Shown here piece after piece: positions 1-64,000 of a stretch of 64,000 nt of DNA; within the stretch, counting starts at the first letter, position 1; every line of letters begins with the position of its first letter. The notes under the pieces are model-generated. The model did no database searches and had not been told where the DNA came from. It was given only the letters and a program-made list of their open reading frames with translations. Location of the stretch: positions 186,001 through 250,000 of the forward strand of contig JAJEAA010000018.1 of NCBI GenBank assembly GCA_022824365.1, read 5' to 3'. The position numbers were made by a program, and so were the translations under genes. This DNA is from Anaerolineae bacterium (lineage in GTDB: Bacteria; Chloroflexota; Anaerolineae; Aggregatilineales; Phototrophicaceae).

Positions 1-126
1 CTTGAGGTTGCCGCCGTAATCACAATCTTCGGCGCTAAAGCTCAGCATTTCGTCCTGGCTGGCGACGGGTACGGCGAGCATGGCAATTATGAGCAGCAGA
101 AATGACAATCGGCATAGAACTTTCAT
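1..126 (-). CDS. N-terminus of a secreted solute-binding protein (partial)
   Basis: Only the first 42 codons are in the window; the gene runs off the left edge. The start ATG at 126 has a strong GGAGGA ribosome site just upstream and a TACAAT -10-like box at 148-153. Residues 1-23 form a clear signal peptide (charged MKVLCR, a Leu/Ile-rich core, cleavage near VAS-QDE). The mature start, with FSAEDCDYGGNLK, resembles peptide-type (family 5) ABC binding proteins as I remember them from Anaerolineae, so export and substrate capture are likely. The exact family cannot be fixed from 42 residues. Confidence 0.6.
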   Translation of the reverse strand, partial: MKVLCRLSFLLLIIAMLAVPVASQDEMLSFSAEDCDYGGNLK

Positions 127-193
127 TAGGAAGTCTCCTCCATTGGTATTGTAGACAGTTCAGATTGTAGTGCAGATAGCAGCGATTCACCAC

Positions 194-234
194 AAAAGCG
201 GAGAAATCCGCGGCGGCGCTCATTTCGCAGCGCC
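194..234 (-). terminator. Tandem hairpins, last one terminator-like
   Basis: Read on the minus strand, a 6-bp hairpin (GGCGCT/AGCGCC, 215-234) is followed by a second hairpin GCGGA-TTTC-TCCGC (198-211) and then TTTTG. It lies just after the stop of the zinc-ribbon gene at 243 and before the next minus-strand promoter, where an intrinsic terminator is expected. The stems are short, so strength is uncertain. Confidence 0.5.
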
Positions 235-242
235 CTCGCAAA

Positions 243-998
243 TCAGCGGGAGATTTCTTTGGCGGGCGCTTCCAAATCGCGGTCAAGCTCTTCGTCAAGC
301 GCGCTGGGCTGTTGGTCGCTGAGGCGGGCGGCGCTGACGGCGTCGTCTTGGAGCAGGCGCTGATTCAGTTGGCTGGCAATGTAGCTGGCGTATTCTTCAA
401 CGAGATCGCCACAGACCAGCCGGCGGCCGCCATCCAGAAAATTTGCCCAGACATGATAACGCGGCGTATCGTAACCTTCGCGCTGGGAAGCGACGGTTTC
501 TTCGGCGCTGAAGGAGTCGATGCCGTCCAGAGTGACCTGCCGCGCCTGAGTCAAGGACGGGAGGGGGCGGCGGGCGACATGGATCGCTTCCGCATCGACG
601 CGGATATGCGTTTGATTATAGACGATTGTCGCCAGGGAATAGAGCGCCGCGCTTGCCATCAGCAGAAACATCAAGGGCAAAAAGACGGGGACCTCGCCTT
701 CCTGCTGAAGACCCAGCATCAGCAGCGTGAGCATGCTGAAGACGCCGCTCATGATGGCGCTGGAGCGAAAGCTCTCGCTCCTGTCCAGGCGGAAGTTGGT
801 GCGGAAAGCGAGGTGAAGCGGGTCTTCCGCCAATATACGCAGAGCTGGCGGTCGCTTGACCTTGCGGCGCTTGGCTTTTTGGCGCTGGTTATCGATGTCG
901 AAGACGCTGCCGCAAGCCTCGCACAAGGCGACCATCCGCTGGATATTGATTTGCTCCGCTTTGATCGGCTCTTGGCATTGCGGGCAATGTGGCTGCAT
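243..998 (-). CDS. Zinc-ribbon membrane protein of unknown function
   Basis: This 251-residue protein opens with a zinc ribbon (CPQC at 5-8, CEAC near 26-29), followed by a basic stretch (KAKRRKVKR) and two adjacent hydrophobic segments around residues 80-130 that look like a membrane hairpin. The C-terminal half is soluble and ends in an acidic tail. I do not recognise a named family; the layout suggests a small membrane protein with a cytosolic metal-binding head. It sits 11 bases after the stop of the metallo-hydrolase gene on the same strand, so both are probably one transcript, ended by the hairpins at 194-234. Confidence 0.75.
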   Translation of the reverse strand: MQPHCPQCQEPIKAEQINIQRMVALCEACGSVFDIDNQRQKAKRRKVKRPPALRILAEDPLHLAFRTNFRLDRSESFRSSAIMSGVFSMLTLLMLGLQQEGEVPVFLPLMFLLMASAALYSLATIVYNQTHIRVDAEAIHVARRPLPSLTQARQVTLDGIDSFSAEETVASQREGYDTPRYHVWANFLDGGRRLVCGDLVEEYASYIASQLNQRLLQDDAVSAARLSDQQPSALDEELDRDLEAPAKEISR

Positions 999-1009
999 GT
1001 AGCGGCCTG

Positions 1010-1768
1010 CTAAAACTCGAACTCATCGAAATCGCGGCAGAGGTGGATGGGACCGTCGTAGGCTTCAGCCGCCTCTTGCACGAGCGGTTCGGGGTCTTGA
1101 TTCCAGACCTGATAGTGGATCAAGCGCAATTCCTTGGCACCGGCTTCGGTCGCCGCTTCTCCCGCCATGCGCGCTGTGCTGTGGCCTGGCGGGGGACCGC
1201 CGGCTTCGTGGATGAAGATGTCGGCGTTCTTGCCAATTCTTAGCGCGTTGGGGCAGGGTTCCGTATCACAGCTGTAGGCGAGGACGTTGCCGTTGTGCTT
1301 GTTGGTAATGCGCATGCCAATGGTGGGGATAAAGTGGACCACCGGAAATGAATGAATGGCGAAGTCCTTGTTCTCGAAGAGCAGAGTATTGTCTTGCAAG
1401 CCAATGCGAGAAAAGGACACGGGGAAAAAATTCGGCCAGTATTCCCAGCCGTACATTTCCATCGTCTCTTCAACGCGGTTGATGCAATGGGGAATGCCAT
1501 AGAAGCGCATCGGGGTCTTCCGCCCCATCTGCCACATGTGCATAAGCATGTTTGGTACGCCGGCCACATGATCGGAATGAAAATGCGTCAGAATGATGTC
1601 CTGAAGCTGCCGGTCGTCGATGCCGAGGCTCTTGATCTTGTCCAAGGGATTGGAGCCGGCGTCGACGAGGACGGGCGTATCTTTTTCACCGATCAGCAGA
1701 AAATGCGTATAGTCATGTGTGGCGCTGTTAACCGCACCGGCTGTTCCCAATATTACGACGCGCGCCAT
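1010..1768 (-). CDS. RNase Z-like metallo-beta-lactamase-fold hydrolase
   Basis: A metallo-beta-lactamase-fold hydrolase of 252 residues. THFHSDH near residue 61 is the HxHxDH zinc site, CDTEP carries the bridging Asp, and HEAGG...GHSTA near the end matches the RNase Z/arylsulfatase branch, where GHSTA contributes a His ligand. The substrate cannot be told: it could be tRNA 3'-end processing or a small ester. The ORF can be extended upstream to 1840, but an extended -10 box (TGCTATACT) lies inside that extension at 1805-1810, so I chose the ATG at 1768. It leads a two-gene transcript with the zinc-ribbon gene. Confidence 0.85.
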   Translation of the reverse strand: MARVVILGTAGAVNSATHDYTHFLLIGEKDTPVLVDAGSNPLDKIKSLGIDDRQLQDIILTHFHSDHVAGVPNMLMHMWQMGRKTPMRFYGIPHCINRVEETMEMYGWEYWPNFFPVSFSRIGLQDNTLLFENKDFAIHSFPVVHFIPTIGMRITNKHNGNVLAYSCDTEPCPNALRIGKNADIFIHEAGGPPPGHSTARMAGEAATEAGAKELRLIHYQVWNQDPEPLVQEAAEAYDGPIHLCRDFDEFEF

Positions 1769-1804
1769 TTCTTCGCCTTTGACTCGCCGGACTGGCGTGG
1801 CACA

Positions 1805-1813
1805 AGTATAGCA
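1805..1813 (-). promoter_or_regulatory. Extended -10 promoter element for the metallo-hydrolase gene
   Basis: On the minus strand the sequence reads TGCTATACT, an extended -10 box (TGn plus a near-consensus hexamer), 37 bases before the ATG at 1768. No good -35 was found at normal spacing, which extended -10 promoters tolerate. Confidence 0.5.
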
Positions 1814-2029
1814 GACTCGTACACCGTCTACCTTGCTCAAATGACGATACCATAATTCAGCGGATAGGAAAACTTTGTAATGCGCAGCGATACCAGCGCG
1901 GCATGCCGTCGGACGCCGAGGAGCCTAAAGCAACGTTCAGCGCGGGGGAAGCGCTGCCTTCGGCGGGCGAGCCGTAACAATCTGTAAGGATGTTTGGCGC
2001 GGGCGCTCGCGGAGACCGCCGCGGTCTGG

Positions 2030-3091
2030 CTAAGTGTCCGCTGCCTGTTTAGCGGCCGCCTCGGCAGCAGCGACTTCCCGCTCGCGACGGCGCCGAAAGA
2101 GTATAACAGCAGAGATAAGAAAGGCGATAAAGGTGACGGTCTGCGAACTGTTGATGCCGGAAGCGCCGATTTCCGCGACTTCGACGCGCAAGAATTCGAG
2201 CAGGAAGCGCGCGAAAGAGTATTGGGCGATATAGAGCAAGAACAGATCTCCCTCGACCAAGCGCTCGCGATACTGGTGATAAATGCGCCAGAGCACATAG
2301 AAGGCGACGAGGCTCCAGAGCGCTTCATAAGCCCAAATCGGATGAAACAGGGTATCGAGCGGAAAATCAATCAGGCTTTCAAAGGGCGCGACGCGCGCGT
2401 CTCGCGGGATCTGAATGCCCCAGGGCAGGTTGGTAGGCGCGCCGTATAACTCTTGATTGACGTAATTGGCGAAGCGGCCGATGGCTTGACCGAGGGGAAT
2501 GGCGACGGCGGCGATATCCATCCAGGGACCCAAATTCATGCCTTCATCCGGGAAGGCGCTTTTAGGGCGCTGGTAGCGGAAGGGATTGACGTCTTTTCCG
2601 CGCAGGCGGGCGGCAATCATATTCACGAACCATTCCAGCAATTGATACAGCCACAGGACCGGCGTGAGAATCGTCGTGAACAAGCCGACGATGCGGTTAT
2701 GCCAGGCGCAGAGATAGAGCCAAGCGCCAAAGGCAGCGCCAATCAAGCCGCCAAAGATGCTCAAGCCACCGCTCCATATCGCTATGGCGCCGCTCTGCGC
2801 GTCGAAGAAGTTCTCGAGGAACCAGGCGGTTTCCTGGCAAACCTCGCCTTCGATGCCGCAGCCGGCGATCAGTGACACCGGCGGGAAGAGCACAAACCAC
2901 AGGCGCGCGCCGATGATGCCGGGAATGATCGCCCAGGTTAAGCCGCCCCAGATGTGATCGCTGTCGCGGCCGCTGCGGCTGGCGAGCAGCGAAGCGACAT
3001 AAGCCCCGGCGAGCAAGGCGATGACAATGATGATCCCGTAGTAGCGTATTTGCAGGTTGCCTATGACAACGTGGGCTTGTTCAAATTCCAT
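2030..3091 (-). CDS. lgt: Prolipoprotein diacylglyceryl transferase
   Basis: Lgt moves diacylglycerol from phosphatidylglycerol to the lipobox cysteine of exported prolipoproteins in the cytoplasmic membrane. The 353-residue protein has the family's transmembrane layout and the signature GRFANYVNQELYG at about 205-217, preceded by the WSGGLSIFGGL loop. About 55 extra residues (near 132-190) separate the middle helices from the signature, longer than in E. coli. The C-terminus is charged and Ala-rich. Its ATG directly follows the TAA of the phosphatidyltransferase gene (TAAATG), so the two are translationally linked. Lipoprotein anchoring fits the many secreted binding proteins in the window. 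Confidence 0.95.
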   Translation of the reverse strand: MEFEQAHVVIGNLQIRYYGIIIVIALLAGAYVASLLASRSGRDSDHIWGGLTWAIIPGIIGARLWFVLFPPVSLIAGCGIEGEVCQETAWFLENFFDAQSGAIAIWSGGLSIFGGLIGAAFGAWLYLCAWHNRIVGLFTTILTPVLWLYQLLEWFVNMIAARLRGKDVNPFRYQRPKSAFPDEGMNLGPWMDIAAVAIPLGQAIGRFANYVNQELYGAPTNLPWGIQIPRDARVAPFESLIDFPLDTLFHPIWAYEALWSLVAFYVLWRIYHQYRERLVEGDLFLLYIAQYSFARFLLEFLRVEVAEIGASGINSSQTVTFIAFLISAVILFRRRREREVAAAEAAAKQAADT

Positions 3092-3730
3092 TTAGTCACC
3101 TCTGTCTTTCAGCCTTGAATATACATGCCGGAGCCGTTGCAGCGCCGTAATGTTTGTGCCGATTGCCAGGACCAGCGTACCGATTTCCAGCGGAAGGGCG
3201 GTATTCAGCAGGCCGCTGCCGATGGTCATGACAAGTATGACAGCCACTCGCTCCAATCGCGTAAAGAATCCGACGGTTGTGCCGACGCCGACCTTGGCGT
3301 CGTCGGCGCGCGCGCGGATGTAACTCACCAAATAACTGCCGATCAAGGCGGCGAGAGCCAAAGCCAGCATGTCAAATCGCGCGTTCGCGGCAAAATAATA
3401 GCTGAAAGCGGCAAAAATTAAACCGTCAGCGTAGCGGTCCAGGGTTGAATCCAGCACCATGCCAAAAGCGCCGTCCCGTCCCATCGCTCGCGCCACCGCC
3501 CCGTCCAGGGCATCGAGAGGCAGGCTGAGCAAGAGGAGCGCGCCGCCCGCCAGGAATTCGCCATGCGCCAGGAAAGCCGCGGCCAGAGCCACCAGCAGCA
3601 AACCGGCGATGGTAATCCAATCGGGATGAATGCCCAGCCGCGCAAGTATTCTCGCGCAGCGCTCAAGCGGGACAGCCGCGAGCTTCCTCAATCGGTCGGT
3701 CAATGTTAACGGAGACGCTTCGGGCATCAT
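3092..3730 (-). CDS. CDP-alcohol phosphatidyltransferase family protein
   Basis: This 212-residue membrane enzyme carries the complete CDP-alcohol phosphotransferase signature D-x2-DG-x2-AR-x8-G-x3-D-x3-D, seen as DALDGAVAR followed by GMVLDSTLD (about residues 71-97). Family members transfer a phosphatidyl group from CDP-diacylglycerol to glycerol phosphate, inositol phosphate or similar alcohols; the acceptor cannot be read from sequence. Several hydrophobic helices follow. It is the first gene of a pair with lgt, and since Lgt consumes phosphatidylglycerol, a role in phospholipid supply is plausible. The ATG start follows an AAGG ribosome site. Confidence 0.9.
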   Translation of the reverse strand: MMPEASPLTLTDRLRKLAAVPLERCARILARLGIHPDWITIAGLLLVALAAAFLAHGEFLAGGALLLLSLPLDALDGAVARAMGRDGAFGMVLDSTLDRYADGLIFAAFSYYFAANARFDMLALALAALIGSYLVSYIRARADDAKVGVGTTVGFFTRLERVAVILVMTIGSGLLNTALPLEIGTLVLAIGTNITALQRLRHVYSRLKDRGD

Positions 3731-3736
3731 TTTGCC

Positions 3737-3765
3737 TTGTCAGCCAGGTGGGACTTTGCTAAGCT
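3737..3765 (+). promoter_or_regulatory. Promoter of tRNA-Pro
   Basis: TTGTCA at 3737-3742 and TAAGCT at 3760-3765 are separated by 17 bases, and the mature tRNA begins 14 bases after the -10 box. The -35 is near consensus and the -10 weaker. It lies in the divergent gap next to the phosphatidyltransferase start. Confidence 0.6.
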
Positions 3766-3779
3766 ACTTGGGATTTTGT

Positions 3780-3853
3780 CGGGGCGTGGCGCAGCCCGGT
3801 AGCGCGCACCGTTCGGGTCGGTGAGGTCGTGGGTTCAAATCCCGCCGCCCCGA
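3780..3853 (+). tRNA. tRNA-Pro (anticodon CGG)
   Basis: A full cloverleaf of 74 bases: acceptor stem CGGGGCG/CGCCCCG, D stem GCGC/GCGC, anticodon stem CACCG/CGGTG with loop TTCGGGT (anticodon CGG), and T stem GTGGG/CCCGC with loop TTCAAAT. The discriminator base is A. CCA is not encoded, so it must be added after transcription. It reads CCG proline codons. It has its own promoter and terminator and is monocistronic. Confidence 0.97.
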
Positions 3854-3865
3854 CTAATAGACCGC

Positions 3866-3892
3866 AACTGCCAAGTATGTCTTGGCAGTTTT
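3866..3892 (+). terminator. Intrinsic terminator after tRNA-Pro
   Basis: A perfect 10-bp stem AACTGCCAAG / CTTGGCAGTT with a 5-base loop is followed by TTCT. It sits 12 bases after the tRNA and directly at the end of the convergent MFS gene, so it may serve both strands: the minus-strand copy is also hairpin-like but lacks a long T run. Confidence 0.8.
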
Positions 3893-5140
3893 CTATTGAG
3901 TTGACAGCATCCATTTATCACCTGCATTAGCCTGCTGGCTCTGCCCTCGCCGCCACAACATTATGGCCGGCAGCAGTGAAAACAAGTACAGGAAGCCCCC
4001 CGCCCAGTTTGGCGCGGCGGGATGGAGCGCAAAGAACGAACCGGAAACGGCGGTGGAAATAATCACACCCAGGCTCATCACCGATTGATAGACCCCGAGT
4101 ATAGTCCCGCGCAACTCCGGAGGCACGGTTTTGGTGACAAGAGACTGCAACGCGGGCAGCAGCAATCCGCTGCCGATCGCGATGAAGACCATGCTTAAGG
4201 AGCCGAGCGCAGGTTCTGTCGCCGCGGCGAAAATGAACATGCCCAGCGCGCGCGAGCTGGCGCCGAATATGACAATGAGCGGGTCGCTGAATTTCTTCAA
4301 TGCCCCCGGCAGAATCACAATTTGAGTGAAGAATTGGCCGACGCCGACGAACATTAGCATCAAGCCGACGCCAAGGCTGACGGCGGCGAAACCGGACCCG
4401 GCGAAGATAACCTTTTCGGCGAAAAGCGCGAAGGTGGCGATCAAAAGGCCGAAGGCAAATCTGCCGACAAATGCTACCGTCAATACCGCCATTAGGGGCG
4501 CGTTTCTCATCAGTTGTCGCGCGCTTATGTTCGCGTTTTTGCTTTCGCGATTGCGCCTTTGGTCGCCTTCGCTCAAGGTCTCCTCGAGCGTGAGCCAGGT
4601 CAAGACAACTGTGAAGAAGGCCGCCAGCGCTGCGAATAAGAAAGGCATGCTCGGTCCCATTTGGCTGGCGAGCAAGCCGCCTAGAGCGGGACCAACGATA
4701 AAGCCCAAGCCAAAAGCCGCCATGACATAACCCAGGGCTTGGGTGCGCCGGCCTTCCGGCATGATGTCGGTGACGTAGGCTTGCGCCACAACGATGTTGC
4801 CGCCGGTGACGCCATCAAGGATACGGGCGACAAATAGAATCGCCGCGGATTGCGCCAGGCCAATCATCAGAAAGGCGATGACAGTGCCGACCTGGCTGAG
4901 CAGGAGCACCGGCAAACGGCCGCGTCGGTCTGACAGCCTGCCGATGAAGGGACCGGCGATGAACTGGGCGGCGAAGAATGCGGTGAGCAGCAAGGTGATG
5001 ACTTCCGGCGTCAAGTCAAATTCGCTCTGCGCGTAAAGCGGCAGAATCGGATTCACCATCGATGTGCCGATCATTTGCACGAATACGATTAATAGAATTG
5101 TGAGAAGACGGCGGTCAAAAGCCCAATGCCGGATTTTCAA
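3893..5140 (-). CDS. MFS drug-type exporter
   Basis: A 415-residue major facilitator with about 12 hydrophobic helices. The motif A loop between helices 2 and 3 reads GRLSDRRGRLPVLL, and the first half contains RILDGVTGG and GFIVGPALGG, typical of the DHA1 proton-antiporter families that include tetracycline and multidrug exporters. The substrate is unknown. The most upstream start is TTG at 5140 with only a weak AGG ribosome site, so the exact N-terminus is uncertain. The gene stands alone, divergent from the phosphatase and convergent with tRNA-Pro. Confidence 0.88.
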   Translation of the reverse strand: MKIRHWAFDRRLLTILLIVFVQMIGTSMVNPILPLYAQSEFDLTPEVITLLLTAFFAAQFIAGPFIGRLSDRRGRLPVLLLSQVGTVIAFLMIGLAQSAAILFVARILDGVTGGNIVVAQAYVTDIMPEGRRTQALGYVMAAFGLGFIVGPALGGLLASQMGPSMPFLFAALAAFFTVVLTWLTLEETLSEGDQRRNRESKNANISARQLMRNAPLMAVLTVAFVGRFAFGLLIATFALFAEKVIFAGSGFAAVSLGVGLMLMFVGVGQFFTQIVILPGALKKFSDPLIVIFGASSRALGMFIFAAATEPALGSLSMVFIAIGSGLLLPALQSLVTKTVPPELRGTILGVYQSVMSLGVIISTAVSGSFFALHPAAPNWAGGFLYLFSLLPAIMLWRRGQSQQANAGDKWMLSTQ

Positions 5141-5302
5141 GTCTTAGACGCCTAGAGGACAATGCCTGTCGTTATAGTCCCATGTTATGTCAGGGCGCGG
5201 CAGAAGGTAAGCGGCAATAATGGCGAAATCGAGCCTTTGTTCCCGCGCGGCGGCAATGATAGACTTCGGTTCAGTACGCGAGTAAGAAAGCCTCAGGAAC
5301 CG

Positions 5303-5920
5303 ATGGCAGCAACCACCCTTTATTTAATGCGGCATGGGCAAGTGCATAATCCCGATGACATTCTCTATGGACGCTTGCCGGGATATTATCTTAGCGACGA
5401 AGGCAAAGCGCAGGCTCGCGCCGCGGGCGCATGGTTGGCGGACAAGAATATAGCCGCGATATATTGCAGCCCGATGGAGCGCGCAGAGCAGACGGCCGGC
5501 ATCGTGTCCGAGTACGTCGGGGGGATAAAGCCAGTTAAAGACGAGCGGATCATCGAAGTGAGAACGCCATACGAAGGCGAGCCGACCGCCAAGCTGGCCG
5601 CGAAAGGTTGGGATCTGTATACCGGCAACGAGCCGCCGTATGAGTTGCCCGCGACCGTGCTGGACCGAGTCCTGAATTTCTTCGATGCGTTAATCGAGAA
5701 GCATCACGGAGAATCCGCTCTCGCCGTCGCGCACGGAGACATCTTGGTTTTCCCCTGGTTGCAGGCTCAGGGCGAAACACCGGAAGCGCTGATGAAGGAC
5801 CGTCTGCTGGACTATGCCCTGCCGGTTGCCTATCCCGCGACCGCGTCAATCATGATTTTCGAGCTTGCCGACTCGCCGCGAAGAGCGCGCCCGCGCGTTA
5901 GTTATCACCGCCCGTATTAG
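5303..5920 (+). CDS. Histidine phosphatase family protein
   Basis: A 205-residue member of the phosphoglycerate-mutase-like histidine phosphatases. The catalytic RHG stands in LYLMRHGQVHN near the N-terminus, the second conserved region is YCSPMERAEQTA, the acidic residue lies around IIEVRTPYEGE and the second His in AVAHGDILVFP. These enzymes form a phosphohistidine intermediate; the substrate (sugar phosphate, nucleotide or protein) is not evident. The frame opens at 5162, but only the ATG at 5303 has a ribosome site (AGGA) directly before it and starts right at the RHG strand, so I chose it. Confidence 0.88.
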   Translation: MAATTLYLMRHGQVHNPDDILYGRLPGYYLSDEGKAQARAAGAWLADKNIAAIYCSPMERAEQTAGIVSEYVGGIKPVKDERIIEVRTPYEGEPTAKLAAKGWDLYTGNEPPYELPATVLDRVLNFFDALIEKHHGESALAVAHGDILVFPWLQAQGETPEALMKDRLLDYALPVAYPATASIMIFELADSPRRARPRVSYHRPY

Positions 5921-6002
5921 CGCCGTCCTCGCTCGGCAGCGGCCAATCGTCTCGCCGCCCATACAAGATCACCCGCTAAACTGCTCTGCTGAGCCACATG
6001 GT

Positions 6003-7163
6003 TCAAGAAAATAAAGGCGCAAAGGGATTGACCTCGCGCCAGCGCGCCACAGCTTCCGCCAGTCTGTCGCGCTGCGGCTCGACCCCTATGCCCGCTCCAT
6101 CCGGCGTCTTAATGCAACTGCCCTGCTCCAATACAAAGGGCGGTTCTGTGATATCGGGATTGAAGTAGCGATCGGTGGCGGAGATGTCGCTGGGCAGGTT
6201 TACGGCTGGCAGCGCGGCGAAAGACAGGTTAGCGGCGCGTCCGATTCCGGTCTCGAGCATTCCGCCGATCCATAACGGAGTTTTCGTCTCGGCGCATAGT
6301 CGGTAGATCTTGAGACTTTCCGTGAATCCGCCAACTCGCGCCGGTTTGAGATTCAGGATTTTGCCAGCGCCGAGTTTCCGCGCCACCTGCCAATCGTGAG
6401 CGGAGGCGATGCTTTCGTCCAGGCAGATTGCGGTACGCAATTGCGGCTGCAATTGACTGTGTTCGTAGATGTCATCGTAGGCCAGGGGCTGCTCAATCAT
6501 GAGCAGGTCGAATTGGTCGAGTTGTTTGAGGCGCCCGGCGTCATCCAAGGTGTAGGCGCTGTTGGCATCCAGCATGAGCATGATATCAGGAAATTGCTGA
6601 CGGATGGCGCGGGCGACATCCACATCCCAACCCGGCTCTATCTTGAGTTTTATGCGTCGATAGCCTTCGTCAAGCCGCTTCTTGACCAGCGCGATCTGCG
6701 ACTCCAGCGAGGCCTGAATGCCAATGCTCACACCGACTGAAACTGAGTCGCGCGGCTCATTGCCCGGGGGCAGGTGCGCAGCGAAATAATCAGCCAAGGG
6801 CAGCTCGTTCGTCTTAGCCATGAGGTCCCAAACGGCAGCTTCCACACCAGCGCGGGCATGATGGTTGCCGCGTACAGACCTAAAGAGAGCGGGCAGCGCC
6901 GTTGGCGAAGCGATGGTTTGACCCTGCAACCTCGGCGCAAGGAAGTCGCGAGCGATATGCAAAGCGGTGAGGACCGTTTCGGCGCCATAAGAAGGTTTGG
7001 TCTTCACCGGGATTTCTCCCCAGCCAGTAAGCCCGGCCTCGCTCACCGCCTCTACAATAATAGCGGTCTTGTATGGCTCAGCGCCGAAGCTAGTCTTCAG
7101 CAATTCCACGAGCGGCAAAGCCAGCGCGCGCAGCTTGACATCTTGAATCTTAACTGGTTTCAA
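6003..7163 (-). CDS. o-Succinylbenzoate synthase / N-succinylamino acid racemase-like enolase-superfamily enzyme
   Basis: An enolase-superfamily enzyme of 386 residues close to the MenC/NSAR branch. Visible active-site elements are KLK (K172, K174), metal ligands D199 (LDAN), E224 (IEQP) and D249 (LDE), and the second base K273 (NLKPARVGG). The family either dehydrates SHCHC to o-succinylbenzoate in menaquinone synthesis or racemises N-succinylamino acids; some members do both. No other men gene is nearby, so racemase or dipeptide-epimerase-like activity is equally possible. A TTG at 7163 preceded by AAGGAGA at ideal distance is the likely start; an ATG at 7196 would place that ribosome site inside the gene. 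Confidence 0.85.
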   Translation of the reverse strand: MKPVKIQDVKLRALALPLVELLKTSFGAEPYKTAIIVEAVSEAGLTGWGEIPVKTKPSYGAETVLTALHIARDFLAPRLQGQTIASPTALPALFRSVRGNHHARAGVEAAVWDLMAKTNELPLADYFAAHLPPGNEPRDSVSVGVSIGIQASLESQIALVKKRLDEGYRRIKLKIEPGWDVDVARAIRQQFPDIMLMLDANSAYTLDDAGRLKQLDQFDLLMIEQPLAYDDIYEHSQLQPQLRTAICLDESIASAHDWQVARKLGAGKILNLKPARVGGFTESLKIYRLCAETKTPLWIGGMLETGIGRAANLSFAALPAVNLPSDISATDRYFNPDITEPPFVLEQGSCIKTPDGAGIGVEPQRDRLAEAVARWREVNPFAPLFS

Positions 7164-7327
7164 TGTGGCGTCTCCTTGAGTTGAGTCCGACCGCAATTGT
7201 AGTGACTGCTGAGCAAGAAATCCAAGAGGCGAATGCCTAGCGACTCACAGCGCGAACGACCGGCGAATCTTCGTATATTTTGTATAAGTTTTTTGCTATC
7301 TGCCCTGTGCAGAATGTCCGAATCGCG

Positions 7328-7333
7328 TATAAT
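7328..7333 (+). promoter_or_regulatory. -10 box for the 52-residue small gene
   Basis: A perfect TATAAT at 7328-7333 lies 35 bases before the small gene's ATG. The best -35 candidate (TGTGCA at 7306-7311, 16-base spacer) is weak. Confidence 0.5.
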
Positions 7334-7368
7334 TGTGAGGTTGCTGTTCAGCAAAGGAGAGAAACAAA

Positions 7369-7527
7369 ATGCAAGACTTGGTATTTCTGGCGTCCCAGTT
7401 GCACCGTCAACGGTCGCAGGCGCTGATGGAGGAGGCGCGGATTGAGCGCTTTCTAGCCGAGAAGAAGAACCGTGAAGCCACCGCCTGGCAGCAGCGGCGG
7501 CATCAACGCCAGCGCAACCACAGCTGA
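7369..7527 (+). CDS. Small basic protein of unknown function (52 residues)
   Basis: The ATG at 7369 follows a strong AAAGGAGA ribosome site, and the frame ends in TGA at 7525-7527. The protein starts MQDLVFLASQLHRQRSQALM and is rich in Arg, Gln and Glu; it looks mainly helical, with no cysteine, signal peptide or membrane segment. The C-terminal third (QQRRHQRQRNHS) is strongly basic and could bind nucleic acid, which is only a guess. A perfect -10 box lies upstream and an 11-bp terminator follows, so it is an independent transcription unit. I do not recognise the family. Confidence 0.65.
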   Translation: MQDLVFLASQLHRQRSQALMEEARIERFLAEKKNREATAWQQRRHQRQRNHS

Positions 7528-7547
7528 GTCCGACGTCTATCAATTGA

Positions 7548-7574
7548 AAAAGCCTCGCAAGCGCGGGGCTTTTC
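7548..7574 (+). terminator. Intrinsic terminator of the small gene
   Basis: AAAAGCCTCGC (7548-7558) pairs with GCGGGGCTTTT (7563-7573) with one T-G wobble and a 4-base loop, ending in a T run. It lies 20 bases after the small gene's stop. The A-rich 5' arm gives the minus-strand copy a T tail as well. Confidence 0.85.
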
Positions 7575-7601
7575 TGCTTTCAGGAGGTCTCTCAGCCCTG
7601 A

Positions 7602-7630
7602 TTGCTGAACGCGGGACTTGAGCCTATAAT
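7602..7630 (+). promoter_or_regulatory. Promoter of the secreted propeller-like protein gene
   Basis: TATAAT at 7625-7630 is perfect, with TTGCTG at 7602-7607 and a 17-base spacer. It lies directly after the preceding terminator and 33 bases before the next start codon. Confidence 0.65.
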
Positions 7631-7663
7631 CGAAGCTAAACAAGAATTGTCGCCAATTTGCAG

Positions 7664-8770
7664 ATGAAGAACCTGCTGCTAGCCATTGTCATGCTGATCG
7701 CGGCCGCCACTGCCAGCGGGCAAGATGATTTGCGCCCGGGGCTATCGAGCCAAAGTTGGGATGTTTATCTTCAGCAAGAGGCTGGGAATCCAACCGAGAC
7801 CACGGTCATTTTTATAGACCTGCTCACAGGCGATAGCGTGTCAGCACTGACGGCTGGCGTGCGGCACACGCTTATCGATGGGGCTGTCCTTTACTTTGAT
7901 CAGGCAGACCGGCAGGTCAAGCTGGTAAAGCCGGATGGCATCATTCGCGATCATCCCTACATAGTGACAACCAGCGAAGACTACCGCGTCGATTGGGCTG
8001 TTTCAAGCGATGGGCGGCGCATCGCCTGGGCAGTCAGCCGCAAGGACGACGACGACCTGCTGACCACTACGCTTTCGGTCGCTGATGCCGCTGGCGCCGA
8101 GATTCGGGAGTTGCTGGTCTATGGGCCGCGGGAAGGGATTCGCCTGGCGCCGCTGGCTTTTGCTGGCGCTGGAGAGACCATTTACATTGAAGCGCATGCC
8201 GAAGGCGCCGACGCTGGCGGAGGTTACGTGCGACGCTCGGGGCTGTTCGCCCTTCATTTCAGCGGGGAAAATGTCGCCACAAGCGCCCTGCCGGGCGAGC
8301 CCGCCTGCTTTTGCGCTGTTGGCTTTGGCGACGATATCATGGCGCGTCTTGTATCGGACAGCGAGTCAGCCGGCATCCAGTTGGAAATATACCAACTCAG
8401 CAGCGGCGGGCTACTTACTGTGCCGCCCGTGTCTTTAGGCAATTATAATGAAGCCGGCAATATCGTGATAAGTCCGGACGACGCCATGGCAGTCTACGCG
8501 CTGTCTCAGGTTGATGGGCTCGCAAGCCAGCGGGAAGAAATCAGCAGTGTTATCGTATTGGCGGATTTGGAGAATGCGCGCCAGATGGTGGTCAACTATC
8601 CGATGTCCGCCTTGGCGCGTCCGCTGAGTTGGACCGAAGACAACAGCGCGATACTACTGACGCAGGAAGGCTTGGGGGGCACCTGGAAGATGCGGTTGGA
8701 CGATGGGAAAACGATCAAAGTCGCCGATAGCGTTTATCTGGGCATGATAGGGACGCCAACCCCAGAGTAG
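7664..8770 (+). CDS. Secreted protein, possibly beta-propeller (TolB-like)
   Basis: A 368-residue exported protein: residues 1-20 are a signal peptide (MKNLLLAIVMLIAAATASG, cleavage before QDD). The mature part is made of repeated beta-rich blades of the kind VDWAVSSDGRRIAWAVS and NIVISPDDAMAVYALS, where a 'SPDD/SSDGRRIA' strand recurs as in TolB/WD40-like propellers. No catalytic motif is visible, so a binding or sensing role outside the membrane is an inference. A TTG two codons upstream (7658) could also start the frame; the ATG at 7664 is preferred although the ribosome site is weak. It ends directly against the convergent glycosyltransferase gene. Confidence 0.75.
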   Translation: MKNLLLAIVMLIAAATASGQDDLRPGLSSQSWDVYLQQEAGNPTETTVIFIDLLTGDSVSALTAGVRHTLIDGAVLYFDQADRQVKLVKPDGIIRDHPYIVTTSEDYRVDWAVSSDGRRIAWAVSRKDDDDLLTTTLSVADAAGAEIRELLVYGPREGIRLAPLAFAGAGETIYIEAHAEGADAGGGYVRRSGLFALHFSGENVATSALPGEPACFCAVGFGDDIMARLVSDSESAGIQLEIYQLSSGGLLTVPPVSLGNYNEAGNIVISPDDAMAVYALSQVDGLASQREEISSVIVLADLENARQMVVNYPMSALARPLSWTEDNSAILLTQEGLGGTWKMRLDDGKTIKVADSVYLGMIGTPTPE

Positions 8771-9934
8771 TCAATTACCGTTCGGACGCAGAAACTTGGG
8801 GCGATTTGCCCAATCCCAAACTGCATCGGCGATTTCCCAAACCGCATCGGGTCGCGCAATGCGTTTGGCGTTGGCCGCCCGTTTTCGCAGGCGCTCAGGA
8901 CCTTCTTGCAGCCACTCGACGATAAGATCAGCGACGCTTTCCGGCTTGGGCAGATAGACGCCGGCATCGTTCTCGGTCACCAATTTGACGTTGCCGGTCT
9001 CCTGGCCGGGAATGCGGTCGCTGATGATCATGGGCAAGCCGGCAATAGCGGCTTCACTGATGGTTGAGGGACCGGCTTTCGTCACGACGATGTCGGAGGC
9101 GGCCATGATCCGCGGCATTTCGCGGTAATTGGTGACGTAGCCGTAAATGTGGCGAGGGTTGTTCCAAGAGCGATTTTCCAGTTTCTCCTTTAATGCCGCA
9201 TTCCTGCCGCATACCACCACCAATTGCGCGCCCAAGCGCTGCGCATCGAGGACCCTGACCAACTTGTCGATCGTTCCCATACCTTCGCTGCCAGCCACAA
9301 TCAGGACCGCCGGCAATTCCGGGTCGAAGCCCAATTCGGCGCGAGCCTTGTCTTTGCAGGTCATGGAGTTTATGAAGTGCGGGTTGACTGGCAGCCCCGT
9401 GATCTGCATCTGCGACGGCGACATGCCCAGCCGAAGTCCGCGGCGATAAGCCGTTTCGGTCGGCACAAAGCAGTGGTCGACGCGCGGGTCATACCAGAAA
9501 GACGGGGTGGTGACCAAGTCGGTGACGACGGTCAAAAACGGCGGTCGTTCCGGCAGCGTAAGGAAAGCGCGAAAAGTGGGATTGGCGATGACGGAATGCG
9601 TACATACAACGACGTCAGCAGGATGTTCGGCTACGATGCGGCGCAGGTTGCGGCGATTGTTGCGATAGATCAAGTGGCGCGCCAGGCGCGTGCGATGTTT
9701 TCCATCGAAGCTGTGATACATCAGCGCCCACAGCAGCTTTGAGGTGTTGACCACGCGGGGATATAGCTCGGGTTGCTTGTTAAGGGGCCACTTGCATTCG
9801 CGCAGGACGTCAACGGCATCGAATTCGACAGCATCGCCAAAACGTATTTCCATCGCGTCTCGAATCGCCTGGAAGGCGGAGCGGTGGCCGCCACCAGTAT
9901 CAGAGAACAAAAACAGGACTCGTTTTGCCGCCAA
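8771..9934 (-). CDS. MGDG-synthase/processive diacylglycerol glycosyltransferase-like protein
   Basis: A 387-residue GT-B enzyme. The N-terminus has FLFSDTGGGHRSA, the glycine loop and His of the MGDG synthase family (MurG relatives), and the C-terminal half has the donor site region VTKAGPSTISEAAIAGLPMI. Family members add galactose or glucose from UDP-sugars to diacylglycerol to build membrane glycolipids, or act on peptidoglycan-like acceptors. A glycolipid role is likely but the sugar is unknown. The start is TTG at 9934 with AAGG about six bases before it. The 3' end abuts the convergent propeller gene with no spacer. Confidence 0.88.
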   Translation of the reverse strand: MAAKRVLFLFSDTGGGHRSAFQAIRDAMEIRFGDAVEFDAVDVLRECKWPLNKQPELYPRVVNTSKLLWALMYHSFDGKHRTRLARHLIYRNNRRNLRRIVAEHPADVVVCTHSVIANPTFRAFLTLPERPPFLTVVTDLVTTPSFWYDPRVDHCFVPTETAYRRGLRLGMSPSQMQITGLPVNPHFINSMTCKDKARAELGFDPELPAVLIVAGSEGMGTIDKLVRVLDAQRLGAQLVVVCGRNAALKEKLENRSWNNPRHIYGYVTNYREMPRIMAASDIVVTKAGPSTISEAAIAGLPMIISDRIPGQETGNVKLVTENDAGVYLPKPESVADLIVEWLQEGPERLRKRAANAKRIARPDAVWEIADAVWDWANRPKFLRPNGN

Positions 9935-10191
9935 GATTGACCTTAGATAATGTCGCTACAGGCGCATATTTCTATCAATTGTACATCGGCGGCTGTCGTC
10001 GGTACAGGTGGTTGGGCGACGGCGGCGGTGAATGCGGCTCGGCTTTGCATTACAGAAAAGGCTGCGAGCAGGCACAGGCGCGCCAGCTCGGCATGCTCTG
10101 CGGCGGGTGTAAAGATCGCGTAAACAATTCTCAAAAGCAGGCTAGATCTAGTATATTATGGGGACAGAGACTGTATAAGCGAGACAGATCT

Positions 10192-10935
10192 ATGTTGTTG
10201 AATTTGCATCCCGTCACGATTGTGATCAACCTGCTTGTCCTTGGCGTTGCGATGACGGCGCATGAATTTGCGCACAACTTCGTCGCCTGGAAGATGGGTG
10301 ATGAAGTCCCAAAGTTGCAGGGTCGCTTGACCTTGAATCCGCTGGTCCACATCAATTGGCTCGGCTGGTTGATGTTCGCGATCATTGGTTTCGGCATTTT
10401 GGGCAGCGCGCCGATCTCGCCTAATCGAATGCGCGACCCGCGTCGCGGTTTTCTGGCGGCGGTTGCAGCGGGTCCATTGTCGAATCTGGCGCTGGCGGTA
10501 TTCTTCGCCCTGCTGTTGAGGCTGGTCGGGCTTGGCGCCGACGGCTTCTACGCCTATCACGATCCGCAGCTTATTACAAACCCGCTGGCGCTCTTGGCCG
10601 CCCTGCTCTACGCCATGGTGTTCTGGAATATATTGCTGTTTGTATTCAACTTGATTCCGCTTTTCCCCGTTGATGGCTGGCATATTGTATTGAGCCTGCT
10701 GCCGGGCGCCTGGCTCAGCCACATGCAAATTCCGGTGTTCATCCAGCGGAGCATGCGCCCGCTATCCGAGTTCCTGATGCGCCCCGCATTCAAGTGGCGC
10801 GATTGGCAAATGGCTAGTTATTACGTATTCATCGGTTTGATCTTCCTGTCTGTTCTGCCGCTTGGCGGTATCAATCCCTTCGGCCTCTTTATCGGAAGGC
10901 CGTCCTTCGCGCTCCTGCAACTGCTGCTCTTCTAA
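10192..10935 (+). CDS. M50-family membrane metalloprotease (site-2 protease type)
   Basis: A 247-residue polytopic membrane protein with HEFAH (H24, E25, H28), the zinc site, and NLIPLFPVDGW (D161), the second motif of M50 site-2 proteases. A conserved NPLVH follows the first helix. Such proteases cleave transmembrane segments of regulators or handle membrane proteins; the target is unknown and no anti-sigma factor is nearby. The frame opens at 9925 but the first 89 codons have no family character; the ATG at 10192 starts at the first helix. The HD-domain gene begins five bases after its stop, suggesting one transcript. Confidence 0.88.
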   Translation: MLLNLHPVTIVINLLVLGVAMTAHEFAHNFVAWKMGDEVPKLQGRLTLNPLVHINWLGWLMFAIIGFGILGSAPISPNRMRDPRRGFLAAVAAGPLSNLALAVFFALLLRLVGLGADGFYAYHDPQLITNPLALLAALLYAMVFWNILLFVFNLIPLFPVDGWHIVLSLLPGAWLSHMQIPVFIQRSMRPLSEFLMRPAFKWRDWQMASYYVFIGLIFLSVLPLGGINPFGLFIGRPSFALLQLLLF

Positions 10936-10939
10936 GCTG

Positions 10940-11467
10940 ATGTCAGCTATTTTGCGCCGTCTGGGGCAAGGCCTGCGCGCTTTGCTGGCTTTTGCAACGT
11001 CGCCTGAACTTGATCTGGCGCAGCGTTATTTGACTGAGCGCGAGTTTGCCGCTTTTCAACGCTTGTCGCGAGCCGACCAATTGCATAGCTTGAATGTGCT
11101 TCGCGCGGTGCTCAGAGCGGAACCAAACCCGCCGCCGGCTTTGGCTGCCGCTGCGCTTCTGCACGATGCGGGCAAGTCGCGCTATCATCTGGGAGTCTGG
11201 CAGAAGACGCTAGCGGTGCTGATGCTCCGGCTGGCGCCGGCGGTCGGTCAAAAGCTCAGTCAGGGCGAGCGGTTGAACATATGGCGAGCGCCATTTATCG
11301 TGCGAAAGCAGCACCCAAGGTGGAGCGGCGAGCTTTTGCGCGAATGCGGCTCGGACCCTGTGGTCGTCTGGCTGGCGGAAAACCATCACAAAGACGCGTC
11401 ATATTTCCAAGATCACAAGGATCTTTCACTCCTGATAACGCTGCAAGCGGCGGACGGCGCCTGCTAG
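10940..11467 (+). CDS. HD-domain protein
   Basis: A 175-residue protein with a whole set of HD-superfamily metal ligands: H49, the H75-D76 pair in ALLHDAGKS, H125, H149/H150 in ENHHKDA, and D172 near the C-terminus. HD proteins hydrolyse phosphate esters or phosphoanhydrides of nucleotides; the substrate is not evident. The ATG at 10940 comes four bases after the M50 protease stop; an upstream in-frame start at 10862 would overlap that gene by more than 70 bases and adds no domain. It may share the protease transcript. Confidence 0.8.
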   Translation: MSAILRRLGQGLRALLAFATSPELDLAQRYLTEREFAAFQRLSRADQLHSLNVLRAVLRAEPNPPPALAAAALLHDAGKSRYHLGVWQKTLAVLMLRLAPAVGQKLSQGERLNIWRAPFIVRKQHPRWSGELLRECGSDPVVVWLAENHHKDASYFQDHKDLSLLITLQAADGAC

Positions 11468-11604
11468 ACGCGGCTGACGTTGCTATGGCTATACACCTGT
11501 GCCCTACGCTATAGTATGGAGGCGGAAGCCGGCGGCCTGAGCGACCGGCGGCTGTTCAAGCGCATGACTTGTATCGACAATTTGCGAGCCTGAGGGAGCG
11601 TGGC

Positions 11605-12621
11605 ATGGCTAAGCTGACTATCGCTATACTTGGACTGGATCGTCTTGGCGTGTCGATCGCCACCCGTTTGCGCGCTTATGTCGAAAAAGGCGGGCAGCAC
11701 CAGTTTGAGTTGATCGGCTACGACAACCGCGAAGACTTCGAGAAGCCAGCGCGAAAACTCAAGGTGCTGGACAAGGTGGAGCGCAAACCGTATACGGCAG
11801 TGGAGCGAGCCGATCTCGTCATTATGAACCTGCCTTACGAGGATCTGCGGGCAGGATATGAATTGATCGCTTCGTCGCTGCGAGATGGCGTAGTCTTGTT
11901 GGATACCGCCGTCATCAAACAGCCGTCATTGGAGTGGTCGGCGCAGTACCTGAGCCCGGAACAACATTGGATCGGTTTCACCCCGGTGGTCAATTCGGCT
12001 TATATGTTCGAACACGAACTGAGCCCGGATCAAGCCAGCGAAGATTATCTGCATGACAGCGTGATTTACCTCACGCCGTCGGCGCAGTGTATGCGGGAAG
12101 CGATCGATCTCGCGGTGAACTTCTCAATAATACTGGGCGGCAAGCCGGCCTTTCTGGATCCCGCCGAGCACGACAGCCTCACCGCAATCACGGAAGAGAT
12201 ACCGCAACTGCTAAGCATCGCGGCATATTCCACTGCTATGAAGCATAATGCCTGGGGCGATGCGCAGCGACTCACCAACCCGCCTTTCAACATCTTGACG
12301 CGCTACCTTTTGACGCACCATCCGGATGCGCTGCGCGATGAATGGCTGGCGAACCGCGAACGGCTCGCGCGTGGTATAGACGAGCTGGTGAGTACCTTAA
12401 GCGATGTGCGAGACCGGCTGGCGGAGGGAGATGAAACCGCGATTGAAGCCTTTTTGATAGCGGCTTCCGATGATTATCAAGAATGGATAAACCGACGACA
12501 TAAAGGCGAGTGGGACGAACACGCTGCCCCGGGCGTTCAATTCGACAATTCCATTGCCAGTTCCTTGTTTGGCGGCGCGATCAGCAAAAGATTATTCGGC
12601 AGAAAAGACGGCAAGCAGTGA
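11605..12621 (+). CDS. Prephenate dehydrogenase-like NAD(P)-binding protein
   Basis: A 338-residue protein with an N-terminal dinucleotide fold (AILGLDRLGVSIATRL, a glycine loop with G10 and G15) and an alpha-helical second half similar in layout to the prephenate/arogenate dehydrogenase and 6-phosphogluconate-dehydrogenase-like families. HWIGFTPVVNS sits where family members have their HPM-type active-site strand, but the catalytic His is not obvious, so the reaction is unsure. The C-terminus is charged. The ATG at 11605 has AGGGAG before it; an in-frame TTG at 11569 does not. Confidence 0.72.
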   Translation: MAKLTIAILGLDRLGVSIATRLRAYVEKGGQHQFELIGYDNREDFEKPARKLKVLDKVERKPYTAVERADLVIMNLPYEDLRAGYELIASSLRDGVVLLDTAVIKQPSLEWSAQYLSPEQHWIGFTPVVNSAYMFEHELSPDQASEDYLHDSVIYLTPSAQCMREAIDLAVNFSIILGGKPAFLDPAEHDSLTAITEEIPQLLSIAAYSTAMKHNAWGDAQRLTNPPFNILTRYLLTHHPDALRDEWLANRERLARGIDELVSTLSDVRDRLAEGDETAIEAFLIAASDDYQEWINRRHKGEWDEHAAPGVQFDNSIASSLFGGAISKRLFGRKDGKQ

Positions 12622-12736
12622 TCGGCGCGTCTTCATCGTTCACGAAATACGAGCGGCTGTAAGGGTCTCTGAGGTTTCGCGCAGCGCAACCATCGGCGCC
12701 GCAAATGGCGAGAATCCGGACAAGCGAAGCAAAAGT

Positions 12737-12765
12737 TTGACGTCACGCGGCAAATCGTATAAAGT
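12737..12765 (+). promoter_or_regulatory. Promoter of the four-PDZ protein gene
   Basis: TTGACG at 12737-12742 is followed after 15-17 bases by the TATAAAGT stretch (12758-12765). The start codon lies about 75 bases further on. This placement argues that the open frame upstream of 12839 is leader and not coding. Confidence 0.55.
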
Positions 12766-12838
12766 AAGCCAAAGTACGCTATTCACGAGATTTGGATTCT
12801 CAGCCTACTCTATTGTCGAAAGTGAGGAGCTATTGACG

Positions 12839-14149
12839 ATGAAACAGAAAATGAGCATTCTGATACGCTTGTTCGCCGTGCTTGCGCTTATGATGAGCGC
12901 CGCGGTTGTCTTCGCGCAGGACGAAGCCCTAACTGAGAATAGCGAGATTCCATTTATGGGCATTCGCTATTGGGGCGTCAACGAAGGTTTGCTGGTTACC
13001 GGCGTGATTGCCAATACACCGGCCGAGGCCGCTGAGCTTCAGGCGGGCGATGTGGTGACCGCTGTTGAAGGCGAGGAAATCTACGTCGAGACGGTGAGGG
13101 ATGTCGTCTGGAAATATGAGCCGGGCACGACAGTCACTTTGAGTTTGGAACGCGCTGGCGACGCCTTGGAGCAAGACCTGACCCTGATGGCGCGGCCGGA
13201 AGATCTATTCTCTAATGAGAAGTACGCCATGCCGCTGGATTTGGCGTCAATCGGACTGTTCGTCGGTGAATGCGACGGCAAATTGATGGTCTTGGGCGCT
13301 TTGGCCAGTTCGGAAGTTTCGACTGCGGGCTTCCAATTGTACGACCATATCGTTGAGGTTGACGGGGACGCTGTCCACAATATCGGCGAGGCTGATGTAG
13401 CTGTATCGGACTTGACCGATGGAGACGCGCTCAGTTTCGTCGTCCTGCGCGATGGGCGCGAGATGACGATCAAGGTCGCCGCGGTTGATCACCGCCATCA
13501 GCCTCCGCGTCAGCGCCCATATCCGCGTCCGCGCGTTGAGTTGTCCAATACCTACGTCAGCGACAGCATCGGCTTGGGTTACGGTGATGGCTTCATCGAG
13601 GTCCAGGCGATAAGCTCGGCGCACGACCTGTACGCCGCCGGCATCCGCCGCTATGACTTGATCACCGGCGTGAACGGCGCGCCCATCGAAGAAGCCAAGG
13701 ATCTCTTCGCCGATGATGCGATAGGGTTGACAGTGCAACGCCCGAGTGGAACCTTCGAGTTTGACGCGCCCGCGACCGTTGCGCCGCTGCTGCTCTACGG
13801 TCTGGACGGACAGGTTGAGCAAGATCGCTCGCAGTGGCTTGGCTTGCACGAAAAGCAGGTGACGCTGGGCGTGCGCTACTTGCAGCTTGAGCCGGACAAT
13901 CCCTACTTCGAGGGCAGTGGCGTGAACCATGGCGCTTACGTGGCCGAAGTCATTGAAGGCTTGCCCGCGGAGAAGGCCGGGATTCAGGTCGGCGATGTCA
14001 TCGTGGCGGTGGCAGGCGAAGAAGTGACGCTGGAGCTTGACCTGCGCAATCGCATCTACTTCCATAAGCCAGGCGACCAGGTGACGCTTGATGTCCTGCG
14101 CGATGGCGAGATGATGCGGATTGAGGTTACGCTGCGCGTGGCGAGCTAG
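12839..14149 (+). CDS. Secreted protein with four PDZ-like repeats
   Basis: A 436-residue exported protein: signal peptide 1-26 (cleavage VFA-QDE), then four PDZ-like units at roughly 40-118, 137-213, 242-310 and 341-433. Each has the PDZ pattern of a ligand loop, an 'AGxxxGDxIxxVxG' element (LQAGDVVTAVEGEE, FQLYDHIVEVDGD, IRRYDLITGVNGA, IQVGDVIVAVAGEE) and a terminal 'vLRDGeexxixV' strand. A Pro/Arg/His linker (about 217-232) divides the two halves. No protease domain of HtrA or Ctp type is present, so it probably binds protein C-termini outside the membrane. The ATG has GAGGAG nine bases upstream; the strong hairpin at 14177 ends the unit. Confidence 0.82.
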   Translation: MKQKMSILIRLFAVLALMMSAAVVFAQDEALTENSEIPFMGIRYWGVNEGLLVTGVIANTPAEAAELQAGDVVTAVEGEEIYVETVRDVVWKYEPGTTVTLSLERAGDALEQDLTLMARPEDLFSNEKYAMPLDLASIGLFVGECDGKLMVLGALASSEVSTAGFQLYDHIVEVDGDAVHNIGEADVAVSDLTDGDALSFVVLRDGREMTIKVAAVDHRHQPPRQRPYPRPRVELSNTYVSDSIGLGYGDGFIEVQAISSAHDLYAAGIRRYDLITGVNGAPIEEAKDLFADDAIGLTVQRPSGTFEFDAPATVAPLLLYGLDGQVEQDRSQWLGLHEKQVTLGVRYLQLEPDNPYFEGSGVNHGAYVAEVIEGLPAEKAGIQVGDVIVAVAGEEVTLELDLRNRIYFHKPGDQVTLDVLRDGEMMRIEVTLRVAS

Positions 14150-14176
14150 CTAGTAGAATGAGTCACAGTTTAGAAG

Positions 14177-14200
14177 CCCCTGTCAAATGGCAGGGGTTTT
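14177..14200 (+). terminator. Intrinsic terminator after the PDZ protein gene
   Basis: CCCCTG and CAGGGG (extended by a T-G wobble) form a stem with a short A-rich loop, followed by TTTT. It is 28 bases after the stop codon and separates the PDZ gene from the helicase. Confidence 0.85.
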
Positions 14201-14288
14201 GCTATTTTATATATCTGTGCGGCTAGACTTGGACCGTAGTTGAAGTCCTGTACAAAGCAAACTGCCAAGAGATCGGGTAAGGCTTCTG

Positions 14289-16370
14289 ATGACATACATT
14301 TTCTTGACAGATCTCTTTAAATGGGATTTGGGAAAGCTAGACAGAGTGAACCAAAATACGGTGGTTAAGACGATAGATCAATTAAATGCGAACCACCATG
14401 ATCCGACTTTGCAGGTCAAGGATGTTAGGAACTTCCCTCGCCGAAATATTTTTCGAGCCCGTGTGAACCAAAACTTTCAACTACTGGGGGAATGGCTGCC
14501 CCAGGGAGATATCCGGCTATGGCGTGTTGGCAGCCATAACTTTGTTGATGCTATTGACGACCTACCTTTTGCCGCTGGCTATAGGTGGACGAGATGGAGT
14601 GAAAGAGAGGAAAATTCTGCCGGAGCATCAAGTAAGCGTCAGTCTCAAGAAAAGCCGAGACCATTTAAGAATTTCCCGAGTAATATTCTGCGTTTGTTTG
14701 GCGTGCCAGACTCGCAACTGGAAGCGGTTAAATACTTGCATGACCCTGAAACCATTTGGGAATTTCCGATCCCCCTTAACGTCAAATGGACACTGAATGA
14801 TATTGTTAACTTGCAAGAAAATTGGACGGCGGACCGCTTTCTTGATCCGAAACAACTTCTTTATCGAACTACAGTTGATCAGTTGAGAGGATATTGCGAA
14901 GGAGAGATCAAGCGTCTATTGCTCAATCTGACGGAAGAGCAAAAGCAGTTTGTGCACATCAAGGCGAATGGCCCCGTGCTGGTTAAGGGTGTTGCTGGAT
15001 CAGGCAAGACAACCATCGGGCTTTATCGGGCTCATGAACTGAAGAGAGAAAACGGAAGCAGCAAGCGAATGTTTGCTCAGAAGAACTATCGAGTTTTGCT
15101 GCTCACGTACACCAAAACGTTAACTAATGCGATGAAGCAGTTATATGAAGAGCTCTACGGCGAAGTCCCGCATGACGTCAACATCACTACAATCAGTTCT
15201 TGGATGTTCAGACAACTTAACAGAGCCGGTGTACGGCTCTCCATTGCTGAAGACTCATTTAGACATGAGTTGATAAGGCAAGCACAAAAGGAAATAACCA
15301 GGCGTTATCCGACAGACACAGTTGTGTCTCAGCGAGATACGGAGTATCTTTTGGATGAAATAGACCAGGTCATTCGCGCTCGGTGGCTGAAAACCCTGGC
15401 TCAATACAAGGCGATCAATCGTGTTGGGCGAGGCGTGGGTTTGGATCGAGAACGTCACCGCCCCATCGTTTGGGAGATTTACTTGCGCTATCAGCAATTG
15501 CTTGACCATGAGAGGTTATGTGACTGGGCAGATTTGCCGCGCCTAGTCGATAAATTCTGTCAGCCGCTGCCACAATTGCACGGAGTAATCATTGATGAGG
15601 CTCAGGATCTACCTCCAAGTCATCTTCTTCTGATATCACAGCTAATTCCTGATTTTCGTGAGGGGCGCAGCTTGACCTTGCTAGCGGACCCAGCGCAAAG
15701 CATCTATTATCGAGGCATCGCTTGGAAAGAAGGTGGTGTTAATGTTCAAGGCAGCCGTACCAGAACGCTTGACAAGAGTTTCCGCAACTCGCTACAAATA
15801 CTGGAAGCCGCTCGCTATATTGCAGAAGGTTTCAGCGACCTCAAAACCGCAGAGGAATACATCCCTCCTGAAAGCACCGATCGAAACGGGCCGAAGCCAG
15901 TACTAGCTGCATACAAGTATGTCAGAGATGCAAAGGATTTTGTCATCAACAAAACCATAGAATTGTGTCAGAGCGGCAATTATCGGCCTGGCGATATAGC
16001 AATTCTATCTCGCACCAAAAAACAGTTCGCTTCTTGGGAAAGAGCATTCCGTCTAGCCTCGCTGAACCTCACTTTTTTCCGCGAGGGCAGCTTCCGTATC
16101 TTGGAGAACGATGCCAAGTTCATCACGATGCACTCCGCGAAAGGACTAGAGTTCCCAGTCGTGTTCGTCATAAATTTAGATGACCGCATAATGCCGCTCA
16201 TCTTCCACTCGTCCGAAACTAAAGCACAAGATGAACTACAAGAACGCAAGCTCTTCTACGTCAGCATGACGCGGGCGTCCGAGCGGCTGTATATGCTCCA
16301 TCCTCAGCGCAATCCCAGCCGCTTTTTGCGCGAAATCGGCGCAGACGCCATCTGCAAAATCCAATGTTAA
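14289..16370 (+). CDS. UvrD-type superfamily 1 helicase with RelE/ParE-like N-terminal domain
   Basis: A 693-residue SF1 helicase: Walker A GVAGSGKTT (234-242), motif II IIDEAQD (434-440), motif III LLADPAQSIY (464-473), motif IV DKSFRNS (495-501), motif V ITMHSAKGLEFPVVFV (612-627) and motif VI LFYVSMTRASERLYM (655-669). Residues 1-95 are separate: a helix, then PRRNIFRARVNQNFQLLGEW and DIRLWRVGSHNFVD, matching the beta-sheet pattern of RelE/ParE toxins ('yRiRvgdyRvly ... vghR'). A 130-residue linker with a charged segment lies between. The gene is visibly richer in A/T and in AT-ending codons than its neighbours, suggesting transfer. It stands alone, convergent with rny, with no antitoxin beside it. 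A DNA repair or phage-defence role is inferred. Confidence 0.85.
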   Translation: MTYIFLTDLFKWDLGKLDRVNQNTVVKTIDQLNANHHDPTLQVKDVRNFPRRNIFRARVNQNFQLLGEWLPQGDIRLWRVGSHNFVDAIDDLPFAAGYRWTRWSEREENSAGASSKRQSQEKPRPFKNFPSNILRLFGVPDSQLEAVKYLHDPETIWEFPIPLNVKWTLNDIVNLQENWTADRFLDPKQLLYRTTVDQLRGYCEGEIKRLLLNLTEEQKQFVHIKANGPVLVKGVAGSGKTTIGLYRAHELKRENGSSKRMFAQKNYRVLLLTYTKTLTNAMKQLYEELYGEVPHDVNITTISSWMFRQLNRAGVRLSIAEDSFRHELIRQAQKEITRRYPTDTVVSQRDTEYLLDEIDQVIRARWLKTLAQYKAINRVGRGVGLDRERHRPIVWEIYLRYQQLLDHERLCDWADLPRLVDKFCQPLPQLHGVIIDEAQDLPPSHLLLISQLIPDFREGRSLTLLADPAQSIYYRGIAWKEGGVNVQGSRTRTLDKSFRNSLQILEAARYIAEGFSDLKTAEEYIPPESTDRNGPKPVLAAYKYVRDAKDFVINKTIELCQSGNYRPGDIAILSRTKKQFASWERAFRLASLNLTFFREGSFRILENDAKFITMHSAKGLEFPVVFVINLDDRIMPLIFHSSETKAQDELQERKLFYVSMTRASERLYMLHPQRNPSRFLREIGADAICKIQC

Positions 16371-16376
16371 CGTAGC

Positions 16377-17939
16377 CTACTTCGCGTACTCCACGCGCCG
16401 CGTCTCGCGAATCACGTTCACCTTGATCTGCCCCGGATATTGCATGTCGCTTTCGATGCGTTTGGCGATATCGCGGGCCAGTTGAATCGAGGAGTAATCG
16501 TCCACCACCTCGGGACGCACGATGATACGCACCTCGCGACCGGCTTGCAGCGCATAGCTCTGCTCGACGCCATCGAATCCGTTCGCAATCTCCTCTAACT
16601 GCTTCACGCGCCGGATGTAAGAATCGAGGCTCTCGCGCCGGGCGCCGGGTCTCGCGCCGGAAATGGCGTCGGCCGCTTCCACGATAAAAGCTTCGACGCA
16701 TTCTTTCTCGACTTCGTGATGATGCGCGGCGATGCAATTCACAACCGGGTCAGAACCGCCATAGCGCTTGACAAACTCAGCGCCGATTTGGGCGTGCGTC
16801 CCTTCAATGTTATGATCGATCGCTTTGCCAATATCGTGGAGCAAGCCGCCGGCTTTGGCGATGTTCACATCGGCGCCCAGTTCCATCGCGATCATCCCGG
16901 CGATATGCGCTGTCTCGATGGCGTGCGCATGTTGGTTTTGGCCGTAACTCGTGCGGAACTTTAGCTGCCCCAGCAGGTTCAGCACCTCCGTGTGCAAGCC
17001 ATGAATCCCCGTCTCATAGGCAGCGCGTTCGCCTTCCTCGCGAACGATCTGCTCGACCTCAGCCCGCGTATCTTCCACCAATTTCTCTATGCGCGCCGGG
17101 TGAATCCTGCCATCCACGACAAGTTTCGCCATCGTGCGCTTGGCAACTTCCCGCCTGACCGGATCGAAGCTGCTGATGGTGACGGATTCAGGCGAGTCAT
17201 CGACGACAACATCGACGCCGGTTGCCAACTCAAAGGAGCGGATATTGCGTCCGTTGCGCCCGATGATGCGCCCCTTCATTTCGTCGCTCGGCAAATGCAC
17301 AACGCTGACGGAGATCTCGCTAACTTGCTCGGAGGCCAAGCGCTGTATCGCCATGGCGATGAGACTGCGGGCGCGCTGATCGGCGGTTTCACGAGCTTCC
17401 GCTTCCACTTGGCGGATGATGCGCGCCATGTCGTTGCGCGCGTCCAACTCGATGGAATCGAGCAATTGCTGCCGCGCTTCGTCCACGGTCATTTGCGCGA
17501 TCACTTCGAGCTTCTCTATCATCGTGGACTCTGATTTGCGGAGCTCGTTTTCCTTTCGGTCGAGGCGGCTTTGGCGCTTGTTCAACTGCTGATCGCGCTG
17601 TTCGAGCCGTTCGACGCGCTTGTCGAGTTCATTGCGTCGGCGCTGAATACGCTCGTCCTCATCACCCAGGTCACGGCGGCGGCGGGCAATCTTGGCGTCG
17701 GCCTCATTAATACGCCGGCGCGCATCGCCTTCCGCCTCGGCGATGATCTGCGCCTTTTCTGTTTCGGCGGTTTTGAGTATTTCCTTCGCGTCGGCCGATG
17801 CCTTTATTAACGCGCTTTCACCTTCAGCCTGCTGCCTTTTGAGCAGCGCGTCAACACTACGCCGGCTGCCGATGGCATAGCCCGCGCCGATCCCCAAAAC
17901 TGCAGTAACGATTGCAATTGCAAGTCCAGTGAGTTCCAT
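16377..17939 (-). CDS. rny: Ribonuclease Y
   Basis: RNase Y is the membrane-anchored endoribonuclease that starts mRNA decay. The 520-residue protein shows the full family order: one N-terminal membrane helix (about 4-24), a long Arg/Glu-rich coiled coil (35-205), a KH domain with GRIIGRNGRNIR (223-234) and an HD domain with LLHDIGKAIDH (H368-D369) and HHHEVEKE, ending in the family's KVNVIRETRRVEYAK. The ATG at 17939 lacks a ribosome site; a good one (AAGGAG, 17979-17984) instead precedes an out-of-frame ATG at 17968 whose short ORF overlaps the rny start, so coupled or leader-controlled initiation is possible. Confidence 0.96.
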   Translation of the reverse strand: MELTGLAIAIVTAVLGIGAGYAIGSRRSVDALLKRQQAEGESALIKASADAKEILKTAETEKAQIIAEAEGDARRRINEADAKIARRRRDLGDEDERIQRRRNELDKRVERLEQRDQQLNKRQSRLDRKENELRKSESTMIEKLEVIAQMTVDEARQQLLDSIELDARNDMARIIRQVEAEARETADQRARSLIAMAIQRLASEQVSEISVSVVHLPSDEMKGRIIGRNGRNIRSFELATGVDVVVDDSPESVTISSFDPVRREVAKRTMAKLVVDGRIHPARIEKLVEDTRAEVEQIVREEGERAAYETGIHGLHTEVLNLLGQLKFRTSYGQNQHAHAIETAHIAGMIAMELGADVNIAKAGGLLHDIGKAIDHNIEGTHAQIGAEFVKRYGGSDPVVNCIAAHHHEVEKECVEAFIVEAADAISGARPGARRESLDSYIRRVKQLEEIANGFDGVEQSYALQAGREVRIIVRPEVVDDYSSIQLARDIAKRIESDMQYPGQIKVNVIRETRRVEYAK

Positions 17940-17968
17940 ATTGTTCTGACGGTATCCAACGGATACAT
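17807..17968 (-). CDS. Possible upstream/overlapping ORF at the rny start (53 residues)
   Basis: An ATG at 17968 placed nine bases after AAAGGAG opens a 53-codon frame that begins MYPLDTVRTIW and overlaps the first 44 codons of rny in another frame. The product looks arbitrary, as expected for an overlapped frame, so it matters, if at all, as an upstream ORF that carries ribosomes to the rny start (which has no ribosome site). It could also be chance. Confidence 0.3.
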   Translation of the reverse strand: MYPLDTVRTIWNSLDLQLQSLLQFWGSARAMPSAAGVVLTRCSKGSRLKVKAR

Positions 17969-18016
17969 ACGTCCTTGCTCCTTTCTCTACAAATTATCGG
18001 ACCTTGACCCGCGACG

Positions 18017-18673
18017 CTATTCCTCCGCATCACGGTCAAAATAACCGTCTTCGGATTCTTCGAGCTCTTGTTGCAGGCGCAGCGCAACAGCGTATATCGT
18101 TTCGCTGTCGAAACCGCGTCGACGCAACATGGCGCTCAACTTACGCCTGAAAACCTGGCGTGTAGTTCCCCTGTATCGTGTAATCCGGCTTTGCGCCGCG
18201 CGGTAGGCTGCGTCCTCCGCATCGACTTCCGACAAGACGCTGTCGATAATCTCGCCGTCGATGCCCTTCTGCCTCAACTCATAACGAAGCGCCCGCGGCG
18301 CCATCGGTTTGAAGCGATTGCGATTCTCAAGCCAGAACCTGGCAAAGGCTAGATCGTCCAGATAGGCGCGCTCACTCAGCCGCTCCATGACAGCCGAGAT
18401 AACAGCTTCCGCGACGGCATTCCTTTCAAGATTGCGCCGAACCTCTTCCGCGCTACGCGGGCGGTAGGATAGAAATCGCAGAGCGCGATCATAGGCGCTT
18501 TGAATCGCCTGGACCTCGGACAAAGCTTCAACTTCCGCCTGCGTCAAGACTTGCCCCTGATACAAAGTTGCCGCCTGAAGCGACGGCAAATTCATCACAA
18601 AATTGTCGTTCAGGAACAGCTTGACGCAGTCTTTGTTTCGGCGATGGACTTCCAAGGCAGTAATGACCGGCAT
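18017..18673 (-). CDS. recX: Regulatory protein RecX
   Basis: RecX binds RecA filaments and limits recombination. The 218-residue protein starts MPVITALEVHRRNK, has the three-helix repeat pattern (AYDRALRFLSYRPRSAEEVRRNL, then VMERLSERAYLDDLAFARFW with the conserved YLDDxxFA, then PRALRYELRQKGI) and an Arg-rich C-terminal unit with an acidic tail, all as in the RecX family. An in-frame ATG six codons earlier (18691) is possible; neither has a strong ribosome site and homology favours 18673. It lies about 80 bases before rny on the same strand; recA is not in the window. Confidence 0.9.
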   Translation of the reverse strand: MPVITALEVHRRNKDCVKLFLNDNFVMNLPSLQAATLYQGQVLTQAEVEALSEVQAIQSAYDRALRFLSYRPRSAEEVRRNLERNAVAEAVISAVMERLSERAYLDDLAFARFWLENRNRFKPMAPRALRYELRQKGIDGEIIDSVLSEVDAEDAAYRAAQSRITRYRGTTRQVFRRKLSAMLRRRGFDSETIYAVALRLQQELEESEDGYFDRDAEE

Positions 18674-18691
18674 GGCTCGCGCCCAATGCAT

Positions 18692-19345
18692 AAAGCCGCA
18701 GTTGATACAAGGCTACGGTCATAGCAACAATAGGATTACGGAGTGTACTGATACAGCTCAGTGTCTTCGGATTGTGCGCCGTGCTGGCGCAAGAGGCCAG
18801 CCTGCCCACGTACAACAGAAAAACGCTAATGCTTTCGATCTATTGCCAATCCACTTGCTGTGGGGCAGTTCACACAAATATGATCCATACCCGATTTTTG
18901 CCGGTTGATCGCTCGTAATCCGCGCAGTATAAGCCGCAGCAGCGGAATCAGCTTTTGCCATGATATTGCTTCGTGGCTGAATCCGCGGGTATTCTCGCCA
19001 ATACTCTCTACCCTTAAACCATAAGCCGCATTTGAGGCAGTAGAGCACAGGTCTTCAATTAACGAATTGGCGAGGCAAGATCGGAACTTTCTTCCAATAC
19101 CTCGCACCAAATCATTATACATCATAATCCAGTCTGACAAGTATCGCGTTGTCTGCAAGATTCCAAAGGGCTAAAATTGACGCATGAAAGGAACTGTTTT
19201 TCCGCCATTTCAGAGTCCACGTATGCAGCGCCGCAGCGTCGGGATTATGTCACTTTGATGTTTCCTATGCAGCAATTACGAAAGCTATTTCTATATCGTT
19301 TCCGCGAACGCGCCATCTCGATCGAAGACGCTTGAATGAATTATC
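18692..19345 (+). other. Gene-poor interval
   Basis: About 650 bases with no convincing gene. The open frames on both strands (for example minus 18826-19158 and 18758-19048) have no ribosome site, family character or normal codon use. On the minus strand TTGTCA (19135-19140) and TATAAT (19114-19119) are 15 bases apart and point toward recX, so a long recX leader or a small RNA could start here. Base composition is AT-richer than the surroundings. Confidence 0.5.
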
Positions 19346-20155
19346 GTGAGCAATAATCCGGTGAGAAAGTCGCGCGGAATTTTGGTTACCGGCGGCGGCA
19401 CGTTTCTTGGAGACAACATTGCCGCTGCCCTGCTGGCGGAAGGCAGCAAGGTCAGTCTATTGCTGCGGCCCGGCGCCGAAGACAAGCTGGGGCCACTGGC
19501 TCAGCAGACGCGCTGGTCGACGGCTGATGTCTGGAGTCCGGCCAGTTTGCGCGGGAAGGCGCGCAATCACGCAGCCGTGATTCACACGGTGGGCAGCCTG
19601 ACTGCCGACCCCAGCCGCGGGCTGTCCTTCGAGCGAGTGAACTTTGTATCGGCGCGCAATGTCGCCAATATGTGCGTCAGCGACGGCGTAGAGCGCATAA
19701 TATTGATTAGTGGAGCCAGCGCGCCCTGGGTCAATCGAGCTTACATTCAATCGAAACGCAAGGCGGAAAGCTACCTGAACCGCGTCGGGCTGCAGGCGAT
19801 AGTCGTTCGGGCGCCGCTCCTCTACTTACCGGGGCAGAAGCGGCCGCTCTTCTATCAGGCGATGTCGCTTATAGGCGCGATACCACCGCTTTCCTGGCTT
19901 TATCTCGGGCGTATCGCGCCGATTTCTATTGATATCCTGGCTCGAGGCGTCGCGCGGATCGCGCTGGACGAGACCTTAACCGGGTCGATCCATTACGCGC
20001 GCGACTTGCGGCGACTGGCTCGGCCTGGGGCCGGCTTGTCGTCATCGGTCGGATTGGACCGCCATTCCTCAGGCGGAGGGGAAGATGACAGCCCGTTTGA
20101 CAGCCTGGATGAAGAACTGCCATTTGGCTGGTCGCCAAGGGACGAGCCGCCTTAA
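19346..20155 (+). CDS. NAD(P)-binding SDR/NmrA-like protein
   Basis: A 269-residue atypical short-chain dehydrogenase. The N-terminal nucleotide loop is VTGGGTFLGDNIA (residues 14-26) and a YxxxK pair is present (Y133 and K137 in AYIQSK), as in extended SDR epimerases and NAD(P)H-binding NmrA/NDUFA9-type proteins. The last 45 residues are Asp/Ser/Pro-rich and look disordered. The substrate is unknown. The start is GTG at 19346, with a weak ribosome site; the ATG ten bases upstream is in another, quickly closed frame. Confidence 0.75.
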   Translation: MSNNPVRKSRGILVTGGGTFLGDNIAAALLAEGSKVSLLLRPGAEDKLGPLAQQTRWSTADVWSPASLRGKARNHAAVIHTVGSLTADPSRGLSFERVNFVSARNVANMCVSDGVERIILISGASAPWVNRAYIQSKRKAESYLNRVGLQAIVVRAPLLYLPGQKRPLFYQAMSLIGAIPPLSWLYLGRIAPISIDILARGVARIALDETLTGSIHYARDLRRLARPGAGLSSSVGLDRHSSGGGEDDSPFDSLDEELPFGWSPRDEPP

Positions 20156-20162
20156 CTCGTCC

Positions 20163-20190
20163 TTGAATCGGCTCTGCCGCGCAGTATAAT
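20163..20190 (+). promoter_or_regulatory. Promoter of tRNA-Cys
   Basis: TTGAAT at 20163-20168 and a perfect TATAAT at 20185-20190 with a 16-base spacer. The tRNA begins 14 bases after the -10 box. Confidence 0.75.
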
Positions 20191-20203
20191 ATGGGGCGCG
20201 CTG

Positions 20204-20275
20204 GGCGACGTGGCCAAGTGGTAAGGCAGAGGTTTGCAAAACCTTCATTCGTGGGTTCGAATCCCACCGTCGCCT
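20204..20275 (+). tRNA. tRNA-Cys (anticodon GCA)
   Basis: A 72-base cloverleaf: acceptor GGCGACG/CGTCGCC, D arm GCC/GGC, anticodon stem GAGGT/ACCTT with loop TTGCAAA (anticodon GCA), T stem GTGGG/CCCAC with loop TTCGAAT, discriminator T(U), which fits tRNA-Cys identity. CCA is not encoded. It has its own promoter at 20163-20190; no strong hairpin terminator is seen downstream. Confidence 0.97.
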
Positions 20276-20448
20276 CTCATCTCCCATTGACCTGCGCCTC
20301 ACTTCCTGAATCCGACTGAGTCAGGAGCTAAATCTCAGGCACGGGTCGGCTGCTCGCTATCATCAGCTTGACACACGAAAATACTGGCAATTCGCGCGCT
20401 GCCGGCTGTGAAGCCCCGCAGGCCTGCGCGCAATAACAAATACCGCTT

Positions 20449-21240
20449 TCAAGTTGCCGCGATCTTCCAAAAGCGTTCCACGTATGAACCGGTCGAGGCG
20501 TCGGTGAAGGCGCGGCGCACATCGGCTTCCATGGTCTCCAGGTTGTCCCAAAAGGTACTTATCTGCGATTGGTAACAGGCGATGGCTCTGATCTTCGCGC
20601 GTATATCCGCTTCGTCAAGAATTGAATCGGCCGGCTCAAGCGGCATCCCGAAATCGGCCAAAGCAATTTCAGTCGAGCGATCGGCGTTGGAATACGGGAA
20701 CTCGGCATAGAAGCGCAGCGCGGATTTATCAGGAATATCACGCGCTTGCGTCATTCCCCAGTCGCGCGCGATCTGATGATCGACATGATGACCGACGCCC
20801 AGGGGCAGATATACAGTAGCGGCGGTTTCCAGCTCGGGTATTTGAATGCCCTGCAAGAGGCGCGGCGCGTAATCGGCCGGATGCACGTCCGCGAACAAAG
20901 ACTCTTCAGACGGGTAGAGCGCCAGGTCCCCGGCGACGCGGTAGACACAATCCGGGAGCGGCACGTGCATGAAGTCGACATTGATGCTTTGCGACGCGCT
21001 TTCATCCTCCAATTGCCGGCGGTGCAAAGGATTCTCGCCCGCTTCCCAGCGTCGATGCAGATCCGCCAGAATTGGCGTATCGGGCAGCGCGCCATCGTAT
21101 AGGCCGCCCATGATCGTCATGACCGTCACGGCATGGCCCGCGGCGCTGAGTTGATGCGCCGTACCGCCACAACTAAAGATGCCGTCATCAAAATGAGGCG
21201 AGATAATCACATGGGTCTGACCAGCGGACTGTTCTTTCAA
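20449..21240 (-). CDS. PIG-L/LmbE family N-acetylglucosaminyl-type deacetylase
   Basis: A 263-residue zinc deacetylase-fold protein: SPHFDDGIFSCGGT near the N-terminus is the PHxDD metal/catalytic motif, and GVGHHVDHQ supplies the third His. Family members deacetylate GlcNAc-linked substrates in GPI-like lipids, mycothiol or bacillithiol; the substrate here is unknown. No ATG is near the first domain residue. A TTG at 21240, with GAGGGG just upstream and located after the nth stop, is the likely start; longer starts would overlap nth by up to 70 bases. It follows nth in what looks like one minus-strand transcript. Confidence 0.82.
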   Translation of the reverse strand: MKEQSAGQTHVIISPHFDDGIFSCGGTAHQLSAAGHAVTVMTIMGGLYDGALPDTPILADLHRRWEAGENPLHRRQLEDESASQSINVDFMHVPLPDCVYRVAGDLALYPSEESLFADVHPADYAPRLLQGIQIPELETAATVYLPLGVGHHVDHQIARDWGMTQARDIPDKSALRFYAEFPYSNADRSTEIALADFGMPLEPADSILDEADIRAKIRAIACYQSQISTFWDNLETMEADVRRAFTDASTGSYVERFWKIAAT

Positions 21241-21278
21241 GTTCCCCTCTATCCCGCGAGTTGACGCTAACTGGCGTT

Positions 21279-21980
21279 CTAATCGGCCGTAAAGAAGTCG
21301 CAATATTTGCTGATCGGGCAACGTTCGCAAGCCGGCTTGCGAGCATGACAAGTATCGCGCCCATGCTGGATCAACTGAATGTGAAATTGATAATAATCTT
21401 CCGGCGGCACGATGGCTTCCATAACGGGATGAGCGTCATTGGCGGAAAGCTTGTCCGGAATAAAGCCAATGCGCTTGCTAACCCGATAGATATGCGTATC
21501 CACCGGAAAGGCGGGCCGCCCATAGGCGAAGCACAATACGATTGCCGCTGTTTTGGGTCCCACGCCGCGCAGCGAACACAACCAATCTTTGGCATCCTTG
21601 ATGCTGCGGTCGCTCAGAAAGTCGATATTATATTGGCCGGCTTCGTCGTAGATGATCCCCAGGACATTTTGGATCCGGGGCGCCTTTTGGTTCGCCAGCC
21701 CAGCGGGACGAATCACATCAGTCAATTCCGCTAGGTCGGCAAAGCGGACTGCCTCCCAATCCGGGTACGTCTCTTTCAAACGGGCGAAGGCGCGGTCGCG
21801 GTTGGTATCGTTCGTGCTCTGGCTGAGGATACAGCTAATCAGCTCATCCATGCCGTCTTGTTGGCGGGACCAATCCAGCAGACCGTATACATCGGTCAGC
21901 GCCGCGACGACGGGAAGGTATTTTTCCTTGCGCGCGTCGAGATTGTCGACCTTCTCAAGCGGGTCTTTGCGTTTGGCCAT
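21279..21980 (-). CDS. nth: Endonuclease III-like DNA glycosylase/AP lyase
   Basis: A 233-residue helix-hairpin-helix glycosylase for oxidised pyrimidines in base excision repair. The HhH loop RGVGPKTAAIV holds the catalytic Lys (K143), VDTHIYRVSKR the catalytic Asp (D161), and the C-terminus has the 4Fe-4S ligands C-x6-C-x2-C-x5-C (C211, C218, C221, C227). The first region reads LSQSTND where E. coli has LSAQATD. The frame opens at 22088, but the ATG at 21980 begins where homologues begin. It lies 61 bases after the MFS gene on the same strand and before the PIG-L gene. Confidence 0.92.
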   Translation of the reverse strand: MAKRKDPLEKVDNLDARKEKYLPVVAALTDVYGLLDWSRQQDGMDELISCILSQSTNDTNRDRAFARLKETYPDWEAVRFADLAELTDVIRPAGLANQKAPRIQNVLGIIYDEAGQYNIDFLSDRSIKDAKDWLCSLRGVGPKTAAIVLCFAYGRPAFPVDTHIYRVSKRIGFIPDKLSANDAHPVMEAIVPPEDYYQFHIQLIQHGRDTCHARKPACERCPISKYCDFFTAD

Positions 21981-22041
21981 AGGACAATTGTAGCGGTCAA
22001 GCGTCACATCGCAAGCGTAGAGCGTCAGCGAGTTTTGCAGG

Positions 22042-23316
22042 CTAGGCTCGCCGTTTGGCAGTAGCCGGCTTGTCTGCCGGCAAGACATACAACACGGTTA
22101 TGGCGATAATAGCGAAGACCAGCGCCGCGGCGATGAAGGTGCCGCGCATGCCCAGCCAGAGGGCGATTGAGGCGCCAATCAGCGGCGCGACGGTTTTGGA
22201 GCCCGCCATAGCCGAATTGTCTATGCCGTAAACAGCGCCGGCCGATTCCTTATGCGTATAGCGAGATAGCAAGGCGCTCGGCGCAGCGACCAAACCCCCG
22301 GCCGCGATCCCGGCAAGCCCCTGCAGAAACAGCAGCTGCCAGACATCGCCCACAAAAGCCTGCGGCAAATACAGTGCAGCGGCGGCGGCGGAGCAATAGA
22401 GGAGGACTTTGCGATGGCTGATTCTATCGCCAAGATGCCCCAGAAAGACTGCGCCAAAGGTCGATGTCGCTGCGGAAACTGCCATGACCAGACCGGCGTA
22501 AGTATTGCTGGCATCGATGTCCCGCGCGATAAGAGAAGCCACAAATAAAGGCGCGATTGGCATGATGATCACGCGAGCCAGGCTGGCTTGAAAGCGGATG
22601 AGCAAGACGCAGCCAACCCCGGAAGTCCGCACGATAGCCTTCCAGTTGCTCATGACAGCGGCCGCGTGGAACTTCTCCTGCTTTGGCGGCGCGCTGAAAT
22701 CTTCGTTGATACCCAGCAATACCACAAACCCGCCGGCCAACAGCAAGAGCGCAGTGATGAAAAAGGGCAGCGTATAACCGAAGAGGTCCGCCAGCACACC
22801 GCCCAGCAAAGGTCCGATCGCCACGCCAGCCCATAAGCCAACTTGCAGCGTGCCCATGGCGAAACCGACGCGGTGGCGCGGCGCGGCGGCGGCTACCAGC
22901 GCGTTATTCGCGGAAACTGTGCCCGTGACCATGCCTTGTACAGCGCGCACAAATATCAGTTGCTCGGCATTTTGCACTACGCCCATCAAGCCTAATGTGA
23001 TAGCGCCGCCAAAGAGGGCCCGCATGATCATCTTCTTGCGACCGAAGCGGTCAGCCAGGGCGCCCCAGACCGGCGCGGCAATCATCATCGTGATGCCCTG
23101 GGCGGACAAAACCAAGCCAGCAAGCAATTCTGTGCTATGTCCACCAGCGCTGCCGAGGAACTCAATATAGAGCGGGAGGAAGGGGAAAATCATCGAGAAG
23201 CCAACGGCGGACAAGATCTGAACTATGAAGAGCACAGCGAGGGTGAATTGCCAGCCGTGGGAAAAAGAAAACGCTCGACTGAGCGAAGGGGTGTTGAGTG
23301 ACAGGACTTTAGCCAT
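22042..23316 (-). CDS. MFS transporter (second copy of a tandem pair)
   Basis: A 424-residue major facilitator with about 12 helices. Motif A reads GALADRFGRKKMIMRALFG, and VQGMVTGTVSANNALVA and GVAIGPLLGG follow, all paralleling the neighbour at 23429-24700 segment by segment. Such DHA1 proteins usually export drugs or metabolites; the substrate is unknown. It reads from ATG at 23316. The two genes are 112 bases apart on the same strand and probably arose by duplication, although sequence has diverged well beyond a recent copy. Confidence 0.88.
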   Translation of the reverse strand: MAKVLSLNTPSLSRAFSFSHGWQFTLAVLFIVQILSAVGFSMIFPFLPLYIEFLGSAGGHSTELLAGLVLSAQGITMMIAAPVWGALADRFGRKKMIMRALFGGAITLGLMGVVQNAEQLIFVRAVQGMVTGTVSANNALVAAAAPRHRVGFAMGTLQVGLWAGVAIGPLLGGVLADLFGYTLPFFITALLLLAGGFVVLLGINEDFSAPPKQEKFHAAAVMSNWKAIVRTSGVGCVLLIRFQASLARVIIMPIAPLFVASLIARDIDASNTYAGLVMAVSAATSTFGAVFLGHLGDRISHRKVLLYCSAAAAALYLPQAFVGDVWQLLFLQGLAGIAAGGLVAAPSALLSRYTHKESAGAVYGIDNSAMAGSKTVAPLIGASIALWLGMRGTFIAAALVFAIIAITVLYVLPADKPATAKRRA

Positions 23317-23428
23317 GGATTCCTAGCCCATACATTTCGTGAGTAACTTCATTGCAAGTTTCTCGCAGCCATCGCCGCAAACCCGCCGGCCGCATTCGAC
23401 CAATGTGGACGCGCCTTGCGCATGTCAA

Positions 23429-24700
23429 TTAACTCCTGCCGACAACAGCGGCAAGCAAGCCAAGGGTCCAGCGTTTTCGCGTTGGCAGGAAATGCGCGCC
23501 GATAACAAGGATAGCCAGATAGTAAATGGCGACGGCGGCGAAGACGGCTCTCAAACCGAATATCGCCGCGATAACCGAGGCTGTCATCGGCGCCATGCCA
23601 TTGGCAAAAGAAGACACGGACGCATCCAGCCCATAAACCGAACCTTCATTGCCCAGGTCGGTGAACTTCGCCAACATCGCCGCGGGCGCGGACAAGACCC
23701 CACCGGCGGCGAACCCCGCCAGACCTTGCAGCAAGAGCAACTGGCCGATATCGCTGACGAATACCTGCGGCACATAAAATACGACCGCAGCCAATGAAGC
23801 GCCCAGCAAGATGTTGCGATAGCCCCACCGGTCGCTGAGCCAACCCAATATCAGGGAACCGGCTGTAGTGGTGATGGCCGATACCGTCAGGACCAAGCCG
23901 GCATAGCTGCTTGCGCCGGTCGCCAGCGCGCTCGGTATCAACGCCAATACGAAGAGCGGCGCGATCGGCATGATCGAGCGCTGCGCAAAACCGTTGAGGA
24001 ATCGGAGCGCATAGACTGTCTTGACGCCGCGCGCATGCAAAATGCCTCTCCAGGCGCGGATCATCTTCAAGGGACTGAGATTCAGCGCGGCATCCGCGGG
24101 CGGTTTGTAGGTCTCGCGCACGCCGAAAGTCACGAGCAATCCGGCGAGAATGAGCATGGCGGAGGTGAAGAAAAAGGGAATCTGAAAACCCAGGCGTTCC
24201 GCCAGCACACCGCCAATCATGGGACCTATCGCCACGCCCCCGAACAAGCCAACCTGCAATGAGCCGAGCGCGAATCCGATCCGTTCTCGCGGGCTCTCAC
24301 CCGCCACCAGCGCCATGTTTGCCGCGATGATGCCACTCGTCAGCCCTTGAAGCCCGCGCAGCAAAATGAGCGCGAGCGCCGTCTGCGCGAAGCCCATCAG
24401 CGCGAGAATGATTGATGCGCCGAATATAGCGCGCATGACCATTTTCTTGCGGCCATATTGATCAGCCAGCCGCCCCCAAAAAGGCGTCGCGATGGTCGCC
24501 ACCAGCGGCGGCATGCCGATCACGATGCCGGCCAGCAATTCCGAGCTGATGAATTGAGCATCGTTGAGCGTCTGAATATAAAGGGGCAGAAAAGGATAAA
24601 CGAGGGAAATGCCACCGGCGCCAAGACCTTGCGCCAGCGCCACAACAATTAACGTTATGAGCCAGCGATTGGGAGGTTGGGAATCCTCAGTATCTTGCAT
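23429..24700 (-). CDS. MFS transporter (first copy of a tandem pair)
   Basis: A 423-residue major facilitator, paralogue of the next gene downstream. Matching signatures are LVYPFLPLYIQ, SSELLAGIVIG, GRLADQYGRKKMVMRAIFG (motif A), RGLQGLTSGIIAANMALVAGESPR and GVAIGPMIGGVLAERLG. The N-terminus before helix 1 is short and polar. I chose ATG 24700, preceded by GGGG, over an ATG four codons upstream. It is divergent from lysS. Substrate unknown; two similar exporters in a row suggest related or overlapping substrates. Confidence 0.88.
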   Translation of the reverse strand: MQDTEDSQPPNRWLITLIVVALAQGLGAGGISLVYPFLPLYIQTLNDAQFISSELLAGIVIGMPPLVATIATPFWGRLADQYGRKKMVMRAIFGASIILALMGFAQTALALILLRGLQGLTSGIIAANMALVAGESPRERIGFALGSLQVGLFGGVAIGPMIGGVLAERLGFQIPFFFTSAMLILAGLLVTFGVRETYKPPADAALNLSPLKMIRAWRGILHARGVKTVYALRFLNGFAQRSIMPIAPLFVLALIPSALATGASSYAGLVLTVSAITTTAGSLILGWLSDRWGYRNILLGASLAAVVFYVPQVFVSDIGQLLLLQGLAGFAAGGVLSAPAAMLAKFTDLGNEGSVYGLDASVSSFANGMAPMTASVIAAIFGLRAVFAAVAIYYLAILVIGAHFLPTRKRWTLGLLAAVVGRS

Positions 24701-24797
24701 CGCCCCACGCATTCAGCAATATTTTTTGCAAACTCCAATAGCTTATACCCTTCGCGGCAAATTGCAAGCGAGAATTTGGGCAATCGCCGTGAATCAA

Positions 24798-24828
24798 TTG
24801 AACCTGTAATTCCGCGGCGGATTATACT
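24798..24828 (+). promoter_or_regulatory. Likely lysS promoter
   Basis: TTGAAC at 24798-24803 and TATACT at 24823-24828 with a 19-base spacer, in the divergent gap between the MFS gene and lysS. It would give an RNA leader of about 85 bases before the lysS ATG that includes the hairpin at 24867-24890. Confidence 0.5.
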
Positions 24829-24866
24829 AATCTGTTGGAGAAAGATTGCTTCCACGATTGCATGAT

Positions 24867-24890
24867 AGCGGGCGCTCCCCGCTTTTCTTT
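24867..24890 (+). promoter_or_regulatory. Terminator-like hairpin in the lysS leader
   Basis: AGCGGG (24867-24872) pairs with CCCGCT (24878-24883) around a 5-base loop and runs into TTTTCTTT. The shape is that of an intrinsic terminator, but it lies between the likely promoter and the lysS ribosome site, 31 bases before the start, so transcription attenuation of lysS is possible. No T-box sequence (AGGGTGGNACCGCG-like) is present. Confidence 0.5.
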
Positions 24891-24920
24891 CATAGGGGAA
24901 TCTCGGAGACAGACGGCGGC

Positions 24921-26801
24921 ATGTGGCAACCTGGCAAGCTGGAGCTTGAACGGCTGGACAAAGCCAAACGATTGCAGGAACGGGGCCTTGAGCTCTATCC
25001 AGCGCGGGCGAGGCGCAGTCATCGCATTGTCGAAGCGGTGCAAGCCTACCTCGCCCTGGAAAGGGAGGAGCGAACGGAAGAAGAATCCATTGAAGTTACG
25101 CTCGCCGGCCGCATCCGTCGCTTGAATACCAAAGGCAAAGTGGCTTTCGCCCATATTGAGGATGAGAGCGGCCGCGTACAACTCTTCCTGCGGGTCAATG
25201 CTTTGGGCGAGGCGACCTATGAACTGGCGCGGCGCAAGCTGATTGATGTCGATGACTTCGTGCAAGCGAGCGGCAGCATGATGCGCACACGCGCCGGCGA
25301 GATCAGCATCGCTGTGCAAGAGTTGCGTTTGATCAGCAAGTCGCTGAGCCCTCTGCCGGTCGTGAAGGAACAACGCCTTGATGACGGCGCGGTCATTGAA
25401 TACGGCGAGTTCACGGATGTCGAGACGCGCTATCGTCAGCGCTATGCGGATCTGGCTGTCAACAAGACCGTGCGCGATGTCTTTGTCAAGCGCGCGCGGA
25501 CGATCACGGCGCTGCGCGACTTTCTCGACGGCGAAGGCATGCTGGAAGTCGAGACGCCAATACTGCAGCCGCTATATGGCGGCGCGGCGGCGCGGCCCTT
25601 TGTCACGCATCACAATCAACTGCATCAGGACCTCTATCTGCGCATCAGCTTTGAACTGTATCTGAAACGTCTGCTGGTCGGCGGATTCGACGCCGTTTAC
25701 GAGATCGGGCGGGACTTCCGCAACGAAGGCGTGAGCTACAAGCACAACACCGAGTTCACCATGCTTGAGTTCTACAAAGCCTATATCGACTACGCCGGCG
25801 TCATGGACATAACCGAGCGGATGTTTGCTTACGCGGCTCAAGAAGTCACAGGATCGACGGAAATCGTCTACCAAGGAGAGCGAATTAATCTGACGCCGCC
25901 CTGGCAACGCCTGAGCATCCGCCAAGCGGTGCAGGACTTGCTTGGATTCGATTATATGGATTACGCCTGCAGCGAGTCGCTATATCGCTATCTGGAATCG
26001 CGCGGGATGGCGGACGGTTTGAATCCGGCTGATACCTGGGGACGTATGATCGTCGAGCACTTGCTGGGCGATTACATCGAGCCGAAGCTGATTCAGCCGA
26101 CAATCATCAAGGATTATCCGCGCGATATGTCGCCCTTTGCCAAGCGACTGCAAAGCGAGACGGAGCCGACCAGCGAAAAAGAACGGCGCTACATCGAAAC
26201 GCATACGGAGCGCTTCGAGTTTTTCATCGCCGGCATGGAGATGGGGAACGCCTTCACCGAGCTAAACGACCCGCGCGATCAGCAAGATCGCTTTGTCGAA
26301 ATGAAGCGCCTATACGCGGACGAGGCTGACGAGACCACGCCGCTGGATGAAGATTATCTGAAAGCCATGCGTTACGGCATGCCCCCAAACGGCGGTTTCG
26401 GCGCCGGCGTCGACCGCCTGGTCATGCTGCTGACCGATCAAGTCAGCATCCGCGATGTCTTGCTCTACCCGCACTTGCGCGCGCCAGCCCTGACCGAGCG
26501 CGATTTGCGCGGACAATTCATGCTTGACGCCGCGGTTAGAGAATGTGAATACCAACTCGATGTGCAACTGGACGGATCGAAGCGGAGGCTAGCGCTTTAC
26601 CTGCCCGCTCACAATGTGGGCGTCGAGTTTCGCCTGGCTAACGCGCTTGAAGGCGCCTCGCGGCAGTTGAACAACCTGCGCAAAACCTTTGATGGTTCAC
26701 TCTATGTGATGACGGAGAAAAACTTCTACCGCGTCGAAGAGTCGCTTGTCGAAGTCGATGTCTCGGACTTCTGGCGAAACATGGACGGCGGCAAGCGTTA
26801 G
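24921..26801 (+). CDS. lysS: Lysyl-tRNA synthetase (class II) with C-terminal extension
   Basis: Class II LysRS charges tRNA-Lys. An N-terminal OB-fold anticodon domain (VTLAGRIRRLNTKGKVAF...) precedes the catalytic domain with motif 1 around FLDGEGMLEVETPILQP, motif 2 FRNEGVSYKHNTEFTMLEFY and motif 3 GFGAGVDRLVMLL (about 489-501). The protein is 626 residues, over 100 longer than usual: after motif 3 and LLYPHLR there is an extra region (about 520-626) starting ALTERDLRGQF and rich in beta-strand-like segments. I do not recognise it. The ATG at 24921 follows GGAG; the frame continues upstream to 24846 but that stretch is leader with a hairpin. Confidence 0.95.
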   Translation: MWQPGKLELERLDKAKRLQERGLELYPARARRSHRIVEAVQAYLALEREERTEEESIEVTLAGRIRRLNTKGKVAFAHIEDESGRVQLFLRVNALGEATYELARRKLIDVDDFVQASGSMMRTRAGEISIAVQELRLISKSLSPLPVVKEQRLDDGAVIEYGEFTDVETRYRQRYADLAVNKTVRDVFVKRARTITALRDFLDGEGMLEVETPILQPLYGGAAARPFVTHHNQLHQDLYLRISFELYLKRLLVGGFDAVYEIGRDFRNEGVSYKHNTEFTMLEFYKAYIDYAGVMDITERMFAYAAQEVTGSTEIVYQGERINLTPPWQRLSIRQAVQDLLGFDYMDYACSESLYRYLESRGMADGLNPADTWGRMIVEHLLGDYIEPKLIQPTIIKDYPRDMSPFAKRLQSETEPTSEKERRYIETHTERFEFFIAGMEMGNAFTELNDPRDQQDRFVEMKRLYADEADETTPLDEDYLKAMRYGMPPNGGFGAGVDRLVMLLTDQVSIRDVLLYPHLRAPALTERDLRGQFMLDAAVRECEYQLDVQLDGSKRRLALYLPAHNVGVEFRLANALEGASRQLNNLRKTFDGSLYVMTEKNFYRVEESLVEVDVSDFWRNMDGGKR

Positions 26802-26878
26802 GCAAGCAGAAACAGAATGGCGGGAGAATCAACTGTGACGGACAAACGCGCGGCAGTCGAAGCCTAAGCTGGAAAACC

Positions 26879-27067
26879 ATGTTCATCGATTTCTTGACGC
26901 CCGAAGTGTTTGACGCAATCATAATAACCAACATCCTTGTCGGCTTGTTGATCGCTTCATGGCGTTTCAAGCGCGACCTCGACCGGCCTCTGCCGGATGA
27001 CGCTCCCGAATGGACGCTCGCTCGTTACGAAGGGTCGATTACCTCCTCCTCTTCCAGTCGCTCTTAG
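26879..27067 (+). CDS. Small single-pass membrane protein (62 residues)
   Basis: Between lysS and serS an ATG at 26879 opens a 62-codon frame. Residues 13-29 (AIIITNILVGLLIASWR) form one transmembrane helix, followed by a charged soluble tail (FKRDLDRPLPDDAPEW) and a Ser-rich end. The ribosome site is weak (CTGGAAAACC). The composition and position look like a true small gene, perhaps co-transcribed with lysS, but I recognise no family and chance is possible. Confidence 0.5.
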   Translation: MFIDFLTPEVFDAIIITNILVGLLIASWRFKRDLDRPLPDDAPEWTLARYEGSITSSSSSRS

Positions 27068-27069
27068 AT

Positions 27070-27119
27070 CCATGCGCCGCTCTAGCGAGGCATGAGCAAC
27101 CATTGCCTGCGGCGCATGG
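27070..27119 (+). promoter_or_regulatory. Long stem-loop before serS
   Basis: A perfect 11-bp inverted repeat CCATGCGCCGC (27070-27080) / GCGGCGCATGG (27109-27119) encloses 28 bases that contain a smaller AGGCA/TGCCT stem. It ends 58 bases before the serS ATG and is not followed by a T run, so it is not a simple terminator. It could be a leader structure, an RNA-processing site or a protein-binding element. Confidence 0.55.
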
Positions 27120-27177
27120 CAAGGGCAAAATACGAGACCATTCAAAGCTAAGCTGAAATCTCAAGGAGAGACGAATT

Positions 27178-28602
27178 ATGCTGGATATCGCGCTGATCCG
27201 CGAGAAGCCGGATTGGGTGAAGGAAGAGATCAAGAAACTAAACGACGAGGCAGCGCTGAATCGCATCGACCGCATCGTCGAACTGGACGCGCAGCGGCGT
27301 GAGACGCGGACCCGCATCGAGACGGCGCAGGCCGCGCGAAACAAACTTAACCGCGCGATGGGCAAACTGCGCGGCAACAAGAATATGTCCGATGCGGAGA
27401 AGGCGACAGTAGCCCGGGCTGCAAGCGCCGCGATTGGCGCCTCGGAGTTTGACCGGGCGAGCAGCCTGATGGATGGCACAGTTGCGGTCGCAACGCAAGA
27501 GGGGCAGGATCTCAAAGCCTCCTTCAACGAACTGATTCGTGAGTTGCGGCTGATGGGCGATGAGATTGCGGAAGGATTCGAGCGCATCAACGGGATCGAG
27601 AGCGAGTTGCGGGAAAATATGCTCTGGATTCCCAACTTGCCTCACAGCAGCGTGCCAACCTTTGACAGCGAAGAGCACAATATCGCGCAAGCGCCTTGTG
27701 GCGAGTTTCGCGAATTTGACTTCGAGCCGAAGCCGCACTGGGAGTTGGGACCGGACCTTGGCATTATCGACTTTGAGCGCGGCGTCAAGCTTTCGGGCAG
27801 CCGCTATTACCTGCTCAAGGGCTGGGGCGCGCGTTTGCAGCGGGCGCTTATCAGCTTCTTCCTCGACCAAGCGCGGGCGAACGACTACACAGAACTCTAC
27901 ACGCCCTACATCGTGCATAGTGAAATGCTTTACGGCTCGGCGCAATTCCCAAAGTTTCAGGACACGGTTTACGGCATAGCGGACGAAGACAAGTTTCTGC
28001 TGCCCACCGCGGAGGCAGCCATCACCAATATGCACCGCGACGAGATATTGGAAGAAACCGATCTGCCGCTGAATTATGTCGCGCATACCCCTTGCTTCCG
28101 CAGCGAAAAAGCCAGCGCTGGGCGCGATGTGCGCGGCATCAAGCGCGTGCATCAGTTTGAAAAGGTGGAGATGTACAAATTCGCCAGGCCTGAAACCAGC
28201 TACGACGAATTGGAGACGATGACCGAGCAGGCGGAAAACATCTGCACCCTGCTGGATATTCCCTATCGCCGCCTGGAGATTGTCACGGGCGACCTGGGTT
28301 TCAGCGCGGCCAAGAAATACGACATCGAGATGTGGTCGCCGGGCTGCGAAGAATGGCTCGAAGTCAGCTCCTGCAGCAATACCGAAGCCTTTCAAGCGCG
28401 GCGGGCGATGCTGCGTTATTATCCGAGCGGCAGCCGGAAGACGCGCTACCTGCACACTCTGAACGGCAGCGGCTTGGCCACGCCACGAGTGATGATCGCT
28501 ATCTTGGAGAACAATCAGCAAGCAGACGGCAGCGTGGTCATCCCTGAAGTTTTGCGGAAATACCTTGGCGGCGCGGACGCGATCAAAGCAGACGGCAGTT
28601 GA
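27178..28602 (+). CDS. serS: Seryl-tRNA synthetase
   Basis: SerRS charges tRNA-Ser and supplies selenocysteine precursors. The 474-residue protein begins MLDIALIREKPDWVKEEI, has the long two-helix coiled-coil arm (about 30-135, Arg/Glu-rich, somewhat longer than usual) and a class II catalytic domain with PHSSVP, YCKLPTA-like LLPTAEAAI, motif 2 FRSEKASAGRDVRGIKRVHQF and motif 3 NGSGLATPRVMIAILE. The ATG follows AAGGAGAGA at ideal distance. It follows lysS and the small membrane ORF on the same strand, with a strong stem-loop in front, and is closed by a gap of 240 bases. Confidence 0.96.
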   Translation: MLDIALIREKPDWVKEEIKKLNDEAALNRIDRIVELDAQRRETRTRIETAQAARNKLNRAMGKLRGNKNMSDAEKATVARAASAAIGASEFDRASSLMDGTVAVATQEGQDLKASFNELIRELRLMGDEIAEGFERINGIESELRENMLWIPNLPHSSVPTFDSEEHNIAQAPCGEFREFDFEPKPHWELGPDLGIIDFERGVKLSGSRYYLLKGWGARLQRALISFFLDQARANDYTELYTPYIVHSEMLYGSAQFPKFQDTVYGIADEDKFLLPTAEAAITNMHRDEILEETDLPLNYVAHTPCFRSEKASAGRDVRGIKRVHQFEKVEMYKFARPETSYDELETMTEQAENICTLLDIPYRRLEIVTGDLGFSAAKKYDIEMWSPGCEEWLEVSSCSNTEAFQARRAMLRYYPSGSRKTRYLHTLNGSGLATPRVMIAILENNQQADGSVVIPEVLRKYLGGADAIKADGS

Positions 28603-28712
28603 ATCGACGTTTGTCGCGCAAGACAACGGAGTCCACAGCATCGTTCTTCTCCGCCCGACTCGCTAATGTTTGGGGGGTGTACCCATGATTCCGCCTCAGC
28701 GCGCCAAGTTTC

Positions 28713-28733
28713 AACCCCCAAAAACTGGGGGTT
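28713..28733 (+). other. Palindromic hairpin between serS and the ABC operon
   Basis: AACCCCCA (28713-28720) / TGGGGGTT (28726-28733) with loop AAAAC forms a perfect 8-bp hairpin. It has no T run on either strand. It lies just upstream of the -35 box at 28746 and could be a repeat element, a weak terminator for serS or an operator. Confidence 0.45.
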
Positions 28734-28745
28734 GTCCGATTCTTC

Positions 28746-28775
28746 TTGACCAGGATTTTCCGCGCGAATTATAAT
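28746..28775 (+). promoter_or_regulatory. Promoter of the ABC exporter operon
   Basis: TTGACC (28746-28751) and a perfect TATAAT (28770-28775) with an 18-base spacer, one of the best promoters in the window. The ATPase start codon is 67 bases downstream. Confidence 0.75.
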
Positions 28776-28842
28776 CAATGCAGGTTGCCCGCGGGTTTTG
28801 GGCGCGCCAGCAGCCGCAAACCTCAGCGAAAGGAAAATCAAA

Positions 28843-29775
28843 ATGGCGTCCGGTTCCATCATTGAAATTAAGGGACTCTCGAAGACCTACGGCTCTGGCT
28901 CCAAGCAAACCGCAGCGCTCAGCAACCTGGATCTCAGCGTCAATCGGGGCGAAATATTCGGTTATCTTGGACCGAATGGCGCCGGCAAGACCACAACGAT
29001 TCGCTTGCTGTTGGATCTGATACGACCGAGTCAAGGCGACGCAAAGATCTTCGGCATGGATGTTCGCGCTGACAGCGTTGAGGTACACCGGCGCATCGGC
29101 TTCTTTCCCGCGGAACTCAGCTTGTGGGAGGGGCGCAGCGGCGACCAGATCATCCAGTATGTCGCCAGCGTGCGCGGCGACGCCAAGGGCATTGTGAAGC
29201 ACGCCGGCGAGTTGGCGGAACGCCTCGATTTGGATACCACCAAGCGCGTGCGCGACCTGTCGTCCGGCAACAAACGCAAGCTGGGACTCGTCATCGCCAT
29301 GATGCACTCGCCCGAGCTTCTCATTCTGGATGAGCCGACAGGCGGGCTTGACCCGCTGGTGCAGCAGACATTCCACACGATGATGGACGAATACCGCGAC
29401 AAGGGCAAGACGGTCTTTCTGTCGTCCCATGTCTTGAGCGAAGTTCAGGCAATATGTGATCGCGTGGGCATCTTGCGCGATGGCGAATTAAAGGCGGTGG
29501 AATCGGTCGAGAAGATCACGAATGTAGAATTCAACTGGGTCGATGTCAACTTCCGCGATGCCGTTCCCGCCGGATTGCAGCAGAAGCTGGAGAACATGCC
29601 AACGATCACGGATGTCAGCGCGAATGGCGCGCGCGTAAGGATGCGCATGATCGGCGATTTTGATCCACTGCTGCGGGCGATCAGCGACGGCTATGTTGAA
29701 TCGCTGCATATTGAAGAACCGACGCTTGAAGAAATCTTCCTGGCTTATTACAGCGGCGACAAGGAGACGAGCTAA
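28843..29775 (+). CDS. ABC-2 type transporter ATP-binding protein
   Basis: A 310-residue ABC ATPase of the drug/polysaccharide exporter type (CcmA-like). Walker A is GPNGAGKT (43-50), the signature LSSGNKRKLGL (139-149, with LSSGN in place of LSGGQ), Walker B LLILDEP (159-165) and the switch His SSHVLSE (H196). About 90 C-terminal residues beyond the core end near EEPTLEEIFLAYY, the usual tail of this family. The start at 28843 has AAAGGA upstream; an earlier TTG at 28798 lacks one. Its stop overlaps the next gene's start by one base (TAATG), so the three genes form one operon and most likely one exporter. Confidence 0.93.
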   Translation: MASGSIIEIKGLSKTYGSGSKQTAALSNLDLSVNRGEIFGYLGPNGAGKTTTIRLLLDLIRPSQGDAKIFGMDVRADSVEVHRRIGFFPAELSLWEGRSGDQIIQYVASVRGDAKGIVKHAGELAERLDLDTTKRVRDLSSGNKRKLGLVIAMMHSPELLILDEPTGGLDPLVQQTFHTMMDEYRDKGKTVFLSSHVLSEVQAICDRVGILRDGELKAVESVEKITNVEFNWVDVNFRDAVPAGLQQKLENMPTITDVSANGARVRMRMIGDFDPLLRAISDGYVESLHIEEPTLEEIFLAYYSGDKETS

Positions 29776-30581
29776 TGAGCGGCATTGTAATCGGCAACAC
29801 CTTGCGCACATCCTGGAAACAGATTCTCTATTGGGGCTTGGGCCTGGGAGCGCTCGGGCTTTACATCGACTTCATCGCGTCCAGTCCGGATATCATCTCG
29901 GGTTACGCCGAGCTGTTCAAGACGATGCCGCCCGCTATGCTCAAGGCTTTCGGCGCCAGCGATGTGGCGCTGTTCACCACATCGGAAGGCTGGATCGTCT
30001 CGATCTTCGTGTCGGAAGCAGCGATATTTTTGTCAGTATTCGCCGTGATGGCCGGCTTGAATATCACAGCCAATGACGAGCAATCCGGCGTGATGGACGT
30101 GATCCTGTCGCTGCCGATTTCGCGCGCGGCCTATATCTTGGAGCGCTGGATCGGCTATGCGCTGATTGGGCTGGCGATCATCCTCTTGACCGCGGCAATC
30201 ACCGTCGGCGGCGTTGTCGGCATGAATATTGAGGCGCCGTCTGACGTAATCTTCGCCAGCATCCTGAATCTGTATCCGAGCATGCTGCTGGTGATGACCG
30301 TGACGAGCCTGCTGGCGACGGTGATGCGCCGGCGCGCGCTGGCCATCGGCTTGTCCGCCGCCTTCGTCATCGTCAGCTACCTGTTCAATGCGATCGGCGC
30401 GGCCGCCGGTGGCGCAGCCGCTGATCTGATGGAGAGCCTGTCCTACTTCAGTTACGTGCATGGCGAAGCATTCGTGCTGGGCACGTATGACCCCATGAAT
30501 ACAGTCCTTGTGTTAGTCGCTGTAGCAATCGGCTTCGGCTTATCCCTGAAAATGTTCGTCAGCCGCGATATCGGCATCTAG
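29775..30581 (+). CDS. ABC-2 type permease subunit
   Basis: A 268-residue membrane protein with six hydrophobic stretches. ANDEQSGVMDVILSLPISRAAY after the second helix is the cytosolic coupling region characteristic of ABC-2 permeases, where the NatB/GldA-type protein contacts its ATPase. It is a paralogue of the next gene (same length and same landmarks). It is translationally coupled to the ATPase by TAATG. Substrate unknown. Confidence 0.87.
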   Translation: MSGIVIGNTLRTSWKQILYWGLGLGALGLYIDFIASSPDIISGYAELFKTMPPAMLKAFGASDVALFTTSEGWIVSIFVSEAAIFLSVFAVMAGLNITANDEQSGVMDVILSLPISRAAYILERWIGYALIGLAIILLTAAITVGGVVGMNIEAPSDVIFASILNLYPSMLLVMTVTSLLATVMRRRALAIGLSAAFVIVSYLFNAIGAAAGGAAADLMESLSYFSYVHGEAFVLGTYDPMNTVLVLVAVAIGFGLSLKMFVSRDIGI

Positions 30582-30591
30582 GAGGCTCGCG

Positions 30592-31398
30592 ATGATTGGT
30601 TCGGTATTCCTCGAGACACTCAAACAGACCTGGAAGCAAATGATCTATTGGGGCATCGGTTTGGCGGCGATGGCGCTCCTGATCGTGCTGATGGTGCCGC
30701 TTTTCGATATGCAATCGGTAGCCACGCTGCTGGAGAGCTTTCCGCCGGTGATCCTGGCCATGGTGGGCATTGGCGAAGACCTGGCGATATTCACCACCAA
30801 CGAAGGCTTTGTCGCCATCGGTTTCTTCGGCAAGTCGGCTTTGATATTCGCCGTCTACCCGGTCGTCATGGGTATGCGAATCAGCGCCAACGAAGAAGAC
30901 AATGGCACGAGCGATGTGCTGTTGAGCTTGCCGATTGCGCGAGCGCAGGTCATGGCGGAGAAATTCCTGGCTTATGCCCTAAGCATGGTTGGCGTGGTCG
31001 TCCTGATCTATTTGGGATTGCATGTCGGCGTCGTATTGGGCGGGGTTGAATTGGATGTGGCGCGCTTGGCGGAAGTCACCTTTTACCTCATTCCGCTGAT
31101 GGTCTTTGTCATGGCGGCAACCATGCTGATCGCCGTACTCGTGCGCCGGCGGACAGTCGCGCTGGGCATTGTGACCGCTTTCGTCATCATCAGCTACATG
31201 CTGCAGACGATTGGCGCGGCGGCGGAAGGGACGGTGGCGGAGTCGATGGGCGCCATTTCCTTCCTGACCTATTACAATGCCGGCGAGATATTATCGCAGG
31301 GCTTCATCTGGCCGCACATCGCCGGATTTGTCGGCTTGTCGGTGGTCATGCTGCTGGCTTCCTTGTATCGCTATGAACAGCGCGACATCGCCGTGTGA
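30592..31398 (+). CDS. ABC-2 type permease subunit (paralogue)
   Basis: The second 268-residue ABC-2 permease of the operon. ANEEDNGTSDVLLSLPIARAQV corresponds to the coupling region of the first permease, and FETLKQTWKQMIYWGIG to its N-terminus, so the two likely form a heterodimer in the membrane. AGGAGG-like AGGAGGC stands before the ATG, ten bases after the first permease's stop. A strong terminator at 31427 closes the operon. Confidence 0.87.
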   Translation: MIGSVFLETLKQTWKQMIYWGIGLAAMALLIVLMVPLFDMQSVATLLESFPPVILAMVGIGEDLAIFTTNEGFVAIGFFGKSALIFAVYPVVMGMRISANEEDNGTSDVLLSLPIARAQVMAEKFLAYALSMVGVVVLIYLGLHVGVVLGGVELDVARLAEVTFYLIPLMVFVMAATMLIAVLVRRRTVALGIVTAFVIISYMLQTIGAAAEGTVAESMGAISFLTYYNAGEILSQGFIWPHIAGFVGLSVVMLLASLYRYEQRDIAV

Positions 31399-31426
31399 AG
31401 CAGTCTTCAGGCTTCAGTTGCATAAT

Positions 31427-31454
31427 ACGTCCGCGCCTTTGCGCGGGCGTTTTT
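31427..31454 (+). terminator. Intrinsic terminator of the ABC exporter operon
   Basis: ACGTCCGCGC (31427-31436) pairs with GCGCGGGCGT (31441-31450) with one T-G wobble and a 4-base loop, then TTTT. It is 28 bases after the last permease stop. Confidence 0.88.
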
Positions 31455-31515
31455 ATTGGATAGAATCGAAGCGAAGTCTTTACCAGGCTGAGCCAACTAA
31501 ATAGGAGAAAACCGC

Positions 31516-32820
31516 ATGGCGCTTCGACAAACTGCGATTGTTTTGCTCGTACTTATATTCGCGATGACAGTTGGGGCGACCTACGCTCAAGATGAGATTG
31601 TCATCGATTTCTATTTCCCATCGGCCACAGCCAATGACGCCGAAGGGATCTTTCAAGGCTATGCCGATATGTTTCAGGAGGAGAATCCCGGCATCAGCGT
31701 GAACCCAGTCTTCACCGGCAGTTATACCGATACGCGCAACACCATCCTGACAGAGCTGCAAGGCGGCGGCGCCGGACCGGATGTGGCGGTGATGCTGTCG
31801 ATTGATCTTTACAGTTTCGCCGAGGAAGGCTACATCGTCCCGGCGCAGGGTTTCATCGACGCGATGGACATGGGCTCGGATTATGTGGGCGACTTCTTCC
31901 CGTCTCTGATGGAAAACGGCGTGGACGAGATGGGCAATGTCTGGTCCATACCCTTCCAGCGCAGCACGCCGATTCTTTACTACAATGCCGACCTGCTCGC
32001 CGAAGCCGGCTACGATTCGCCGCCGACCAACAACGCCGAACTGGTCGAGATCGCGCAGGCTTTGACCACCGATGAGCGCGATGGCTTGCTGGTGCCCGTG
32101 GCTGGCGGCTTCCCCATCTGGATGTATCAGAGCTTCGCTATCGCTTTCGGGCAGAATATCGTGAGCGATGATCCCACCGAGGTGTATTTCAATACGCCGG
32201 AAGCGGTGGCGGCGGTCGAATTCGTAAGATCGCTCGGCACGGATCTGGGCGTGGGTCCTGCTGGCGGCGCGGCCTGGGGCGACACGCCTGTTGCCTTCTT
32301 GGCCGGTCAAGCCGCTATGATTTACCACACCACCGGCAACCTGACGCGAATCCTCAACGACGCGGATTTTGAAGTCGGCGTATGGTATCTGCCGAGCGGA
32401 CCGGCGGGCGAAGACGGCACGGGTTACGGCGCGCCAACTGGCGGCGGCAATCTGTACATCTTTGATGACGGCAGCAAGTCCGATGCCGAACTGGACGCGA
32501 TCTGGCGCTGGGTCATGTTCTTGTCATCGCCGGAGATCCAAGCCGATTGGGGCGCTACGACCGGCTATATCGCCGCGCGCGCAAGCGCCTGGGAAACCGA
32601 GCCCCTTGCATCGTTGGCGGAAGAACACCCGCAATACGGGATTGCTCGCGATCAATTGCAGCACGTCGGCAAAGAATTCTCCAGCTATGCCACAATCACC
32701 ATCCAGGGCATCATCAATGGCACGCTGGAAAGCATTCTCACCGGCGAAGCGGAAGATGCCCAAGCCGCTATGGACGAAGCGCAAGCGCAGATTGACGGCA
32801 TCCTTGCCGAATACAGATAA
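31516..32820 (+). CDS. Sugar-type ABC transporter solute-binding protein
   Basis: A 434-residue family 1 solute-binding protein with a signal peptide (about 1-24, cleavage TYA-QDE). The mature part begins with the family's strand IDFYFPSATANDAEGIFQ and has FTGSYTDTRNTILTELQGG, PDVAVML and IPFQRSTPILYYNADLLAEAGYDSPPTN, typical of glycerol-phosphate/sugar binding proteins of UgpB type. No lipobox Cys is seen, so membrane anchoring may be by the signal or by another means. A TAGAAT -10 box (31461-31466) with TTGCGC 16 bases earlier overlaps the previous terminator. It is followed by two permeases; no ATPase is nearby, so a shared MsmK/UgpC-type ATPase is likely encoded elsewhere. Confidence 0.92.
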   Translation: MALRQTAIVLLVLIFAMTVGATYAQDEIVIDFYFPSATANDAEGIFQGYADMFQEENPGISVNPVFTGSYTDTRNTILTELQGGGAGPDVAVMLSIDLYSFAEEGYIVPAQGFIDAMDMGSDYVGDFFPSLMENGVDEMGNVWSIPFQRSTPILYYNADLLAEAGYDSPPTNNAELVEIAQALTTDERDGLLVPVAGGFPIWMYQSFAIAFGQNIVSDDPTEVYFNTPEAVAAVEFVRSLGTDLGVGPAGGAAWGDTPVAFLAGQAAMIYHTTGNLTRILNDADFEVGVWYLPSGPAGEDGTGYGAPTGGGNLYIFDDGSKSDAELDAIWRWVMFLSSPEIQADWGATTGYIAARASAWETEPLASLAEEHPQYGIARDQLQHVGKEFSSYATITIQGIINGTLESILTGEAEDAQAAMDEAQAQIDGILAEYR

Positions 32821-32827
32821 GGTAATT

Positions 32828-32853
32828 GAGGGGGCGCCTTAACGCGCGCCCTC
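32828..32853 (+). other. Intercistronic hairpin after the binding protein gene
   Basis: GAGGGGGCGC (32828-32837) and GCGCGCCCTC (32844-32853) form a 10-bp stem with one mismatch and a 6-base loop, without T run. Hairpins at this place, between a binding protein and its permeases, commonly stabilise the upstream message or lower downstream expression. Confidence 0.6.
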
Positions 32854-32893
32854 CCTCTACCCAACCCGCACGCGATAGCCTTCGGCAACTCTA

Positions 32894-33814
32894 ATGCCAG
32901 CACGCCTCAGGCAGAAATCCCCCCTCGCCTTCCTGCAACCCTATCTCCTGATCGCGCCGACCTTGATCCTCGTGCTGATGTTCAACGTCGTGCCGGCCTT
33001 CAGAACGGTTAATGACAGCCTGTACAAGCCGGCGCGTGGACTAAACGCGGCCGGCAAGCCGCCTGATTATGTTGGCGTGGAGAATTTCCGCGATCTGTTT
33101 GATGACAGCCATTATATGGGCGGGCGCTTCCTGCGCGCCTTTCGCAACACCATCATCTTCGCCTTGGCAACTGTTTGCATCGGCGTGCCGCTCGGGCTGC
33201 TCCTGGCGCTTTTGCTCAATCGGCGGCAACCGCTGCTCGGGCTTTGGCGCTTCGCCGTGTTCTATCCGTCGCTGCTTCCGTTGATCGGCGCCGCCAGCAT
33301 CTGGTCATTCATCTTTTCCGACAGTATCGGCCTGGCAAATGCGGTTCTCAAGACCTTTGGGCACCCCGGCTTGAATTGGCTTGGCGACCGCAACCTGGTC
33401 CTGCTCTCCATTATCATCGTCAATATTTGGAAGCAAGCCGGCTATTTCATGATCTTCTTCCTGGCTGGCCTGCAGAATATCCCGCGGAACATATACGAAT
33501 CATCGAGTTTGGATGGCGCCGGTCCGCTTGAGCAGTTTGCCTATCTCACTTTGCCCTTGCTGCGCCGGACCGTGCTCTTTGTGGTGGTGATATCCTTCAC
33601 CTTCGCTTTTCAGACGGTCGAGCAACTGCAGGCTCTGGGCGAAGGCGGGCCAGCCGATAGCGCGAATCTGCTGCTGTATCTCATTTTCCAAAACATCTCC
33701 GAGCGTCGAAACTGGGGTTACGTCAACGCCATGACCATCGTCCTCATCGGCGTGGTGCTCATTTTCACGCTGAGCAATTTCTTGCTCTTTGAGCGCGACG
33801 AGACCAATCGATGA
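32894..33814 (+). CDS. Sugar ABC transporter permease (UgpA/MalF-type)
   Basis: A 306-residue inner membrane permease with six helices. The EAA loop that contacts the ATPase reads IYESSSLDGAGPLEQFAYLTLP near residue 200, with DGAG conserved. The N-terminus AFLQPYLLIAPTLILVLMF matches UgpA/LacF types. A weak ribosome site precedes the ATG. Its last codons overlap the start of the second permease by four bases. Confidence 0.92.
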   Translation: MPARLRQKSPLAFLQPYLLIAPTLILVLMFNVVPAFRTVNDSLYKPARGLNAAGKPPDYVGVENFRDLFDDSHYMGGRFLRAFRNTIIFALATVCIGVPLGLLLALLLNRRQPLLGLWRFAVFYPSLLPLIGAASIWSFIFSDSIGLANAVLKTFGHPGLNWLGDRNLVLLSIIIVNIWKQAGYFMIFFLAGLQNIPRNIYESSSLDGAGPLEQFAYLTLPLLRRTVLFVVVISFTFAFQTVEQLQALGEGGPADSANLLLYLIFQNISERRNWGYVNAMTIVLIGVVLIFTLSNFLLFERDETNR

Positions 33815-34641
33815 TAGACAAGAATGTTTTGCGGCAGCGCTTTGCCGAGGCGCTAAAAGCGGCGCTCGCCATCATCTTTCTCTTGCCTCTCTTCTTCACC
33901 ATCCTGGTCAGCTTTCGGCCGGAAGCGGAACCGGTCACCAACGGGAACATATTCTTCGGCAGCGAAATAACATTGGACAATTACGAGCGAGCCTTGGTCA
34001 TCGCGCCTTGGAGCCTGCACTACATCAACAGCTTCATCTTCGTGGCCGGTACGCTGCTGGTGCAATTAATAACCGTGACCATCGCCGCTTATGCCTTCGC
34101 GCGCATGAACTTCATCGGACGAGACATTCTCTTGCTTATCATCCTGCTGCAACTGATGATTCCATCGGGTGTTCTGCTCGTGCAGAATTTTCGTACCATC
34201 AACATGCTCGGCCTCTTCGATACCAGAACCGCCCTGATGATTCCGTATTGGGGCTCGGCATTCGGCCTGCTATTGCTGCGTCAGACTTTTCGTGAAGTTC
34301 CGATTGAGCTGGAAGAAGCCGCGCGCATTGACGGCGCCAACCTGTTTCAGGTCATTCGTCACGTCTATGTGACCAACTCAATACCGGCCTACCTTGCCTT
34401 CGCGCTGGTATCCGTCAGTTCACATTGGAATGAATTCCTTTGGCCCTTTATCATCACACGCTCGGAAGAAATCCGACCGCTTACAGTCGGACTAAACAAA
34501 CTGATCAAGACAACTGACCAAGGCGCCTTCTACGGGCAGTTGATGGCCGGCACCTTGATCGTCATCGCGCCCTTGGTCATTCTCTTTCTGCTTTTCCAGC
34601 GCCAATTCGTCGAGAGTTTCGCGCGCAGCGGCATTCGCTGA
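33811..34641 (+). CDS. Sugar ABC transporter permease (UgpE/MalG-type)
   Basis: The 276-residue partner permease. Its EAA loop is LEEAARIDGANLFQVIRHVYV, the canonical form, and the large periplasmic segment near the N-terminus follows helix 1 as in MalG/UgpE. ATGA overlap with the first permease ensures coupled translation. Together with the binding protein at 31516 it forms an importer for an unidentified sugar or polyol phosphate. Confidence 0.92.
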   Translation: MIDKNVLRQRFAEALKAALAIIFLLPLFFTILVSFRPEAEPVTNGNIFFGSEITLDNYERALVIAPWSLHYINSFIFVAGTLLVQLITVTIAAYAFARMNFIGRDILLLIILLQLMIPSGVLLVQNFRTINMLGLFDTRTALMIPYWGSAFGLLLLRQTFREVPIELEEAARIDGANLFQVIRHVYVTNSIPAYLAFALVSVSSHWNEFLWPFIITRSEEIRPLTVGLNKLIKTTDQGAFYGQLMAGTLIVIAPLVILFLLFQRQFVESFARSGIR

Positions 34642-34710
34642 TTTCAGACTATAGTCATTGGCAGCGCCGTACTATAATCGCGCCAGATCATCGACAGATG
34701 CCGAGCGACC

Positions 34711-36021
34711 ATGAATTACAAAGAGACACTGATAGGCAAGATCGCCAATCGCAAGGCAAAGATCGCGGTTGCAGGTCTTGGCTATGTCGGATTGCCGCTG
34801 GCGATCGAGTTTGCCGAAGCGGGCTTTCAGGTTCTGGGTTTGGATGTTGAAGCCAAAAAAGTGGAGCGGATCAACGCCGGCTGCAGTTATATCGACGATG
34901 TGCCTGACGAGCGAATTTCCAGCCTCACCCGCTCCGGCAAGCTGAGCGCCACAACCGCCTACGAAGACATCAGCGACGCCGATGCGATTAGCATTTGCGT
35001 ACCAACGCCCCTGCGCAAGACCCGCGATCCGGACATGTCTTACATCATTCAAGCTGCGAGATCAATCGCCGGGATATGTCGGCCAGGCATGCTCATCGTG
35101 CTCGAAAGCACCACTTACCCCGGCACAACAGAAGAAATCATTGTCCCGGAAATCACTGGTGAGGACCACGTTGTTGGCGAAGATATCTTTGTCGCCTACT
35201 CGCCGGAGCGCATTGATCCGGGCAATCAGACCTTTTCGGTGCGAAACACGCCGAAAGTGGTTGGCGGAATCACGACGAATTGCACAGAGGTGGCGACCGC
35301 CCTGTACAGCGCAGCGGTGGACACCATCATCACGGTCAGTTCGCCGACCGCGGCCGAGATGGTCAAATTGCTGGAGAATACCTTCCGCGCCGTTAATATT
35401 GGCTTGGTCAATGAAATGGCGCTGATGTGCGACAAGCTGGATATCGATGTCTGGGAAGTCATCAACGCAGCCGCTTCCAAGCCATTTGGCTATATGCCTT
35501 TCTACCCGGGTCCGGGGCTTGGCGGTCACTGTATCCCGGTAGATCCACATTATCTCAGTTGGAAGCTAAAGATGCTCAACTACAACGCGAGATTCATTGA
35601 GCTGGCAAGCGAGATTAACACCTCCATGCCTTTCTATGTGGTCGAGAAAGTCACTGAGACGCTCAACAACCAAGAACGAGCTGTTCGCGGCTCGCGCATC
35701 GTCATCCTGGGCGTGGCATACAAACGCGATGTCGACGATGTGCGCGAAAGTCCAGCCCTTGATATCATCAGCTTGCTGCGGCAGCGCGGGGCCGTCGTCT
35801 CTTATCACGATCCTCATGTGCCAGAGATAAGCCTGCAAAATGAGTTGCTGTTGCGGTCGGAAGCATATAGCGCCGGCCTGCTTCAAAATGCGGACTGCGT
35901 CGTGGTGGTGACCGATCATTCTGTTTTCGACTGGTCGGAAGTCGCTTGCAATAGCCGATCCATAGTGGATACTCGGCACGTCTTCGCCGCCTACGACAGC
36001 GAACATATCATCGGTCTGTGA
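34711..36021 (+). CDS. Nucleotide sugar dehydrogenase (UDP-ManNAc/GlcNAc 6-dehydrogenase type)
   Basis: A 436-residue UDP-sugar dehydrogenase that oxidises C6 to a uronic acid with two NAD. The N-terminal fold has VAGLGYVGLPLA (glycine loop 22-27), the centre EMVKLLENTFRAVNI (K219, N223) and the catalytic Cys C274 in GGHCIPVDPHY; the C-terminal lobe has GVAYKRDVDDVRESPA. The sequence style is closest to WecC/WbpA (UDP-ManNAc or UDP-GlcNAc dehydrogenases) rather than UDP-glucose dehydrogenase. A TATAAT at 34673-34678 lies upstream. It starts the glycan gene group; its product could be the donor for the GT26 domain encoded at 37279. Confidence 0.92.
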   Translation: MNYKETLIGKIANRKAKIAVAGLGYVGLPLAIEFAEAGFQVLGLDVEAKKVERINAGCSYIDDVPDERISSLTRSGKLSATTAYEDISDADAISICVPTPLRKTRDPDMSYIIQAARSIAGICRPGMLIVLESTTYPGTTEEIIVPEITGEDHVVGEDIFVAYSPERIDPGNQTFSVRNTPKVVGGITTNCTEVATALYSAAVDTIITVSSPTAAEMVKLLENTFRAVNIGLVNEMALMCDKLDIDVWEVINAAASKPFGYMPFYPGPGLGGHCIPVDPHYLSWKLKMLNYNARFIELASEINTSMPFYVVEKVTETLNNQERAVRGSRIVILGVAYKRDVDDVRESPALDIISLLRQRGAVVSYHDPHVPEISLQNELLLRSEAYSAGLLQNADCVVVVTDHSVFDWSEVACNSRSIVDTRHVFAAYDSEHIIGL

Positions 36022-36096
36022 TGTTGCCGCGCCCCCCAATAACTGGCCGCGCTCGCAAGCGACGCCGGACACTGTGACGGACGGCGAGCCAAGCCG

Positions 36097-37224
36097 ATGA
36101 GCCAATCGCCATACCGGATCGCTATCGATGCCAGCCGCAGCACGGCAGGGACGCCTACCGGTACCGAAACCTACTCCCTCCGCCTGAGCCAGGCTCTGAT
36201 CGCCGCCAATGATAGCGCGGAGGTCCCGGCGCGGATTTCGTTGTATTTTCGCGACCGCCCGCCCGCAGGGCTCTACACGGATTCCGTCAATGTCGACATC
36301 CTGCGCATTCCCTTCCCGCGCCTCTGGACGCATCTTCGTTTCGCCGCCGAGCTTTGGCGGTCGAGACCCGATATCACCTTCGTGCCGGCGCATACCCTGC
36401 CCTTTGCCTTTCCGGGCCGAGCCATCGTGACGGTTCATGATCTGGGCTTCAAGCGCTTCCCCGCCGCGCATCCGCCCGCTCAGCGCCTTTATCTGGACGC
36501 CAGCACCCGCTTCAGTCAAGCCCGCGCCGATCTCATCTTCGCCGACAGTCAGGCCACGGCGGCGGACTTGATCCGATATTACGGCACGCCAGCAAAAAAG
36601 ATACGCGTTATCTATCCCGGCGTCGACCCGGCGAAGCTGAAGGCCGCCACCGAGCAAATCGAGGCTGTCCGCGCCAAGCATCAACTGCCATCGCGCTATT
36701 TTTTGTTCATCGGCACCTTGCAGCCGCGGAAAAACATCAAGGGCATCGTGCAGGCGTTCGCAGGTTGGCAGCAGAGCCGGAACGAACCTGAAACCGGGTT
36801 GGTTCTGGCTGGCGGAAAAGGCTGGTTATATGAGGACGCCTGGCTGGAAGGCGCGCAACAAGTTTATGCGACCGGCTACGTGAGCGAGGCCGATAAAGCC
36901 GCCTTGCTAGCCAACGCGCTTGCGCTGGTCTTTCCCAGCTTGTACGAGGGCTTCGGCTTCCCCGCCATAGAAGCCATGATCGCCGGCGCGCCAGTCATCG
37001 CCAGCAATACATCGAGTCTGGGCGAGATTGTCGGCGAGAGCGGGCTCCTGGTCGATCCGCAAGACGTGAATGCCATTGCCGCCGCAATGAGCCGAATCAG
37101 CGATGATGAGCCGCTGCGGCAGGCCTTGATTCACCGAGGCTATCAACGCGCCAAACGCTTCACCTGGGAATCGGCCGCCGAGCAAGCGATGAGCGCTTTT
37201 CGTGAACTGGGCGCGCCCGCTTAA
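36097..37224 (+). CDS. GT4-family glycosyltransferase
   Basis: A 375-residue GT-B retaining glycosyltransferase. The N-terminal acceptor domain opens with GIDASR-like AIDASRSTAGTPTGTETYS, the linker has RVIYPGVDP, and the donor site GTLQPRKNIKGIVQAF, PSLYEGFGFPAIEAMIAGAPVIAS (E-x7-E region) is complete. Such enzymes build surface glycans from UDP-, GDP- or TDP-sugars. The short gap to the dehydrogenase (75 bases) and to the next glycosyltransferase supports one gene group. Confidence 0.9.
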   Translation: MSQSPYRIAIDASRSTAGTPTGTETYSLRLSQALIAANDSAEVPARISLYFRDRPPAGLYTDSVNVDILRIPFPRLWTHLRFAAELWRSRPDITFVPAHTLPFAFPGRAIVTVHDLGFKRFPAAHPPAQRLYLDASTRFSQARADLIFADSQATAADLIRYYGTPAKKIRVIYPGVDPAKLKAATEQIEAVRAKHQLPSRYFLFIGTLQPRKNIKGIVQAFAGWQQSRNEPETGLVLAGGKGWLYEDAWLEGAQQVYATGYVSEADKAALLANALALVFPSLYEGFGFPAIEAMIAGAPVIASNTSSLGEIVGESGLLVDPQDVNAIAAAMSRISDDEPLRQALIHRGYQRAKRFTWESAAEQAMSAFRELGAPA

Positions 37225-37278
37225 ATCGTCCCCTCGCCAATCTGATAGAATGGCAGTGTGCAAGTGGCTTCTGAGATT

Positions 37279-39099
37279 ATGGCGAGCGAGCGTTTTCTCC
37301 TGGTGCAATTGGCGGATATTGGTGACTTGGTCCTGACCACACCAGCCATCGCCGCATTGCGCGAGGCTCATCCACAAGCCCGTATTGACCTCTTCGCCTC
37401 GGAGCGCGCGCTGCCCTGCCTGCCGGACGGGTTGGCGGATAGAGCCTTTCCCTTCAAGGGCGGCGGAAACGCCAGCCGCGCTTTTTTCTCACGGGCGAAT
37501 CTGCCGATCTTGAGCAAATTGCGACGGGAGGATTATGACGCCGTCGTGTTCTTTCACCACTTCACAAAGCGAGCCGGCGTATTGAAATTCTGGCTGATCG
37601 CCAAAGCCAGCGGCGCGCGGCGCGTTATAGGCTTACAAAATGCTCAGGTCTGGTTCTTGACGGATGCAATAGCCGACGGCGGCTTCGGCGCGCAACATCA
37701 GGCTCAATACTGGCTGGACCTGGTCGCCAAGCTCGGCGCAAGCAGCGCAGCCCGCCCCGCGCAAGTGAAGCGCGAGGCTTTCAAATGCGACGCTCTCTCC
37801 GATGCCATCGCGCCAAAAGTGGTCATCCATCCAGGCAGCGGCGGTTACAGCAGAGCGCGGCGCTGGCTTCCGGAGCGCTTCGCGGCAGTGGCGAAAAACC
37901 TGCAAGATACGCACGACGCCCAAATCATCCTCGTGGGTACAGCCAATGATGACGTAGCTGCCGTCGCGCAATTATTGAACGAGGGCAGTATCAATCTGGC
38001 AGGCAAGACTTCCTTGCCGCAACTGGCTGATGTGATTGCGCGGGCCGATCTATTCATAGGCGCTGACAGCGGTGTGATGCATATCGCCGCCGCCGCCAAT
38101 ACCCCTCTCGTCAGTATTTTCGGTCCAACGAACAGCAATGCCTGGCGTCCCTGGACCGCCGGCGCGGAGTCCATCGTCATGCGCAGTGGCGTGGAGTGCA
38201 GTCCCTGCAGCTACGTCGGGCACAACATCGGCGCGCGTGAGGGATGCGCCGCCCGCACCTGCATGAAGCTCGTCACGATCGAACAGGTCGCGGACGCCGC
38301 CGCCAACGTGCTGGCGGGCCATACAGCAGTCGGCAACATCCGCCGCGCATATTCGCCGCCCCCTGTCACTAGCCCGCGTATTGATATTCTGGGTGTGCCT
38401 GTCAACGCCTTAACCTACGACGACTTGCTGCGACAAATCGACGCTTGGGTATGCAGCGCGAACGGCGCCCAGCACGTCTGCACCGTCAATCCCGAATTTA
38501 TCATGATTGCCAGGGGCGATCCGATATTCTTCAACATTCTCAATCGCGCCGCCATCTGTGTCCCCGATGGCATCGGCTTGCTTTGGGCCAGCCGTCAATT
38601 AGGCGCGCCCCTGCCCGAGCGCGTCACGGGATCGGATGGCGTTCCGCTTATCGCCCAACGGGCCGCCGAGCGCGGCTGGAAGATATTTTTCCTCGGCGCG
38701 GCTGAAGGCATAGCCGATAAAGCGGCCGAAATTCTGCGGTCGCGTTACCCTCGGCTGCGCGTGGCGGGGGTATATGCCGGCAGCCCGGCGGAGCATGAAG
38801 AAGACGAGATTGTTGAATTGGTGAACGCCAGCGGCGCCGATATCCTCTTCGTGGCTTACGGCGCGCCAAATCAAGACAAATGGATCGCCCGCAACCTTCT
38901 CCGCCTGAAAATATCGATGGCGATGGGCGTCGGCGGTTCTTTCGACTTTATCGCCGGCGTCGTGCCGCGAGCCCCCGCTTGGATGCAGAAGCGCGGACTG
39001 GAGTGGCTTTACCGCCTGCTCAGGCAACCCTGGCGGCTGAAGCGCATGATGCGGCTGCCGCGCTTTGTCATTGCCGTGCTGCGTCAATCAAGGCGCTGA
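37279..39099 (+). CDS. GT9-GT26 bifunctional glycosyltransferase fusion
   Basis: A 606-residue fusion. Residues 1 to about 345 are a GT9 (heptosyltransferase-type) GT-B enzyme: LLVQLADIGDLVLTTPAI, HPGSGGYSRARRWLPERF and ADSGVMHIAAAANTPLVSIFGPT. Residues from about 365 are a full GT26 (WecG/TagA/CpsF) domain: VNPEFIMIARGDPIF, PDGIGLLWASRQLG, RVTGSD, AYGAPNQDKWI and GGSFDFIAG. GT26 members transfer UDP-ManNAcA or UDP-ManNAc to a lipid-linked acceptor. A single stop ends both domains, and the short linker carries an RAYSPPPVTSP stretch. I chose ATG 37279; a GTG at 37258 is possible but overlaps a -10-like box. Confidence 0.92.
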   Translation: MASERFLLVQLADIGDLVLTTPAIAALREAHPQARIDLFASERALPCLPDGLADRAFPFKGGGNASRAFFSRANLPILSKLRREDYDAVVFFHHFTKRAGVLKFWLIAKASGARRVIGLQNAQVWFLTDAIADGGFGAQHQAQYWLDLVAKLGASSAARPAQVKREAFKCDALSDAIAPKVVIHPGSGGYSRARRWLPERFAAVAKNLQDTHDAQIILVGTANDDVAAVAQLLNEGSINLAGKTSLPQLADVIARADLFIGADSGVMHIAAAANTPLVSIFGPTNSNAWRPWTAGAESIVMRSGVECSPCSYVGHNIGAREGCAARTCMKLVTIEQVADAAANVLAGHTAVGNIRRAYSPPPVTSPRIDILGVPVNALTYDDLLRQIDAWVCSANGAQHVCTVNPEFIMIARGDPIFFNILNRAAICVPDGIGLLWASRQLGAPLPERVTGSDGVPLIAQRAAERGWKIFFLGAAEGIADKAAEILRSRYPRLRVAGVYAGSPAEHEEDEIVELVNASGADILFVAYGAPNQDKWIARNLLRLKISMAMGVGGSFDFIAGVVPRAPAWMQKRGLEWLYRLLRQPWRLKRMMRLPRFVIAVLRQSRR

Positions 39100-39178
39100 G
39101 CCCCAACCGCACCTTTAGCTTGCGGGCTGCCCTGGTGTAAACTGCAGAAGGTACTGACGACCGGAAGCGAGACTGCGC

Positions 39179-40174
39179 GTGCCCAACGAGTTGCAATCAC
39201 TAGTCGCCAGCTTGGCGAAGAAAACTGTGCTTGTTATCGGCGATGTGATGCTGGATGAGTACATCATCGGCAAGCCGACGCGGATGAGCCGGGAAGCGCC
39301 CGTGCCGGTACTGGAACTGGAATCGAGACAATATATCGCCGGAGGCTCCGCCAACCCCTCAGCGAATATTGTTTCCCTCGGCAGCCGCGCGATTCAAGTC
39401 GGCGTCATCGGCGCGGACGAACCCGGCCAACGCCTGACGCAGATTTTAAGCGACCAGGGCATCGACGCGGGGGGCTTGGTCACTCGCTCGGATCGTCCCA
39501 CTACCGTGAAGACCAGAATCCTGGCGCAGATGGGCTTGCGCTTTCCGCAACAAGTGACGCGCGTCGATACACTCACGCGCCGGCTTATCGACGGCGAGAC
39601 CGAAGGCTTAATTCTGGAATTCGCGCACAGGCATATCAACAGCGTTGACGCCGTGCTCTTGTCGCACTACCACGGCGGCTTGCTCAGGCCATCGCTGGTC
39701 AGCAAGCTGCGCCAACTCTGTCAACATGAAGCGGTATTGCTGACCGCTGATGTGCAAGGCGAGTTTGAGACCTTCCGTGGCATAGATGTCATCAAATGCA
39801 ATGCCGAAGACGCGCAGCGCTATCTCCAGCGCGATCTCGCTTCGGATGACGATTTCAGTTGGGCGGCGCAGCAACTCTGCGATAGGCTGGGCATCGTCAA
39901 TAGCGCCATCATTACGCGAGGCAGCCAAGGCGCAACGCTGTCATTTGAAAACAGCGCTTGTCACTGCCCCGCTCCGAAAATCAGCGATGTCTTTGACACG
40001 GTTGGCGCCGGCGATACCGCCATCGCGACCACCACGCTTGCCCTGGCTGGCGGCGCCTCCGCGCCAAACGCAGTCATGCTGGCTAATCATGCCAGCGGCA
40101 TTGTGGTGCGCCATCTGGGCAATTACGCGCCCTCGGCGGAAGAGCTGCGGCGCAGCATCAATGACGACTTATGA
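39179..40174 (+). CDS. PfkB-family kinase, heptose-7-phosphate kinase (HldE N-domain)-like
   Basis: A 331-residue PfkB sugar kinase. The N-terminus VLVIGDVMLDEYIIGKPTRMSREAPVPVLE is characteristic of the RfaE/HldE heptose-7-phosphate kinase domain, GGSANPSANIVSLGS forms the sugar site and DTVGAGDTAIA holds the catalytic Asp. The nucleotidyltransferase half of HldE is absent. The substrate could be a heptose-7-phosphate or another sugar phosphate; with no LPS genes present, the latter is open. GTG start at 39179. Its stop overlaps the end of the convergent VOC gene by six bases. Confidence 0.88.
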   Translation: MPNELQSLVASLAKKTVLVIGDVMLDEYIIGKPTRMSREAPVPVLELESRQYIAGGSANPSANIVSLGSRAIQVGVIGADEPGQRLTQILSDQGIDAGGLVTRSDRPTTVKTRILAQMGLRFPQQVTRVDTLTRRLIDGETEGLILEFAHRHINSVDAVLLSHYHGGLLRPSLVSKLRQLCQHEAVLLTADVQGEFETFRGIDVIKCNAEDAQRYLQRDLASDDDFSWAAQQLCDRLGIVNSAIITRGSQGATLSFENSACHCPAPKISDVFDTVGAGDTAIATTTLALAGGASAPNAVMLANHASGIVVRHLGNYAPSAEELRRSINDDL

Positions 40175-40528
40175 GGCCAATTCGACAAACTCTATGGTGT
40201 TGCCATCTGGGTCCGCCAGCGATGCCACCTTGGCGCCTTTGTATTCGTCGATGGGATTGATTTCGCTGCCATGATTTGCCAAGCCCTGCTCCATGATCGC
40301 CTCAATATCTTCGACTTGAAAGCGAAACTGCTGCCGATTTTGTTGGGCGATTACACCGGCAATCGCATTGGGGCAGAGCGTCAACTCAATCGCCCCTATC
40401 TTGCCGCCATAAAACTGCTCGGGTCCAATATGCACGGTCGCTTTGAGTTCCGCCTTAAAAACAGCATTGTAGAATTTCACCATTTTCTTCATATTCACGG
40501 CTGCAATCGTCAGCCCGGTCATCTTCAT
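40169..40528 (-). CDS. VOC-family (glyoxalase/bleomycin resistance fold) protein
   Basis: A 119-residue protein with two beta-alpha-beta-beta-beta modules: MTGLTIAAVNMKKMVKFYNAVF and the closing DPDGNTIEFVEL typical of the vicinal oxygen chelate fold. The usual metal ligands (His/Glu) are not obvious; E near ELTLCPN and the terminal E in IEFVE could be two. It may be a small-molecule binding or resistance protein. ATG 40528 follows AGGAGAGG, while the open frame to 40591 lacks a ribosome site. It lies alone, convergent with the kinase and divergent from the ATL gene. Confidence 0.82.
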   Translation of the reverse strand: MKMTGLTIAAVNMKKMVKFYNAVFKAELKATVHIGPEQFYGGKIGAIELTLCPNAIAGVIAQQNRQQFRFQVEDIEAIMEQGLANHGSEINPIDEYKGAKVASLADPDGNTIEFVELAS

Positions 40529-40607
40529 TTGCCTCTCCTGTCGCGCTTTATATCTTCGCGCCGTCAAACAAGCCTTTCCATTTCGCCTCATCTACCTCGG
40601 AGGCTCC

Positions 40608-41018
40608 ATGTACAACCCGCCTAACGCCAAATCATTTTTCGAAACCGTGTGGGATATCGTCTTGCAGATCCCGGCTGGCAAGGTGAGCAGTTACGGGCAG
40701 ATCGCCTCGATGATCCCGCCTGACGAATACACGGAACCAGCTCAAATGCGCAGCCTGGCGCCACGCTGGGTCGGCACGGCCTTGCGCAAGACACCGCGCG
40801 GCAAGTCCATACCCTGGCACCGCGTCATCAACAGTCAAGGCGCGATCAGTTTCCCCGCCGGCAGCCCGCAAGCGGAACAGCAACGGCGCCTGCTGGAACT
40901 GGAAGGCATCGCCTTCGATAAACGCGGGGTGGTCAACTTTCGGCTCTGCGCCTGGGAAGGTCCCGATCATGAATATCTGCTGCGCAAGAATCTGCTGCCG
41001 CCCAAGGCCCTTGGCTGA
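40608..41018 (+). CDS. Alkyltransferase-like DNA repair protein (ATL, MGMT fold)
   Basis: A 136-residue MGMT-fold protein. The core reads VWDIVLQIPAGKVSSYGQIA and the active-site strand SIPWHRVIN, where W70 replaces the alkyl-acceptor Cys of O6-methylguanine methyltransferases. This is the mark of ATL proteins, which bind O6-alkylguanine without repairing it and flag it for nucleotide excision repair. The recognition helix region with MRSLAPRWVGTALRKT is present. ATG follows GGAGG. It is monocistronic, convergent with the RmlA gene, three bases apart. Confidence 0.92.
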   Translation: MYNPPNAKSFFETVWDIVLQIPAGKVSSYGQIASMIPPDEYTEPAQMRSLAPRWVGTALRKTPRGKSIPWHRVINSQGAISFPAGSPQAEQQRRLLELEGIAFDKRGVVNFRLCAWEGPDHEYLLRKNLLPPKALG

Positions 41019-41021
41019 ACG

Positions 41022-42095
41022 CTAGAACTGAACGTAACTGTTCTCCGCCAGGACGAAACGATGAGCATCCGGCATGTGCGTCGCGGACGTAACTCGGGCG
41101 TTATCCGCCAGCAGGCTGCGGTCGATTCGCCCCATGATATTGCGAATCTCGCAATTCTTCATCACGATGCTGGCTTCGACCTCGCTACCCTCCACCGTGA
41201 CATTGTCGCCGATAGATGTGTAGGGACCGACATAGCTGTTGCGGATGACGGTGTTGTTTCCGATGATAACTGGACCGCGGATGACACTGTTGATGATGCG
41301 GCTATCGCGCCCGATAAGCACACGATGGGAAACTTCGCTTTCGCCTTCAATCTGCTCGCTTTGCTCCGGCGCCGGCGTGTATGGCAGTTCTTCAAGCACC
41401 AGTTGATTGGCCATGATTATCGCGTTTGGCTTGCCGGCATCGATCCACCAGCCGTTCAACTTGTATGAGGCCACCGGCAATCCGTCATTGATCAACACCT
41501 GGATCGCGTCAGTGATCTCCAACTCATTTCGTCCCGATGGTCTGATGCGCTGAATCGCGTCAAATATCGACGCGCGAAAGAGGTAGACACCGGCAATTGC
41601 CATATTGGAGGGAGGATCTGCCGGCTTTTCCACCACTCGCAGAATTCGGCCATTATCTATCTCGGCAATGCCGAAGCGAGTGGGATCGCTGACTGCGCCC
41701 AGGACCACCGTCGCTTCTTTATCGGAATCGGCAAAGGATGTGAGCAAATCTGTCATTTTGTCCTGGAAAATATTGTCGCCGAGAAAGACGGTAAATGGCT
41801 CTCCGCCGACGAACTCGCGACAGAGCGCCGTGGCATGCGCCAAGCCGAGTTGCTCATCCTGGACGATGTACTCAATCTTGACGCCGAGAGCCCGGCCGCC
41901 TTTGAGATTGGTGACAACCGGCGAATCCAGGCTGTTGACGACAATGCCGATATCGGTCAAGCCAGCTTTCTTCAGCGCGTCCAAGGCGTAGTTGATCAGC
42001 CAACGATTCGCCACCGGCACCAGGGACTTTGGCATGGTCAAGGTCACCGGTCGCAAACGCGTTCCCTGTCCAGCCGCCAATATCAAAGCCTTCAT
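41022..42095 (-). CDS. rmlA: Glucose-1-phosphate thymidylyltransferase (long RmlA)
   Basis: A 357-residue nucleotidyltransferase that makes dTDP-glucose, first step of dTDP-rhamnose and other deoxysugars. The N-terminus ALILAAGQGTRLRPVTLTMPKSL binds the nucleotide, GLAHA and GDNIF follow, and NGWWIDAGKP is conserved. The C-terminal 110 residues form a left-handed beta-helix (VLIGRDSRIINSVIRGPVIIG...), as in the long form of the family. ATG 42095 has GGAG 9-12 bases before it. rmlB, C and D are not in the window. It is divergent from the repeat-bearing gap and belongs by function to the glycan gene group. Confidence 0.9.
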   Translation of the reverse strand: MKALILAAGQGTRLRPVTLTMPKSLVPVANRWLINYALDALKKAGLTDIGIVVNSLDSPVVTNLKGGRALGVKIEYIVQDEQLGLAHATALCREFVGGEPFTVFLGDNIFQDKMTDLLTSFADSDKEATVVLGAVSDPTRFGIAEIDNGRILRVVEKPADPPSNMAIAGVYLFRASIFDAIQRIRPSGRNELEITDAIQVLINDGLPVASYKLNGWWIDAGKPNAIIMANQLVLEELPYTPAPEQSEQIEGESEVSHRVLIGRDSRIINSVIRGPVIIGNNTVIRNSYVGPYTSIGDNVTVEGSEVEASIVMKNCEIRNIMGRIDRSLLADNARVTSATHMPDAHRFVLAENSYVQF

Positions 42096-42794
42096 CAAGC
42101 ATCTCCAGATCCATGTGAGCGATTGTCGAGATCACTAGGGATACTAGCAGAGGTTGCATTTTCGCGACAGGCGAAGGCCTACTTCTTGCCGGGCAATCGC
42201 TTCCAATTATTTCTTAGCGCCGAGTACAGCGATGGTCGCGTAGACACTGACCGGCGATCGCTTAGACACCCACTAAGCCGGCGGCACAGGGTATTTATAT
42301 TTGCCAGCGAAGTTATCATGCAGTCAGCAGGCAGACGCTCCCAGTGAATATTTCTTTTTGGTTTGTTTATTGTCCAAAACGGACGAAGTCGGACAATAAA
42401 ACACTTTTTTCGGACAATAGACGCGGTTTTCTGGGCGAAAAGGACAAAGCGGAGGCGGCTGCCGGTATGATTTTGGTATGCTTCCGCAGCGGCGCAACGG
42501 CCGGCATAGAGGCGGGAATCGGCGGAGGGCATGGGTTGGGCGCCGCGATTGAGAGCTTGCGATAATTGATCCATAAGGGAAGTGTATCATCATTTTGAGT
42601 AGAGAGCAAGAACAGATGTTCGCGATCTTCGAGGTCGCCGAAAAGCGATTTCGGACGTCCGGCAGGGTCACGCAGGACGCGTAAGTCACGTAGGCATTGA
42701 CCTTCGACACAGCCCTTTGACACTGGGCGCGCTCGGTGGCGAAATTGAGTTTGAATTTGTCTTCGCGGCGGATGTAAATTTTGAAGCGATTGCC
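42096..42794. other. Gene-poor interval with short repeats
   Basis: About 700 bases without a supported gene. Open frames on the minus strand (42324-42723) are shadows: no ribosome site and low-complexity translation. The centre holds the GGACAATA repeat cluster (42366-42420). The rest shows no tRNA, clear terminator or transposase remnant. The composition is mixed and the region may be an old insertion. Confidence 0.55.
42366..42420. repeat. GGACAATA inverted and direct repeat cluster
   Basis: TTTATTGTCC (42366-42375) and GGACAATAAA (42391-42400) are a perfect 10-bp inverted repeat with 15 bases between them, and a further CGGACAATAG lies at 42411-42420, so GGACAATA occurs three times (once inverted) in 55 bases. 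A partial AAGGACAAAG follows near 42440. The layout suggests a protein-binding site, an attachment site or the end of a small mobile repeat. Confidence 0.6.
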
Positions 42795-43532
42795 CTAAGC
42801 GTTGGCAGTTTTGCGCTGACGCATCACTTCGAAGGCGATGACTGCGGCCGCCCCGACCGTACCGAGAGAGGGCGGAAACTCCCGCCCATAGGGAATATTA
42901 AGCCTGAGATCGGCGGATTCTATGAAAGACCGTGTGACGCCGCGACGTTCGCCACCGATAAGCAGAAACAAGGGCTGCGCAAGTTCCGCTTCATGGAGTG
43001 GGCGCGCGCGGCTTGATTTGGCCGCCACCGCAATCCGCAAACCCTGCGCGCGATAGAAATCGGCAGCTGCCGCCGCGTCAGGCGCAATCGTCAACGGCAT
43101 ACGCTCGAGCGCGCCAGCGCTCGCCCGACCCACGACGGCGCTTGCGCGCGACCAATTCCGCGGACGCAGCACGATGCCATGAGCGCCTGCGGCGTAAACG
43201 ACGCGGACAGCGCCAGCAAAATTGTACGGGTCTTCTATGCCATCCAACATCACGATGAAGGCAGCTTGCTTGGGCGGGAGCAAGTCTCCCAATTCCCTGA
43301 ATCGCCGCTCGCCAACGCGCGCCACAACCCCGCCATGAGAAGCGCCACTGACAAGCCGGCCAATCTCATCATCCGAGACATACGATACACGGATGCCGGC
43401 AGCATCAGCCAGTCTCCGCAACTCGCCTAGCTGCCGCTCGAATCGCTTGCTTTCCGCAATCAGGAGATCATGGATATCGCGGCTTTTCGCCTCGATCGCC
43501 GCCTGAATCGACAAATGACCTTCCAGGAACAT
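42795..43532 (-). CDS. SpoU/TrmH-family rRNA/tRNA 2'-O-methyltransferase
   Basis: A 245-residue SPOUT methyltransferase. The substrate-binding N-domain starts MFLEGHLSIQAAIEAKSRDI, and the knotted catalytic domain has LDGIEDPYNFAGAVR (motif 1), IGGERRGVTR (motif 2) and IPYGREFPPSLGTVGAAAVIAFE (motif 3, where most members have SLNVS). The changed last motif may alter substrate use. ATG 43532 has AGGTG before it; an ATG at 43544 overlapping the mazG stop (TGATG) is an alternative. It is the second gene of a pair after mazG. Confidence 0.85.
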   Translation of the reverse strand: MFLEGHLSIQAAIEAKSRDIHDLLIAESKRFERQLGELRRLADAAGIRVSYVSDDEIGRLVSGASHGGVVARVGERRFRELGDLLPPKQAAFIVMLDGIEDPYNFAGAVRVVYAAGAHGIVLRPRNWSRASAVVGRASAGALERMPLTIAPDAAAAADFYRAQGLRIAVAAKSSRARPLHEAELAQPLFLLIGGERRGVTRSFIESADLRLNIPYGREFPPSLGTVGAAAVIAFEVMRQRKTANA

Positions 43533-43543
43533 GTCACCTGTCA

Positions 43544-44998
43544 TCACATGCCCAAGCGCTTGGCTTCCTGCCACCAGTTCTCAAGCTCGTCCAAGGTGAA
43601 CTCGTTAAACTGTTTCCCGGCCTTTTCCACCTGCGATTCGACATGAGTGAAGCGGCGATAGAACTTGGCATTGATTTCCCGCAGCAAGCCCTCCGGATCA
43701 TCGACATTCAACCAGCGCAGCCAATTCACGAGCACGAATATCAAATCGCCGATCTCCTTCGCCCGGCGCGCATCGGTCTTGGCTGAGAGAACTTCCGCCA
43801 ACTCTTCTTTGAACTTCGCTTCCACGCCCGTAACATCTTGCCAATCAAAGCCGACTTTTGCCGCCCGCGCCGAATAGCGCTGCGCCACGAAGAGCGCCGG
43901 CGCGGCTTTGGGGATGCCATCAAGGATCGACTCAGGCTCGAGGTCTTTGCCCGCGCGCTCAGCCGCCTTGGCATCTTGCCAGATCTGCGACAATTGCCCG
44001 AAGTCGCCGGTGGCCGGCACATCGCCCCAGACATGCGGATGGCGGTGGATCATCTTCTCGTTGAGATGTCGCAGCACATCCGACATGTGAAACTCGCCCT
44101 CGTCGATCGCGATTTGAGTATGCAAGAGTATCTGCAAAAGCAGATCCCCCATCTCATTACAAAGCGCTTCCGGATCGTCTGCGTCCAGGGACTCCAGGAC
44201 TTCATAGGCTTCTTCCACAAGAAAAGGGCGCAGGGACTTGTGCGTCTGCTCGCGATCCCAAGGGCAGCCTTCCGGCGAGCGCAAATGCGCGATGATATTT
44301 TGCAGCGCCTCGAAGCTGCTTAGCTCGCCGAGCGGCGGCAAGTAAAGCGAGGTGCTGATGTCGATCCGGCGGGAGCGGTCAATTTCATAAAGCGGAACCG
44401 ATTCAATGCGCGCGTCGGCATTGCCGGCGGAATGGATGAGCTGTACCAAGAATTCGTCGGGATACTGATTCATCAAGGTCAGCTTGAGGTCCGAGGCGAC
44501 AGCGCGGCTGTAAACCTGCCCCAGCAATGCCGGCAGCGACGGATTTATCGGCGGGTGATACTGCGCGGCGACGCTCAGCGCATCCAGAATCTGCAAGCCA
44601 TCCAGGGCATCAATCCCCAAGAGCGACAGACAAGGCTCGACGAAACTGACGCCGGGAATAATCTCGATATCGATCGAGGCAGCGCGCGCGCCCTCGATAA
44701 TCTTGCCGACGCTCGCCTCTCCTACCAGCGGATCTCCCGGCACGGCATAAACTGCCCCGCCATCGCGCCGAGCCGCTTCCAGCACTCGTTCCGCGATTTC
44801 CCTATAGACCTCGTCAAATTGCTCATGCGCTTCGTAGATGTCGTCGAAACTTTGGCAACGCAGCGTCGCCGGCAGGTCGGCCGCACAAGGGTGGCGCGAC
44901 GTGCGCAGGTAGACTGTATTGGACTGCTGAAGTTTCTCCCAAGCGGCAAGCGTCAAGTGCTTGACCGAACCGGGACCTAAACCAATTATCGTGATCAA
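43544..44998 (-). CDS. mazG: Tetrapyrrole methylase-MazG fusion nucleotide pyrophosphohydrolase
   Basis: A 484-residue fusion like B. subtilis YabN. The N-terminal 215 residues are an S-AdoMet tetrapyrrole methylase-like domain (IIGLGPGSVKHLTLAAWE, AVPGDPLVGEASV). The C-terminal part is MazG: LRSPEGCPWDREQTHKSLRPFLVEEAYEVLE with the metal-binding EExxE and a following GDLLLQI, then a second copy (KEELAEVLSA, EIGDLIFVLVN). MazG hydrolyses NTPs to NMP and pyrophosphate, cleaning non-canonical nucleotides. The methylase half has no proven substrate in this family. Confidence 0.93.
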   Translation of the reverse strand: MITIIGLGPGSVKHLTLAAWEKLQQSNTVYLRTSRHPCAADLPATLRCQSFDDIYEAHEQFDEVYREIAERVLEAARRDGGAVYAVPGDPLVGEASVGKIIEGARAASIDIEIIPGVSFVEPCLSLLGIDALDGLQILDALSVAAQYHPPINPSLPALLGQVYSRAVASDLKLTLMNQYPDEFLVQLIHSAGNADARIESVPLYEIDRSRRIDISTSLYLPPLGELSSFEALQNIIAHLRSPEGCPWDREQTHKSLRPFLVEEAYEVLESLDADDPEALCNEMGDLLLQILLHTQIAIDEGEFHMSDVLRHLNEKMIHRHPHVWGDVPATGDFGQLSQIWQDAKAAERAGKDLEPESILDGIPKAAPALFVAQRYSARAAKVGFDWQDVTGVEAKFKEELAEVLSAKTDARRAKEIGDLIFVLVNWLRWLNVDDPEGLLREINAKFYRRFTHVESQVEKAGKQFNEFTLDELENWWQEAKRLGM

Positions 44999-45019
44999 TT
45001 TTATGCAACCTTCTTCGCC

Positions 45020-46105
45020 TTACACGGTAAAGAGTTCGCTCGCGCTGAGTTCTTCAAAGGCGCGCAAGCCGTTTGCTATCGCGTCCCAGCGCTGCCATTT
45101 GCCATCGCGCCAATCTTCAATGCGCCAGGACCCTATCATTTCGCCGAGTCGGGTGCCAACTGCGATACGATAATCTCGCAGAAACGCGTCGTAGGTATAA
45201 TCGCGCAGGCCGCAGCGCCTCATCTCGCCCCAATGCCGCTGCAAGAAGCGAGGCTCTTCAAAACGACGCTTGGCCGGTATCCAGTGGAAAGCGATCATGT
45301 TGGCGAGGTCTTCCGCCGCCAAGCCCAAGCGCCAATGCTTCCAATCCAGTATGCGGCAGTCATGATGCGAATAGTGCAAATTCGCCGGTTCGAGATTGCC
45401 ATGAATGATAGTTTGATTCCGTCCGGAAAGGCGCCGCTCGCGAAAATCAGCCGGCATCTTTCCGACCACCATATCAAACGCAGCCCGTTGAGCCGAGTCA
45501 AGCCGAATCATACGATCCGCCAGGAATCTTTCATAGCCCTCTCGCTGCCGCGCCAGCCCTGCGTCCAATCCCCATTCACCGAGCGAAATACCTAGCGTAT
45601 GGCCCAGCCGCTTGTCTTCCCAAAAGCAGGTGTGGATTCTAGCCAAGGCATCGGCGAGTTGAGCAAAATGGCGTCTGCTCGGCGGATTCGCTTCGCTTTG
45701 CCCCTTGTATGAGTCGAGCAGCCCAGCCAGGAGAACATGCGACTGATCGGCGTCAATATCGTAGAAAGCGTCGTAACAATTGCAAATCGAAAGCTCAATA
45801 TCGCCGTAAGATTGCTTTAGCTCCGGCAGCAGGCGCCCATAAAATGTCACTTCTCTGTCCGCTAGCGGGTGTCCGGCGAGGTATACCTTGAGCACTGCCG
45901 TATCCGGCAAGGTCCGTGTCACGCTGATATCGCTGAAGCGCAGGCGCAGCGTATGCAAGATGGCCGAGTCACTTTCGCGCGAGTGGAGAAGCCGTATATC
46001 CCGCACACGGAAATAAGGCAGGCAACCGCCTTCGCGGAGCCGCTGCGTCAGCCAATCCGGGTTGATCTGATCAGGCGATGTGATAAGAATTGCGTCAGTC
46101 CTCAA
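45020..46105 (-). CDS. Aminoglycoside phosphotransferase-like protein with altered catalytic loop
   Basis: A 361-residue protein of the APH/choline-kinase fold: ATP-site Lys in AVLKVY (K73), a helix-C-like DREVTFYGRLLPEL, the catalytic loop IIHGNLEPANLHY (H235, N237, N242) and the metal Asp in RILDWKHW (D254). In active members the loop reads HGDxxxxN; here the base Asp is Asn (codon AAT), so phosphotransfer may be lost or changed. The frame has only a TTG start at 46105 and no clear ribosome site, so the N-terminus is uncertain. Targets such as sugars, antibiotics or choline-like compounds are all possible. Confidence 0.75.
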   Translation of the reverse strand: MRTDAILITSPDQINPDWLTQRLREGGCLPYFRVRDIRLLHSRESDSAILHTLRLRFSDISVTRTLPDTAVLKVYLAGHPLADREVTFYGRLLPELKQSYGDIELSICNCYDAFYDIDADQSHVLLAGLLDSYKGQSEANPPSRRHFAQLADALARIHTCFWEDKRLGHTLGISLGEWGLDAGLARQREGYERFLADRMIRLDSAQRAAFDMVVGKMPADFRERRLSGRNQTIIHGNLEPANLHYSHHDCRILDWKHWRLGLAAEDLANMIAFHWIPAKRRFEEPRFLQRHWGEMRRCGLRDYTYDAFLRDYRIAVGTRLGEMIGSWRIEDWRDGKWQRWDAIANGLRAFEELSASELFTV

Positions 46106-46245
46106 TCTATGTCTGCTCGTGATATGAAGAGCCGCGTCGTTTGCGCGCTGCGCTCATCGCAGCAACGGACTCAGTGCGACTGTCAAAAGCCGAAGCCTCT
46201 GCCGCGTCAAGCGATAAACTGAACGGGGCGTCCATCGTCTACAAC

Positions 46246-46281
46246 AAAAAGCAGCCAGATTCTCTCTCGGAGTCTGGCTGC
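46246..46281 (-). terminator. Terminator at the end of the ribosomal protein cluster
   Basis: On the minus strand GCAGCCAGA (46273-46281) pairs perfectly with TCTGGCTGC (46251-46259) around a 13-base loop, followed by TTTTT (46246-46250). It lies 25 bases after the rpsI stop and closes the S10-spc-alpha transcript. Confidence 0.92.
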
Positions 46282-46305
46282 CCGGCAAATAACTGAATGT
46301 AACGG

Positions 46306-46701
46306 CTACCGTTTGGTGTAGGTCGGCGCCTTGCGCGCGCGCTTCAAACCGGGTTTCTTCCGCTCTTTAACGCGCGCGTCGCGGGAGAGAAATCCTTCCC
46401 GTTTGAGCGTCCCGCGCAGGTCGGGATCGATCTTTTCCAGGGCGCGGGCGATCCCAAGCAGAATCGCGTCGCGTTGCCCAGTGATGCCGCCACCGTTGAC
46501 ATGCACCGAGACATCATAGCTCCGCTCCTGCCCGATATGCGTCAATGGCGCCAGGCAGGTCTGCATATCGCCCAAACGCGGCAGATACTCTTCGCCTTCT
46601 TTGCCGTTGATGATGAATCTGCCCGTGCCGCCCGGAAACAAACGGACACGCGCCGATGCCGACTTGCGGCGTCCAATCCCCTCATAATACTGTGCTGACA
46701 T
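46306..46701 (-). CDS. rpsI: 30S ribosomal protein S9
   Basis: A 131-residue S9: YYEGIGRRKSASARVRLFPGGTG at the start and the basic KRARKAPTYTKR tail that reaches the P-site tRNA. It is last in the cluster, 69 bases after rplM, and followed by the terminator at 46246. S9 and L13 form a conserved pair. Confidence 0.97.
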   Translation of the reverse strand: MSAQYYEGIGRRKSASARVRLFPGGTGRFIINGKEGEEYLPRLGDMQTCLAPLTHIGQERSYDVSVHVNGGGITGQRDAILLGIARALEKIDPDLRGTLKREGFLSRDARVKERKKPGLKRARKAPTYTKR

Positions 46702-46769
46702 TCAATCGCTCCTCAACCTGCCCTGCTCCCAATTCAAATCTATCCGAATCCGAAACAATTGCTTACTGA

Positions 46770-47213
46770 CTATAGCGCCAAGACTTCCGGCTGCTGCGCT
46801 TGGTGCGGATGCTCGCCGCCGGCATAGATCTTCAGCTTCTTGTACATCTGCCTGCCCAGCGGTCCTTTTGGCAGCATGCCCTTGATAGCGAGCTTCAAAG
46901 CCCGATTAGGAAACTTCGACATCATTTCCCGCAGGGTGATGCTCTTCAAGCCGCCGGGATACCCGCTGTGTCGATAATAAATCTTTTGATCCAGTCGCTT
47001 GCCCGTGACGCGGATCTTGTCGGCATTGACGATGACCACATAATCGCCGGTATCAAGATGCGGCGTGAAATACGGCTTATGCGTCCCTCGCAGAATTGGC
47101 GCCACCTTCGAGGCGACGCGCCCCAAGGTCATGCCTTTGGCGTCAACCAACCACCAGCGCCGTTCGATGACCGCCGGGGTTGTGGCGTAGGTCTTCTGAA
47201 TGGCTTGTCTCAT
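46770..47213 (-). CDS. rplM: 50S ribosomal protein L13
   Basis: A 147-residue L13, early-assembly large-subunit protein. [40 protein letters not shown] and [20 protein letters not shown] are characteristic. The ATG follows AGGAAAT. It sits 30 bases after truA and pairs with rpsI, as in most bacteria. Confidence 0.97.
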
Positions 47214-47243
47214 ACAATTTCCTCCAGCGGCGTCTCGTCTGCT

Positions 47244-48035
47244 TCAGCCGAGGTCGCCCGCACCGTGCCCTGTCAATTCTCGCGGATACTCTACCGCTTC
47301 CAAAATCAGTCCATTTGGCGGCGCCAAGACCTTCGCGCGTTCCAAATCTCGACTCAAAAGAATATCTCTGAAATCTTCTACCCTAAGCTTGCCCCTGCCT
47401 ACCTGCGCCATCGCGCCGACCAGCCGCCGCACCATGTGATACAAAAAAGCGGCGCCGCGAATCCGGTAGCGATATGACGTCCCGTATTCTCTCTCTTGAC
47501 TCTCCCAGCGCGATACATATACCTGGCGAATCGTGTTGTTGCTGCCTTGCTGCGGCGCTGTGCCAAAAGCGGCAAAATCATGCTCGCCCAAGATAATTGC
47601 CGCCGCCTCATTCATGCTCTCGATATCCAGGCGCTCGCCAATCAACTGCCAAACGTGCCGGTCAAGCAGAGGCTGCCGCACGCCGGCCGTTGCGATGCTA
47701 TAGGCGTATTGCCGCCACAGCGCGTCATAACGCGGATGAAAGCCCGCTTGCCGCCAAATCCGCTGCAAGGCAATGTCTCGCGGAAGCTGTGAATTGATCG
47801 CATCCAATAATTCCCGTTCTTTGTGCTTCCACTCAACATCAAAGGCGATTACCTGTCCGCTCGCGTGGACTCCCGCGTCTGTCCTGCCAGCGGCGACAAT
47901 GCCTACTGACCGTCCGACAATCGCCGCGATAGCCGCCTCAACCGCGGCTTGTATCGTAGGCGTCGGCGCGAGCTGACGTTGGAAACCTTGATAGGCTGTC
48001 CCGTCGTAAGCCAGGATCGCGCCATACCGCGCCAT
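47244..48035 (-). CDS. truA: tRNA pseudouridine(38-40) synthase
   Basis: A 263-residue TruA that isomerises uridines 38-40 in tRNA anticodon arms. The catalytic Asp (D53) is in AAGRTDAGVHASGQV, and YRIRGAAFLYHMVRRLVGAM carries the other conserved basic residues. It sits between rplQ and rplM, a common location in Gram-positive-type gene orders, with 14 bases to rplQ. Confidence 0.96.
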   Translation of the reverse strand: MARYGAILAYDGTAYQGFQRQLAPTPTIQAAVEAAIAAIVGRSVGIVAAGRTDAGVHASGQVIAFDVEWKHKERELLDAINSQLPRDIALQRIWRQAGFHPRYDALWRQYAYSIATAGVRQPLLDRHVWQLIGERLDIESMNEAAAIILGEHDFAAFGTAPQQGSNNTIRQVYVSRWESQEREYGTSYRYRIRGAAFLYHMVRRLVGAMAQVGRGKLRVEDFRDILLSRDLERAKVLAPPNGLILEAVEYPRELTGHGAGDLG

Positions 48036-48049
48036 CGCCGGATGCCCTG

Positions 48050-48457
48050 TTAATCATCCGAGTCGTATTCCACCAGCTCGATCAGCGCCATCTCGGCATT
48101 GTCCCCTTTACGCGGACCGAGTTTCAGGATACGCGTATATCCGCCGGGACGATCCGCATAAAGCGGCGCCAACTCGTCAAACACCTTTCCCACCAGCACA
48201 CGATTGTTGTTCAAACGGCGGGCGACTTGCCGACGGGCGTGGACCGCCACCATCTGATCATCGCGCGCTTCCGCCTTCGCCAAGCCGCGCTTGGCAATTG
48301 TGATGAGCCGCTCGGCATGACCCTGCACAAACTTGGCTTTATGGAAGGTTGTCCGGATTCGGCCATGCGTCAGCAACTCAGACGCCAGGTTCATCCGCAG
48401 CGCCTTGCGGTGGCTACCGCTGCGGTTGAGCTTTTTTCCGTGATGCCGATGTCGCAT
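48050..48457 (-). CDS. rplQ: 50S ribosomal protein L17
   Basis: A 135-residue L17 starting MRHRHHGKKLNRSGSHRKAL, with NLASELLTHGRIRTTFHKAK and the family's KLGPRKGDNAEMALIELV end. It follows rpoA by 20 bases, the usual neighbour. Confidence 0.97.
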   Translation of the reverse strand: MRHRHHGKKLNRSGSHRKALRMNLASELLTHGRIRTTFHKAKFVQGHAERLITIAKRGLAKAEARDDQMVAVHARRQVARRLNNNRVLVGKVFDELAPLYADRPGGYTRILKLGPRKGDNAEMALIELVEYDSDD

Positions 48458-48477
48458 AATTGCGCCTCGCTTGCCTG

Positions 48478-49497
48478 CTATTCAGCCTTGTCCTGCGGCC
48501 AGTAGTTCTTTTCTTGCAGCTTCTGTTCCAGCTCATCCAGTGACTTTTCACCGAAGTTGCGGATCGCCAGCATCGCGTCCGGTCCGCGATTCAGCATATC
48601 AAGCACATCGCCGACCGATGTGATGCCCGTGCGCTTAAGAGAGTTGAATACGCGAACGCTTAAATCCAACTCTTCGATCGGTTTGTCGTAGAGAGGCGGA
48701 TAGGTCGGCTCGTCTTCGATTTGCGGCGGCAACTCTATGGATTGGAACCAGTCTTCATCGACGCCGGCAATGACCTTGAGATGGTGCATCATGATCTGCG
48801 CCGACTGCGCGACGGCTTCTTCCGGGCGGATAGTCCCGTCCGTCCACAACTCAAGCACAAGCTTGTCGTAGTTGGTGCGCTGCCCGACGCGGGCGCGTTC
48901 CACGTCAAAATTGACGCGCTTGATGGGGCTGTAAACAGCATCAACCGGCAACTCGCCTATTGGCAAGCGGCCTCGCTCTTCCGCCGGGCTGAAGCCGCGG
49001 CCGCTGCGCACCTCAAACTCCATCTCGATATTCACGTTCGAGTCATCAACCGTGAAAAGATAGAGGCTGGGATTCTCTATCTGCACTTCCGGCGGCGCCC
49101 AGATATCAGCGGCCGTCACAATGCCCTCGGCGCCACTGTGCTCCAGCCGCAAGCGCGCGCTTTCAACGCCCAGCAAGATCAGGCGCAGTTGCTTGATCTG
49201 CAGGATGAGCTGGGTCATGTCTTCGCGGACATAAGGAATTTCCGAGAACTCGTGATGCACATCGGATACGCGAATGCTCGTCACCGCCGCGCCGGGCAAA
49301 GACGACAGCAAGATACGCCGCAGGGAATTGCCCAGCGTCAAGCCATAGCCGCTCTCCAGCGGACTGATGACAAAGCGCCCGTAATCCTTGGTGATATTCT
49401 GGCTCTCCACTTGATGTGGCAAAACCATGTTGGCTGTTACTTGATTGGCATCGACCGTGCTCGCGCCGACCGATGCGGGTTCTGCTGGAAATACCAT
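48478..49497 (-). CDS. rpoA: RNA polymerase alpha subunit
   Basis: A 339-residue alpha subunit. The N-terminal dimerisation domain has YGRFVISPLESGYGLTLGNSLRRILLSSLPG and the C-terminal DNA-binding domain has LDLSVRVFNSLKRTGITSVGDV and RNFGEKSLDELEQKL. The first 28 residues before the family core are longer than usual. Between rpsK and rpoA most bacteria carry rpsD; here only 21 bases separate them. Confidence 0.97.
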   Translation of the reverse strand: MVFPAEPASVGASTVDANQVTANMVLPHQVESQNITKDYGRFVISPLESGYGLTLGNSLRRILLSSLPGAAVTSIRVSDVHHEFSEIPYVREDMTQLILQIKQLRLILLGVESARLRLEHSGAEGIVTAADIWAPPEVQIENPSLYLFTVDDSNVNIEMEFEVRSGRGFSPAEERGRLPIGELPVDAVYSPIKRVNFDVERARVGQRTNYDKLVLELWTDGTIRPEEAVAQSAQIMMHHLKVIAGVDEDWFQSIELPPQIEDEPTYPPLYDKPIEELDLSVRVFNSLKRTGITSVGDVLDMLNRGPDAMLAIRNFGEKSLDELEQKLQEKNYWPQDKAE

Positions 49498-49518
49498 GTT
49501 CGAGGGTTACCCTTTCGC

Positions 49519-49917
49519 TTATACGCGCCGGCGCTTCGGCGGACGAACGCCATTATGCGGCACCGGCGTGACGTCCGTGATTGAACGCACCTTCAAGCCA
49601 CTCTGCTGAATCGAACGAATAGCCGCCTCCCGCCCGGGTCCAGGACCCTTCACGAAGATATCAACTTCCTTCATGCCATGCTGCTGCGAATTGGCCGCCG
49701 CTGTCTCCGCCGCCATACGCGCCGCGTAAGGCGTGTTCTTGCGACTGCCCGTAAAGCCGGAGGTCCCCGCGCTCGCCCAGGTGATGACGTTTCCCGATTG
49801 ATCCGTCATGGAAACAATCGTGTTATTGAAGGTGGCATAAATATGCGCCTGACCATAAGGTATATTCTTGAAAACTCGCCTGGCAGTACTGCGACTGCCT
49901 CTTCTTGCTCTCGCCAT
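49519..49917 (-). CDS. rpsK: 30S ribosomal protein S11
   Basis: A 132-residue S11: [42 protein letters not shown] and the [14 protein letters not shown] and [18 protein letters not shown] end are all diagnostic. It lies between rpsM and rpoA; the 130-base gap to rpsM is larger than normal for the cluster. Confidence 0.97.
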
Positions 49918-50047
49918 TCAATTGCTCCCGCTGGACTAAGTTTCCTGCTCATCCCAAGTCTCCGCTTTGAAAGCGGAGGTTATCAGTTTGTCCCGATCGA
50001 TTGCCGATTTCGATATGCCGCCCGCACATTGCGCCGCGCGAACCAGC

Positions 50048-50434
50048 CTACTTCTTGGTCGCGCCTCGGCGACGGCCGCGTCCGGCGACAGTTTGCTTCT
50101 TGCCGCGGCGGGTACGGCCATTGGTGCGCGTGCGCTGGCCGCGAACGGGCAAACGCCGGCGATGGCGCAAGCCGCGGTAAGAATTGATCTCCATCAAGCG
50201 CTTGATATTCAACTGCGTCTGCCGACGCAGATCGCCCTCGATCGTCAAACCGCCGATCAATTCTCGCAAGCGCTGCACTTCGCTTTCGCTGAGATCGCGG
50301 ACGCGCGTGCTATGGTCGATGCCGGCCGAATTCAACAGCCGTTGACTTGTAGACTTTCCGATACCGTAAATATAGGTCAAGCCGATGACAACACGCTTGT
50401 CCCTAGGCAGGTCGACGCCTTCAATACGAGCCAT
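50048..50434 (-). CDS. rpsM: 30S ribosomal protein S13
   Basis: A 128-residue S13: [26 protein letters not shown] at the start, a helix-two-turn-helix core and [27 protein letters not shown] with the basic tail that reaches the ribosome's intersubunit bridge. It starts 31 bases after rpmJ. Confidence 0.97.
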
Positions 50435-50465
50435 AAATCATACTCCTTTATAAGGACGGACAGCC

Positions 50466-50579
50466 TTAGCCCTGCCTCTGCTTATGCTTCGGGTTTTCGC
50501 AGATAATCATGACGCGCCGTTTGCGCTTGATGACCCGGCATTTCGGGCAGCGGCGCTTGACACTCGCTCCAACTTTCAT
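50466..50579 (-). CDS. rpmJ: 50S ribosomal protein L36
   Basis: A 37-residue L36, too short for most gene finders: [14 protein letters not shown] is followed by [16 protein letters not shown]. The zinc ligands C11, C14, C27 and the His in PKHKQ are intact, so it is the zinc-bearing type. It is the first gene after the 350-base gap following map and probably begins the transcript from the promoter at 50729-50756. Confidence 0.96.
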
Positions 50580-50931
50580 TCAAATCGCCTCATATCGCTA
50601 AATTCCGCATTCGCAAAACAATAAACTACCTAGGGAGCATCCACCCGCAGTCATTGAATCGTTTGACAAGCCATCTTCCTTTGTTCAGATACCCAAATGC
50701 TTCTCTGGGCGGCTGACAACGACGGAGCATTGTATCATAGATTTTCCCCTCGTCAAAGGACATTTCCGCCTCGGTCTCATTCATCTTGCCCGATATAAAA
50801 TTCAAACGGCGGCCGCTCGGGCGGACAGCTATGTTGAGGCGCCGCCGTCGGCTCTGACAGAAACGCCAGCATGACCACCTGGGCGGACTTGTCCTACAAG
50901 CGAAATCCATGCCTCGCCCGGCGCCTGATGC
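50580..50931 (-). other. Leader region between map and rpmJ (no gene)
   Basis: About 350 bases without a supported gene; infA, usual here, is absent. A minus-strand open frame (50626-50910) contains a promoter and no ribosome site and looks non-coding. The promoter at 50729-50756 would give rpmJ a leader of about 140 bases. No classic ribosomal-protein leader motif was recognised. Confidence 0.55.
50729..50756 (-). promoter_or_regulatory. Strong promoter before rpmJ-rpsM-rpsK-rpoA
   Basis: On the minus strand TTGACG (50751-50756) and TGATACAAT (extended -10, TACAAT at 50729-50734) are 16 bases apart. It is one of the strongest promoters in the window and should let the alpha part of the cluster be transcribed separately. 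Confidence 0.7.
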
Positions 50932-51717
50932 CTAGGGCAAAGTTAATACTAACGGACCATCTTCGGTGATAGCGACTGTATGCTCGAAATGCGCCGTCAG
51001 CGAGCCGTCTTTCGTCACTACGGTCCAGCCGTCATCCAGCTCCAGCAAGTCAGAGCGGCCCGCGATCAACATTGGTTCAATCGCGTAAGTCATGCCCGCC
51101 TGCAATTCATAATCCTGCCATTGCGCCTGGCTCTTCTTGCCGCTCCACCAATTAGGCACTTGCGGCTCTTCGTGCATAGCGCGGCCGACCCCGTGCCCCG
51201 TGTATTCGCGAGCGACGCTATAACCAGCCCGAGCCGCTGATTTCGCCGTGGCCTTCGCCACATCGCTGATGCTGTTGCCCAGGACCGAAGCGGCAATCGC
51301 CGCATTCAAGGCCGCCTTGGTCGCGTCCATCAGGCGCCGAGCCGAACGCGATACTTCGCCGACCGGGTGCGTGAAGGCGGCATCGCCGACATAGCCTTTG
51401 TAGAAACAGGCGACATCCAACCCGATGATGTCCCCCTCATCAAGAACGCGCGACTCCGAAGGAATGCCGTGGACCAACTCGTTATTGACCGAAGCGGTGA
51501 TCGTCGCCGGAAAGGGCGGATGATTTCCCGGCGCATATCCCAAAAAGCAGGGCTCGGCGTCATGATCGCGCAGCACGGTTAAGGCGATGGTATCGAGCGC
51601 TTTGGTGCTAACGCCCGGCGCAATGGCGCGTCGCATCTCCTCGTGCGCGATCGCGACGATGCGCCCAGCCTCGCGCATGAGTTGTAGTTCCTCAGTCGTC
51701 TTTAATACGGGCGCCAT
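50932..51717 (-). CDS. map: Methionine aminopeptidase type I
   Basis: A 261-residue MetAP I that removes the starting Met. The metal ligands appear in order: D in IGLDVACFYKGYVGDAAFT (two Asp), H in YTGHGVGRAMHEEPQ, E in YAIEPML and E in FEHTVAI. ATG 51717 follows a GTG in frame (51720). Located after adk, as in the classical spc operon. Confidence 0.96.
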   Translation of the reverse strand: MAPVLKTTEELQLMREAGRIVAIAHEEMRRAIAPGVSTKALDTIALTVLRDHDAEPCFLGYAPGNHPPFPATITASVNNELVHGIPSESRVLDEGDIIGLDVACFYKGYVGDAAFTHPVGEVSRSARRLMDATKAALNAAIAASVLGNSISDVAKATAKSAARAGYSVAREYTGHGVGRAMHEEPQVPNWWSGKKSQAQWQDYELQAGMTYAIEPMLIAGRSDLLELDDGWTVVTKDGSLTAHFEHTVAITEDGPLVLTLP

Positions 51718-51744
51718 CACTCATTCCCGGTAACGCGCGGATAT

Positions 51745-52446
51745 CTAACGATACTCTAGCGCGCGCTTGATATCGGTCCAAACAGAATCAATGCTCTGGT
51801 CGGCATTAATCCGGCGGACGATGTCACGCGCCTCGAAGTAGCTGATGAGAGGCTGCGTCGTTTCCAGGTAGGTGTCAATCCGCTTGATGATCGCATCAGC
51901 GCTGGCATCATCCGGACGCCGCTTAAGCGACTCTCCGCCGCCTGCGACGGTTGCTTCAAGCCGCGGTGGAAACTGACCAGCCGGATCTTGCGTCCACTTG
52001 AAATCTACGCCATCAGCATTGTAGTAGTAATTGTAACTGCCCCCATCCGCCGCGGACACGCGTCCAAACGCGCGCTTGAAGGCAGTGAACAAATCCAGTT
52101 CGAGCAGCAGCACCGAGTTGACGCGCGCGCCCTTCTCCGCCAGATGAGCTTCTAGGAAAGCCGCCTGTACCTGATTGCGGGGATAGCCATCCAGGATCAC
52201 GCCGCGCGCCGCATCCGCCTGCGCCAGACGGTCGACCACGATGGCGTTTGTCGTGTCGTCATCCACCAGTTGGCCCGCTGCCATGATCTGCTGCACTTTC
52301 CGCGCCAGGTCGTCCGTGCGCGTGCGCATTGCTCGAAACAAATCGCCGGTCGAAACCTGTGGAATGCCGAAATGCTCTTCAATCCGCTTCGCCTGCAATC
52401 CCTTGCCGGCGCCTTGTATCCCCATCAAAATCACATACAAGCTCAT
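51745..52446 (-). CDS. adk: Adenylate kinase, atypical LID
   Basis: A 233-residue adenylate kinase interconverting AMP+ATP and 2 ADP. The P-loop reads GIQGAGKGLQAKRI in place of GPPGAGKGTQ, TGDLFRAMR and LDGYPRNQVQA (AMP site) follow, and RRPDDASADAIIKRIDTYLE is the usual RRxDD. The LID region (about 125-165) lacks Cys and reads GGSYNYYYNADGVDF, unlike zinc or typical LIDs. ATG 52446 follows GGAG; the frame opens further at 52539, but the earlier part overlaps the hairpin at 52520-52546. Confidence 0.9.
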   Translation of the reverse strand: MSLYVILMGIQGAGKGLQAKRIEEHFGIPQVSTGDLFRAMRTRTDDLARKVQQIMAAGQLVDDDTTNAIVVDRLAQADAARGVILDGYPRNQVQAAFLEAHLAEKGARVNSVLLLELDLFTAFKRAFGRVSAADGGSYNYYYNADGVDFKWTQDPAGQFPPRLEATVAGGGESLKRRPDDASADAIIKRIDTYLETTQPLISYFEARDIVRRINADQSIDSVWTDIKRALEYR

Positions 52447-52513
52447 GTTGCCAACTCCAAAACCCTCGCGCATTGGTCGCAGCGTCTGCTCCCGCGGACG
52501 CATTCGGCTGACA

Positions 52514-52546
52514 AAATTAGAGCCGAGCAATATAAGCACTCGGCTC
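52514..52546 (-). terminator. Hairpin between secY and adk
   Basis: GAGCCGAG (52520-52527) and CTCGGCTC (52539-52546) form a perfect 8-bp stem with an 11-base loop; on the minus strand the 3' side runs into TAATTTTG. It is 27 bases after the secY stop and 68 before adk, so it may attenuate or end the S10-spc transcript at this point. Confidence 0.6.
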
Positions 52547-52571
52547 CAGAAAACTCCAGACAGGGGGCTAT

Positions 52572-53918
52572 CTAGCGCATAAAGCCCTCATAGTTGCGCA
52601 TGACCAACTGCGCCTCCAACTGCCGCATCGTATCAATGACGACGCCGACAACGATAATCAGCCCGGAACCGGAAATCACCAGACCGGCGTTAATGACCGC
52701 GCCGGAGGTCGACGCCTCAAGCGGAAAGATGATGCGATTCACAAGGTCAACAACACCCGGGATGATAGCGATCACGCCCAGGAAAAAGGCGCCGACGAAA
52801 GTAATGCGGCGCGTCGTCGTCTTGATATAATCCTCGGTCCGCTTGCCCGGCCGGATGCCAGGAATAAAACCGCCATTTCTCTGTAAAGACTCCGCCAAAT
52901 TCTGATTGCCAACCATCACTTCCGCATAGAAGAAAGTGAAGCCAACTGTCATGAGGAAGAATGTTCCCCAATACAGCAACCCCTGCTGATTGCCGAAGGT
53001 CGTCTGAATCGTGTTGCCGACAGCGCCGGGCGGGAACAGGCTGGCGATGATCGCCGGAAATGTGATGATCGATTGAGCGAAAATCAGCGGGATCATACCC
53101 ACCGGGTTCACGCGCAACGGGATGAAGCTGTCTTGCTGCGCAAACTGCCGATTGCCCCGCACGCGGCGGCCGTACTGCACCGGTATCCGCCGAACGCCTT
53201 CTTGAATCACCACCACTGCCAGGACGCTGAGTATAGTGATGACGATGAACAGAACCAGATTGTAAATGCTGCGATCGGGCTGCTGCGTCAACAGGCGGAT
53301 CAGATTCTGCGGCGCTTGCGCCACAATGCCCGCGAATATGATAATCGAGATACCGTTGCCGATGCCCTGCTCGGTGATCAACTCACCCAACCAGATGGCA
53401 AACATCGTGCCGGCCGTCATAGTCGTCAGCACGGAGACCGTCAATAGCATATTGCTGCCTAAGCCAAAGCCGAAGCCGGGAATGATCTCCGCCCCGGTTC
53501 CGGTCGCCAGATTGAAGATGCTGATCTGCCCCAGCGCTTGCAATACCGCCATCGGTATCGCTACATAGTAGGTATAGCGCTGGATCTTCTCTTGTCCGCC
53601 CGGTTCGCGCTGGATGCGCTCCAACGCTGGCACAATCGGCACCAGCAGTTGGAAGATAATCGAGGCGGTGATATAGGGGTAAACGCCGTTTGCGATGACG
53701 CTGAAATTCGCCACCGCGCCCCCTGATAGCAAGTTCATGACTTGTATGAGGTTGCCCGCGCTGCTGCCGCTCTCGAATACTTGCCGCAAGACATTCCGGT
53801 CGACGCCAACCACCGGCACGTGCGCCGCGAATTGGTAAACGATCAGAATGAAGACTGTGAACAACAATTTGTTCCGCACATCCGGCAAGCGCCAGGCGTT
53901 ACGCAATGCTTGAATCAT
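52572..53918 (-). CDS. secY: Preprotein translocase subunit SecY
   Basis: A 448-residue SecY channel subunit with ten helices. AWRLPDVRNKLLFT starts the protein, VVGVDRNVLRQVFE and the plug region follow, EGVRRIPVQYGRRVRGNRQFAQQ is the diagnostic cytosolic loop and TFFYAEVMVGNQNLAESLQRNGGFIPGIRPGK the second. With SecE/SecG (not here) it exports the many signal-peptide proteins in the window. It lies 150 bases after rplO. Confidence 0.97.
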   Translation of the reverse strand: MIQALRNAWRLPDVRNKLLFTVFILIVYQFAAHVPVVGVDRNVLRQVFESGSSAGNLIQVMNLLSGGAVANFSVIANGVYPYITASIIFQLLVPIVPALERIQREPGGQEKIQRYTYYVAIPMAVLQALGQISIFNLATGTGAEIIPGFGFGLGSNMLLTVSVLTTMTAGTMFAIWLGELITEQGIGNGISIIIFAGIVAQAPQNLIRLLTQQPDRSIYNLVLFIVITILSVLAVVVIQEGVRRIPVQYGRRVRGNRQFAQQDSFIPLRVNPVGMIPLIFAQSIITFPAIIASLFPPGAVGNTIQTTFGNQQGLLYWGTFFLMTVGFTFFYAEVMVGNQNLAESLQRNGGFIPGIRPGKRTEDYIKTTTRRITFVGAFFLGVIAIIPGVVDLVNRIIFPLEASTSGAVINAGLVISGSGLIIVVGVVIDTMRQLEAQLVMRNYEGFMR

Positions 53919-54068
53919 GTGACCGCTTCCCTATCCAAAACGAAGTCTCTCTGCCAGCCCGATCGCGTCAGCGCTCTGATGCGCGCAACAATACTGCAAT
54001 GCCACTACGGATTATACGTGTGACCGCTCATTCCTGTTGCGCCGCCAAAGAACTTCGGCCGACCGGCA

Positions 54069-54596
54069 TCAGTTCGTTTCGCTATACAGGCGCTCCAAAT
54101 CGACTTTCCGCATCCGCTTCACGGTCGCGCGGGCGCCCGTTACTTTCAAGGCATGTCTGTTGACGGCGCCGCCAGCCCCTTCAATCTTCGCGGCGGCGCT
54201 CTTGGTGAACTTGTTCGCGTGGACTTCCAACTTCTTCTTTAATTCGCCCCGGCCAAGCACCTTGATCGGCTTCATAGCATCGCGGACCAGCCCCGCCTCG
54301 ACAAGCGTTGCGCCATTGACGACAGCGCCGTCATCGAAGCGCGCTTCCAGCATATCGACATTTACTTCCTGATAGGTGATGCCGAATATATTGGTGAAGC
54401 CGCGTTTGAAGGGCAAACGGCGGACCAAGGGCAGCTGCCCGCCCTCGAAGTAAGGCCCCTTGCCGCCGCCACTGCGCGCGCCCTGCCCCTTATGCCCGCG
54501 CCCGGCTGTCTTTCCTTTGCCAGCGGAGATCCCGCGGCCAACGCGGGTTCGCTTGCGCTTTGATCCCTTGTCCGGTTTCAAGTCATGCAACTTCAT
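54069..54596 (-). CDS. rplO: 50S ribosomal protein L15
   Basis: A 175-residue L15: [22 protein letters not shown] and [19 protein letters not shown] are the Gly/Lys-rich signature, and [28 protein letters not shown] the end. Slightly longer than the norm (about 150). It overlaps the rpmD stop by 14 bases. Confidence 0.97.
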
Positions 54597-54795
54597 TTTC
54601 TTCGACCTCTTCCACCGTCACCAAATGGCGCACCTTGTTGATCATGCCGCGTATCTGCGGCCCGTCTCCAATAAGCACACTCTGGCTCATCCGGCGCAAT
54701 CCCAGTGATTTGACGGTTTCTTTCTGTCGGCTGTTGTAGCCGATCGGGCTTTTGACCAAGGTGACCTTGAGCAGCTTGCCGCTTTGTTTAGGCAT
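54583..54795 (-). CDS. rpmD: 50S ribosomal protein L30
   Basis: A 70-residue L30: [34 protein letters not shown] is diagnostic, and the C-terminus is acidic ([10 protein letters not shown]). ATG 54795 lies inside the end of rpsE (8-base overlap), and its own end overlaps rplO, showing tight coupling. Confidence 0.96.
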
Positions 54796-55351
54796 GCTCG
54801 CCTCCCCGTTCGCCGCGGCGTTCCCAAACGGGCGCCACCTCATGCACTCGCTTGCCGCGCATCTCGGCCAGTTGCTGGCCGCTGCGCAGTTGTCGCAGCG
54901 CATCCAGCGTTGCCATCGTGACATTGAGCAGATTCGCGCTGCCTTGGCTCTTCGTCAATATGTTGCGCACACCCACAACTTCCAGAACCGCGCGGACGCC
55001 GCCGCCAGCGATGACGCCAGTACCCGGCGCCGCCGGCTTAAGCAAGACGCGCGCTCCGCCATGCCGCCCAATGACGGTATAGGGAATGGTCGTCCCCGAA
55101 AGCGAAACGCCTTCGATATTGCGCCTCGCCCGCTCGGCCGCTTTGCGGATGCTATCGGGGACCGCCCGCGCCTTGCCAATGCCGATCCCGACATTGCCCT
55201 TATTGTCGCCAACGACGACAACCGTGCGGAAGGCAAAACGCCGGCCGCCCTTGATCACTTTCGCCACGCGCCGAATATCCACTACGCGCTCGTCAAACTC
55301 ATCGCGCTCTTCCTGGTTTCTGCGCGAATCTCTTCTCCTGTTGTCAGCCAT
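54788..55351 (-). CDS. rpsE: 30S ribosomal protein S5
   Basis: A 187-residue S5: [23 protein letters not shown] at the start, [27 protein letters not shown] and [20 protein letters not shown] follow, all diagnostic. An Arg-rich N-terminal extension precedes them. Positioned between rplR and rpmD as usual. Confidence 0.97.
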
Positions 55352-55366
55352 AGATGACCTCCACGC

Positions 55367-55741
55367 CTATACCTGCAGGCCCGCTTCGCGCGCGCCTTGC
55401 GCCACGGCCGCGACGCGACCAGTATACTTGAATCCACCGCGATCAAAGACGACCCGCTCTATGCCAACCGCCTTCGCCCGCTCAGCGACGGTCTGGCCGA
55501 CCAGCTTCGCCGCCTCGACCTTGCTCTTGTCCGCCAGGGATGGCGCCAGTTCCTTGTCGATGGTCGAGCAGGAGACTAAAGTGCGTCCGGCAATATCATC
55601 AATGACTTGCACAAAAGTGTTGTTGTTGCTGCGGAAGACGTTCATCCGCGGCCGCGCCGACGTGCCGGAGATATGCTTGCGCACCCGCCGGTGACGTCTC
55701 TTGCGAGCGGCGTATTTCTTTCGACCAGTGATATCTGCCAT
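55367..55741 (-). CDS. rplR: 50S ribosomal protein L18
   Basis: A 124-residue L18 that binds 5S r[46 protein letters not shown] and [26 protein letters not shown] are characteristic. It is 83 bases after rplF, a longer gap than most in this cluster. Confidence 0.97.
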
Positions 55742-55824
55742 TTCCCTATTCCCTTGCTTTTGTCATAGCGCGACTACCCGCCAGCAAGCCCGGCTTTTGC
55801 TCGATTCCAGCGACCCCCAGTCGC

Positions 55825-56373
55825 CTATCGTTTGCCCGCCTTGCCAGCTTTGCGCCGTACATATTCACCCAGATAACGCACACCCTTGCCCTTATAGGGC
55901 TCGGGGGGACGCCATCCGCGGATATTAGCCGCCACTTGTCCAACGACTTGCTTGTCGATGCCATCGACATGGATGATCGTGCCGCGCGAATCCTTCGGCA
56001 CGTCAAAGGTGACATGCGCTGGCGGCTCAACAATGACCTCGTGAGAATGCCCGAGGCGCAATTGCAGATTCTTGCCTTGCAGCGTCGCCTGATATCCGAC
56101 GCCCTGGATCTGCAGCGTCTTGCGGAACCCTTCGGAAACGCCCAGCACCATATTCGCCAGCAGCGACCGCGTTAGTCCATGCAAGGCTTTGTGATGACGC
56201 AGGTCTGACGGACGCTCCACAACGATAGCACCGTTCTCCTGCCGAATCGTCAAATCCGGATTGAAATCCTGCGACAATTCGCCCTTGGGTCCAGACACCC
56301 TCACCGTGTTCCGGTCGATTGATACGCTGACCTTGTCGGGCAGCGAGACCGGTTGCTTGCCTATGCGAGACAT
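55825..56373 (-). CDS. rplF: 50S ribosomal protein L6
   Basis: A 182-residue L6: MSRIGKQPVSLPDKVSVSID at the start and YKGKGVRYLGEYVRRKAGKAGKR at the end. ATG 56373 follows AAGGGAAG; the longer frame to 56421 lacks a ribosome site and overlaps rpsH. Confidence 0.97.
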   Translation of the reverse strand: MSRIGKQPVSLPDKVSVSIDRNTVRVSGPKGELSQDFNPDLTIRQENGAIVVERPSDLRHHKALHGLTRSLLANMVLGVSEGFRKTLQIQGVGYQATLQGKNLQLRLGHSHEVIVEPPAHVTFDVPKDSRGTIIHVDGIDKQVVGQVAANIRGWRPPEPYKGKGVRYLGEYVRRKAGKAGKR

Positions 56374-56389
56374 CTTAACTTCCCTTCCA

Positions 56390-56803
56390 TCACCAGACGT
56401 AACACAGCACTTCACCGCCAACGCCGCTCCGGCGGGCTTGCTGCGCCGTCATCACACCTTTCGGGGTCGTCACGATAGCGATGCCCGTGCCGCTCAATAC
56501 GATGGGCAGTTCCTTGCGCTTTCGGTAGACACGGCGTCCCGGCTTGCTGATACGCTGCAACTGCGTGATCACCGGCCGCCGCTCCCGGCGCGAGCCGAAA
56601 TATTTCAGCTGCACGTTGATCAGTGGCGCCGGACTTTCGTCGCCGATCGTGAAGTCATCAATATACCCCTCTTCCTTAAGAATCCGGGCAATCTCAATCT
56701 TGATCTTTGACACCGGCACAATGACCTCCGGCTTCCCGCGGGTCAGTGCATTGCGAATGCGCGTCAACATATCGGCAATTGGATCATTTGTCACGTTAGA
56801 CAC
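56390..56803 (-). CDS. rpsH: 30S ribosomal protein S8
   Basis: A 137-residue S8: NDPIADMLTRIRNALTRGKPEV and GTGIAIVTTPKGVMTAQQARR...GEVLCYVW are diagnostic. The start is GTG at 56803, eight bases after GGAGG. S8 often represses its own operon, but no target structure was recognised here. Confidence 0.97.
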   Translation of the reverse strand: MSNVTNDPIADMLTRIRNALTRGKPEVIVPVSKIKIEIARILKEEGYIDDFTIGDESPAPLINVQLKYFGSRRERRPVITQLQRISKPGRRVYRKRKELPIVLSGTGIAIVTTPKGVMTAQQARRSGVGGEVLCYVW

Positions 56804-56815
56804 TATTGCTGCCTC

Positions 56816-56998
56816 CTACCAACTCGCCTTCACAACGCCGGGAATCTCGCCATTTAACGCCATCTCGCGGAAGCAGATCCGGCACAAGCCGAAGCGGCGA
56901 ATATAAGCCCGCGGACGACCACATACTTTGCAGCGATGCCGGACGCGCACCGCGTACTTGCGTCGTTGTTCCCGGAACTGCATACATTTTTTTGCCAT
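56816..56998 (-). CDS. rpsZ: 30S ribosomal protein S14, zinc type
   Basis: A 60-residue S14 of the short type with two zinc CxxC pairs (RCKVCGR and LCRICFR). Residues [18 protein letters not shown] lead in. The paired CxxC motifs distinguish it from the long, zinc-free S14. Located between rplE and rpsH. Confidence 0.96.
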
Positions 56999-57008
56999 GT
57001 AATCCTCT

Positions 57009-57551
57009 CTAGTTCCCCTGGAAAGGCATACCGAGTAGCGTCAGCAAACGGCGGCCTTCCTCATCTGTTTTTGCTGTGGTGACGATGGTGATTTCCATTC
57101 CGCGCACCTTGTCGATCTTGTCAAAGTCAATCTCCGGGAAAACCAGTTGCTCCCGCAAACCGACCGTGAAGTTTCCTCGACCATCCAACTTTGACGGCAC
57201 GCCGCGGAAATCGCGAATGCGCGGCAGCGCGATATTAACCAGCCGGTCGTAGAGCGCCCACATCCGTTCTTTGCGCAGCGTAACTTTCGTGCCGATCGCG
57301 CGACCTTCACGCAGCTTGTAGGTGGCGATGCTCTTTTTCGCCCGCGTGACCACCGGCTGTTGCCCGGTGATGGCTTTCAGGTCTTCGACAGCCCCATCGA
57401 GCGAACGCGGCTCGTCAATCGCCTCGCCCACACCAATATTCAAGGTGATCTTGCTGATGGTCGGCACCTGCATCGGATTGGTATAGCCGAACTCTTGCGT
57501 CAAGGTCGGCACAACTTCTTCCAGATAGCGAGTGTACATGCGGTTTTCCAT
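57009..57551 (-). CDS. rplE: 50S ribosomal protein L5
   Basis: A 180-residue L5 that binds 5S r[47 protein letters not shown] and [19 protein letters not shown] are characteristic. Starts 16 bases after rplX. Confidence 0.97.
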
Positions 57552-57567
57552 TTTTCACCTCGCGCCG

Positions 57568-57894
57568 CTACTCGATTATGCTCCCGCTTTTTTTGCTGTA
57601 GCGCACTTTGCGCCCGTCTTCCGTGAAGCGAAAGCCGACCCGCGTACGCTCACCGCTGGTTGGGCAGACCAGCATCACGTTGGAAAGGTGCAAAGGCGCT
57701 TCGAACTCAATGATCTGCGCCGGAATCTGCTGCCCGCCGGGCGCGGGGCGCGCCTTGCGGTGCCGCTTCAAGATATTGACTCCGTTGACGATCACCCGAT
57801 TCTTGTTGACCAGGACGCGGACTACCTCACCGCGCAAGCCCTTATCCTTGCCCGCGATGACTTCGACCATGTCTCCTTGCTGCACTCGTTGCAT
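57568..57894 (-). CDS. rplX: 50S ribosomal protein L24
   Basis: A 108-residue L24 with its KOW motif VEVIAGKDKGLRGEVVRVL and VNGVNILKRHRKA. ATG at 57894, 13 bases after the rplN stop. Confidence 0.96.
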   Translation of the reverse strand: MQRVQQGDMVEVIAGKDKGLRGEVVRVLVNKNRVIVNGVNILKRHRKARPAPGGQQIPAQIIEFEAPLHLSNVMLVCPTSGERTRVGFRFTEDGRKVRYSKKSGSIIE

Positions 57895-57907
57895 CTCATT
57901 ACCCCCT

Positions 57908-58279
57908 TTACAAGGTCTCCGGCGCCAGCGAGACGATTTTCATAAATCCCTTGTCCCGCAGTTCTCGCGCGACCGGACCAAATACGCGCGTGCCTCGGGG
58001 ATTCTCAAGGTCCTCAGCCAGGACCACCGCGGCGTTGTCATCGAAACGGATTGTGGACCCGTCAGAACGGCGGAATTCCTTGTGCGTGCGCACGATTACC
58101 GCGCGCACCAATTCGCCTTTCTTCACACCGCCCGCCGTCGAAGCCGACTTCACCGTGCCGACTACAATATCGCCGACATAGCCATACTTCACCTTCGAGC
58201 CGCCAATAACACGGATGACAAGGATTTCTTGCGCGCCACTGTTGTCGGCTACTTTCAAACGCGATTCTGTTTGAATCAT
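57908..58279 (-). CDS. rplN: 50S ribosomal protein L14
   Basis: A 123-residue L14: [20 protein letters not shown] and [28 protein letters not shown] are characteristic. ATG 58279 has GGGGAG eight bases upstream; the longer frame to 58303 would include that ribosome site. Located between rpsQ and rplX. Confidence 0.97.
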
Positions 58280-58323
58280 CGCTACTACTCCCCGTTCAAG
58301 CAACTTGCGTCGACCAAGCCGAC

Positions 58324-58584
58324 TCAGTTAGCCCCGGTCTCCGGCGCTTCCAGGACTTCTTCCACCACCCAGCGTTTGCGTTTGCTGATCGGGCGGCTCG
58401 CCACGATGCGCACCAAAGCGCCGATGCCCGCGCCAGTTTCGTCATGTGCCATCACCTTGCGCGTCGAAGACACAACCTTGTGATAGACCCGATGCATCTT
58501 GCGATTCTCTATCGCCACAACGACCGTCTTTTCCATCTTGTCGCTGACGACCGTTCCAATCAAGCGTTTGCGATTATTAGGCAT
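58324..58584 (-). CDS. rpsQ: 30S ribosomal protein S17
   Basis: An 86-residue S17: [20 protein letters not shown] and [30 protein letters not shown] are diagnostic. The ATG at 58584 lies within the last codons of rpmC (8-base overlap). Confidence 0.96.
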
Positions 58585-58801
58585 TCTGCCCCCTTTGCGC
58601 AATCATTTCCGCTGCCAATTCCCGTTCGCGCAAGGCCGTCTTCAAACGAGCAATGTCCCGCCGCGTCTTACGAAAAAGCGTCGTGTCCTTAAGCTCGCCC
58701 GATTCCTTCTGCAAGCGATAGGTGTACATCTCGACCTTGAGATCCTCGATCTTGTCCAGAATTTCATCATTCGACATGGCGCGGATTTCGTCGATAAACA
58801 T
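58577..58801 (-). CDS. rpmC: 50S ribosomal protein L29
   Basis: A 74-residue L29: FIDEIRAMSNDEILDKIEDLKVEM, then LRLQ-like YRLQKESGELKDTTLFRKTRRDIARLKT are the two long helices. ATG 58801 overlaps the rplP stop by one base (TGATG). Confidence 0.95.
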   Translation of the reverse strand: MFIDEIRAMSNDEILDKIEDLKVEMYTYRLQKESGELKDTTLFRKTRRDIARLKTALRERELAAEMIAQRGQNA

Positions 58802-59235
58802 CAATTGACCTCCCGCCCCGAAATCGGATCGAAGCGCTTGACAAACTTGGTCTTGATCGGCAGCTTGTGCGATGCCAGCCGCAACGCCTCGCGCGCGTCA
58901 TCTTCCGGCACGCCGCTCATTTCAAAAAGGATGCGCCCAGGCTTCACGACGCAAACCCATTTTTCTACCGAGCCCTTGCCGCTGCCCATGCGCGTCTCAG
59001 CCGCTTTCTGCGTCACCGGCTTGTCCGGAAATATACGAATCCAAACCTTGCCGCGGCGGCGAATATAGCGCACCATCGCTCGTCGGCAAGCTTCAATCTG
59101 CCGGCTGGTCACCCAACTCGGCTCAAGCGCTTGCAAGCCATAATCGCCAAACTGCACGACCGCGCCACGATAGGCTTTGCCGCGCATCCGCCCGCGCATT
59201 TGCTTGTTGTACTTTCTGCGTTTTGGCATCAACAT
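58801..59235 (-). CDS. rplP: 50S ribosomal protein L16
   Basis: A 144-residue L16: [52 protein letters not shown] and [11 protein letters not shown] are diagnostic. I took ATG 59235 because GGAGGAG stands nine bases before it; an ATG two codons later (59229) is possible. Confidence 0.97.
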
Positions 59236-59262
59236 GCGGTTTGCTCCTCCGGCTTCAGCGAC

Positions 59263-59961
59263 CTAATTCCGCCGTCTACGGCGACCATCATGACCAGCCG
59301 GCCGCTGCGCGCCAGTGCTGAAGGGATCTTCGCCCGGCAGGATGTCGCCCTTGTAAATCCAAACTTTCACGCCGATCTGACCAAAGGTCGTCAAGCCTTC
59401 GGCGAAACCATAATCAATATCGGCGCGCAATGTATTCCGCGGCACGCGCCCATCAAACATCCACTCCCGTCGCGCCATGTCGGAGCCGCCGAGACGGCCG
59501 CTGACTTCGATGCGGATCCCGCCGGCGCCTTGACGCATGGCTTGCATGATGGCTCGCTTCATCGCGCGGCTATGGCCGATGCGCCGCACCAACTGAGACG
59601 CGACATTCTCCGCCACCAGCGTCGCGTCGAGATCCGGCTTTTCAATCTCGCTGACTTCGACCTTCACTTTCTTGCCGGTCATGTCTTGCAAGTTTTGCCG
59701 CAATTCCTTAACTGCCTCGCCCTTGCGCCCGATGATTAAACCCGGGCGTACCGTGTTTATCGTAATAATCACGAGGTTCGGATGCCGCTCGATCTCTATG
59801 CGGGAAACACCGGCGCGCGCTGTCTTCGACTTCAGATACTTCCGTATCTCGCGATCTTCCATCAATAAATTGACATATCGCTCGCCTTCCGCATACCAGC
59901 GAGCATCCCACTCACGGATGACTTTCAGGCGAAATCCCTTTGGATGAACCTTACGACCCAT
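59263..59961 (-). CDS. rpsC: 30S ribosomal protein S3
   Basis: A 232-residue S3: MGRKVHPKGFRLKVIREWDARWYAEG, the KH domain VRPGLIIGRKGEAVKELRQNL and the C-terminal AIMQAMRQGAGGIRIEVSGRLGGSDMARREWM. The Arg-rich tail (GHDGRRRRRN) is short. Start overlaps rplV end by 11 bases. Confidence 0.97.
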   Translation of the reverse strand: MGRKVHPKGFRLKVIREWDARWYAEGERYVNLLMEDREIRKYLKSKTARAGVSRIEIERHPNLVIITINTVRPGLIIGRKGEAVKELRQNLQDMTGKKVKVEVSEIEKPDLDATLVAENVASQLVRRIGHSRAMKRAIMQAMRQGAGGIRIEVSGRLGGSDMARREWMFDGRVPRNTLRADIDYGFAEGLTTFGQIGVKVWIYKGDILPGEDPFSTGAQRPAGHDGRRRRRN

Positions 59962-60304
59962 TAACTTCTTCCTCTCGCTCTGCCAAAATCACCCACAAGT
60001 GAGACGTGCGTTTCAAACGCGGCTTGAAGCGTCCGCGCGCTCCCGCTTTGAAGCGCTTCAACGTGGGACCATCGCCGGCGTAAATCTGTGACACATACAA
60101 CTCTTCCCGGTTCAAATCAAAATTGTTCACCGCGTTGGCCAACGCCGAAGACAAGGTCTTGCTCACAAACCTTGAGCCTTTCTGCGGCATGTAATCCAGC
60201 ACGATCAACGCCTCTTCCGCATCCATCCCGCGCACCTTGTCACAGACCAGGCGCAGCTTTCGCGGAGAGATTGGCAGATATCGAGAAATAGCGCGAACTT
60301 CCAT
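59951..60304 (-). CDS. rplV: 50S ribosomal protein L22
   Basis: A 117-residue L22: RYLPISPRKLRLVCDKVRGMDAEEAL and GPTLKRFKAGARGRFKPRLKRTSH, the beta-hairpin that lines the exit tunnel. It starts 11 bases after rpsS. Confidence 0.97.
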   Translation of the reverse strand: MEVRAISRYLPISPRKLRLVCDKVRGMDAEEALIVLDYMPQKGSRFVSKTLSSALANAVNNFDLNREELYVSQIYAGDGPTLKRFKAGARGRFKPRLKRTSHLWVILAEREEEVNGS

Positions 60305-60315
60305 TTCACTACCCT

Positions 60316-60585
60316 CTATCGTCTACTGTCCGTGATGTGACCGCGGAAGGTGCGTGTCGGCGCGAATTCGCCAAGCTTGTGCCCGACCATGTTTTCCGTG
60401 ATATAAATCGGCACATGCCGCCGGCCGTCATGCACGGCGATCGTATGACCGACCATCTGCGGAAAGATCGTGCTCGCCCGGCTCCAGGTGCGGATGACAA
60501 CTTTCTTGTTCTGCTGGTTAAGCCGCTCGACTTTCTCCAGCAGCTTGGGGCTAATATAATAGCCCTTTTTCAATGACCGTGACAT
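60316..60585 (-). CDS. rpsS: 30S ribosomal protein S19
   Basis: An 89-residue S19: [50 protein letters not shown] and [14 protein letters not shown] are diagnostic. Located between rplB and rplV, 15 bases after rplB. Confidence 0.97.
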
Positions 60586-60600
60586 TTTCGTCTCTCCTGA

Positions 60601-61434
60601 TTAACGGCGCTTGCCGCGGCGCCGGACGATGAATCGTGTCGTGCGCTTGTTGCGTCGCGTGCGGACGCCCAGCGCCTTCTTGCCCCAAGGTGTCTTCGGC
60701 GCGGCCATGCCAATGCCGGACTTGCCTTCGCCGCCGCCGTGCGGATGGCTAGCCGGGTCCATGGCCGTGCCGCGCACCGTCGGTCGCCAGCCCAGCCAAC
60801 GACGCCGACCAGCCTTGCCCAACTTGACATTCGAGTGCTCGGCGTTGCCCACCTGCCCAATCGTTGCCCGGCAGGTAGCCAGCACCATGCGCATCTCGCC
60901 GCTCGGCAAGCGCAAGGTCACATACTTGCCTTCCGACGCCAATATCTGCGCCGATGTCCCGGCCGAGCGCGCCAGTTGCCCGCCTTTGCCCGGTCGCAAT
61001 TCGATATTGTGCACGACCGTGCCCAGCGGGATTTCCTTGAGCGCCCGGCTATTGCCCGGCCGCAAGGTGCTCATGGCGCCGTTTCCGATCATGTCTCCGA
61101 CTTGAACGCCCATCGGCGCGATGATGTAACTCTTGACGCCGTCTTCGTATTGCAGCAAGGCGATACGCGCGGAGCGGTTGGGATCATACTCGATTGCCGT
61201 GACTTCGGCGCGGCAATCTTCCTTGTTCCGCTTGAAGTCGATGAGCCGATAGCGCCGCTTGTGCCCGCCGCCCCGGTGCCGGACCGTGATCCGTCCGGTG
61301 TTGTTCCGGCCGCCCTTCTTCCGCAAGGCTCGCGTCAAAGAACGCTCGGGTTTCTTCTTCGTAATCTCTTCAAATGTATAGCCGGTCATGTCTCTGCGAC
61401 CGGGCGATGTGGGTTTATAGACCTTGATGGGCAT
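60601..61434 (-). CDS. rplB: 50S ribosomal protein L2
   Basis: A 277-residue L2, essential for peptidyl transferase: [20 protein letters not shown] at the start, [17 protein letters not shown], and [19 protein letters not shown] (the conserved His region). The C-terminus [22 protein letters not shown] is typical. Confidence 0.97.
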
Positions 61435-61448
61435 CTTGTTTACACCCC

Positions 61449-61751
61449 CTAGACATCAAAAAGCTCGATCGAAACGCCGTCTTCCAGCGTCACGATTGCT
61501 TTCTTCCAGGCGCGCGACCGGATATACGTGCTGCGGCCGCGGCGACCGCGCTTGGCCGGCATCACCATCGTGCTGACCTTCACGACCTTGCCCTCTAAAT
61601 CAAATATCTCTTCCACCGCTTCCTTCACCTGGATCTTGTTGGCGTTCCGCGCGACTTCAAAGACATACTTGTTCTGCGAGTCCGCCATTTCTGCCGTCTT
61701 TTCCGTGATAAGCGGACGGCGAATAACATCGTAAAGGTGTAGCTCCGGCAT
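61449..61751 (-). CDS. rplW: 50S ribosomal protein L23
   Basis: A 100-residue L23: [45 protein letters not shown] is diagnostic. ATG 61751 comes two bases after the rplD stop, with GGGGG upstream; the frame to 61787 would overlap rplD. Confidence 0.96.
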
Positions 61752-61752
61752 C

Positions 61753-62382
61753 TTACGCCCCCTTGCCCCAAATACTCTTGACCACATCGAGCGCGTCCAA
61801 AGGCATAATCACCTTGTCGTACTTCAGCAAGTCGCGGACGTTTAGATAATTGGCCATAACAGTATGAACATTAGCGAGATTATTGACGCCCTTGCGCACC
61901 GCCTTCTGGTCGCGCGTCACCACAATCAAGGCAGATTGATCGCCGACCAACCTTTCAATGAAACCGCGCACTTCCTTGGTCTTCGGCGCATCCATTTCCA
62001 GCTTGTCGATCAATATCAGCTGATCATCACGCGCCAGCGCGCTAAGCGTCGATCGGATGGCGCCTCGCCGCATTTTCTTCGGCATCCGCTTTGTATAGTC
62101 CCGGGGTTTTGGGCCATGCGCCAAACCGCCGCCGACGAATATCGGCGCGCTCTGAGCGCCATGACGCGCCCGACCCGTACCCTTTTGCCGATACCATTTC
62201 GCGCCGGTCGCGCGGATTTCCCCACGCGAACGCGTGCTATGAGAACCTTGGCGAGCGTTTGCCATCTGCCGGACGAATGCCTGATGCATCAAACCGACAT
62301 TGATCTTCGCCTCAAAGATATCGGGCGGCAGGTCAATCTGCGATACTTCTCGACCGGCGCTGTTCAACACTGGTAACTGCAT
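61753..62382 (-). CDS. rplD: 50S ribosomal protein L4
   Basis: A 209-residue L4: MHQAFVRQMANARQGSHSTRSRGE, KGTGRARHGAQSAPIFVGGGLAHGPKPRDY are diagnostic. ATG 62382 follows GGAGAG. L4 often autoregulates the S10 operon, but no leader target was recognised. Confidence 0.97.
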   Translation of the reverse strand: MQLPVLNSAGREVSQIDLPPDIFEAKINVGLMHQAFVRQMANARQGSHSTRSRGEIRATGAKWYRQKGTGRARHGAQSAPIFVGGGLAHGPKPRDYTKRMPKKMRRGAIRSTLSALARDDQLILIDKLEMDAPKTKEVRGFIERLVGDQSALIVVTRDQKAVRKGVNNLANVHTVMANYLNVRDLLKYDKVIMPLDALDVVKSIWGKGA

Positions 62383-62412
62383 GGCCAACTCTCCTGTCTT
62401 CTCCGCCGCCTC

Positions 62413-63051
62413 TTAAGCGCGCTTCGTGGCCGGGCGAATCATGACGATGCTGCCCCTGGCGCCGGGCACCGACCCCTTGACAGCCAAGAGGTTGTTTTCG
62501 GCATCGACAACAACCAGCGGCAGGTTCTGCACGGTCACGCGATCATTGCCCATACGCCCCGCCATCTTCTTGCCCTTAAGCGTCCGGCCGGGCGTCGCGC
62601 ACATCCCGATCGAGCCAGGCGAGCGCATACGGTCCGATTGACCGTGCGTCTTCGGTCCACGAGCGAAACCGTGACGCTTGATTGTCCCGGCGTGCCCGCG
62701 CCCCTTGCTTGTGCCGATGACATCGACCAACTCGCCACGCTCAAAAACATCAACCTTGATTTCCTGACCCTCTTCAACCGCCAAATCACCGCGCTCCGCC
62801 AGGCGAAATTCGCGCAGGTGACGCAGCGCCGGCAAATCGGACCGCTGCAAGTGGCCCAGTTGCCCCTTGGTCAATCTCTTGGGTTTGGCTTCCCCATAGC
62901 CGAGCTGAACCGCGACATAACCATCCCGCTCGACATTTCGTATTTGCGTCACGTAGCAAGGTCCCGCTTGAATCACAGTTACCGGAACCACCGTGCCCTG
63001 TTCATCAAACACCTGGGTCATGCCCACTTTTTTGCCTATCATGCCCTTCAT
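62413..63051 (-). CDS. rplC: 50S ribosomal protein L3
   Basis: A 212-residue L3: MKGMIGKKVGMTQVFDEQGTVVPVTVIQAGP, TSKGRGHAGTIKRHGFARGPKTHG and SDRMRSPGSIGMCATPGRTLKGKKMAGRMG are diagnostic. ATG 63051 has GGAGG upstream; a GTG at 63066 includes it. The 170-base gap to rpsJ shows no gene. Confidence 0.96.
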   Translation of the reverse strand: MKGMIGKKVGMTQVFDEQGTVVPVTVIQAGPCYVTQIRNVERDGYVAVQLGYGEAKPKRLTKGQLGHLQRSDLPALRHLREFRLAERGDLAVEEGQEIKVDVFERGELVDVIGTSKGRGHAGTIKRHGFARGPKTHGQSDRMRSPGSIGMCATPGRTLKGKKMAGRMGNDRVTVQNLPLVVVDAENNLLAVKGSVPGARGSIVMIRPATKRA

Positions 63052-63219
63052 GAGCGTAGCCTCCACTCAAACGCGCTTGCTATTCGTGGCTCGCTTGCGC
63101 GCCCGGTAATACTCGTGACCAGCCACCAAGATGGCTCGCCTCACGCGTCTGCCCTGCGATAGATTGCGGAGAGCAAATCCGCCGGGGCGGCTTCCGCAAA
63201 ACCTGTCGCGCTTGCTTTG

Positions 63220-63528
63220 TTAAATCTTGATCTCGATATCGACGCCCGCTGGCAAATTCAGCCGCATCAAGGTGTCGATGGTCTTGCTGTCCGGCTCCAG
63301 CACATCAATGAGCCGCTTGTGCGTCCGCACCTCGAAATGCTCTTGCGAGTCCTTGTCAATGAACGGCGAACGCCTCACCGTGAAACGTTCAATCCGCGTC
63401 GGCAGGGGCACCGGGCCCACTACCCGCGAACCAGTCCGTTCCGCCGTGTCCACGATTCGCTGCGCTGACTGATCGAGCACCCGATGGTCGTAAGCCTTCA
63501 GCCGGATACGTATCTTGTTCTTTGCCAT
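63220..63528 (-). CDS. rpsJ: 30S ribosomal protein S10
   Basis: A 102-residue S10: [40 protein letters not shown] and [21 protein letters not shown] are diagnostic. It opens the S10 part of the cluster, following tuf by 92 bases, and is also a Nus transcription factor partner. Confidence 0.97.
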
Positions 63529-63573
63529 TCCGCCACCTTTAACTCTTCAATCAGGACGCCGATCAGTTAAGAC

Positions 63574-63596
63574 GAGCCGGGCGCTTGACCCGGCTC
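63574..63596 (-). terminator. Hairpin between tuf and rpsJ
   Basis: GAGCCGGG (63574-63581) and CCCGGCTC (63589-63596) form a perfect 8-bp stem with a 7-base loop. On the minus strand it is followed by GTCTTAAC, a poor T tract, so it may only reduce read-through from tuf into rpsJ. Confidence 0.5.
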
Positions 63597-63620
63597 AGGT
63601 CCTTGCCTTCCCAGACAGAC

Positions 63621-64000
63621 TTACTCCAGGATCTCGGTGATGCGGCCCGCGCCAACAGTCAAACCGCCTTCACGAATCGCGAAAGACGAACCGCGTTCCA
63701 GCGCCACCGGCGTAATCAACTCGACCGTCAGGTTGACGTTATCGCCCGGCATGACCATTTCCACGCCATCAGGCAAGGTGATCGTGCCCGTCACATCCAT
63801 GGTGCGGATGTAGAACTGGGGACGATAACCCGTGAAGAAGGCTTTGTGCCGGCCGCCTTCGTCGCGGCGCAGGACGTAAACTTCGCAGTTAAACCGCTTG
63901 TGCGGCGTGATCGAGTCCACCGCGGCGATGACCATGCCACGCTGCACTTCGTCGCGATCAATACCGCGCAACAGAATGCCAGCATTGTCGCCAGCCTGCG
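63621..64000 (-). CDS. tuf: Elongation factor Tu, C-terminal part (partial)
   Basis: The last 126 residues of EF-Tu; the gene runs off the right edge. [23 protein letters not shown] ends domain 2 and [58 protein letters not shown] is domain 3, which binds tRNA. It delivers aminoacyl-tRNA to the ribosome. The neighbouring order tuf-rpsJ is common in bacteria. Confidence 0.97.

What the first reader, a model, noticed from the sequence alone, without database searches (positions are those of the whole stretch)
14289..16370. RelE/ParE-like domain fused to a UvrD-type helicase in an AT-richer, stand-alone gene
Seen in sequence: residues 1-95 have the pattern of RelE/ParE toxins (PRRNIFRARVNQNFQLLGEW, then DIRLWRVGSHNFVD) and residues 210-693 carry all SF1 helicase motifs. 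The gene is visibly richer in A/T and AT-ending codons than both neighbours, has no antitoxin gene beside it, and lies between a terminator and a convergent gene. Inference: a transferred defence or stress module, in which the toxin-like fold may act as an RNase, a regulator or a binding platform for the motor. Whether this architecture is already known I cannot tell without a search.
Basis: partly seen in the sequence, partly recalled or inferred. Interest (0 to 1): 0.75.

Follow-up and report, generated by a model that had tools for sequence, protein, structure and literature searches.

The report
Solitary RelE-UvrD helicase, probably antiphage
A lone, apparently borrowed gene fuses a toxin-like RNA-cutting fold to a DNA/RNA motor, like one part of a known four-gene antiphage system, but it stands alone in a chromosomal slot where a related bacterium carries a different defence-type gene.

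The parts
14289..16370 (+). RelE-UvrD fusion gene, 693 aa
14289..14573 (+). RelE-fold domain, residues 1-95
   Evidence: model and structure matches; family hits among homologues
14478..14480 (+). codon of Q64; R in the other 51 of 52 rows of A1
14535..14537 (+). H83, conserved in 51 of 52; by the ends of the structural alignment it falls at YafQ H87 (inference)
14547..14549 (+). D87, conserved in 51 of 52; Tyr in 10 of 12 plasmid relatives
14664..14912 (+). middle module, residues 126-208 (LRLFGVPD...), shared with ArmD
14913..16367 (+). UvrD-type SF1 helicase, residues 209-693
14988..15011 (+). Walker A, GVAGSGKT (K240, aligned with ArmD K266)
15594..15605 (+). Walker B, DEAQ (D436, aligned with ArmD D454)
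14173..14200 (+). terminator-like hairpin behind the PDZ gene
12554..14149 (+). PDZ-domain gene, left border of the slot (start codon uncertain; in many relatives the match begins at residue 93-96)
16377..17939 (-). rny (RNase Y: RNase_Y_N, KH_1, HD), right border of the slot, convergent

Best explanation
The gene is a solitary, horizontally exchanged relative of ArmD that most likely acts as a one-gene antiphage (or anti-element) helicase. Shown: three-module architecture, intact Walker motifs, RelE fold (predicted structure), solitary setting, varying slot contents, tree conflict. Inferred: the ATP-driven UvrD motor tracks along foreign or damaged nucleic acid, and the RelE-like domain supplies contact with RNA or the translation machinery. 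In most of the family it may also cut RNA; in this copy, which lacks the most conserved Arg of the domain, it more likely binds than cuts.
For: ArmD homology over the full length including the middle module (Walker K266 and D454 at the published positions); ArmD's Walker A mutant abolishes ARMADA defence (PMC12458937, section 6). 9 of 9 matches (E 1e-60) in 34 genus genomes lie beside rny. The slot in 31 readable genomes, own included, holds RelE-UvrD (6, one with a run of N inside), a deleted and interrupted copy (1), a remnant (1), a shorter RelE-like/UvrD variant (2), PDC-S68 (2) or only 102-675 bp (19). In the 11 relatives with more than a spacer, insert GC is 0.464-0.543 (N left out), below both flanking genes. 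The UvrD tree rejects grouping the window copy with G313 (p-AU 0.001), which its flanks support. Solitary also in two other genomes of the phylum. N-domain identity to P0002 and P0003 matches helicase identity (0.74 against 0.77; 0.68 against 0.66), so the domain is still constrained although residue 64 changed.
Against: No phage assay. ArmD works only with ArmA-C in the tested system, so a lone relative may be inactive or do something else. PADLOC gives the window protein helicase matches only, GajB and NERD+UvrD foremost. Most genus genomes (25 of 34) lack any match at E 1e-60. The tree conflict could also come from loss of alternative old copies. The binding-not-cutting step rests on one residue in one genome, and YafQ, an active RNase, is recalled to lack an Arg at that place; PMC3710099 (passages) notes that this RNase fold uses alternative active sites.
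Confidence: 0.6

Rival explanations
1. Active toxin: the RelE-like domain is a ribosome-dependent or free RNase held inactive by the helicase and unleashed on infection, causing translation arrest without a separate antitoxin.
For: RelE fold with R58, R79, H83 and D87 kept in 47, 50, 51 and 51 of 52; closest structures include YafQ, YoeB, RelE and Cami1.
Against: Window copy has Q64, sister P0002 has S58 and Q83; D87 stands where 10 of 12 plasmid relatives have Tyr; ARMADA protects without shutting down host metabolism (PMC12458937, section 6).
Confidence: 0.2
2. Housekeeping helicase: a PcrA/HelD-like repair or RNA-polymerase clearing motor with an added domain.
For: Best solved-structure matches of the whole protein are PcrA and UvrD.
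Against: NCBIfam pcrA score 113.6 against a cut-off of 911.2; found in 6 of 34 genus genomes; slot holds unrelated genes elsewhere; low GC3; the genome has another open frame of 777 aa matching the helicase C-terminal end.
Confidence: 0.1
3. Partner of RNase Y: the gene is kept beside rny because it feeds RNA to RNase Y.
For: 9 of 9 genus matches are next to rny.
Against: rny is in 34 of 34 genomes but the slot is near empty in 19 of 31 and holds PDC-S68 in two; genes are convergent; copies in G164 and G348 lie among other genes in the stretches read.
Confidence: 0.05
4. Acts in trans as the missing ArmD of an ARMADA Type I-like operon on another contig of the same genome.
For: G000 contig 29 carries YprA-like, SNF2-like and methyltransferase genes in the Type I order.
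Against: Co-occurrence in the genus 3 of 6 against 4 of 28, Fisher p 0.086 (YprA-like matches at E 1e-20); 3 of 6 carriers have no YprA-like match.
Confidence: 0.05

Closest known systems
ArmD of ARMADA Type II (PMC12458937; E. coli plasmid copy WP_094885497.1)
   Same: RelE-like domain, middle LGVP-type module, GajB-like UvrD helicase in the same order; H83 position and Walker motifs align.
   Different: 21% identity; ArmD is the last gene of a four-gene operon, this gene is solitary; ArmD has R at position 64 and H-x3-Y, the window Q and H-x3-D.
RelE/YafQ/YoeB/ParE toxin superfamily
   Different: Fused to a helicase, no antitoxin beside it, Q64 in this copy; a word-based search found one stand-alone-length relative, on a 594-base contig.
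Cami1 (70S-bound, cA4-bound in the PDB titles; CARF-RelE make-up is recalled)
   Different: No helicase (recalled).
CnuH of CoCoNuT systems (PMC11090510, passages)
   Same: RelE-like domain plus SF1 helicase in one defence protein.
   Different: UPF1-like helicase with OB-folds, in a McrBC-type operon.
GajB of Gabija
   Same: UvrD-type helicase core (PADLOC GajB 1.1e-28).
   Different: GajB is recalled to lack an N-terminal RelE domain; no GajA beside this gene.

Membership tests
ARMADA Type II | ArmD architecture: N-terminal RelE-like domain on a GajB-like UvrD helicase | tested here: met
ARMADA Type II | Four-gene operon ArmA-ArmB-ArmC-ArmD in strict order | tested here: not met
   solitary between PDZ gene and rny; slots with RelE-UvrD in relatives are about 2.2 kb, with no room for the other genes
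RelE/ParE superfamily | beta-alpha-alpha-beta-beta-beta RelE fold | tested here: met
   predicted structure
RelE/ParE superfamily | Conserved basic/His active-site set | tested here: inconclusive
   R58, R79, H83 and D87 present, position 64 is Q; that position 64 equals RelE R61/YoeB R65 is recalled
Type II toxin-antitoxin system | Cognate antitoxin gene beside the toxin | tested here: not met
   139 bp upstream and 6 bp downstream leave no room for a gene
Type II toxin-antitoxin system | mRNA cleavage or gyrase inhibition | not testable with these tools
   needs biochemistry
Gabija | GajA encoded beside GajB | tested here: not met
   neighbours are a PDZ gene and rny
PcrA/UvrD/Rep housekeeping helicases | NCBIfam equivalog score above cut-off | tested here: not met
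   pcrA 113.6 against 911.2, uvrD 65.8 against 1144.45
CoCoNuT CnuH | Operon with McrB-type GTPase and partners | tested here: not met
   neighbours are a PDZ gene and rny

The most novel reading that the evidence does not exclude
A one-gene antiphage helicase, split off from or ancestral to multi-gene ARMADA-type systems, in which a RelE RNase fold has been turned into a non-cutting RNA or ribosome contact in the window's lineage, and which is exchanged at a fixed slot beside rny, where the open frames I read showed no transposase or integrase.
Probability: 0.25. Interest if true: 0.65.

Novelty: new variant of a known kind. Interest (0 to 1): 0.45.

Why it matters
If solitary RelE-UvrD proteins protect on their own, they offer a one-gene model for what ArmD contributes to ARMADA, whose RelE domain is not among the mutations named in section 6 of PMC12458937. 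Natural copies with and without the conserved Arg allow a direct test of whether that domain cuts or only binds. The rny-side slot may also be a marker for finding further defence genes in this group.

Tried and rejected
Direct Pfam evidence for RelE in the window protein: none; only homologues and the predicted structure show it. Profile of the N-domain against solved structures: best RelE3 at only E 0.007, so sequence alone would not settle the fold. One relative's domain gave chance-like WD-repeat hits first and weak H. pylori toxin hits after. Stand-alone toxin ancestor: one candidate on a 594-base contig (159 candidates scored). Phage carriage: 2 phage records, helicase part only. Promoter scan: one site against 2.8 expected, uninformative. 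Co-occurrence with YprA-like genes: p 0.086, not decisive. Two of the four distant loci of the phylum (G251, G353) were fetched but their neighbours not inspected.

Papers. Searches. Seven papers were opened: PMC12458937 (abstract, sections 5, 6 and 12 in full, passages and legends); passages only of PMC11090510, PMC5512222, PMC1462988, PMC7251935, PMC3710099 and PMC7641849. Of these only PMC12458937 describes a RelE-UvrD protein in what I saw, and none that I saw describes a solitary form; the other listed papers were seen as listings only. PDC-S68 is in no paper of the library.

Limits of tallies: the phylum search used E 1e-80 and scored at most 3 first-look candidates per genome, so 3 of 301 is a lower bound. 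The 13 plasmid relatives were picked by hand from the 40 rows listed of 58 records.

Full report
Observation. The ORF at 14289-16370 (+) encodes 693 aa. It lies 139 bp after a PDZ-domain gene, behind a 12-pair terminator-like hairpin, and 6 bp from the convergent rny gene (Pfam names of both). Its GC is 0.477 and GC3 0.507, the lowest of 52 non-overlapping ORFs of 150 aa or more in the window (mean GC3 0.686, sd 0.048; z -3.7). In the sliding profile, windows lying wholly inside the gene have GC 0.46-0.49; most windows around it lie between 0.53 and 0.62, but another dip to 0.49 lies at 18.75-19.5 kb, between recX and the next long open frame.

Conserved residues. In A1, H83 is kept in 51 of 52, D87 in 51, R79 in 50, R58 in 47, and position 64 is R in 51 of 52. 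The exception at 64 is the window protein, with Q. In a second set with 12 plasmid-borne relatives, two variant genes and four homologues, position 64 is R in all 18 others; H83 is H in 16 of these 18 (R in Pseudanabaena, Q in P0002). The nearest relative, P0002 (75% identity), keeps R64 but has S58 and Q83. By the ends of the structural alignment (model 88 on YafQ 92), H83 falls on YafQ H87 (inference); that position 64 corresponds to RelE R61 and YoeB R65 is recalled. N-domain to helicase identity ratios are 0.97 for P0002 and 1.03 for P0003; pairs of like helicase identity average 0.88 (22 pairs, 0.70-0.80) and 0.84 (157 pairs, 0.60-0.70). So the domain is not decaying. I read this as a domain kept for its surface while its RNase chemistry is doubtful in this copy.

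Neighbourhood in the genus. Of 34 genus genomes, 9 (own included) have a match at E 1e-60, and all 9 lie directly 3' of rny, which all 34 have. Two of the 9, G305 and G323, match only from about residue 210. Gene order M50 peptidase - HD - 350-aa PDH_N protein - PDZ - slot - rny - recX recurs wherever the fetched stretch reaches. In 31 genomes both borders of the slot were readable (G303, G309 and G333 were not). Contents: RelE-UvrD in G000, G313, G318, G310, G322 and G304 (with 273 N inside); a deleted, interrupted copy in G301; a short remnant in G312; a UvrD gene with a divergent RelE-like N-terminus (by eye) and no middle module in G305 and G323; a RecD-like gene of 1257 aa or more on the other strand in G325 and G328; 102-675 bp only in 19, not examined for decayed remains beyond the tblastn. 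The RecD-like gene matches PADLOC's defence candidate PDC-S68 over nearly its length (1312 and 1358 bits). G325 is the sister genome (rny 98%, PDZ 91%, recX 88% identical), so the slot content changed recently. Insert GC is below both flanking genes in all 30 relatives, but for the 19 short slots that is just spacer DNA; in the 11 others it is 0.464-0.543 with N left out, against 0.58-0.63 in the borders.

Transfer. In the tree of flanking proteins G000 groups with G325, G329 and G313. In the UvrD tree the window copy groups with P0002, P0003 and P0010, while G313, G318, G310 and G322 fall in another starred group of 14 rows; holding G000 and G313 together is rejected (lnL 347 lower, p-AU 0.001, quick tree). 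I read this as horizontal exchange of the window copy; loss of alternative old copies is a less simple alternative. The other four may be vertical.

Relatives elsewhere. tblastn found 58 plasmid records. I inspected 13 of the 40 listed. In 11 the annotation shows a defence- or restriction-type neighbour: DNA methyltransferase or restriction subunit M, with a large DEAD/DEAH or Zn-binding helicase (E. coli, Allomeiothermus, T. thermophilus, also beside csm genes, Tsukamurella, Pseudanabaena); BPTD_3080 restriction enzyme, with methyltransferase in two of three (P. amygdali, Gemmobacter; not seen in Sphingomonas); dpdH (Deinococcus); brxL (T. oshimai); an Abi protein and a RecB-like nuclease (Qipengyuania). 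In Microvirga the stretch shows only the large helicase and no such annotation, in Aulosira mostly large hypothetical genes. By contrast, copies in two other genomes of the phylum stand among a tRNA synthetase and a glycosyl hydrolase (G164), and a solute-binding protein and a cellulase-like gene (G348). That the phylum is Chloroflexota is inferred from named records L003 and L004, whose contigs have the lengths of those of G318 and G322. Phage records and viral contigs gave no match reaching the RelE domain.

Known system. [quoted passage not shown] The E. coli plasmid protein L160:9626-11740 has its Walker lysine at 266 and aspartate at 454 and aligns with the window protein through all three modules (A4; 21% identity). 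It has H-x3-Y where the window family has H-x3-D. PMC11090510 describes another RelE-like/SF1 fusion, CnuH (passages). So the architecture is known; the solitary form beside rny is the variant.

Mechanism. Shown: predicted fold, motifs, solitary setting, changing slot, tree conflict. Inferred: antiphage function (0.6), with the motor acting on foreign nucleic acid and the RelE-like domain contacting RNA or ribosomes. A toxin-like RNase role is possible for the family and less likely for this copy. A trans role with an ARMADA Type I-like operon on contig 29 of the same genome is neither supported nor excluded (Fisher p 0.086).

Noticed in passing
L172:8341-19427 (own genome, contig 29): Three-gene operon: YprA/DruE-like helicase 1706 aa, DpdE/DrmD-like SNF2 helicase 941 aa, DrmMI-like methyltransferase 1046 aa (PADLOC), in the order described for ARMADA Type I.
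   Followed up: partly
L124:3129-6902 and L134:3012-7097: PDC-S68-type RecD-like gene in the rny-side slot of two relatives, on the opposite strand; its C-terminal end looks nuclease-like by eye only.
   Followed up: partly
L133:3070-4956 and L135:3054-4982: Shorter UvrD genes (628 and 642 aa) with divergent RelE-like N-termini that keep R and H at positions 64 and 83 but lack the middle module.
   Followed up: partly
L140 (G312 slot): An 89-codon open frame that starts like the RelE domain and ends like the helicase C-terminus: remnant of a deleted copy.
   Followed up: no
window 49967-50506: Second-lowest GC3 (0.572, z -2.4) of the 52 ORFs.
   Followed up: no
window 18750-19499: Low-GC stretch (0.49) between recX and the next long open frame.
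   Followed up: no
L250:6989-15974: On a T. thermophilus plasmid the relative lies beside a type III-A CRISPR (csm) locus.
   Followed up: no
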